The translations under genes were made by a program, and so were the position numbers. DNA of 30,018 nucleotides from a virus. Shown piece by piece: positions 1-30,018 of this stretch. Within the stretch, counting starts at the first letter, position 1. Each line of letters begins with the position of its first letter. Location of the stretch: IMG/VR virus record IMGVR_UViG_3300027977_000140, positions 1 through 30,018 of that record. One strand, written 5' to 3'. The notes under the pieces were generated by a model, which did no database searches, had not been told where the DNA came from, and worked only from the letters and a program-made list of their open reading frames with translations.

Positions 1-309
1 ATTGCGAGAAAGCGGGATATAGTCGCAACATTCTTGCAATCCGGGGCAGATTTGTGCAAGAAAACTCTATTGGATATAGTCCGGGAAAGTAAGTCAGATG
101 GGGCTCGCATTGAGGCTATCAAAACGTTTCTAACCCTCACCGGCGACTTAGGCGGCGACAAGGCGACAACGAATAATCTCAATGGTGACGTGATCATAAA
201 CTATCTTCCAGCCCCTTCTCGGGATGAAATGCCAGTCATCACTATTCAACCGACGCGCTCTAATGTGTTGAATGTATTGGATAACATAGATCAAGCCGAT
301 ACTGACTAG
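1..309 (+). CDS. Small terminase subunit-like protein, 3' part only
   Basis: The reading frame is open from base 1 to the TAG at 307-309, with 102 codons visible, so the true start lies left of the window. The visible N-terminal part is helical and charged (around ATFLQSGADLCKKTLLDIVR, then RIEAIKTFLTLTGDLGG). It is followed by a low-complexity polar linker and a short C-terminal tail ending DNIDQADTD. A helical oligomerisation core plus a disordered acidic tail just upstream of the large terminase is the usual make-up of phage small terminase subunits, which bind the packaging site and hand DNA to TerL. No helix-turn-helix is visible because the N-terminus is missing. An internal TTG at 34 could serve as a start but has no ribosome binding site and would remove part of the first helix. 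The assignment rests mostly on position, so confidence is moderate. A transcriptional regulator is the main alternative. Confidence 0.5.
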   Translation: MARKRDIVATFLQSGADLCKKTLLDIVRESKSDGARIEAIKTFLTLTGDLGGDKATTNNLNGDVIINYLPAPSRDEMPVITIQPTRSNVLNVLDNIDQADTD

Positions 310-543
310 GCTGTTAGTGTAACTCAATGGTATTCGCATAATATGCATTATGAGACTCTTTTGATCCCCTTTAACCCCCTGTTTTACTGGCAATCGTCTA
401 TGATTTTCCCTTATCTATGGGGCTGGCTTTACCCCTCAAGGCTGGCTGGCTTCCCTATTAAAAGGGCTTTCCGTTTTGTCATGGCATATCGAAGGGGGCG
501 GGGGGTAAACGCGAAGTGTGAAAGACGTATGGGCATCCCTCAC

Positions 544-652
544 AAATTTTTCCCCCGCTAGGTCTTTTGGTTCTGCCCCTTAAATTTTTCCCCCCTGAGA
601 CAATTCACCCCTAGTCCAGAAATTTTTAGCGCTCCCCAGTAAATTTACCCCT
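544..652. repeat. Iteron-like AAATTT/C-tract repeats (4 copies)
   Basis: Four copies of AAATTT plus a following C tract start at 544 (AAATTTTTCCCCC), 582 (AAATTTTTCCCCCC), 620 (AAATTTTTAGCGCTCCCC) and 641 (AAATTTACCCCT). The first three are exactly 38 bases apart and the last follows after 21. The regular spacing suggests protein binding sites rather than chance. Function is unknown. Confidence 0.6.
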
Positions 653-660
653 ATGCCGTA

Positions 661-770
661 GCAAGATTGTTGCGTGATTGTTTGGATCTGACGCAAGATT
701 ATGTTGCCGGTGGTTAGGTTTGGAGCAATGATTTTACAAAGTGTCCCGAGCCGGTATGCAAGATTATTGC
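661..770. promoter_or_regulatory. Three GCAAGATT(R)TTGC palindromic sites
   Basis: Direct reading shows GCAAGATTGTTGC at 661-673, GCAAGATTATGTTGC at 693-707 and GCAAGATTATTGC at 758-770. Each is an inverted repeat GCAA/TTGC with an AT-rich centre. The centres are about 33 and 64 bases apart, close to three and six helical turns, so the sites would face the same side of the DNA. They lie just upstream of the large terminase gene and could be operator sites or a small-terminase binding site. Confidence 0.5.
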
Positions 771-835
771 GTTTGGGTTGTTATTGGGGAATGGTTGTGC
801 GGGGTTAATGCTGTGTGGATGGGAGATGATTGGGC

Positions 836-2410
836 ATGGCAGGCAGACGGATAGTAAATAGATCGGGCAAGACGCCGCAGTTGAATGCTCAGGTCGATGG
901 CAAGACGCTTGAGGCGTTTTTGCATTCGCGCGCCAAAGTGGACATTATCCAAGGACCAGTTGGATCTGGGAAGACCAGAGCCGCGTTGATGCGTCTTGGG
1001 ATTATGGCGGCTGAGCAATATGTGGTTGAGGGCTATCGGGAAAGCCGGTGGTTGATCACCCGTGCTACTGCTCCGGAGTTGAAGACGCTTCTCAAAGACT
1101 TCTTGGAATTGTATCCCGAGGAAGACGGTTGGGGTTTGTTGAACCAGACGCCGCCGATGACGTTCAAGATGAGCGTGGGGAATATCCGGGCTGAGTTTGT
1201 GTTCTTGGCGCTGGATGACATTGCCGATGTTCGCAAGTTGAAGTCTACGCAGTTTACGGGGGCGTATATCAACGAGGGCCAGTTCGTGACCTTGGAGATG
1301 TTTACCGAGATCAAAGAGCGGATTGATCGTTATCCATCGCGCAAGCGGGTGAATGGTCAGCTAGTCGGTGGGGCGCGCAATGCGTGTGTGATCATGGACA
1401 TGAACGCGGCTGATGAGAGCCATTGGGTTCCGATCATGCGGGGGGATGTGCCGATGCCTGATTGGTTCTCGGCTGATCAGCAACGCCAGCATGCAAAGCC
1501 GTCTGATTGGAATTTCTTGGTGCAGCCTCCTGCATTGGTCGAGATCAAGGATTCTGCGGGGGTTGTGGTTGATTGGGTTTTAAATCCCGAGGCTGACAAT
1601 TTGGCGTTTCTGTCGCCGGATTATTACCCGGACAAGATTGCTGGTCGTTCAAAGGAAGTCATCGACATGACTTGTATGAACCGCACCGGCGCACTGAGAG
1701 GGGGTAAGCCCGTGCATACTGGTTGGAACAAAGAGATCCACGTTGCCAAAGAGCATTTGGAGTATAAGCCCGAGCATGAATTGGTGGTGGGTCTGGACTT
1801 CGGGCGCACGCCTGCTGCGGTTTGGGGGCAACAATACGGTCGCCGGTGGTACATTCTGGGTGAGTATTATCTTGAGGACGTGTCTTCGAGCGAGTTTGCC
1901 CCTGCTCTCAAGCGGGAGTTAATTCGCCGTATTCCCAATCTGGACTGGAAACATATCAAGTTCTGGGGCGACCCTGCCGGTGACTTTGGCAATGATGCAA
2001 CCAACTCGACGTCTTATGATATTTTCCGCCAGCACGGGCTGTTTGTTCGTGAAGCCATGGCTGGTTTGCGCATAACCGCACGGCTTGAGACGGTGGATGC
2101 AATTTTGGCCCGCATGGTTGGTGGCTTTCCGGGGATATTGGTGGACTCGTCGTGCCGTATGTTGATCTCGGGCTTCGGTGGTGGCTACAAATGGAAGCAA
2201 GTCTCGGGCCGCGACGGCATGGTGACGATTGATCAGCCGGTCAAGAACAAATCCTCGCACCCGATGGACGCGCTCCAGTATCTATTAGCGGGGGCTGGAG
2301 AGGTTTCCGAGGTCACGCTTGGGGGTAGAGCCCAGAAGCCGATGGATACCCGCGTGCAAGCGCGTGTGTTCCGCCGTGATCGTCCCGGTGCCTATCGGAG
2401 AAGCGCATGA
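836..2410 (+). CDS. terL: Terminase large subunit (packaging ATPase-nuclease)
   Basis: This 524-residue protein is the DNA-packaging motor: an N-terminal ATPase pumps DNA through the portal and a C-terminal RNase H-like nuclease cuts the concatemer. Walker A is GPVGSGKT (residues 40-47). The probable Walker B acid is in GAYINEGQF (N146, E147). The nuclease carboxylates are D320 in VVGLDFGRT, D378 in FWGDPAGDFGND and D477 in HPMDALQY. ATG 836 is preferred because GGAG at 822-825 lies 10 bases upstream. An in-frame TTG at 830 would leave only 4 bases. The length is normal for the family. The next gene overlaps its stop by 4 bases (ATGA). The fold and motifs are clear; the packaging strategy (headful or cos) is not readable from the protein. 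Confidence 0.96.
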   Translation: MAGRRIVNRSGKTPQLNAQVDGKTLEAFLHSRAKVDIIQGPVGSGKTRAALMRLGIMAAEQYVVEGYRESRWLITRATAPELKTLLKDFLELYPEEDGWGLLNQTPPMTFKMSVGNIRAEFVFLALDDIADVRKLKSTQFTGAYINEGQFVTLEMFTEIKERIDRYPSRKRVNGQLVGGARNACVIMDMNAADESHWVPIMRGDVPMPDWFSADQQRQHAKPSDWNFLVQPPALVEIKDSAGVVVDWVLNPEADNLAFLSPDYYPDKIAGRSKEVIDMTCMNRTGALRGGKPVHTGWNKEIHVAKEHLEYKPEHELVVGLDFGRTPAAVWGQQYGRRWYILGEYYLEDVSSSEFAPALKRELIRRIPNLDWKHIKFWGDPAGDFGNDATNSTSYDIFRQHGLFVREAMAGLRITARLETVDAILARMVGGFPGILVDSSCRMLISGFGGGYKWKQVSGRDGMVTIDQPVKNKSSHPMDALQYLLAGAGEVSEVTLGGRAQKPMDTRVQARVFRRDRPGAYRRSA

Positions 2411-2829
2411 CCGATGCGTTTGTTGCGTTTATAGGGCGACATCGCCGGGAATTTTGGACCGATCTTCTTAATCCGGTGGGGTTTCGCCACTGTCACCCGT
2501 TTTGGTATGACCCAATCTGCGAACGGTGGATCATTGCCGACTGTACGCAGGGCAATATCACGGTGGACGCGCTTACCCCTGCCCAATTTGATCATTGGTT
2601 GCTGATTATGCAGCGCGCGGGGGCGGTTTTTCTGGGGGTTAAGCGGCAAGTGAGCCCGCATTTTCTAACCAGACTGGGGATTTGGTGTGTTCCGTTCTCG
2701 GCCCATGCGGTGGGGAGTTCGTCCCGTGCGTTTCGACCGATAGGCCTTTTCCGTGATCTTGTGCGTGAAGGCGCGGTGCCCGCGTTCACCCGTTCCCCGC
2801 AGGAATCTATTCCAAATGATGAAAGCTAA
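2407..2829 (+). CDS. Conserved-type hypothetical protein after terL
   Basis: This 140-residue protein starts at an ATG that overlaps the terL stop (ATGA), with GGAG at 2397-2400 six bases upstream. The N-terminal half is aromatic-rich (PVGFRHCHPFWYD, then CERWIIADC) and reads like a compact globular domain. The C-terminal third is basic and proline/serine-rich. I do not recognise a family. Position between the large terminase and the portal, and translational coupling to terL, suggest a role in packaging or head assembly, but this is inference. No signal peptide or membrane segment is visible. Its 3' end overlaps the next gene by 14 bases. Confidence 0.75.
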   Translation: MTDAFVAFIGRHRREFWTDLLNPVGFRHCHPFWYDPICERWIIADCTQGNITVDALTPAQFDHWLLIMQRAGAVFLGVKRQVSPHFLTRLGIWCVPFSAHAVGSSSRAFRPIGLFRDLVREGAVPAFTRSPQESIPNDES

Positions 2830-3127
2830 GGCTCCAAAAGAAGACCCGGCCGTTGTCGCCGCCCGCAATGCTGAGATTGCTCGAGCTGACAAAGAGAATT
2901 TGGGCGCGCAGCAAAGTGTTCTCGACACTCTGACCAAAAGATACGCCCGCCGGTTCGGGCTGGTTAAGGGCCAAGGTGGTTCTCAAGGAAATATCTTGGG
3001 CGGTCTGGTTGCGCTTCAAGCGGCGGCCGCTGCCGGTGGTGGTTCTGGCGGGTTGTTTGATAACTTTACCGGCGGCGGTAGCGGTGGCGGTATTGGCGGC
3101 GATAATTTTTACACTGATTTGAGGTAG
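2816..3127 (+). CDS. Small helical, glycine-tailed hypothetical protein
   Basis: This is a 103-residue protein if started at ATG 2816, which has AGGA at 2801-2804 eleven bases upstream. ATG 2819 is also in frame. The first 55 residues are a charged helix (PAVVAARNAEIARADKEN onward). They are followed by QGNILGGLVALQAAAAAG and a glycine-rich tail with two GGGSGG-like runs. Small proteins of this kind sit between terminase and portal in several podophages and may be minor head components. I cannot name the family. It overlaps the preceding gene by 14 bases, and the portal GTG follows its stop after 2 bases. Confidence 0.7.
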   Translation: MMKAKAPKEDPAVVAARNAEIARADKENLGAQQSVLDTLTKRYARRFGLVKGQGGSQGNILGGLVALQAAAAAGGGSGGLFDNFTGGGSGGGIGGDNFYTDLR

Positions 3128-3129
3128 CC

Positions 3130-4665
3130 GTGGACAAGAAATATGTTCTCGAAAAGCTGAACGCTGCCCGCCAAGATCGCAACACGGCTCAAGTCTGGCT
3201 GAACGAATGTCTGCGCTTTGCCCGTCCTTTAGCTAACCGGGTTAATTCAACAATCACTACCAATGCCCGCAATCCAGAAGATGAAGACGATCTGTTTGAT
3301 ACGACGCTTCAAGATACGGTGGATGACTTCGGGTCTGACATGACTCACCTGTTCACCCCCCGCCATGAGCGCTGGGTGAAGTTTGAACCAACAGACGATT
3401 TATCCGAGGGCGAGAAGAAACAGCTTGCCAAAGAGATTGACGCCGAAGCCACGGCAATCTTTGGCGAGATCGAACGTTCTAATTTTTATGAGGCAGCGGG
3501 TGAGGCCTATCGTGACTGGGCAATCTCAGTCATGGCCATGTCTATTTCAGATCCCGGCCCCGGCAAATCGTTTGACTGCCAGCCAATCGAACTGGCTTCG
3601 CTTCTCTTGGCACGCGGTCCCTTGGGCACGTTTGACGGACGATTCCGCGAGTGGCCGCCGATGAAGCGTTCCGAAGCCGAAATCATTTTCAACGGCATCT
3701 TGAAGAAGTCAAATGAAGCTGACGGGAAAAAGACCGTCAACTTGGTCGATGGCTGGTGCCGTGACTGGTACGACCCGATGGTTGAGGCTTGGCATCACGT
3801 TGTCTTAATCAACAACAAAGTCGAATACATGAGCGCGCCCGGTGCCCACGTTGGGCCGGGCTCTTGCGGGTTTATTGTTTCCCCATGGCGCAAGGCCTTC
3901 ACTACCGCTTGGATGCCGGGGCCTGCCTACAAGGCGCTTCCGCCCGCCCGAACGCTGGATGAATTATCATACCTGTATCTTAAAGCTCTCAATCGCGACG
4001 TTGACCCCGTTGTGTCCTATGTGGACGATGGGATTATGAACGTTGAGGGCGGTATCGACGCGGGCACATGGTTGCCTCGCGGTCCAAACTCTGAGGCTCC
4101 AGAAGCTATCCAATCCAATGCGCGACTGGATGCGGCGGTGTTCGAACGTCAAAAACTGGAAGAAAAAATTAAGAAGGCTCTGTATCAAGATCGCCCCGAT
4201 CAGCCCGGCAAGACTCCCCCGACCGCTACCCAATGGGTGGACGAAAAGGCTTGGAACACACGCCGGATGGAATTGCCCCGCGACTTGGCAACCAACAACT
4301 GGGTTCTCCCGATCATCAACCGGTTCACATATCTGAGAGCCAAGCGCGGCCAAGACTTGGGTGTCACGCTCAACAAGCAGTTTGTTCAATTGCGGCCGGT
4401 CACGCCGCTTTCCAAAGCCCGTGATCTTGAGGACATTCAAACCACCATGCAGGTCGTGAATATGTCCTTGCCTCTCTTGCAACTTGAGCAGGCCGGAAAC
4501 CCAATTGATGCCCGTGCTACAATTGAGAATTTGCAAAAGACAGCCAACGAACGCCACTTGGTTCTCAAGAGCGAAGAACAGATTGCCCAAGAGCAGGCCA
4601 TGGCCATGATGCAGCAAGGCGGCGGTATGCCGATGGATGGAAGCCAAGATGTCCCGATTGCCTAG
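3130..4665 (+). CDS. Portal protein (T7 gp8-like head-tail connector)
   Basis: This 511-residue protein forms the dodecameric ring at the capsid vertex through which DNA enters and leaves. It matches the podoviral head-tail connector family. There is an N-terminal helical stretch with DLFDTTLQDTVDDFGSDM and LFTPRHERWVKF. A wing/stem region follows with DWAISVMAMSISDPGPG and a ligand-like YDPMVEAWHHVV. The C-terminal crown helices span roughly residues 380-480, and the tail is methionine/glutamine-rich (QEQAMAMMQQGGG). The length is typical for the T7 gp8 class. The start is GTG 3130 with GAGG at 3121-3124, five bases upstream. It is followed by an overlapping Bbp19-like gene and the scaffold, the expected order for head morphogenesis. 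Confidence 0.93.
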   Translation: MDKKYVLEKLNAARQDRNTAQVWLNECLRFARPLANRVNSTITTNARNPEDEDDLFDTTLQDTVDDFGSDMTHLFTPRHERWVKFEPTDDLSEGEKKQLAKEIDAEATAIFGEIERSNFYEAAGEAYRDWAISVMAMSISDPGPGKSFDCQPIELASLLLARGPLGTFDGRFREWPPMKRSEAEIIFNGILKKSNEADGKKTVNLVDGWCRDWYDPMVEAWHHVVLINNKVEYMSAPGAHVGPGSCGFIVSPWRKAFTTAWMPGPAYKALPPARTLDELSYLYLKALNRDVDPVVSYVDDGIMNVEGGIDAGTWLPRGPNSEAPEAIQSNARLDAAVFERQKLEEKIKKALYQDRPDQPGKTPPTATQWVDEKAWNTRRMELPRDLATNNWVLPIINRFTYLRAKRGQDLGVTLNKQFVQLRPVTPLSKARDLEDIQTTMQVVNMSLPLLQLEQAGNPIDARATIENLQKTANERHLVLKSEEQIAQEQAMAMMQQGGGMPMDGSQDVPIA

Positions 4666-4951
4666 AACGTTCGACTCATTGCGCACCCCGCGCACGGCCC
4701 CGCCCGCGCCCGCAATTTCAGAAGATTTGCACGCTACGTTTACTAGCCCTTCTGGGCGTCGGGTCATGCAATGGCTGTTTGATCAAAACGTTCTTTCACA
4801 GCTTCCAACCAACGCCGAAGATTGTGCGTTTCGAGAAGCCGAGGGAAAAAAGAGACTTGTCCTCGAACTGATCACAAAAATCGAGGAATTTACTCTTGTC
4901 TCTGATGGACCAAGCGAACGACCAAAACGCATCCCCGGAATCACCGGCTGA
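4649..4951 (+). CDS. Bbp19-like small phage protein
   Basis: This 100-residue protein has the Bbp19-family pattern: an F-x-S-P-S-G-R-R-V-M stretch (TSPSGRRVMQWLFD), a middle segment ending CAFREAEGKKR and a final hydrophobic helix LVLELITKIEEF. In Bordetella phage BPP-1 the homologue lies next to the capsid genes, and the same neighbourhood is seen here (portal before, scaffold after). Its precise function is not established; a head-assembly role is inferred. ATG 4649 is preferred over in-frame ATG 4637 because GGAAG at 4639-4643 is five bases upstream. The gene overlaps the portal gene by 17 bases and the scaffold gene by 56 bases. Confidence 0.78.
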   Translation: MSRLPRTFDSLRTPRTAPPAPAISEDLHATFTSPSGRRVMQWLFDQNVLSQLPTNAEDCAFREAEGKKRLVLELITKIEEFTLVSDGPSERPKRIPGITG

Positions 4952-5597
4952 TGGCGGCAACGTCGCGTCTATTGAGCAGCCCGGTCAACCAGCGGCACAA
5001 GCCGCGACTGCACCAGAGGGTTTGCCAGAAGCGTTCTGGAAAGACGGCAATCTTGATGTCGACTCTATCAAGGCACTTCACGAGGCGAGCGCAGCCGAGC
5101 AAGCCAAGCAAGCCGAGCGTGCCGCTGAAATTCCTGCCGATGGAAACTACATTCTTGCGCTTCCCGATGATCTAAAAGATGACGCGGGCAACCCAATCGA
5201 AATTGACACAACCAATCCGGCCTACTTCACGCTTGTCGAAGCAGCCCGCGAATTGAAGCTAACTAAGTCGGAAGCAAACAAGTTTGCCGAGATGATGGTT
5301 CGCAAAGAGCTTGAGCAAATGAAAGCGGAGCAAACGGCGCAAGCCGATGCAATGAAAGCCGAATTGGCCAAGCTGGGTGCAAACCCATCCGAGCGCATTG
5401 CTGCCGCCAAGAACGCAATCATTGGCCACTTGGGCGACAAAGCAAATGCCCTGACCTCTCAAATCCTGACGGCAGATGGCGTCATGGCTCTGGAAGCATT
5501 GATCGCCAAAATCAATGCAGCCCCCACCGCATCCGCCCCTTCCCCCTCGAAACGAGACGTTCCCGCTTACGAACGTATCTACGGCCGCAACGCCTAA
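4896..5597 (+). CDS. Capsid scaffolding protein
   Basis: This acidic protein of 233 residues lies directly before the major capsid gene, the normal site of the scaffold that templates procapsid assembly and is then lost. The N-terminal 50 residues are disordered and Q/A/P-rich. The sequence PEGLPEAFWKDGNLDVDSIK is the motif usually seen near the start of podoviral scaffolds. A long charged coiled coil follows (about residues 110-165). The C-terminal basic tail KRDVPAYERIYGRNA probably contacts the coat protein. The start appears to be TTG 4896: GAGGA at 4883-4887 is well spaced for it, whereas ATG 4905 would be 17 bases from that site. The gene overlaps the Bbp19-like gene by 56 bases. Confidence 0.88.
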   Translation: MSLMDQANDQNASPESPADGGNVASIEQPGQPAAQAATAPEGLPEAFWKDGNLDVDSIKALHEASAAEQAKQAERAAEIPADGNYILALPDDLKDDAGNPIEIDTTNPAYFTLVEAARELKLTKSEANKFAEMMVRKELEQMKAEQTAQADAMKAELAKLGANPSERIAAAKNAIIGHLGDKANALTSQILTADGVMALEALIAKINAAPTASAPSPSKRDVPAYERIYGRNA

Positions 5598-5609
5598 TAG
5601 GAGTCTCCC

Positions 5610-6614
5610 ATGGCTACAGTTAATGCTAATTTCCCTTCGCTTGTTGATGTCACCACTCGCCTTGACCCCGATGGCAGCTTGGCTGCTGTTGCGGAACTGC
5701 TGACGCAAACCAACGAAATCCTGATGGACATGCCTTTCTTTGAAGGCAACTTGCCAACCGGGCACAAGGGTACTGTTCGCACGTCCTTGCCTGCTGCTGC
5801 ATGGCGCTTGCTCAACCAAGGTGTCCCCGCCGGTAAATCGACCACCGCGCAAATCGTCGACTCGTGCGGTATCTTGGAAAACTATTCGGTGGTTGACGAG
5901 GTTCTCTATAACCTGAACGGCCAATCCGCTGAGTGGCGGTTGTCGGAAGATGTTGCCTTCATCGAAGGTATCAACCAGCAAATGGCAACTTCCATGTTCT
6001 ATGGAAACTCCAGCCTCAACCCGGAACAACCGCAAGGCTTTGCTCCACGGTATTCGACCCGTAACGTAGCCAACGCTGAGTCCGCTCAAAACGTTCTTCA
6101 TGGCGGCGGTTCAAGCACTGACAACACTTCGATCTGGTTAATCGTCTGGGGCAAGAACACCTGCCACGGCATTTACCCAAAGGGCTCTAAGGCCGGTCTC
6201 CAAGTGGAAGACTTGGGCAAGAAGACCTTGTTCGACGCGGCCGGTGGTCGCTACCAAGGTTATGAAACCCAATACCAATGGATGCCCGGTTATCACGTCC
6301 GCGATTGGCGGTATCTGGTTCGCATTGCAAACATTGACGTCTCGGACTTGTCCACCGTCTCCCCTGCCAACCTAATTCGCTTGATGATCCGTGCAATTAA
6401 CTTGTTGCCATCGGGCGCGCGTACCATCGGCCGCCCAGTGTTCTACATGAACCGCACCGTGAAAAGCTGGTTGGAAATCCAAACCGTTGAAAACCCACGC
6501 TTGGGCTTGCATGAGCTTAAAACTGGCGACGGCGAAGAACGTACCGCCTTCCGTGGCATCCCGATCTCGGTTTGTGACGCCATCCTAACCACCGAAGCGA
6601 CTGTGCCCGCATAG
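5610..6614 (+). CDS. Major capsid protein (BPP-1 Bbp17-like)
   Basis: This 334-residue protein builds the icosahedral shell, presumably with the HK97 fold. The order scaffold-coat-cement and the close length match to BPP-1-type coat proteins support this. Recognisable stretches are FPSLVDVTTRLDPDGS at the N-terminus (N-arm), a central SMFYGNSSLNPEQPQGFAPR, YQWMPGYHVRDWRYLVRIAN and the C-terminal FRGIPISVCDAIL strand. There is no N-terminal protease-processed delta domain, as expected when a separate scaffold is present. AGGAG at 5599-5603 sits six bases from the ATG, consistent with strong expression. The stop codon lies in a small hairpin (6603-6619). Confidence 0.93.
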   Translation: MATVNANFPSLVDVTTRLDPDGSLAAVAELLTQTNEILMDMPFFEGNLPTGHKGTVRTSLPAAAWRLLNQGVPAGKSTTAQIVDSCGILENYSVVDEVLYNLNGQSAEWRLSEDVAFIEGINQQMATSMFYGNSSLNPEQPQGFAPRYSTRNVANAESAQNVLHGGGSSTDNTSIWLIVWGKNTCHGIYPKGSKAGLQVEDLGKKTLFDAAGGRYQGYETQYQWMPGYHVRDWRYLVRIANIDVSDLSTVSPANLIRLMIRAINLLPSGARTIGRPVFYMNRTVKSWLEIQTVENPRLGLHELKTGDGEERTAFRGIPISVCDAILTTEATVPA

Positions 6615-6661
6615 GGCGCAGTCAGCATCGCCACTCTGTTTCTTTGCCTTTGGAGGCTACT

Positions 6662-7102
6662 ATGTTTCTCGACCGCGAAAATTCGTTCCAACCCCACGCC
6701 ACCCCACAAGTCCCAACCGCTACAGCCGTTTCGACCGATACCATTGACCTTGGCGCTAACCCTCGTGACATTGGCAACGACTCCGAAATGGAATTGGTTG
6801 TTCAAGTAGTGAACGCCTTTGCGGGCGGCACTTCCCTACAGCCGATCTTGCAGACCGCAACCGATGTTGCCATGACTTCGCCAATCTCGCTGCTGACTGG
6901 TCCGGTCATTCCGCTGGCCTCGTTGACTGCCGGTGCAACCTTCTCGCTTGGCAAGGTTCCTCCGGGCGCTCTGCGGGCATTGCGTATGAACTACGTCATT
7001 GTCGGCACCATGTCTGGCGGTGGTTCTATCCGCTCCTTCTTGGTCCGTGATCGTCAGGCCAACCGCGCCTACGCCGACCTCATCAACGTTGACGGCTTGT
7101 AA
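6662..7102 (+). CDS. Bbp16-family capsid cement protein
   Basis: This 146-residue protein immediately follows the major capsid gene. Its sequence fits the Bbp16 cement family: MFLDRENSFQPHATPQ, then STDTIDLGANPRDIGND, a beta-rich middle (LVVQVVNAFAGGTSLQPILQ) and a C-terminal IRSFLVRDRQANRAYADL. In BPP-1 this type of protein is a jellyroll that clamps coat subunits on the outside of the shell. ATG 6662 is chosen because GGAGG at 6652-6656 is five bases upstream. An in-frame TTG at 6644 has no comparable site. The stop codon falls in the loop of a perfect 7-bp hairpin. Confidence 0.87.
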   Translation: MFLDRENSFQPHATPQVPTATAVSTDTIDLGANPRDIGNDSEMELVVQVVNAFAGGTSLQPILQTATDVAMTSPISLLTGPVIPLASLTAGATFSLGKVPPGALRALRMNYVIVGTMSGGGSIRSFLVRDRQANRAYADLINVDGL

Positions 7103-7112
7103 TAACAAGCCG
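7093..7112 (+). other. Hairpin enclosing the cement gene stop codon
   Basis: CGGCTTG (7093-7099) and CAAGCCG (7106-7112) form a perfect 7-bp stem with a TAATAA loop that contains the stop codon. The T-run begins only after six further bases, so this is a weak terminator at best. It may be an mRNA-stabilising or processing hairpin. Confidence 0.5.
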
Positions 7113-7150
7113 CCACCCCTTTTCAATTCTCATAATCTTGGAGATTATCA

Positions 7151-7366
7151 ATGGCTAAGGCAGAAAAATCCGCCGAAGACACCCGCCCAAAATATAAAGT
7201 TTTGGTCCCTTCCTACATCAACGACCGCTACATTAGCCAAGACGATGTGGATGCCGGTATTGAAATTTACTATGACGGCATTCCGGGATCTGCTCTCGAG
7301 CCCGTCAATGACGCTGCGCTTGAAGCTAAAGCTGCGGCCCCAGTGCCATCAGAACCCGCACTCTAA
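7151..7366 (+). CDS. Small acidic hypothetical protein, end of head operon
   Basis: This 71-residue protein has GGAG at 7140-7143, seven bases before the ATG. A lysine-rich start (MAKAEKSAEDTRPKYKVLVP) leads into a short compact segment SYINDRYISQDDVDAGIEIYYDG and a disordered Ala/Pro-rich tail. Comparable small proteins follow capsid genes in other podophages and may be minor head components. I do not recognise a named family. It is the last gene before the intrinsic terminator at 7392-7420, so it shares the highly expressed capsid transcript. Confidence 0.72.
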   Translation: MAKAEKSAEDTRPKYKVLVPSYINDRYISQDDVDAGIEIYYDGIPGSALEPVNDAALEAKAAAPVPSEPAL

Positions 7367-7391
7367 TATCCTCCCCCTGAGTGCCATACTG

Positions 7392-7420
7392 GACCCCGCT
7401 TTAATCGGCGGGGTCTTTTT
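7392..7420 (+). terminator. Strong Rho-independent terminator after head genes
   Basis: GACCCCGC (7392-7399) and GCGGGGTC (7408-7415) form a perfect 8-bp GC-rich stem with an 8-base loop, followed directly by TTTTT (7416-7420). It separates the capsid genes from the tail genes and probably lowers tail-gene transcription relative to capsid. Confidence 0.93.
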
Positions 7421-7479
7421 GTGTGCGTTCGATAAGTCGGCGGGAAATGTAATTTTTAAGGCTAAATCGGAGAAACCTC

Positions 7480-7836
7480 GTGGCCCTATTTATTCTCAGA
7501 CCTTTAGTTGGCGGCGGTTACATGAACGCTACGCCAATTTCTCCTTTGCGTATAAATCCGGCGTCGGGAGGTATCTCTGTTGCTGACAACGCTTCGTGGA
7601 CGCGGGTGTTGACTGATGCTGCCTTATTGGCGCTTTTTGATGGCGCGCCAAATCAACAGCTTGTTCTGACTGCAATCAACACGGCCGCCTCTACCGTCAT
7701 GCAAATCATTTCAATGCCGGGGGCTTCTGCACCGTCCACTGAAATTGGTGACTGGATTCCCGCCAACGCTAAAGACTGGTTCACGATTGACCGTGCGACC
7801 GTAAGCCTTTGGTTCCGCGTTGCCGCAATCACCTAA
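7480..7836 (+). CDS. Hypothetical virion-associated protein
   Basis: This 118-residue protein appears to start at GTG 7480, with GGAG at 7469-7472 seven bases upstream. In-frame ATG 7522 is an alternative without a good ribosome site. After MALFILRPLVGGG it has NASWTRVLTDAALLALFD and a beta-rich second half (QQLVLTAINTAASTVMQIIS, then WFTIDRATVSLWFRVAAIT). I do not recognise a family. It is the first gene after the head terminator and precedes the glycine-rich protein, so a role in the virion surface or tail is likely but unproven. Confidence 0.68.
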   Translation: MALFILRPLVGGGYMNATPISPLRINPASGGISVADNASWTRVLTDAALLALFDGAPNQQLVLTAINTAASTVMQIISMPGASAPSTEIGDWIPANAKDWFTIDRATVSLWFRVAAIT

Positions 7837-7856
7837 AGAGAGGGACGAATAGTCCA

Positions 7857-8738
7857 ATGACTGGCTTTGGTTTTGGCATGGGTTTATCGCGTCGTCGTCT
7901 GGGGGGTGGTTCTCGCTCTGTCAATTACCTAATCGTCGCAGGCGGTGGCGGAGGTGGACGTACGGGCGGCGGCGGTGGTGCGGGCGGTTTAAGAACTGGA
8001 TCATCATCAATTGCAATCGGTGCGTATACGGTAACAGTTGGCGCTGGCGGCGCTGGTGCAACAACTGAGGCGCGGGGCACATCTGGGACGGCTTCATCTT
8101 GGAATGGCATTAGCACAGTCGGCGGTGGCGGTGGGGGCTCTTATACTGTTGCCGATACGCCGTCCGTAAACGTAGGCGGCTCTGGCGGTTCTGGCGGCGG
8201 CGGTTCTCAATGGTTTTCAACAGGATTTACGGCAGCTAGTGCGGGAACAAGTGGCGAAGGAAATGCAGGCGGTCGAGGCTACCTTTTTATGCCTAGCTGG
8301 CTCTCCCCCGGCGGTGGTGGTGGCTCAGGGGCTGTCGGTAATGATGCTAATTCGACAACTGGTCAACCCGGTGCAGGCGGCAACGGCACGGCGAGCAGTA
8401 TTTCAGGGTCGTCCGTTACATACGCAGGAGGCGGCGGCGGTGGTGTAGACCGATTTAGTCCAGCTTCACCTAATGTTGGAGGCGCGGGCGGAACAGGAGG
8501 CGGTGGTGCTGGCGGAAGTCCAAATGGACCTGTAGCGGGCACAGCAAATCTCGGCGGCGGTGGTGGCGGTGGCGGTTGGGATGCCACCCCTGTAAACGGC
8601 GCAGCAGGCGGCTCTGGCGTTGTCATCATTGCCTATCCAACAGGTTCCATAACCGCAACAGGTGGGACCATAACCACAAGCGGCGGCAACACAATCCACA
8701 CGTTCACCGCAAACGGCACGTTCCAGAGGACGGCATAG
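7857..8738 (+). CDS. Glycine-rich adhesin-like phage surface protein
   Basis: This 293-residue protein is dominated by glycine runs: more than ten separate GGGG or longer stretches from VNYLIVAGGGGGG onward. They are interspersed with short beta segments (SSIAIGAYTVTVGAGGAG, STVGGGGGGSYTVAD). It ends with GSGVVIIAYP and a small C-terminal domain with TITTSGGNTIHTFTANGTF. The pattern is that of the phage glycine-rich domain proteins, which include receptor-binding adhesins built from packed polyglycine-II helices. This suggests a surface-exposed host-recognition or head-fibre protein. ATG 7857 is chosen, with AGGG at 7841-7844 twelve bases upstream. An in-frame start at 7809 would overlap the preceding gene. 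Confidence 0.8.
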   Translation: MTGFGFGMGLSRRRLGGGSRSVNYLIVAGGGGGGRTGGGGGAGGLRTGSSSIAIGAYTVTVGAGGAGATTEARGTSGTASSWNGISTVGGGGGGSYTVADTPSVNVGGSGGSGGGGSQWFSTGFTAASAGTSGEGNAGGRGYLFMPSWLSPGGGGGSGAVGNDANSTTGQPGAGGNGTASSISGSSVTYAGGGGGGVDRFSPASPNVGGAGGTGGGGAGGSPNGPVAGTANLGGGGGGGGWDATPVNGAAGGSGVVIIAYPTGSITATGGTITTSGGNTIHTFTANGTFQRTA

Positions 8739-8784
8739 CGCATTCGTGCGTTCATTGCGTGCGTGACGTGGGCGACTATGGGCC

Positions 8785-9378
8785 ATGTCTTATGCTGCAC
8801 CTATTGAACTTGTACAGGCCGCGCTGGCTCGTGTTGGCGGGCAACTGATCACGTCCCTTGAGGACAACTCCATGCCTGCCGTGGTTGCCAAAGCCAATTA
8901 TGAGATCATGGCCCGCAAACGGCTTTCGATGCACACATGGTCTTTTGCGTCTTATCCGGTTCTTTTGGTCTATCAGGGTGAGCAAGCGGTGGGGCAAATG
9001 CGACATGCGTACCGTAAGCCTCCCGAAGCCTTGCGCATTCATTGGGTTGGCGTCGGCGAGCAACGCTTGGACAATTGGAAGCTGACTCAAGGCAAAATCG
9101 TTGCCCGCATGCCTAACGAATATGAGGCCTTGATCTCGCACCGTGCCCCAGAAGGTGATTGGGCAGATGACTTTACCGAAGCCTTTGTGACTGAACTTGA
9201 GGCTTTGTTCATTCAAAGTTTGCAGCGCAACATTCAAGAGGCTCGCGTCCGGTTTCGTGATGCTGATGCTTTGTTTGCCAGAGCGCTTGCGTCGGACAAG
9301 AGGCAATCTCCCGGCCCGCAAGTAATCCGCACTGGTGCCCTTGCAAGCGCTTGGCTTGGCGAACGCGGGAGGGCTTAA
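8785..9378 (+). CDS. Tail adaptor (T7 gp11-like tail tubular protein A)
   Basis: This 197-residue protein matches the gp11-type adaptor that forms the ring between portal and nozzle. Signature stretches are APIELVQAALARVGGQLITS at the N-terminus, YEIMARKRLSMHTWSFAS, PPEALRIHWVGV and the C-terminal helix ALFIQSLQRNIQEARVRFRDADALFARA. The length fits T7 gp11 (about 196 residues). The ATG has no strong Shine-Dalgarno site, only a G-rich stretch. Its 3' end lies two bases from the nozzle gene, whose ribosome site is inside this gene. Confidence 0.9.
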   Translation: MSYAAPIELVQAALARVGGQLITSLEDNSMPAVVAKANYEIMARKRLSMHTWSFASYPVLLVYQGEQAVGQMRHAYRKPPEALRIHWVGVGEQRLDNWKLTQGKIVARMPNEYEALISHRAPEGDWADDFTEAFVTELEALFIQSLQRNIQEARVRFRDADALFARALASDKRQSPGPQVIRTGALASAWLGERGRA

Positions 9379-9380
9379 CC

Positions 9381-11486
9381 ATGCCCCGCTATCGTACTTG
9401 GACCACATCGGTAGAAAGTGGCGAGTTTGCTCCCGAGTATCGTCTTCGCACGGATGCGGTTGCCCGCAATAAGGGATTGCTGCAAGCCAAAAACACAAGG
9501 CTGTTAAGCGGTGGTGGTTGGTCGCGCCGATGGGGCACACGTCGTAAAGTCGCGCACGTTGGCGACTGTCGATATGAGACTATTGGCATTGGCCAATCTC
9601 AAGCGGTTTTATTTGCCTTCTCGAATGGTCGGCTAGATATTTACAATTCGTCTTGGGTTCTTATCCAGACAATTACCGGCTGCCCATGGACGGGCGCGCA
9701 TATCCACAAGATGCAGGTGGCTGCTGAGGCAAATCGTGTCAGCATTGCCCATCAGGCATTCTACCCTCAAGAGCTAATTAAGACAGGGGCGACGTGGGCA
9801 CGCGCAGCTAAGTCGTTCACCCCCGGGCAAGGCACAACGATCAGACAGCCATACTATCGGTTTCAGGCCTCGGGCGTCACGCTTACCCCTTCGGCTTTAA
9901 CTGGCTCGATCACGCTTACGGCATCGGCTGATCACTTTGTCGCCGGTCATGTCGGGACTCGTATTCGCTATGTCACCCAAGAAATTTTAATTACCGCTGT
10001 AAGCAGCCCAACATCCGCTACAGGAACGGTTCAAGGCGCTTTGTTCCCTACCCTTAGTGTTCCAATAAATACGTCTGTGGGCTTTTCTGTGGGTGATATT
10101 GTTGAGGGTGCCGACTCCAAGGTTCAAGGTGTTGTGACCGGCATTCCGAACAGTACAACTCTGACCATTTTGCTGATCAATGGTTATGAAAATTTTATTG
10201 GCAGTCCCAGCCACGAGAACCTAGTCGGGCCAAATCAGAGATCCAAACTAACGGGCACGATTAGCAATACTACTCCGGCCGCTGCGGTCGATTGGGATGA
10301 AGCGCTTATCTCGGATGCTCGAGGCTTTCCCGGCGGCGTTGCGTATCATCGCGGCCGTCAATTGCTGTTTGATTTTCCTGCTGCCCAAAACCTACTCGCG
10401 GCGTCTATCGCTGGTGATCCAGATGACTTTGACACGGGCGAGGCTGGGCCAAACGACGCGGTAATTGAGACTGTCGGCCGTGACGATTCCTTGCGGGTCT
10501 TGTTCGTGGGTTCGATGGAACAATTGTTGGTCTTCACCGAGGCGGGTGCTTACTATGTGCCCGAGACCACCGGCGCACCATTTAGCCCGACCAATGCCGA
10601 GTTTCTTGCAATTGGTCCCGAGGTTATTGGCAATACTGCCCCAGTCCGTGTGTCCGAAGGCATGCTGTTTTGTGAGGCCCGATCAGGCCGCATGCTGGTT
10701 TTGGTGCCAACGGGGAATGTTCGCCGGTCTTGGGACGTGGCGGATTTGTCGGAATTGTCTTTCCACTTGATGGGCACACCGAAGAAGATTGCCGTTTTGC
10801 CCGCCACCTCAACATCTGATCGTGAGATTGTGGTTCTAAAGGAAGACGGCAAGATTGCTTGGATGCGCTACCGTCGCTCGCAAGAGTCTGCTGGTTGGTG
10901 CCCATGGGAAACGGCTGGCACATGGCAATCCATGACCGTCTTGGATGGTCGCTTATTCTTGTCGACCGCTCGCACGCTTAATTCGGTTCTTGGCTATTCG
11001 GGCGAAGAATTGTCAGATGCTTGTGTTCTTGATGGGTGCTTGGCTGGGACAACGGGTACGTCTCCTTCTATGCCTGCTGCCTTCACGGGCACAAACGTAA
11101 CGATCACAAAGTTTAATCAAACGATCTACCAAGGGCCATATAGCGGGTTTGTTCCTGCTGACTGGACTGGAACGGTCGATGTTGGTTTTGCACCGGAGGT
11201 CACGGTCGAATATCCCCCGCCGATTGATGGCGAGAACGGGCAATGGCGACCCATGCAAATCATCCGTGCCTTTATTACGGTGGTCTCAAGCGGTTCGTTC
11301 CGAGTTGATAATTATGAAATGGGCGCTTTTTTCCCCGAGTCTGCGGAAGATGACCTGCCGCCCTTGTGGTCAGATACCCGAGAGCATTGGTGTCAGGGTA
11401 TTGGATGGAATCGCACCATGACTATCTCTCAAGAAATTCCGGCCCCCTTGGTTGTTGAGGCGGTCACACTCGAGGTCAAAAGCTAA
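9381..11486 (+). CDS. Tail nozzle (T7 gp12-like tail tubular protein B)
   Basis: This 701-residue protein follows the adaptor gene and has the usual nozzle N-terminus: SVESGEFAPEYRLRTDAVAR, then LLQAKNTRLLSGGGWSRRWGTR. Further matching stretches are GGVAYHRGRQLLFDFPAAQN and LRVLFVGSMEQLLVFTEAGAY, typical of podoviral beta-propeller nozzles. The C-terminal part is beta-rich. It should form the hexameric tail tube end that carries fibres or spikes. ATG 9381 is chosen because GGGAGGG at 9367-9373 is seven bases upstream. An upstream in-frame start at 9351 would lie inside the adaptor gene. The stop shares one base with the next start (TAATG). Confidence 0.88.
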   Translation: MPRYRTWTTSVESGEFAPEYRLRTDAVARNKGLLQAKNTRLLSGGGWSRRWGTRRKVAHVGDCRYETIGIGQSQAVLFAFSNGRLDIYNSSWVLIQTITGCPWTGAHIHKMQVAAEANRVSIAHQAFYPQELIKTGATWARAAKSFTPGQGTTIRQPYYRFQASGVTLTPSALTGSITLTASADHFVAGHVGTRIRYVTQEILITAVSSPTSATGTVQGALFPTLSVPINTSVGFSVGDIVEGADSKVQGVVTGIPNSTTLTILLINGYENFIGSPSHENLVGPNQRSKLTGTISNTTPAAAVDWDEALISDARGFPGGVAYHRGRQLLFDFPAAQNLLAASIAGDPDDFDTGEAGPNDAVIETVGRDDSLRVLFVGSMEQLLVFTEAGAYYVPETTGAPFSPTNAEFLAIGPEVIGNTAPVRVSEGMLFCEARSGRMLVLVPTGNVRRSWDVADLSELSFHLMGTPKKIAVLPATSTSDREIVVLKEDGKIAWMRYRRSQESAGWCPWETAGTWQSMTVLDGRLFLSTARTLNSVLGYSGEELSDACVLDGCLAGTTGTSPSMPAAFTGTNVTITKFNQTIYQGPYSGFVPADWTGTVDVGFAPEVTVEYPPPIDGENGQWRPMQIIRAFITVVSSGSFRVDNYEMGAFFPESAEDDLPPLWSDTREHWCQGIGWNRTMTISQEIPAPLVVEAVTLEVKS

Positions 11487-11926
11487 TGAAAGCCGCAAAT
11501 GTTATTTCCTCCGCGACCGAAGCCGCCGGTTCAATTGCCAGCGGATACCAGCGCGCGTCCGAACTAAAGAGCGAGGCTCTCAACTTTGAGCGCCGGGCTG
11601 CCGGAATTAGGCTACAAGGGCAACAAGACTCCGCGTCTCGCTATCAGGAATTGGACAGCGCAATACAGACTGTTGCCGCGCTTCGTGGTGCCCGCAATCT
11701 CAGCTTTAACTCTCCAACCGCTCAAGCAATTGACCGTCAGGTTCAAAGGCAGGCAACACGCGGGCTTCAAATCTCGCAGCTTGGCTTTGCTCAAGAGGCG
11801 GATACCAACCGCATGTCTGCAAAATCCGCTCGCACGGCAAGTCGCTTTGCCAAGGTGGCTGGCTGGATGAAAGCGGTCCCATCAATCTTTGATACTGCCT
11901 CCGGTATCAAGAGCATGAAGAAATAG
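11486..11926 (+). CDS. Internal virion protein (gp14-like ejection protein)
   Basis: This 146-residue helical protein begins at the TAATG overlap with the nozzle gene, with GAGG at 11472-11475. Its composition and motifs are those of gp14-type internal proteins: YQRASELKSEALNFERRAAG, long Q/A-rich helices, LRGARNLSFNSPTAQAI and a final amphipathic segment VAGWMKAVPSIFDTASGI that could insert into a membrane. Such proteins are ejected first and help form a channel in the outer membrane. Position as the first of three consecutive ejection genes supports the call. Confidence 0.8.
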   Translation: MKAANVISSATEAAGSIASGYQRASELKSEALNFERRAAGIRLQGQQDSASRYQELDSAIQTVAALRGARNLSFNSPTAQAIDRQVQRQATRGLQISQLGFAQEADTNRMSAKSARTASRFAKVAGWMKAVPSIFDTASGIKSMKK

Positions 11927-11928
11927 CT

Positions 11929-13614
11929 ATGCCCCTTGGTGAAGGCTACGGCCAACTCATTCGACCAACTGGAACGACGCCGCTGCAAAGTGGTGTTCGC
12001 ACGTTTGACCCCGGCATTGGCGAGGCCTTAACTGGTCTTGGCCAAGAAATTGGTCGCCGTGTGAGGCCTGCCCTGATGGACGAGGCGGCTACCAAAGGCC
12101 GACTTGAGGGCGATGCGGGAATCCAGTCCGACGTTATTCCGATCACCGATATTGATCTTGCTTATAAGCGCGCAAATGAGCAGGCCTACTTGGCCCGTAA
12201 TGACATTGACCGTGATGAAACTCTTGCGGCACTTGAGCAACAATTCGGTGCTGACCCAGAGAAGTTTTCCCTAGCGGCGCTTGAAGCAAAGTCTGCCCAG
12301 ATCAAGGGGGCCCGTGGTTCTTTGGCTGTTGCGGTCGAGCAATCTTGGGATCGAGCAATTACCCGCCGCACCACTGGTCTTGCCAAAGCCAAAGTACAAC
12401 GTGACCTCAAAAAGTCATTGGACGATATTGACGTTGGCATTGCTCGCAATCGTGCTGTGCTTGAGGCGGCCGCTCGCAATGGAACACTTGAATCTGATGA
12501 AGCCCAAGAAGCCATGCAAAAACTGCAAGAGGGTATCAAGGGCAAGGTTGAGAATCCGCTTTCGACTTATACAGCCGTTGAGGCTGATCGTGATTTCCGC
12601 GTGTTGTCTGGCCAGCTCGCCTCGCTTACTGTCGGTCGCACGGTTGCCACTACGTTTAACGACGCCATGGCCGGTGGCGATACAATTGCCGGGGCTGAGG
12701 CTAAAGCTCGCGCTGGTCTTTTTGAGGCATTCAATACAAACCCAACATTGGCTGGCTTAGATCAGGCTGAACGCGCCCGCTTGCTAAAGGTGTCCGATGA
12801 CGCTTTAGTCGAGAATGCCAGTCAGGCCCGTCGATTAAAAGCGGATGCAGACGCAGAAGAACGTGCTGCAACGGCCGCACTTCGAGAAAAGCATCAGACT
12901 AATTATTACACGCTGTTGCCTGCCGCTGATGCCGGTGGATTGACTATTGCCGAGATTAACAAGCGCGAAGCTGCGGGCGATATTAGCGCACCACAAGCGG
13001 ATGCCCTTCGGGGGAACACACGCGCGGCTGCCTCTCGGGCCGAGACCGCAAGAAACCAATCTATTGCCGCTGCTAGACGTGCCCAAGCGGACGCCAGTAG
13101 AGAGGCCCGCCTTGGCGCAAAAGAGCAGGCTCAGGGGCTTGTTTATGATTTGCGTGACCTAGCAGACGTTGATCCAGATGCCGCGCTTGCTGAGGCAACC
13201 AGAGCGCGTGGTGCCGGAATGATTACCGAAACACAATTACGATCTATTCAACGTGCTGCGCGAGCCGAATGGAACCGCGACGACAAGGATAGAATTGCTG
13301 ACACGCGCAACGCCATGAAAGCTGCTGGTGCCAAACCAGAAGACATTGACTATATGGAACGCCGGTATAGCGACATTCTTGACGCAAATCCAAACTGGAA
13401 TGAGCAAGACCGCGACAAGTATCACACCCAGTTTCGGCAAAGCTATGTTGTGCGAGCGGGCCGCAAGTCTTCGCCAACCGGGCAAGTTAGAAGCCCTGAG
13501 CAAATCCGAGCGGACATTCTTTCTGTTAGCCGGTCAAACGCGCCCGCTACCGTTCAGGCACAAAGATTGACCGCGCTTCGCAATGAACTCAAAGCCGCGA
13601 CCGCAAGGAATTAA
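11929..13614 (+). CDS. Internal virion protein (gp15-like ejection protein)
   Basis: This 561-residue protein is almost entirely alpha-helical, rich in Ala, Arg and Asp, with few aromatics and no cysteine that I see. An N-terminal segment YGQLIRPTGTTPLQSGVR precedes long helices, including a strongly charged coil around ARRLKADADAEERAATAALR. The size and composition suit the second ejection protein of the podoviral core, which forms the periplasmic part of the DNA conduit. No lytic transglycosylase motif is visible. The gene starts two bases after the previous stop with only a weak ribosome site, suggesting coupling. It ends two bases before the giant ejection protein gene. Confidence 0.78.
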   Translation: MPLGEGYGQLIRPTGTTPLQSGVRTFDPGIGEALTGLGQEIGRRVRPALMDEAATKGRLEGDAGIQSDVIPITDIDLAYKRANEQAYLARNDIDRDETLAALEQQFGADPEKFSLAALEAKSAQIKGARGSLAVAVEQSWDRAITRRTTGLAKAKVQRDLKKSLDDIDVGIARNRAVLEAAARNGTLESDEAQEAMQKLQEGIKGKVENPLSTYTAVEADRDFRVLSGQLASLTVGRTVATTFNDAMAGGDTIAGAEAKARAGLFEAFNTNPTLAGLDQAERARLLKVSDDALVENASQARRLKADADAEERAATAALREKHQTNYYTLLPAADAGGLTIAEINKREAAGDISAPQADALRGNTRAAASRAETARNQSIAAARRAQADASREARLGAKEQAQGLVYDLRDLADVDPDAALAEATRARGAGMITETQLRSIQRAARAEWNRDDKDRIADTRNAMKAAGAKPEDIDYMERRYSDILDANPNWNEQDRDKYHTQFRQSYVVRAGRKSSPTGQVRSPEQIRADILSVSRSNAPATVQAQRLTALRNELKAATARN

Positions 13615-13616
13615 AA

Positions 13617-16600
13617 ATGGAACCTGATACCGTCGATCAAGCCATTCCGGCCGCCGCTCCCAAGCCTACAATGTTTTCTGTTCCGGTTGCCTTGGGTGAT
13701 CGGACTATCACGGCTTATGTGGACGCCAACACGCAAGAAGAAGCGCAGGCCTTAATTGAGTCTCGTCGCCAGCGCTTGGCCGAAGTAAACCCTCAACAGA
13801 ATGTCTATGCGGTTCGCGGGCAGGCGGGCGGGTACGGTTATTCATACGATACGGCAGATGAAACAACTGCCCGAGCAAACGTTCAAAAGGGGCTGGCCAA
13901 CCAAGACGCTATTGCCCGCTTTACGGCCGAAAATGCTGAATTGGATTCTACCGCCGAGAACAATTACGGCGCACTCGAAGTCAATGACATTATGTCCGAT
14001 ATTGACGCAATAAATGCAGAAGCAGCGCAGGCCGCGCCGAAGAAGTCTATTGGCGAAATGGCCGTTAGCGCTGGCAAGGACATTGCTTTTGGCGTCGGTG
14101 TCGAGGGTCCAACACAAGTTTTGGCCGGTGCTGCATCAGGGATCAATGAAACCTTGGACGCTATTCAGATCGCCGGTAACGCGCTTTCCGAGATTATTCC
14201 TAATCCGTATGTGGTTTGGAGTGGCGTTGGTGATGGTGTTGCGGGCAATGCTCAATTCCGCGTTGGTATGACTGGTCGAGGTGGTAGTTTCCAAAGAGAT
14301 GCAGAAGCGCTTGGCGTTGACCTAAATGAGTCCGCCCTTCCTGAATTGCCCGTAGTCGGTCAGCAACCAACATCAGTAACCGGTGGCGTTGTCCGCGCTC
14401 TTTCGCAATTTGGCGCGTCTATGGGTGTGGCTGGTCGAGCGCTTAGAAACTGGAAAACTGCTTCGACCGTAGGCAAATTTTCTAAGGCTATGGTTGCTGG
14501 TGCCATTGCTGACTTTGCCGCGTTTGATGAATCTGACAAGCGCTTGAGTGACCTGATCGAGACTGTTCCAGAATTGTCAAACCCAGTCACCGAATGGCTG
14601 GCGTCCGATGAAGATGATACCGCGCTAGAGTCCCGTCTCAAGAACGTAATTGAAGGCGGATTGATTGGCGTGGGGCTTGAGGCAATCGGGCCAATGGTCA
14701 AGCAGATTTCGGCTTATCGCCAACTCAAGAAGGCGCAAGCTCAAATCAAACCCCAAGCCGATCAGCTTATGGCCGAAACCATTGCGGCCGAAAGGCAGGT
14801 GGTGACTGATCTAAATGAGGCCGTGAAAATTCTGGGTGATCCAGAAGCGGACCTTGTTCGTGTGAAGGCAACACGCAAAGCGGCTGACATGTCTCCGATA
14901 GAGGGCAATGCTACAGAAGCGGCTGCTCTGACGCGGACGGCCGATGCAGTGGGCGGAACACCCCAAAGACCGCAAGACGCCGCTCAGGCTCAAGCTACGG
15001 GCGATGCTGCCCCATCGTTTGGTGAAAATCCATTTGAGATTAACTTTGCCAAGATTGCCCAGCCCGATGATGTGAACAGCGTCATTGCCCAGATGATCGA
15101 AAGCAGGCCCGACGCCATTGATGCCGCTCGCCGTGGTGTCCAAACGTGGGAGCAATCCAAGGAGGGTGCAGAGGCGCTTACGCAATCAGACAAGGCCTTT
15201 GTGGATCTCTTGTCCCGCCGTCCCGGTCAGGCTGCCAACGACAAGGAAACGATTGCCTTGCGCATGCTCTGGGGCGAAAGCGGGAAAAAGCTAAGGGAAG
15301 TCGCCAAACTTGCGGCCGACAATCCAACCGATGCAAACATGATGGTGTTCCGTCAAATGTTAAGCGTTCATGGCACAATTGAAGAAGCGGCTATGGGTGC
15401 GCGTGCTGAGGCTGGTCGGGCTTTGCAGACATGGCGTATGCCGGTGGGCTCAAGTGAGGCAATCGCAACACGGGTTCGTGAATTGGTAAACGGCTCTGAT
15501 GGTGCGCTACGCCAAGGCAACATTGATCTTGCCCGACAAATTGGCGCGCTCGACGATTCCACCATTGGCGAGCTTGCCCGTAAAGCCCCGCAAATGACCG
15601 ATGCACAGCGCATGAGAACAATTATTCAGTCGGCTATGCTTACTGCTCCGTCGACTCACGTTGCCAACATCACCGGCAACGCAATGGGCATGACGTTCGA
15701 AACCGCCTTGCGTGCGCTTGCCCCCATGACCACCGGCGGCACCGGCGCAATCAAAGAAGGCGAGGCCACGGCTATGTTTGCCGGTCAACTGCAAGCCTTC
15801 TGGGACGTGGTGAGGGCGGGCGATAAGTTCAAAGCCTTTTGGAACACGGCCGAAAAATCGGGCGGCAAAGCTGAAATGAACGCCCAACACATGTTCCCAA
15901 AGATGGCGGGCTCAAAAAACCAAGGGCTACGGGCGGTTGCCAACGTGGGTGACTTCTTGGTTAAGCTCCCCGGCGGCGCAACAAATGCCATGGATAACGT
16001 GTTCAAATATGCGCTCACCTCGGGCTCGCTTAATGCCACGGCTTTCCGCAAAGCAATGGATGAGGTCAATGCCGGTGCGCTAGATCGCGAAGACGTGGTG
16101 AAGCGTCAACGTGAATTGGTTGCCAACCCCACCGATGACATGATTGATGAGGCAGGCAGGCTTTCCGAAGAAGCCACATTCTCCCGAAGCCAAGAGACTT
16201 GGACGGATAGCGAAGGCAGAAGCGGCCCCGGCTGGGGTAAGATCATGCTGAATATCCGCCAAGCGGCCGAGCGCGGTGGTCCTGCTGGTGGCTATGCGTC
16301 GGGCGTGATCATGCCGTTTATTAACACACCGGCAAACATCATGTCTTACGCATTCCGGTCTTCGCCTCTTGCCCCGATGATGGCCCGCTATCAGAAAGAC
16401 TTGGCCGAGGGTGGGGCCCGTGCTGAGATCGCACGTACTCGGATGATGGCTGGATCTGCAATTATGTGGACGGCATTCTCTCTGGCTGCCAATGGGCAAT
16501 TGTCCGGTGGTGGTCCGATTGATCCGCAGCAACGCCAATTGCTGCAACGGCAAGGCTGGCAGCCCTATAGCGTGCGCGTGGGCGATACTTGGTATTCCTA

Positions 16601-17504
16601 CAGTCGACTCGATCCTATGGGCACTTTGTTCTCTATCGCGTCTGATCTCGGGGATATTGCGCTCAACACTGACTGGGCCGACATGGACTCCATCGAGCAA
16701 TGGAGTGAAATTGCGGCAACCACCGTTGGGGCAATTGGAAACGCATACGTCAACAAATCCATGCTATCCGGCGCGGCTGATTTGTTTGAGTTTATGGGTG
16801 ATCCAAAACGCTATGGTGAGCAATTCATCTTGTCTAAGTTGTCCGCGCCTATTCCGGCCGCAGTTGGTTTAGGTGAACGTCTAGGCGACCCGTATGCCCG
16901 TGACCCAATGGTCACACCTCGGGAACCCGGTGGTGCAAATGATATTCTAAGCGGGCTTGAGTCGTTCATGCAGCAAGCAAAGACGCGCATTCCCGGCGTG
17001 TCCGAAACTCTGCCAATTCGTCGCGATATGTGGGGCCGTCCGCAAATGCAAGTCTCGGGCATGGGCACAGCTTGGGAAATTCTGTCACCGTCGCGCGCTT
17101 CAAAAAACAAGTGGGAGCCAATCGACGGCGAGCTCGAGCGCTTAAAATATTATCCGCAAAACATGCAAAGAACCTTGACTCTTCCAGCGGAATTGGCGGC
17201 TGGGCCCGGCGATGACCGCAAGTATTCCCTTTCTGATCGTCCCGACATCTACAACCGCATTCTTGAGGTTCGCGGTGAAATTATCCTGCCACGGCTTAAT
17301 GCAATGGTGAACGGCGAGGGCAATGAAGGTGCAATCTATGCGGCGTCCGATGACGTTGCCAAGCAAGAAATGATTGAAGACGTGATCGGTGAAGGCAGTA
17401 AAACTGCTCGAGCCCAAGTTATTCAGGAATACTATGTGGACTTGGCCACAATGTCGGCCAAGCGGGCTAATGCAATCGGCGTAGCTCCCGCTCCGGTTGA
17501 ATAG
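13617..17504 (+). CDS. Large internal virion/ejection protein (gp16-like)
   Basis: At 1295 residues this is the largest gene in the window and the third of the ejection set, the position of T7 gp16. AAGGAA at 13605-13610 precedes the ATG by six bases. The N-terminus has a beta-type segment with VPVALGDRTITAYVDANTQ. The middle (residues about 640-1000) has helices with moderately hydrophobic stretches, for example YASGVIMPFINTPANIMSY and SAIMWTAFSLAANG, which could enter the inner membrane. The remainder is helical and Ala/Asp-rich. I see no SLT transglycosylase signature at either end, unlike T7 gp16, so peptidoglycan breaching must rely on another protein or on a divergent domain here. Confidence 0.8.
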   Translation: MEPDTVDQAIPAAAPKPTMFSVPVALGDRTITAYVDANTQEEAQALIESRRQRLAEVNPQQNVYAVRGQAGGYGYSYDTADETTARANVQKGLANQDAIARFTAENAELDSTAENNYGALEVNDIMSDIDAINAEAAQAAPKKSIGEMAVSAGKDIAFGVGVEGPTQVLAGAASGINETLDAIQIAGNALSEIIPNPYVVWSGVGDGVAGNAQFRVGMTGRGGSFQRDAEALGVDLNESALPELPVVGQQPTSVTGGVVRALSQFGASMGVAGRALRNWKTASTVGKFSKAMVAGAIADFAAFDESDKRLSDLIETVPELSNPVTEWLASDEDDTALESRLKNVIEGGLIGVGLEAIGPMVKQISAYRQLKKAQAQIKPQADQLMAETIAAERQVVTDLNEAVKILGDPEADLVRVKATRKAADMSPIEGNATEAAALTRTADAVGGTPQRPQDAAQAQATGDAAPSFGENPFEINFAKIAQPDDVNSVIAQMIESRPDAIDAARRGVQTWEQSKEGAEALTQSDKAFVDLLSRRPGQAANDKETIALRMLWGESGKKLREVAKLAADNPTDANMMVFRQMLSVHGTIEEAAMGARAEAGRALQTWRMPVGSSEAIATRVRELVNGSDGALRQGNIDLARQIGALDDSTIGELARKAPQMTDAQRMRTIIQSAMLTAPSTHVANITGNAMGMTFETALRALAPMTTGGTGAIKEGEATAMFAGQLQAFWDVVRAGDKFKAFWNTAEKSGGKAEMNAQHMFPKMAGSKNQGLRAVANVGDFLVKLPGGATNAMDNVFKYALTSGSLNATAFRKAMDEVNAGALDREDVVKRQRELVANPTDDMIDEAGRLSEEATFSRSQETWTDSEGRSGPGWGKIMLNIRQAAERGGPAGGYASGVIMPFINTPANIMSYAFRSSPLAPMMARYQKDLAEGGARAEIARTRMMAGSAIMWTAFSLAANGQLSGGGPIDPQQRQLLQRQGWQPYSVRVGDTWYSYSRLDPMGTLFSIASDLGDIALNTDWADMDSIEQWSEIAATTVGAIGNAYVNKSMLSGAADLFEFMGDPKRYGEQFILSKLSAPIPAAVGLGERLGDPYARDPMVTPREPGGANDILSGLESFMQQAKTRIPGVSETLPIRRDMWGRPQMQVSGMGTAWEILSPSRASKNKWEPIDGELERLKYYPQNMQRTLTLPAELAAGPGDDRKYSLSDRPDIYNRILEVRGEIILPRLNAMVNGEGNEGAIYAASDDVAKQEMIEDVIGEGSKTARAQVIQEYYVDLATMSAKRANAIGVAPAPVE

Positions 17505-17527
17505 CCTGTGCGTGTTTTGAGTGGGCT

Positions 17528-20500
17528 ATGGCAGGCAAATTGTGCGTCATGGCCCATATCACTGTACCCGATGAATCCACCGTCACGACCTTCGCAGTTA
17601 CCACTGCGCAGAGTGTTTTCAGCGTTCCGTGGACTTGCTTCGACAAGACCGACATTCAGGTCTTGGTCAATGGCGTCTTGCTTGCCCAAACTGGATTCAC
17701 GTTTGTTGGCAACCCCGGCGCAGAAGGCGGATTTGACGGCGCAACAATTACGCTAAACACGGCAGTCAGCAATACGACTGTGACGATCTACCGAGACATT
17801 ATTGTCCAACGGACTGACGACTTTGGTGCCGGGCCGGTATCGTCGCGGGATCGCAACACGGCGCTCGACCGTCTGACCGCAATGATTCAGGACACAAAGC
17901 GGCTTGCCTCGGGTGTTACTCCCACGGAAACAAATTTCCCAATTCAGGCAAGTGACTTTGGCGCAAGACCTTCTGCCTCGGGCTTAGTCAACAGAAACTC
18001 CATTCAGGCCGCAATTGATTATTGCGCCTCATTGGGCGGTGGCGTCGTCAACATTGACATTCCCGGTTATTACAACATCGCCAAGCGGACAGCCGCGCCA
18101 ACAGATCGCGCTCTAAATGTGCCAAAGGGCGTAAACATTCGTGGACTTGGCACGGGTGCGCCACAAGATAGCGGCGTGGCTTTGGTCACGTTGCAGCCAA
18201 GCGAAGATATGACGCTGTTTATCGCTGGCAATACGATGGTAACTCAGACTTGCACGATCTCCAACGCAAGCCCCGGCGTTATCACGGCGACCGCTCACGG
18301 CAAGGTGGCGGGTGATGTGGTTTATTTTGCCACGACAGGCGGTCTACCTGCGCCGCTTCTGCCAATGTTCCCCTACTATGTCTTGGCGGCTGGCTTAACG
18401 GCTGACAGCTTCCGCATTGGTCTAAGTGGTTCGACGCCTGCAATCAACACCACAACGGCGGGCTCTGGTGTTCACACGCTTATCTCCGCCACAAGCCTTA
18501 CCCATAGCTTTGGCATGTCTGACATCAACATTTACGGCGGCACGGTTGCCAACGTCCAATGCTTGATTGCTGAAAGCACGGTGGGTGCTGAGTGGGACAA
18601 CGTGCTGGTTGAGCCCGGAAACCCAGCTTTGCAACGGCACGGTTGGTTGCACGCTGCAAACTCTTTGGCGGCTTGGCTTAATCAATACACCCGCTTGCAA
18701 GTTGGTGGCTTTACCTCTGGCGTGGGCGCTGCTCATTACGGGTCTGACAGTTCCTATTCTCAGTGCTTGTTCTCTGGTTCTGGCGTCAACTTCCGCATGT
18801 CCGAAGGTTCAATCTCGATTGACGGTGGGCAATGTGAGAACGGCAACAACGGCGGCGGGATTGGCACGGGGCGAGGCTTTGAGATTGTCCCATCCAATAC
18901 GGGCCGAAACGTTGCGTTAAGCATTCGAAGCCGATTTGTCGCAAACAATGGCGACATCTACATCTATGACAGCCCAACGGGTTCAGGCTTCAATGGCCGG
19001 ATACTGATTGACAGCACGCACCACGATTGCCGTGCAACTAACATTTCAGTGGGCGTCAACTTCAATAACGTATCTATTGACGGCACGTTCAACGAACAAA
19101 ACCCTGCTGGCACACCTCATATAACTTGGCGCGGTGCATCCACTGGCTGCGTTGTTATGGGTAACTTTAGCGAAGGACCATCAACACGGTTTAGTGGCCT
19201 GCCTGCTGATGCCTTGGTTGTTACGGGTGGCAACAGTCAATTAAACCGCATATACGGTTTAACGGCTCTTGACGTTCGAGAGTTCGGCGCAATTGGCGAT
19301 AATTCGACAAACAACACCACAGCCATTCAAGCGGCTATCAATGCGGCTTTAGCAGCGGGTGGTGGCGTCGTTTATTTCCCCCCCGGCACATATCTAACAA
19401 ACACGCTGACGATGGTTCGCAATGTTACGCTGATGGGTGCGGGACAAAAAGCCACGTTCATCAAATTGCGGAACGGTCAAAACACAAACCTGATTGAAAC
19501 CCAAGACGCTAACACGCTCTTATCTACTGGTTTAACACCTGCGGGTGCGCGTAGTGCTGGCGCGGGCAATTGGATGATCCGCGACCTGACACTTGACGGC
19601 AACCGTGCAAACAATACAACAGGGCATGTTCTGGCCTTTTGGGGTTATCGCGTCCGCCTGCAAGATGTCACCATTCGAGAAGCTGCTGAATACGGCATTG
19701 ATAGCGGATGGGCCGATTTTTGGGACACAGGTGTTGAGCCAGTATTTCCATCAATGGAAAGCTCTTTTTTCAACGTTTTGATTGACACCTGCGGAAAGCA
19801 TGGGTGGCGCTCTGCGGGGCCGCATGACTTCTCAAGCTACAACGTCATCATTATTGATTGCAGTTTGTCAGCAGATAACATCTATTCAGGCTTGTTGACT
19901 AGGTTGTTTACGTTTGACACAAGCCCACCAACGTATGTTTCAACGGCCATCATGACAGGGCAGTTCAACACCCTTCATATCTGGCAACGCGGCGGAACAG
20001 CACAACGCATGAGATATTGCCTTGAGGATCGTTCGGGCAACCTTGGCTTTACCAACACGCACCTTGAAGGCGCTCGCACAGCAAACGCGCTATTGCTTGG
20101 TAACGATACCCATTTTGACGAAACATGCTGGTTCTACAGTGTGTGGTCGGATGGCACAGGTTCGCCTGAGCAAAACGTGTTATTGGCTGGTGGGCGCAAT
20201 GGTGTTCGTGGCGTCTTGCAGGTTCCGGGCGCGGGCCGTCCCGATTGTGAGGGCGTCCAAATTGGCTTCACCGATGGCGCTACATTTACCGCATCAGATT
20301 GCGTTGTTGATATTTGGGCGGTTGGGCAAAACTCGGCAGTTATTAACTTTGACGCATCTGGCGGCGGAAACGTCGTTCGGGCTCGCGGAACATCGTCAAC
20401 CGTTGGATGGACGGGTACGCCAAATGTTAATGATGAAATCGACATTGACATCAACCTAGCAACCACAAATGCAAGGCTTATTCAGCGCGCCGCATACTCT

Positions 20501-21088
20501 GGATCGCTTGTCCCAACAGGCACCACTCAGGGAACGGCTTTGCAGTTGACCGATGTGTCCGATGCTTATGCGGTCAATTGCACGTCTGCATCTGCAAATG
20601 GTGTCCGCCTTCCGGCAGCGCGGTCAGGTGTTATCAAGTCAATTATAAACGTAGGGACTGAGACCTTATTCGTATATCCCGCAACAGGTGAAACGCTAAA
20701 TGGTGGCGGTGCAATTAGTATCCTCCCAAATGAACGTGTCATCTTCTTTACATGGGCTGCCGCTAATTGGTCATCAATAAACCAAAGTAAAGTGTACTCT
20801 GGAACTTTGGTTGCAACAGGCACAACACAAGGCACGGCGCTTCAATTAACTGACGTATCAGATTCTTATGCGGTCAATTCCGCGTCTGTATCTGCAAATG
20901 GCGTTCGGTTGCCTGCTGCGCGCCCCGGTGCTTTTAAATCAATTATCAACGTCGGCAGCCAAGACCTGTATGTCTATGCCTCCACAGGTGAAACGCTAAA
21001 CGGCGGTGGTGCATTGGTTATTGCACCAAACAACCGAGCCATTTTCTTTACGTGGGCAGCGGCCAACTGGTCGTCTGTCATAAACTAG
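17528..21088 (+). CDS. Tailspike/fibre with two beta-helix modules
   Basis: This 1186-residue receptor-binding protein is modular. Residues about 8-125 form a T7-fibre-like N-terminal anchor (AHITVPDESTVTTFAVTT, then VTIYRDIIVQRT and NTALDRLTAMIQDTKR). Two pectate-lyase-superfamily starts follow: ASDFGARPSASG with IQAAIDYCASLGGGVVNI near residue 142, and VREFGAIGDNSTNNTTAIQA with GGGVVYFPPGTY near residue 583. Each opens a right-handed beta-helix that may bind or cleave surface polysaccharide. The last about 196 residues are a tandem duplication (repeats at 990 and 1090). ATG 17528 is the longest start; ATG 17549 (MAHITVPD) is equally credible from family N-termini. Neither has a strong ribosome site. 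Catalytic residues cannot be assigned by eye. Confidence 0.9.
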   Translation: MAGKLCVMAHITVPDESTVTTFAVTTAQSVFSVPWTCFDKTDIQVLVNGVLLAQTGFTFVGNPGAEGGFDGATITLNTAVSNTTVTIYRDIIVQRTDDFGAGPVSSRDRNTALDRLTAMIQDTKRLASGVTPTETNFPIQASDFGARPSASGLVNRNSIQAAIDYCASLGGGVVNIDIPGYYNIAKRTAAPTDRALNVPKGVNIRGLGTGAPQDSGVALVTLQPSEDMTLFIAGNTMVTQTCTISNASPGVITATAHGKVAGDVVYFATTGGLPAPLLPMFPYYVLAAGLTADSFRIGLSGSTPAINTTTAGSGVHTLISATSLTHSFGMSDINIYGGTVANVQCLIAESTVGAEWDNVLVEPGNPALQRHGWLHAANSLAAWLNQYTRLQVGGFTSGVGAAHYGSDSSYSQCLFSGSGVNFRMSEGSISIDGGQCENGNNGGGIGTGRGFEIVPSNTGRNVALSIRSRFVANNGDIYIYDSPTGSGFNGRILIDSTHHDCRATNISVGVNFNNVSIDGTFNEQNPAGTPHITWRGASTGCVVMGNFSEGPSTRFSGLPADALVVTGGNSQLNRIYGLTALDVREFGAIGDNSTNNTTAIQAAINAALAAGGGVVYFPPGTYLTNTLTMVRNVTLMGAGQKATFIKLRNGQNTNLIETQDANTLLSTGLTPAGARSAGAGNWMIRDLTLDGNRANNTTGHVLAFWGYRVRLQDVTIREAAEYGIDSGWADFWDTGVEPVFPSMESSFFNVLIDTCGKHGWRSAGPHDFSSYNVIIIDCSLSADNIYSGLLTRLFTFDTSPPTYVSTAIMTGQFNTLHIWQRGGTAQRMRYCLEDRSGNLGFTNTHLEGARTANALLLGNDTHFDETCWFYSVWSDGTGSPEQNVLLAGGRNGVRGVLQVPGAGRPDCEGVQIGFTDGATFTASDCVVDIWAVGQNSAVINFDASGGGNVVRARGTSSTVGWTGTPNVNDEIDIDINLATTNARLIQRAAYSGSLVPTGTTQGTALQLTDVSDAYAVNCTSASANGVRLPAARSGVIKSIINVGTETLFVYPATGETLNGGGAISILPNERVIFFTWAAANWSSINQSKVYSGTLVATGTTQGTALQLTDVSDSYAVNSASVSANGVRLPAARPGAFKSIINVGSQDLYVYASTGETLNGGGALVIAPNNRAIFFTWAAANWSSVIN
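20495..21085 (+). repeat. Tandem duplication of the tailspike C-terminal domain
   Basis: Two copies with an exact 300-base period (20495-20794 and 20795-21085) encode 100-residue modules beginning YSG-LV-TGTTQGTALQLTDVSD. By hand alignment 20 of the first 94 residues differ. Both contain SIINVG, GETLNGGGA and IFFTWAAANWSS. No gap is needed to align them. Confidence 0.95.
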
Positions 21089-21097
21089 GAGTCAACC

Positions 21098-21184
21098 ATG
21101 ACACACGAAATCATGCGCGCTTGGGCTGAGGCAGGCATTATCTCGGTTGCTGAGTATGTGGCTTGGGTTCAGGCTAATGTCTGA
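21098..21184 (+). CDS. 28-residue micro-ORF before the lysis genes
   Basis: A short frame encoding MTHEIMRAWAEAGIISVAEY and eight further residues has an excellent ribosome site (AGGAG at 21087-21091, six bases upstream). It overlaps the next gene by eight bases (ATGTCTGA at 21177-21184). It may be a real small protein or a leader that couples translation from the tailspike to the lysis cassette. The helix is amphipathic rather than clearly membrane-spanning. No family is recognisable. Confidence 0.6.
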   Translation: MTHEIMRAWAEAGIISVAEYVAWVQANV

Positions 21185-21407
21185 GCCATCACGCCCCCGC
21201 ACCATTCGCTTGTCTGAATCTGAATTGCGAGCCATTGCCAAAGAAGCCGCACAAGAGGCAACCAAAACGCTAGAGGCTCGGATAACTAGCCTCGAAATGG
21301 CGCTCAAGTCCGGCCAAGGCGTCCTGATTGGTGCCGCTGCCGTGATCGGCTTCTTCTTGGCTGACGGCATTGCACGCATCAAGCACATGCTGGGGGTGGT
21401 GTCGTGA
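21177..21407 (+). CDS. Small membrane protein, holin/lysis candidate
   Basis: This 76-residue protein has a charged N-terminal half (LSESELRAIAKEAAQEATKT) predicted as helix and coiled coil. A single hydrophobic segment follows at residues about 47-63 (GQGVLIGAAAVIGFFLADG), then a basic end. It starts inside the micro-ORF stop and ends in a 4-base GTGA overlap with the next membrane protein. Small membrane proteins directly before the endolysin are usually holins, antiholins or holin-associated proteins. With one segment this one could be a type III-like holin or an accessory to the next protein. An in-frame upstream start at 21147 is possible but has no better ribosome site. Confidence 0.68.
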   Translation: MSEPSRPRTIRLSESELRAIAKEAAQEATKTLEARITSLEMALKSGQGVLIGAAAVIGFFLADGIARIKHMLGVVS

Positions 21408-21655
21408 CCGAACCAACACAACGACACGCATGGTTCTGGCGGCGGGTTATTACCTATGCCGTCTGCACGATTCTAGCGGTCATAGGCGGGGTTGCAGTCT
21501 GGCGCGCTCCTGATCCGCAATATGTCGGAATTGCCGCCATTATCGCGCTCTGGCTGACACAGACGGTCTATGTCACGTCCGCCACGTTTGCCGACTTCAT
21601 CAAACTCACACGCGCTGCTGCTGAGGGTATTCAGGCGGCTAAGGAGGACGCATGA
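21404..21655 (+). CDS. Two-transmembrane holin candidate
   Basis: This 83-residue protein starts at GTG 21404, overlapping the previous stop (GTGA), and ends in an ATGA overlap with the lysozyme gene. It has two clear hydrophobic segments, about residues 15-33 (RVITYAVCTILAVIGGVAVW) and 40-60 (YVGIAAIIALWLTQTVYVTS), separated by a short turn APDPQ. Charged residues lie at both ends. Two membrane segments, small size and position next to a lysozyme without a signal sequence make this the best holin candidate, timing release of the endolysin through the inner membrane. Homology to a named holin family is not certain. Confidence 0.72.
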   Translation: MTEPTQRHAWFWRRVITYAVCTILAVIGGVAVWRAPDPQYVGIAAIIALWLTQTVYVTSATFADFIKLTRAAAEGIQAAKEDA

Positions 21656-22092
21656 CCGACATTAAACAGATCGGCAAGGCTGGCCTTGATCTTATCAAGG
21701 ATTTCGAGGGTCTAAAGCTGCGGGCGTATCTCTGCCCCGCGAAAGTTTGGACCATTGGTTACGGTTCGACGGGCGACCACGTCACCCCCGGCAAAGTCAT
21801 CACTGAGGCGCAGGCTGAGGAATTGCTCAAGGATGACCTTGACCGCTTCGAGAAGGCCGTCACGCGCTTGGTGACTGTTCCTCTCCGCCAGAACCAATAT
21901 GACGCGCTTGTGTCTTTTGCGTTCAATGTCGGCATTTCGGCTTTGGAACGTTCGACGCTTTTAAAGCGGGTCAACGCCAAACTGTTTGACCAGGCGGCGG
22001 CAGAGTTCGCCAAATGGAATCGCGGGGGAGGCAAAATTCTCGCTGGCCTGACACGGCGTCGTGCGGCTGAAGCGGCGTTGTTCAAATCATGA
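21652..22092 (+). CDS. Endolysin, GH24 lysozyme
   Basis: This 146-residue T4-type lysozyme hydrolyses the glycan strand of peptidoglycan. The catalytic pattern is E19 in IKDFEGLKL, C28 in the position often held by Asp (AYLCPAKVW) and T34 in TIGYGST, matching the E-8-D/C-5-T triad. NQYDALVSFAFNVG and LTRRRAAEAALF are further family signatures. The N-terminus (MTDIKQIGKAGLD) is not hydrophobic, so this is neither a SAR nor a secreted endolysin and must depend on a holin. ATGA overlaps join it to the holin candidate upstream and the spanin downstream. Confidence 0.95.
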   Translation: MTDIKQIGKAGLDLIKDFEGLKLRAYLCPAKVWTIGYGSTGDHVTPGKVITEAQAEELLKDDLDRFEKAVTRLVTVPLRQNQYDALVSFAFNVGISALERSTLLKRVNAKLFDQAAAEFAKWNRGGGKILAGLTRRRAAEAALFKS

Positions 22093-22430
22093 TCAATTGG
22101 CGTATCTACCTAGTCGGCGGGCTTCTCGCCGCTGCGGCTGCGGGCTCAATGTATGTGGCTTATCTGAAAACCGAAATGACTAAGGCCAAACGAGAAATTG
22201 AGAGCATCAAAGGTCAAGTGACTGTCTCCGAAGGCACGGCACAGGCTGTTGACCGCCTTGTCATTCAAGAACGCACTATAACCCACGAGGTTCAGAATGC
22301 CGTTAGAGAGATTGACGCCCTACCAACAGGTGAAGCCCTTGTTCCAGAAGATGTTGCCGACGCTTGGGCTTCTGGCATTGACGGCCTGCGCAACACCACA
22401 AGCCAGCCTGACGGTGACTATCCCCGATAG
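22089..22430 (+). CDS. Rz: Inner-membrane spanin subunit (Rz-like)
   Basis: This 113-residue protein has an N-terminal membrane segment (residues about 5-25, IYLVGGLLAAAAAGSMYVAY) followed by a long periplasmic coiled coil (KTEMTKAKREIESIKGQ onward). This is the architecture of the i-spanin that spans the periplasm with the lipoprotein Rz1 and fuses the membranes at the end of lysis. The start overlaps the lysozyme stop (ATGA). Its 3' end overlaps the Rz1-like gene in another frame by 80 bases. The identity rests on topology and position; spanins are too divergent for motif recognition. Confidence 0.85.
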   Translation: MINWRIYLVGGLLAAAAAGSMYVAYLKTEMTKAKREIESIKGQVTVSEGTAQAVDRLVIQERTITHEVQNAVREIDALPTGEALVPEDVADAWASGIDGLRNTTSQPDGDYPR

Positions 22431-22629
22431 CTTGCGAGACTGCCCGCGCACCGAGCGCCCTGATGTGATTGGGCTGACGGTCGGCAAGCTGGCGTCGTAT
22501 TCGGTTCAACAAGCCGCTGACTTGGAAGTGTGCAATGCGAGGCGCGCGGCGGCTGTTTCCATCATTGAGGCGGTGAATAAGGCCAATGAGCCCAAGAAGC
22601 CTTGGTGGCAGTTTTGGGGTGCTAAATGA
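22351..22629 (+). CDS. Rz1: Outer-membrane spanin lipoprotein (Rz1-like)
   Basis: Starting at ATG 22351, this 92-residue protein begins MLPTLGLLALTACATPQASL. It has a short hydrophobic signal and a lipobox LTAC with the lipidated cysteine at residue 13. The mature part is proline-containing (TIPDSLRDCPRTERPDV) and ends with aromatic WWQFWGAK. It begins inside the Rz-like gene in a different frame and continues past it, an overlapping rather than fully embedded arrangement. It would pair with the i-spanin. The frame is open from 22297, but the lipobox fixes 22351 as the sensible start. It overlaps the next gene by four bases (ATGA). Confidence 0.86.
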   Translation: MLPTLGLLALTACATPQASLTVTIPDSLRDCPRTERPDVIGLTVGKLASYSVQQAADLEVCNARRAAAVSIIEAVNKANEPKKPWWQFWGAK

Positions 22630-23819
22630 TTACCTCAATCGACGAGGTGCAAGAGGCCCGCACCGATTTTGAGGCGCTTCTCCCGTTCGCTACCGACATT
22701 GAACGCAAGCACATGGAAGCCATCTTACAATATGGCAGTGCAAGTGCGGCATCTCGTGCGCTCAACATGGCGGACACCACACTAAGCCGCGCGGTCATTC
22801 GGGTTCGCAAGCGCGCAGCCATGCAAGGCCATTCGCCCAAGCATGATATGGTTCACACGGTTCCCAATCCGTTTATCGTTCAGGGCGTCTCAACCTATTA
22901 TAACCGCGATGGTGTGGCGGCTGGGCAGTGGGTTAAATCGACGCTGGATCAAACCGCATATCAGGCCACCTTGCAGGCTATGGCTGACGGCATATCCGCG
23001 GGCATTGAACCGCGGCAACCAATCAAGCCACCAACTCAAACCGATTCTGACCTGCTGACGGTATACCCGCTTGGTGATCCACATTCGGGCCTATACGCTT
23101 GGATCAAGGAAACAGGCCAAGCGTTCGACATGGCCGAATATGAGCGGATTAATACGCTCGCCATAGACGCCATCATGGCCGGATCGCCGCGGAGTGAGAC
23201 CGCGCTCTATATTGACCTCGGCGATACAACCCACGCCAGTGACGATAAAAAGCGCACTCCTGGCAGTGGGCATTATCTCGACGTCTCAGGCCGCATTTGT
23301 GAGGCGATAGAGAGTTCATTCAAGCTAAAGGCCTATCATATCGACCGCCTGCTTGAACATCACCAGCACGTCATATTCAGGCTTAACCGCGGCAACCACG
23401 ATCCAGTTACCGCGGTGGCTATCTCTGGCATGGTTCGCGAGCGTTATCGCCTGAATGAGCGAGTGACGGTGGTTGAGCCTTATAACCCATATTGGTATTT
23501 CGAGTTTGGCAAAGTCATGATTGCGACCGCTCACGGTGACGGCGCAAAGGCTCCACAGATGGGACCGATTATGGCAACGGATCAAGCCGAAATGTGGGGC
23601 CGCACTAAGCACAGACACGCATTTCTAGGCCACGTTCACCATTGGAAGGGCGAGGGATTCCCCGGCGTCACGGTGGAGTATTTCGGCACCTTGGCCGCGC
23701 CTGACTGGTATTCGCACCATGCAGGGTATCGTTCGACGCGGGAAATCAAGTCAATCACGTTTCATCGCGAGCATGGGCGATGGGGAAGTGCCGAGCGAAA
23801 TGTGTCAGCTTTCGCCTGA
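22626..23819 (+). CDS. HTH-calcineurin-like metallophosphoesterase
   Basis: This 397-residue protein has two parts. Residues about 25-65 read like a helix-turn-helix (HMEAILQYGSASAASRALN, then TTLSRAVIRVRKRAA). From residue 140 it carries the complete calcineurin-like phosphoesterase motif set: GDPHSG (D151, H153), DLGD (D200), RGNHD (N257, H258), AHGDG (H303) and GHVHH (H336, H338). These would bind two metal ions. Related phage proteins occur late in the genomes of several lambdoid and podoviral phages, without a settled substrate. The DNA-binding segment suggests that it acts on nucleic acid or at a defined site. It overlaps Rz1 by four bases (ATGA) and is the last late gene on this strand. 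Confidence 0.88.
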   Translation: MITSIDEVQEARTDFEALLPFATDIERKHMEAILQYGSASAASRALNMADTTLSRAVIRVRKRAAMQGHSPKHDMVHTVPNPFIVQGVSTYYNRDGVAAGQWVKSTLDQTAYQATLQAMADGISAGIEPRQPIKPPTQTDSDLLTVYPLGDPHSGLYAWIKETGQAFDMAEYERINTLAIDAIMAGSPRSETALYIDLGDTTHASDDKKRTPGSGHYLDVSGRICEAIESSFKLKAYHIDRLLEHHQHVIFRLNRGNHDPVTAVAISGMVRERYRLNERVTVVEPYNPYWYFEFGKVMIATAHGDGAKAPQMGPIMATDQAEMWGRTKHRHAFLGHVHHWKGEGFPGVTVEYFGTLAAPDWYSHHAGYRSTREIKSITFHREHGRWGSAERNVSAFA

Positions 23820-23842
23820 ATTGCTAACACTAACATCCAACA

Positions 23843-23869
23843 TGTTAACAATGTCGCGCGATGTTAACA
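23843..23869. promoter_or_regulatory. Pair of TGTTAACA palindromes, operator-like
   Basis: TGTTAACA occurs at 23843-23850 and 23862-23869, the second within the perfect 10-base palindrome ATGTTAACAT (23861-23870). The centres are 19 bases apart, with TCGCGCGA, itself palindromic, between them. Two further TAACA half-sites precede them at 23825 and 23831. The spacing suits a dimeric DNA-binding protein, but no adjacent promoter is evident. Confidence 0.45.
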
Positions 23870-23908
23870 TATCAGCAGGCCAAATGAGCCATAAAAGCGG
23901 GTCATATG

Positions 23909-23930
23909 AACCCGACATTAAACCCGACAT
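23909..23930 (+). repeat. Tandem AACCCGACAT repeat
   Basis: AACCCGACAT occurs at 23909-23918 and 23921-23930, a 12-base period. The function is unknown. It lies between the GTTAAC palindromes and the minus-strand terminator. Confidence 0.6.
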
Positions 23931-23993
23931 GTTACCCTGTTCGGTAAAACTGGGATAATTTTCGTATAACTTGGCCGGAATTATCGCGAACGG

Positions 23994-24032
23994 TAAAAGC
24001 AAAAGGCACCAACCCGTGAAGGTTAGTGCCTT
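23994..24032 (-). terminator. Rho-independent terminator of the minus-strand operon
   Basis: Read on the minus strand, AAGGCAC, one unpaired base, then AACC with a 6-base loop and the complementary GGTT and GTGCCTT form an 11-bp stem with a single mismatch (24003-24032). TTTTGCTTTT follows. On the plus strand no T-run follows, so it mainly stops the leftward transcript after the 44-residue gene. Confidence 0.82.
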
Positions 24033-24036
24033 CGAT

Positions 24037-24203
24037 CAAGCCGAAACTTGGTGGGTTCCCGTGTAAACACGAGAGGGGCCTTAGCAGCATCAAGTGGACG
24101 GTGTGTCGCGATCCTATTCCGGTAACGCTCCGGCTTTGCCCTAGGGCTTGTCTCTCGACATAGGCACACCGCCCGCGCACACCATACCAAATTACGCGGG
24201 CGG
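24037..24203 (-). ncRNA. Possible structured RNA / 3' UTR element
   Basis: Several pairings crowd this stretch. CGGTGTG (24099-24105) pairs with CACACCG (24165-24171). This encloses a TGTC/GACA hairpin with a GAGA tetraloop on the minus strand (24149-24160), the palindrome GCCCTAGGGC (24138-24147) and a CCGG/CCGG hairpin (24119-24133). A 9-bp stem CCGCCCGCG/CGCGGGCGG (24169-24177 with 24195-24203) competes with the first for bases 24169-24171. I recognise no known RNA family. A tRNA was considered and rejected. Confidence 0.35.
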
Positions 24204-24205
24204 GT

Positions 24206-24340
24206 TCAAGCTACTACTAATTCTTGCGTGTCTTCCTCAGCTGCCTGACATCCGCAAGGTGCGTAGTCCTCGTTTTTATCAAACGGCCAATCGCATATGC
24301 CGTCTTCCGATCCACAATATTTGCACTCCGGTTCCATCAT
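24206..24340 (-). CDS. 44-residue cysteine-rich (zinc-ribbon-like) protein
   Basis: The minus-strand frame from ATG 24340 to TGA 24206 encodes MMEPECKYCGSEDGICDWPF and 24 further residues. C6 and C9 form CxxC, C16 follows, and C29 and C31 form CxC, so a single zinc site is plausible. The ATG overlaps the upstream gene's stop (ATGA), and AAGG lies seven bases upstream of it, both as in neighbouring genes of this operon. It is the last gene before the structured region and terminator. Small zinc-finger proteins are common among phage early genes, and its function is unknown. Confidence 0.75.
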   Translation of the reverse strand: MMEPECKYCGSEDGICDWPFDKNEDYAPCGCQAAEEDTQELVVA

Positions 24341-24594
24341 CCTTCATCCTTCTGCGCGGGGTTGGTGGCTAGCGTAAAGACACCGTAACCTTGCTTCTGC
24401 AATTCTTTCAAAAGCAAAAGCCCTTGGTCCGTTGGATCGCAGTTAAAAGTTCTGCTGGCGGCATGAAACGCTAAACCAATATTCCATGCGTCTAGGTTGT
24501 CGGGCTGCTGCTCGTATGTGTAACCACGCTGCTGCTCTGGCTCGTCATAGGCTTTACCCCATACACCAAGTTTAAGTGTTGCCTCCCGTTTCAT
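24337..24594 (-). CDS. Hypothetical early protein, 85 residues
   Basis: The frame begins MKREATLKLGVWGKAYDEPE and ends LATNPAQKDEG. The central part (LDAWNIGLAFHAASRTFNCD, then TDQGLLLLKELQKQGYGVFTL) suggests a small alpha/beta fold. Both ends overlap neighbouring genes by ATGA, so it is clearly part of the coupled minus-strand operon. No family is recognised and no membrane segment or nucleotide-binding motif is visible. Confidence 0.75.
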   Translation of the reverse strand: MKREATLKLGVWGKAYDEPEQQRGYTYEQQPDNLDAWNIGLAFHAASRTFNCDPTDQGLLLLKELQKQGYGVFTLATNPAQKDEG

Positions 24595-25211
24595 AACATT
24601 TCCTTAACTTTTCGCAGAACCTCGCCCAATCGCTCAAGCGGGGCTGGCAATGGTGGATTAGATGGCGGTGGTGGAATGGGGCGCCAGTGCGAGTAAGACT
24701 CTAGGTTCCAACCTTGATGGCACTCAGGGTGTATCTGCCCATCTTCATTAAGATGAACGACATGCGTTTCAGTCCAGCTTCTATGGCTGTTTTTAACTTG
24801 TGTGGTGACCAGAAACGAAACACCCTCCTCTTTCGGCGCAGTGCTAATATCAAACCAACGCGCATTTGCATCAGCCCAATCTAGCGCGGCGTCGTCGGCT
24901 GCTACCCATTCGTCGTAGAGGGCTTTGGAAACCGGCATCATTTCCTCGCTGTTCAATACCGCTCTTGAGCATCTTTCAATTTGCTCCACGGTGACATCCT
25001 CACAGCCATCGGCCAAACGTTTTAGGGCAATGTTCCTAACCTTTTGCAAGCACGCTCTAAGTGCCTTAATTTCAGAGGCCAAACGCTCTTGCTGTTTCGC
25101 ATGCTTTTCATGGTCGGCGGCGACGCTTTTGCTAAGGTCAACATATCGGTCATTCCAGACCTTTGCCGCAACCTCAAAGCCTTCGGGGTTCATTTTGGGT
25201 ATTTGGGTCAC
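24591..25211 (-). CDS. DUF551-containing phage protein
   Basis: This is a 206-residue protein. The N-terminal part is a coiled coil (KSVAADHEKHAKQQERLASE onward, residues about 28-65) followed by a helical linker. Residues about 119-183 carry the DUF551 pattern: WFDISTAPKEEGVSFLVTTQ, a middle strand with ETHVVHLN and a closing SHWRPIPPPP. DUF551 proteins are common accessory genes of temperate and virulent phages with no established biochemical role. ATGA overlaps connect it with both neighbours. The proline-rich stretch SNPPLPAPLERLG near the C-terminus may be a linker to a short terminal helix. Confidence 0.82.
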   Translation of the reverse strand: MTQIPKMNPEGFEVAAKVWNDRYVDLSKSVAADHEKHAKQQERLASEIKALRACLQKVRNIALKRLADGCEDVTVEQIERCSRAVLNSEEMMPVSKALYDEWVAADDAALDWADANARWFDISTAPKEEGVSFLVTTQVKNSHRSWTETHVVHLNEDGQIHPECHQGWNLESYSHWRPIPPPPSNPPLPAPLERLGEVLRKVKEML

Positions 25212-25531
25212 TTGCTCTCCTCCATCTTTGCTAATGGCGCTTCAATTGCTGCTTGCAATGGTTCGTAGCGGCCTGTGTTATGCGCGGCGATGATGTTGTT
25301 CAAAGCCGTCCGCAATCGTTCGAGTTCACCGCTTGCCGTTTCACGTTGTGCTGCAATAGCCTTAGCCATCTGCGTGTAAAACGGGTGATAAAACTCAGGC
25401 AGAACAATGACGCGCTCAACATCATCAGGCGCATGAATCCGATAGGTTGATCCGTCGCCTTTAGTCGCGACGACATAGCCTGCACCTATTTCGATATACT
25501 CGCGCATCGCAGGCGCGACGGGGTTAGTCAT
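25208..25531 (-). CDS. Hypothetical protein, paralogue of the next gene upstream
   Basis: This 107-residue protein is read from ATG 25531 (MTNPVAPAMREYIEIGAG). The frame stays open to 25627, but AAGGA eight bases before 25531 and the 8-base ATGACTAA overlap with the upstream gene point to the internal ATG. It shares with the adjacent 148-residue protein a common plan: MTN start, GxxYV, DGxTY, an Asp-rich turn and then an Ala/Glu/Leu helix (MAKAIAAQRETASGELERLR). The C-terminal half is helical. No known function; perhaps a small DNA- or nucleotide-interacting accessory protein. Confidence 0.74.
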   Translation of the reverse strand: MTNPVAPAMREYIEIGAGYVVATKGDGSTYRIHAPDDVERVIVLPEFYHPFYTQMAKAIAAQRETASGELERLRTALNNIIAAHNTGRYEPLQAAIEAPLAKMEESK

Positions 25532-25970
25532 GGGGTTGGTCCTTTTTGCGTTCACGCTCAATTTGCTCAAAAATTGCCTTGGCGCTGTCTGTTGGCCATG
25601 GGGTTGTCTCGCCTGCTGCCTTTGCAAGAAGATCGGTGATGGCCTGCCAATACTCGTGCGTTACCGTAACCATTCCATATTGATCTAACGGGCCACCACT
25701 TCTGGCGTTTATGGCGTTAAACTCATGATATGCGATCCATGCTAATCCTTTCAAATTAGCCACCTCCACCTCCCGCGCCTTACGCTCGGCAAGGAGCGCG
25801 GCGGCGATGTCTGGGGCGGCTGCGAACAACATTGCATGAGTGTCGATAACTTGCGGATCGGTGCTGTGGCTTACCTGATATGTTGCGCCATCTTCACGCC
25901 GCCTAATCATCACGTACAGATCACCCAATCCAGCCCAAGCCTCTAGCTGCTCATTGGTAAAGTTAGTCAT
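25524..25970 (-). CDS. Hypothetical protein with DGATY motif, 148 residues
   Basis: The protein starts MTNFTNEQLEAWAGLGDLYV and contains MIRRREDGATYQVSHSTDP, then an alanine-rich helix (MLFAAAPDIAAALLAERKAR). That helix resembles accessory proteins widespread in phages that combine a short beta domain with an AAAPDIAAALL-type helix. The C-terminal half includes LAWIAYHEFNAINARSGGP and a charged end. It overlaps its neighbours by eight bases at each end (ATGACTAA both times). Function unknown. Confidence 0.75.
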   Translation of the reverse strand: MTNFTNEQLEAWAGLGDLYVMIRRREDGATYQVSHSTDPQVIDTHAMLFAAAPDIAAALLAERKAREVEVANLKGLAWIAYHEFNAINARSGGPLDQYGMVTVTHEYWQAITDLLAKAAGETTPWPTDSAKAIFEQIERERKKDQPHD

Positions 25971-26322
25971 CGTATTGTCCTTCGATTGCAGTGATCTCGA
26001 CGCGGACGCAGGCTATGCGGTCGGGTGATGCATCGCCTTCTGCGTGGTCGCTTGAGAAGTGACCAAGTTCCCAGATTCCATCCTCGTAAACATTGAAATA
26101 CCGCACTACCTTAAACACTCTCGGCTCTGGTGGTGGTGCGGCCTCTTGGATGTAACCTTGCCAGATGGCGGATCGCGTTGTGTCCAGATCAGGATTAAGT
26201 GCAAAAATATCGCCATATCGGTTCATCCAAAAAGTTCCACCTCCTACTCTCGGGTGAAACCAATTGGCGTTTTCCCGCGCCTCTTGGCTGGTCAGCAGTT
26301 CTTGAAAGGTTGGTGGGGTCAT
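25963..26322 (-). CDS. Hypothetical protein, 119 residues
   Basis: ATG 26322 (MTPPTFQELLTSQEARENAN) is preferred to the longer frame start at 26349. It forms the ATGA overlap with the upstream gene and has AAGGAAG seven bases upstream. The protein has NWFHPRVGGGTFWMNRYGDI, a proline-rich linker (EAAPPPEPRVF) and a final beta-rich section with FKVVRYFNVYEDGIWELGHF. No family is recognised. Its location within a run of small coupled genes suggests an accessory role. Confidence 0.73.
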   Translation of the reverse strand: MTPPTFQELLTSQEARENANWFHPRVGGGTFWMNRYGDIFALNPDLDTTRSAIWQGYIQEAAPPPEPRVFKVVRYFNVYEDGIWELGHFSSDHAEGDASPDRIACVRVEITAIEGQYDD

Positions 26323-26624
26323 GCGGCAGCTTCCTTTTGCCAAATCCAAGTAAAAAACACGTCATTGACAAGCTGGCGAAGATCAGGCTCGTAAGCTGTC
26401 ATCTCCTTGGCGACTGTGAGTGGGTCTAGGCGACTGTGAGTAAACTCAATTGCGTCATACAATCCACCTGTATCTGGCCTTGAAAACTTGTAATGTTTCT
26501 GGCCGCGCTGGTCGATTGAATCCAAGCGCCAGCCGCAAATGAACAAAAGATTCAAAGCCCGCTTTCTGCTGTCAGCGATTTCTTCCAACCCCGGCCATTT
26601 TTCAATTGCTTGCTCCAAAGTCAT
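26319..26624 (-). CDS. Hypothetical protein, 101 residues
   Basis: The frame starts MTLEQAIEKWPGLEEIADSR and continues with a helical N-terminal half, a strand LFICGWRLDSIDQRGQKHYK and a C-terminal helix LRQLVNDVFFTWIWQKEAAA. ATGA overlaps join it to both neighbours, so the frame is intact. Unusually, a perfect 13-base direct repeat (26409-26421 and 26429-26441, period 20) is read in two different frames inside it. No family is recognised. Confidence 0.73.
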   Translation of the reverse strand: MTLEQAIEKWPGLEEIADSRKRALNLLFICGWRLDSIDQRGQKHYKFSRPDTGGLYDAIEFTHSRLDPLTVAKEMTAYEPDLRQLVNDVFFTWIWQKEAAA

Positions 26625-26878
26625 CCCTCACCCTCCACAATGCCAGCACGGCGTTTGATAACTTTAAGCGCCAAATCCCAGCCCAATATTGCGGGCGGGT
26701 CTAGCGATGGTTCGTCCATGTCGCGCAGCAATTCGGCTACAAGGGCGCGGGCGTAGGTGCGGTCGGTATCATAATCCTTGCCTTGTTCTCGCCAATCAGA
26801 CGGAAAGCCGTCCTTAGCGTTCACTGCCGCGTGTCCGGCATCAATAGCGCGGTCTAGTTCTGGTGTGGTGGTCATCAC
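26621..26878 (-). CDS. Hypothetical protein, 85 residues
   Basis: This small helical protein reads MMTTTPELDRAIDAGHAAVN and then DGFPSDWREQGKDYDTDRTY, ending in a helix VAELLRDMDEPSLDPPAILG and KVIKRRAGIVEGEG. GTG 26878 overlaps the RecT stop by four bases, whereas ATG 26875 shares one base with it. Either would be coupled. I do not recognise the family; its place directly after the recombinase genes suggests a recombination or replication accessory, by context only. Confidence 0.72.
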   Translation of the reverse strand: MMTTTPELDRAIDAGHAAVNAKDGFPSDWREQGKDYDTDRTYARALVAELLRDMDEPSLDPPAILGWDLALKVIKRRAGIVEGEG

Positions 26879-27843
26879 ACAGCCTCCGTAAGATCATCGG
26901 CGCGGTCGTTCCGAAGTTCGACCAGACTAGCAACCTGATGCTCGGGATAGCTTGGCAACGCCATTTCGATTTGCTCCCAAGCCTCGGTCAATTCGGTTGC
27001 AGTCTTGGCTTCCATCAGCATTTCAGCGGCGGCTTGTGGCTCAAGCAATTCAACCGCGTCGGCCTCCACCTCTGGCTCTGGTGCTTCGATTGCTGGTGGT
27101 GTAAAGTCATCATTGAGTGACGTTGGCAACGTGGCGCGTTCCTCACGGGCGGCGAGCGTCAAATCATAGGTGGAATCATCTGCCGCAATTGCGTTGGCCA
27201 ACTCGGGCGACAGGCTTAGGTATTTCATCAAGCGTTTCAGCACGGTCTTGCGCGCCATTTCGTCCCAGTGATCTTTCCAAGGGCCTGCGTTCTTTGCTCG
27301 GCTGATGTTGCGGATCTTCTCAATCTGCCCGTGAGTCATGACTTCAAGCTGGTGAGTGCCATCCTTGAATACCGCAAGAGCATAGGCAATCCGAAACTTG
27401 CCACGGTCTCCATCCAAATATGGACGGTGGATTGGTCGACTCTCAGAAGCCAAGTCCAATTCAAACACGTCTTTTTCATAGACGATCTGGGCCGTGATCG
27501 TGCTAATTTCCCCAGACTGGCGGGCGAGCTTAATCAGGCCGTTGACCATCGGCATGTACTGGCAATTCGTGCCAAACTTAACCAAGGCCGCCTCACGTCC
27601 ATCAGGGATAAGCCCGTCCTTCGCACATGCGAGACATGAAGCAAAGATTGTCTTCGGATCACAGTCCAGCATACCATTGCCTTGCTGCACCGCAGTCAAC
27701 ACCACACGGCGGAAACGGTCGAAGCTGATGTGTTGGGGCAGTACCGCTTCAATGTCTTGCTGCTGGCGTTCTAGGCGCTCACGGAACACCATGATTGGCG
27801 GGGCTGGCTTGTTCTGGGTGGTGGTTGCTACTGCGTTGCTCAT
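26875..27843 (-). CDS. recT: RecT-family single-strand annealing protein
   Basis: This 322-residue recombinase coats single-stranded DNA and anneals it to complementary strands. The RecT core lies at about residues 30-215: PKTIFASCLACAKDGLIPDG, AALVKFGTNCQYMPMVNGLI, KLARQSGEISTITAQIVYE and a basic stretch ARKTVLKRLMKYLSLSPELA. The C-terminal about 100 residues are acidic and proline/glutamate-rich, a usual flexible tail in this family. It overlaps the nuclease gene by four bases (ATGA), so the exonuclease/annealase pair is co-translated. It should act in replication, repair of phage ends or recombination with other phages. Confidence 0.95.
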   Translation of the reverse strand: MSNAVATTTQNKPAPPIMVFRERLERQQQDIEAVLPQHISFDRFRRVVLTAVQQGNGMLDCDPKTIFASCLACAKDGLIPDGREAALVKFGTNCQYMPMVNGLIKLARQSGEISTITAQIVYEKDVFELDLASESRPIHRPYLDGDRGKFRIAYALAVFKDGTHQLEVMTHGQIEKIRNISRAKNAGPWKDHWDEMARKTVLKRLMKYLSLSPELANAIAADDSTYDLTLAAREERATLPTSLNDDFTPPAIEAPEPEVEADAVELLEPQAAAEMLMEAKTATELTEAWEQIEMALPSYPEHQVASLVELRNDRADDLTEAV

Positions 27844-28811
27844 GCTGCTTCTCCAATTCTAAATTGTGGTGGGGCTACGTCTGACATCCATGGGACAAAA
27901 TCATGGTCGGCAGCCCATGTGAGCGGGTTGATTTGTGCCCATGGAACATCGAAGCCAAAGCGTTCGACATATCCTTTGTAGTTGGTCACGGCGGTCTCAA
28001 TCTTTTGGCGGCCGCTACGGTGTGAGGCGTCTTCTGGCATGACGGCAACCGGCATCACGATGGGCGCATGGCCTGCCTTGTTGTCCAGCTTTTGGTAAAA
28101 CAACCAGCACCAAGCCCATTTGTCGCGCAAGGCAATCTCTTGCAGGATAGGCTTATGCTCATCGGTTGCCCCAAACACTTGCCCGCCATTGATAAAGTCG
28201 CGCATCTTCTCGCGGCCGGTGTGATAGTGGGAGCGTTGAAGATCATAATCCCGCATGGCAATAAACCGCATGGCGGAATCGTAAGGGCTTCGGCCTTGCG
28301 TGTTTGCCCCGCCATAGCTTTTCAGATCCAAACCAAAGGCCGGATTGATGGCGTCAAACTTGGCACGCATCAGCATTCCGTCTTGCTCCCAGATCACGGC
28401 CACTTCCCGCAAGAAGTTCTTAGACAAGCCAACGTCTGGGTGATTGGTCACTAGCGCAGCCATGTGACGCAAAGCCTTTTCTTCGCTTGCGGTAATGATG
28501 GCCTTCCCAGCCTCAACCATGGAGTCCCGCCATTCTTGGGCTTCCTTCTTGCGGAAGTCCGAATAAGGGCTGACCACGGCAACACGATCAAAGACCGCCT
28601 CGCCTTCCAAGATCAGCGCATGAAGGGCCTTCCCGAAGTCAAAGTGAGGCTTGTAAACATTCTCGTTGTCGGGATTGTGGACTGACTTATACCACCAGTC
28701 AGCGGGCGACCGTAGCAGGGTCTTCAAGTCGGTCGATCCAATAGCGCCACAACCAAAATAGGTTTCGTCTGGCATGGATAAATAGACGCCTGGCTTTGGA
28801 AGATTGGCCAT
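27840..28811 (-). CDS. RecE-type PD-(D/E)XK exonuclease
   Basis: This 323-residue protein matches the phage RecE/exonuclease VIII-like domain. It starts with PGVYLSMPDETYFGCGAIGS and TDLKTLLRSPADWWY, then FGKALHALILEG with G60 and H64. The catalytic core is E136 (REVAVIWEQDG), D153 (AKFDAINP), and D162 with K164 (GLDLKSYGG). The downstream QRSHY (Q192, Y196) fits the QxxxY motif of RecB-like nucleases. It would resect double-stranded ends to make single strands for the RecT partner encoded next. The start has GAAAGG about ten bases upstream. Confidence 0.93.
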   Translation of the reverse strand: MANLPKPGVYLSMPDETYFGCGAIGSTDLKTLLRSPADWWYKSVHNPDNENVYKPHFDFGKALHALILEGEAVFDRVAVVSPYSDFRKKEAQEWRDSMVEAGKAIITASEEKALRHMAALVTNHPDVGLSKNFLREVAVIWEQDGMLMRAKFDAINPAFGLDLKSYGGANTQGRSPYDSAMRFIAMRDYDLQRSHYHTGREKMRDFINGGQVFGATDEHKPILQEIALRDKWAWCWLFYQKLDNKAGHAPIVMPVAVMPEDASHRSGRQKIETAVTNYKGYVERFGFDVPWAQINPLTWAADHDFVPWMSDVAPPQFRIGEAA

Positions 28812-28827
28812 TGCACGGACGCCTTTC

Positions 28828-28989
28828 TCAGTTCTTTGATTGCATCCCGCAGAATCTTGCGGGCTTGATCTTTGTTTGGTGGCTTGTTGCCAGTTCAGCT
28901 TCCCGCATCAGGTGGCGGGCGCGCGTCATCGAGCGGACAAAATCCGGCGTCTCAATGACAAAGCGGGTCAGGTCGGTGTTGGGGGTCAT
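28828..28989 (-). CDS. Small 53-residue frame, possibly frame-disrupted
   Basis: From ATG 28989, sharing one base with the upstream stop (TAATG), the frame reads MTPNTDLTRFVIETPDFVRS and then MTRARHLMREAELATS, ending in SKN. The first 36 residues look like a real protein. After about 28884 a different frame gives a much more natural helix (NKPPNKDQARKILRDAIKEL then RKASVQ), whereas the annotated frame reads through to TGA 28828. A one-base deletion or programmed shift near 28880-28890 would join the two. Function unknown. Confidence 0.5.
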   Translation of the reverse strand: MTPNTDLTRFVIETPDFVRSMTRARHLMREAELATSHQTKIKPARFCGMQSKN

Positions 28990-29333
28990 TAGTCGGCCAC
29001 CCTGCGCGCTTGTTGAGCAAATGGGTCAAATTCGCGGGCAATGCGAAACTCGTAGAAACCCGCATCCAGATCATAACCACCATGAGGCACAGCAGCATCT
29101 TGAATAAGGCTTTGAGGCTCTTTCAAAATCGCATAGAGAATTTGCATCCCCGCTGGGGCATCTTCACGCTCCATGACATCGCCACCAGTCAACACATGAT
29201 GATGGCCGCTTTCGCTATGGGAAATAATGAAGCCTTTTGCGACACGTTCTGCGGGCTTGGTTTTGCACTCTGGGATGGCGTCAATTTTGATGATGGTGAT
29301 TTCGCCTTGAGCGCCGATGATTTGCTTAGCCAT
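28989..29333 (-). CDS. Phage protein with SESGHHHVLTG motif
   Basis: This 114-residue protein begins MAKQIIGAQGEITIIKIDAI and has a central histidine cluster in IISHSESGHHHVLTGGDV, followed by AGMQILYAILKEPQSLIQ and PHGGYDLDAGFYEFRIAREF. The layout of beta strands around GHHH resembles small conserved phage proteins of unknown role with a cupin-like look, in which the histidines might bind a metal. The gene lies four bases after the DUF6745-like gene and one-base overlaps the next. The fold assignment is a guess; the reading frame is well supported. Confidence 0.77.
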   Translation of the reverse strand: MAKQIIGAQGEITIIKIDAIPECKTKPAERVAKGFIISHSESGHHHVLTGGDVMEREDAPAGMQILYAILKEPQSLIQDAAVPHGGYDLDAGFYEFRIAREFDPFAQQARRVAD

Positions 29334-29337
29334 TTGT

Positions 29338-30018
29338 TTAAGTCCTTGCTGGTGGGTGTTGATAATCGCTCAAAGGGTCTCCAATCCGCCAAGCCTGAGC
29401 GTGCAAGGCGGTGTTTATCGGAAGGTTGTCGATGTCGCTGACATACGGAACACCCTCGCAAATGATGCCATTTCGTGGGCAGACGGCCTTCAAAAACCGT
29501 CCGGGCTCTGGCAGGCCAGGTAAAGTCAACTCGATAAGCTGGCCGATGTCTGGCGATCCGCTATCATCGACAACCTTCTCCTTCAAAACTTTGAGCATAC
29601 GCGGCCACCCAATTAGAGCAGCCCCTGCTGCACGCTGCTCTACGTTTCCGGCCTTCAAAATAATTGCCGGATCAATCGTGGTTCGATTTTCAACCCATTC
29701 GGCAGGCAATCGTGTGCCGTGCCATGCGTAAATCGAAAATCCGTCTGGATAACTGAGCGCTGGCCCTGTTTCGCAATGCAGGCGGTTTTGATCGTCACGC
29801 AAAATCTTGTTTGGGCGCTCGGTCAAAATTACCGCATCAGCAAAAGGCCACCACCAACCACACGACTGCGCAACCTCTTGCAGTCCGCGCAATTTGTTTG
29901 CTACCTCAATGCCAAAGCAATTGAAGGCTGCGTAGAATCCCAGCCAACTTGCGTCGTGGCCACCAAATACTGCTTCCCCGACCTGATCCCCGACCTGAGC
30001 CCGACCTGAGCCCAGACC
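29338..30018 (-). CDS. DUF6745-like protein, 5' end outside window
   Basis: The minus-strand frame is open from the right edge to TAA 29338, giving 226 visible residues, so the start lies beyond the window. The N-terminal visible part contains short repeats around QVGDQVGEAVFGGHDASWLG, then FYAAFNCFGIEVANKLRGLQ. The diagnostic core follows: SCGWWWPFADAVILTERPNK, LHCETGPALSYPDGFSIYAW and HGTRLPAEWV. These match DUF6745 proteins, which often have QVxDQVxxQV repeats before this core and occur in phages and bacteria without a known function. The GPA-YPDG-YAWHGTRLP region may form a beta-repeat interaction surface. Confidence 0.82.
   Translation of the reverse strand, partial: GLGSGRAQVGDQVGEAVFGGHDASWLGFYAAFNCFGIEVANKLRGLQEVAQSCGWWWPFADAVILTERPNKILRDDQNRLHCETGPALSYPDGFSIYAWHGTRLPAEWVENRTTIDPAIILKAGNVEQRAAGAALIGWPRMLKVLKEKVVDDSGSPDIGQLIELTLPGLPEPGRFLKAVCPRNGIICEGVPYVSDIDNLPINTALHAQAWRIGDPLSDYQHPPART
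29975..30014. repeat. Short tandem repeats in the DUF6745-like gene
   Basis: CCGACCTGA recurs three times near the right edge (29979-30010 region), spaced about 12 bases apart. On the minus strand it encodes the QVG-type repeats at the visible start of the DUF6745-like protein. More copies probably lie beyond the window. Confidence 0.7.

Follow-up and report, generated by a model that had tools for sequence, protein, structure and literature searches.

We tentatively propose that the minus strand of this virus carries a lineage-specific phage small RNA (sRNA) gene of ~175-180 nt, with its own promoter and terminator, at the junction of two convergent gene sets. The DNA analysed, called the window below, is a complete virus record of 30,018 bases, with no larger genome behind the record. 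Its rightward genes encode terminase, a head-tail adaptor, the major head protein, tail, an internal virion protein, an endolysin, and an exonuclease, and its leftward operon includes RecT and exonuclease VIII. With up to 56% identity, the capsid resembles those of Enterobacter phage BUCT554, Escherichia phage phiV10, and their relatives; it has matches in 91 of 50,697 phage records, and we read the virus as an epsilon15/phiV10-like podovirus.

The convergent gene sets end at 23819 (exonuclease) and 24206 (a 43-aa gene), leaving 386 bases between them, and the candidate RNA occupies ~180 bases of non-coding DNA on the minus strand inside this junction. Three named phages in which RecE/RecT and the lysis genes likewise converge have junctions of 11, 84, and 77 bases, so that the long junction here looks like added material. 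The part beside the exonuclease (23820-24000) aligns with the equivalent place in two relatives, L002 and L003. Since this likeness stops where the terminator starts, the RNA stretch appears to be a separate piece of the mosaic, which is what a late-added unit would show at a junction. The aligned part is non-coding and may serve as an operator, an origin, or a packaging region. On its plus strand, TTACC-n6-GGTAAAA, GTATAA, and TTATCGCGAACrGTAArA are common to L002 and L003. It also holds two TGTTAACA palindromes (23843-23850 and 23862-23869), 19 bases apart and with no others in the window (chance mean 0.31), which look like paired operator sites; at the equivalent place of L002, three CTGCATTTGCGTRA copies were read by eye.

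On the other side of the candidate lies the end of the early operon, all on the minus strand. Its last gene (24206-24337) encodes 43 aa with four cysteines and no Pfam match, and it is preceded by an 85-aa gene (24337-24594) and a 206-aa gene (24591-25211). For the 85-aa protein, a single distant named relative was found, at 43% identity (E 0.008); in Marinobacter phage PS3 it forms part of a larger ORF, two genes ahead of the integrase. At its C-terminus, the 206-aa protein shows a likeness to DUF551 (E 0.055) that falls below the Pfam cut-off.

A small RNA gene of this kind is expected to end on an intrinsic terminator, and one is present at the 3′ end of the candidate. As the initial annotation had stated, it lies on the minus strand; we find a 14-pair stem (24033-24002), a 4-nt loop, and a U-rich tail running to ~23996. 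Taken alone it folds with a z of -6.3 (1000 shuffles), and it forms in both transcript types described below with a pair probability of 0.94-0.97. An RNA from the plus strand was also considered and dropped, since no U tail follows the stem in that orientation. The same annotation had called the whole 201-nt tail highly structured. In absolute energy this is correct, as the minimum free energy (MFE) of the tail is lower than that of 300 out of 300 background 201-nt windows, both strands sampled. After correction for composition, a z as low as that of the whole tail was found in 14 of these 300 windows; the z itself is -2.0 (5/200 shuffles as good) or -2.35 (18/1000). Once the terminator is removed, however, the description no longer applies: the z rises to -0.3, with 368 of 1000 shuffles folding as well, the very outcome that the annotation had listed as counting against its proposal. 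The RNA body minus terminator (24174-24041) gives a z of only -0.96. The high absolute structure of the tail is thus mostly due to the terminator, a 9-bp hairpin, and the GC content, and its excess stability resides mostly in the first two.

Upstream of the terminator, two stems compete for the same bases. The 9-bp hairpin (24169-24203, arms 24203-24195 and 24177-24169) is a perfect inverted repeat, as first described, and alone it folds with a z of -3.6 (3/1000 shuffles). The long-range stem is also present and encloses three hairpins, one of them the announced GNRA-loop hairpin (GUC-GAGA-GAC), together with a further 5-bp stem (CCUAU/AUAGG). Its length had been given as 7 bp, but when upstream sequence is left out it extends to 10 bp, pairing 24174-24165 with 24096-24105. 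Accordingly, the overlap with the 9-bp hairpin, reported as three bases, holds for the 7-bp version and grows to six bases for the 10-bp version. The 10-bp stem, the 5-bp stem, and the three hairpins (GAGA, CUAG, and 7-nt loops) make up what we call domain 1 (24096-24174), found in the MFE structure with a pair probability of 0.99. It is followed by a linker (24034-24095) with a 7-bp hairpin (~24074-24057, pair probability 0.98) and a small UUCG-loop hairpin; the segment 24040-24096 folds with a z of ~0.

The 9-bp hairpin and the long stem exclude each other within one molecule, and in prediction the transcript start point determines which of them forms. In read-through RNA from the operon (e.g., starting at 24250), the 9-bp hairpin has a mean pair probability of 0.97-0.98 and the long stem at most 0.02. 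In RNA starting between 24178 and 24174, the long stem reaches 10 bp with a mean pair probability of 0.99, and formation of the 9-bp hairpin is excluded (pair probability 0 in the transcript from 24174). Domain 1 (24174-24096), whose boundaries were picked after the fact, has a z of -2.58 (7/500 shuffles as good), and just one of 500 shuffles joined its two ends by at least 8 pairs. In a slightly longer form (24176-24094), a z as low was found in 45 of 1332 windows of 83 nt. The idea that the long stem and the UCCA after it are tRNA-like was dropped as there is no T arm, and ARAGORN listed no tRNA or tmRNA gene in the window.

A promoter-like site stands precisely where such a start would require it. 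On the minus strand, the -35-like hexamer TTGAAC (24204-24209) overlaps the 43-aa ORF at its stop codon and is separated by a 17-base spacer from the -10-like hexamer TATGGT (24181-24186), one base ahead of which stands a TG (extended -10). The 5′ arm of the 9-bp hairpin falls within the spacer. From the spacing, transcription would be expected to start at a G, 7 bases past the -10, and the 10-bp stem begins at this very position (24174). Scored with an approximate sigma-70 matrix after the site had been noticed, TTGAAC-17-TATGGT ranks 4 among ~60,000 window positions. When the region was shuffled, an equally good site arose 19 times in 1000, and 16 of 1192 equal-length windows held one; leaving out the extended -10 bonus raises these figures to 72/1000 and 109/1192. 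Because the site was spotted before it was scored, all these statistics flatter it. A promoter scanner at its threshold of 9 of 12 listed no promoter, and the TTGAAC/TATGGT pair falls below that threshold.

By codon scores, Pfam, and tblastn, a set of tests weak for very short genes, the candidate stretch appears not to be protein coding. The ORFs crossing it score -0.23 (82 aa), -0.34 (55 aa), and 0.00 (14 aa) per codon; true genes have a mean of 0.29 with a 5th percentile of 0.10, and false frames a mean of -0.12. The 43-aa gene itself scores low (-0.14), which is why the codon test says little about very short genes. No Pfam match was found for the frames across the region. The longest of these ORFs, on the minus strand (24180-23932), spans the whole stretch and the terminator and stays open over 82 codons, as would be expected of a real small protein gene or the relic of one. 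Against this stand its codon score, no visible ribosome-binding site, no Pfam match, only tblastn hits of E at least 2 in phages, and length differences in the relatives' aligned flank that break the frame, and we consider a protein gene here highly improbable.

We then looked for relatives of the RNA. In Rfam 15, the scan proposed in the initial annotation, there was no match in the window at the gathering cut-off; the highest-ranking matches below it (E 0.016 and 0.13) cover the terminator hairpin, but on the other strand. Blastn found no relative of the RNA stretch in phages, plasmids, or E. coli genomes, and 4 + 20 related virus records gave only three chance matches of 14-19 bases, in 3 of the 20. 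Two 16-mers from the stretch had no match in a pattern search, nor did a 20-mer in genome contigs. A gapped stem pattern retrieved one locus from IMG/VR, set aside as a chance match since the sequence around it is unlike the query. A conserved 16-base motif adjoining the RNA was tried as a family marker and rejected, as its 23 stretches are about the number we would expect by chance and many seem to be coding (TVRDN/K peptide). A covariance model built from the single sequence recovered the window itself at 170 bits, as a positive control. Searched with it, 25 sources returned only the query, and 36 records and 22 loci returned nothing. One 10.8-bit match among five named loci, in Marinobacter phage PS3 (E 0.61), proved on inspection to be consistent with a terminator.

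Neighbouring genes were used as anchors as well. Pattern searching with the 85-aa gene yielded 20 stretches, none of which was a relative, and no relatives were found for the 206-aa gene. The exonuclease led to 4 loci (0 in genome contigs), RecT to 11, and the capsid to 21; the candidate RNA was found in none of the loci retrieved through these five genes. In IMG/VR, the nearest relative by capsid (L017, 96%) is a 22.7-kb record with no match to the RNA stretch, and judging from the capsid position and the record length it probably does not extend to the RNA-bearing part of the genome. As a second family member was not found in any of these searches, there is no covariation to count, and the unrecognised family suggested in the initial annotation is so far a conjecture.

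Possible targets were sought among 30 translation starts in the window, by a duplex method that ignores self-structure. Three starts reached at most 10 of 200 shuffles, against 1.5 expected, which gives no target evidence within the window. The best antisense target, the exonuclease start (3/200 shuffles), was one of 30 tested and was dropped. There, the RNA segment CCACCAAG...GGCUU (24058-24040, minus strand) is complementary to AAGCCUUGGUGG (22597-22608, plus strand), immediately 5′ of the start codon; this start ranked first of the 30 and is not significant after counting. Ten RNA bases, CACCAAGTTT (24044-24053, minus strand), could also pair without a mismatch with codons 8-11 of the 85-aa gene (24564-24573, minus strand), a kind of match of which by our own estimate about one is expected by chance in the operon.

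From the sequence, the terminator, and the predicted folds, we infer how the candidate sRNA gene might work. The unit would have been added where the leftward early operon meets the rightward lysis and exonuclease genes. A host sigma-70-type promoter (24209-24181) would start a discrete RNA at ~24174, whose 5′ end would be locked at once by the 10-bp stem; by closing the three-hairpin domain, this stem may protect the RNA from 5′-end-dependent decay. Domain 1 would be followed by the linker, in which one hairpin is firmly predicted and a short stretch, ACCCACC, is left unpaired, and the terminator would then end the RNA. The product may act in trans as a regulator of host or phage messages, or through protein binding. 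Read-through RNA from the operon would end at the same terminator with its start folded into the 9-bp hairpin, so that the two transcripts would differ in domain 1. A further extension, which we regard as doubtful, is that one DNA stretch yields two RNAs by choice of start, a read-through tail capped by the 9-bp hairpin and a promoter-born sRNA, the overlap reserving the active domain for its own promoter and insulating it from read-through.

The main competitor of the sRNA gene is an ordinary 3′ end of the early operon, in which a real terminator stops leftward transcription before the rightward genes and the rest is GC-rich filler whose hairpins arose largely by chance. We hold it to be nearly as likely. 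It is favored by the shuffled-level folding of the tail outside the terminator, by a GC content of 58% in the tail versus 54% in the window, by the four ORF-free gaps of at least 195 bases elsewhere in the window, and by the failure to find relatives of the stretch. It accounts less well for a promoter-like site whose position matches the start of the long stem to the base, for a 9-bp hairpin and a domain 1 that few shuffles equal, and for the much shorter junctions of the named relatives. The initial proposal of a phage small RNA is partly supported, by a promoter-like site with its expected start at the first base of the long stem and by the absence of a coding signal; outside the terminator, the stability of the tail does not exceed that of shuffles.

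Two other explanations concern the 9-bp repeat. It could be a DNA operator straddling the -10, through which a regulator of the phage or its host would repress the promoter, or else a stable hairpin of the operon message, which we think very unlikely. The arms are suitably positioned at the spacer and the start site, but their separation of 17 bases is wide for a simple dimer site, and the window contains 24 copies of the arm motif with at most one mismatch, against a chance mean of 15.9, most of them isolated from one another. The switchable 3′ UTR element that had been offered as an alternative to a small RNA would have the 9-bp hairpin and the long stem exchange within one transcript upon a signal. 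The two stems do have 3-6 bases in common. In read-through RNA, however, the prediction strongly disfavors the long stem, no Rfam riboswitch was found in the window at the gathering cut-off, and the only thing to control downstream is a terminator that forms in both states. The predicted folds depend on the transcript start instead, and we give a signal-driven switch hardly any credence.

The sRNA reading can be compared with known phage systems, as far as excerpts of a 2025 review on sRNAs derived from phages (PMC12197685) and of a transcriptome study on Salmonella prophages (PMC7067206) cover them. Lambda OOP RNA is, like the predicted candidate, a short phage RNA with its own promoter; it is antisense to cII, whereas the candidate does not overlap a known regulator gene (PMC12197685). 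VpdS of VP882 and PreS are trans-acting phage sRNAs that act on phage and host messages, and for sRNAs of this type Hfq dependence is reported; for the candidate, such action is only proposed (PMC12197685). The ipeX sequence resembles the candidate in being sRNA sequence on a phage message, but it is part of a phage porin transcript made from the promoter of the porin gene, and a separate promoter is proposed here (PMC12197685). Prophage accessory (moron) loci share with the candidate the arrangement of an independently promoted unit beside or against lytic genes. Those of Salmonella prophages were found by transcriptomics, while the present unit is predicted and RNA-only (PMC7067206). We favor seeing the putative sRNA gene as the RNA equivalent of those prophage accessory units that consist of promoter, gene, and terminator.

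Our literature search found no title on an sRNA of an epsilon15/phiV10-like phage. If the gene is not real, the region illustrates that a strong terminator alone can make a 200-base tail appear structured. If it is real, epsilon15/phiV10-like podoviruses would have an sRNA whose promoter and hairpin overlap, so that the origin of the transcript would set its fold.
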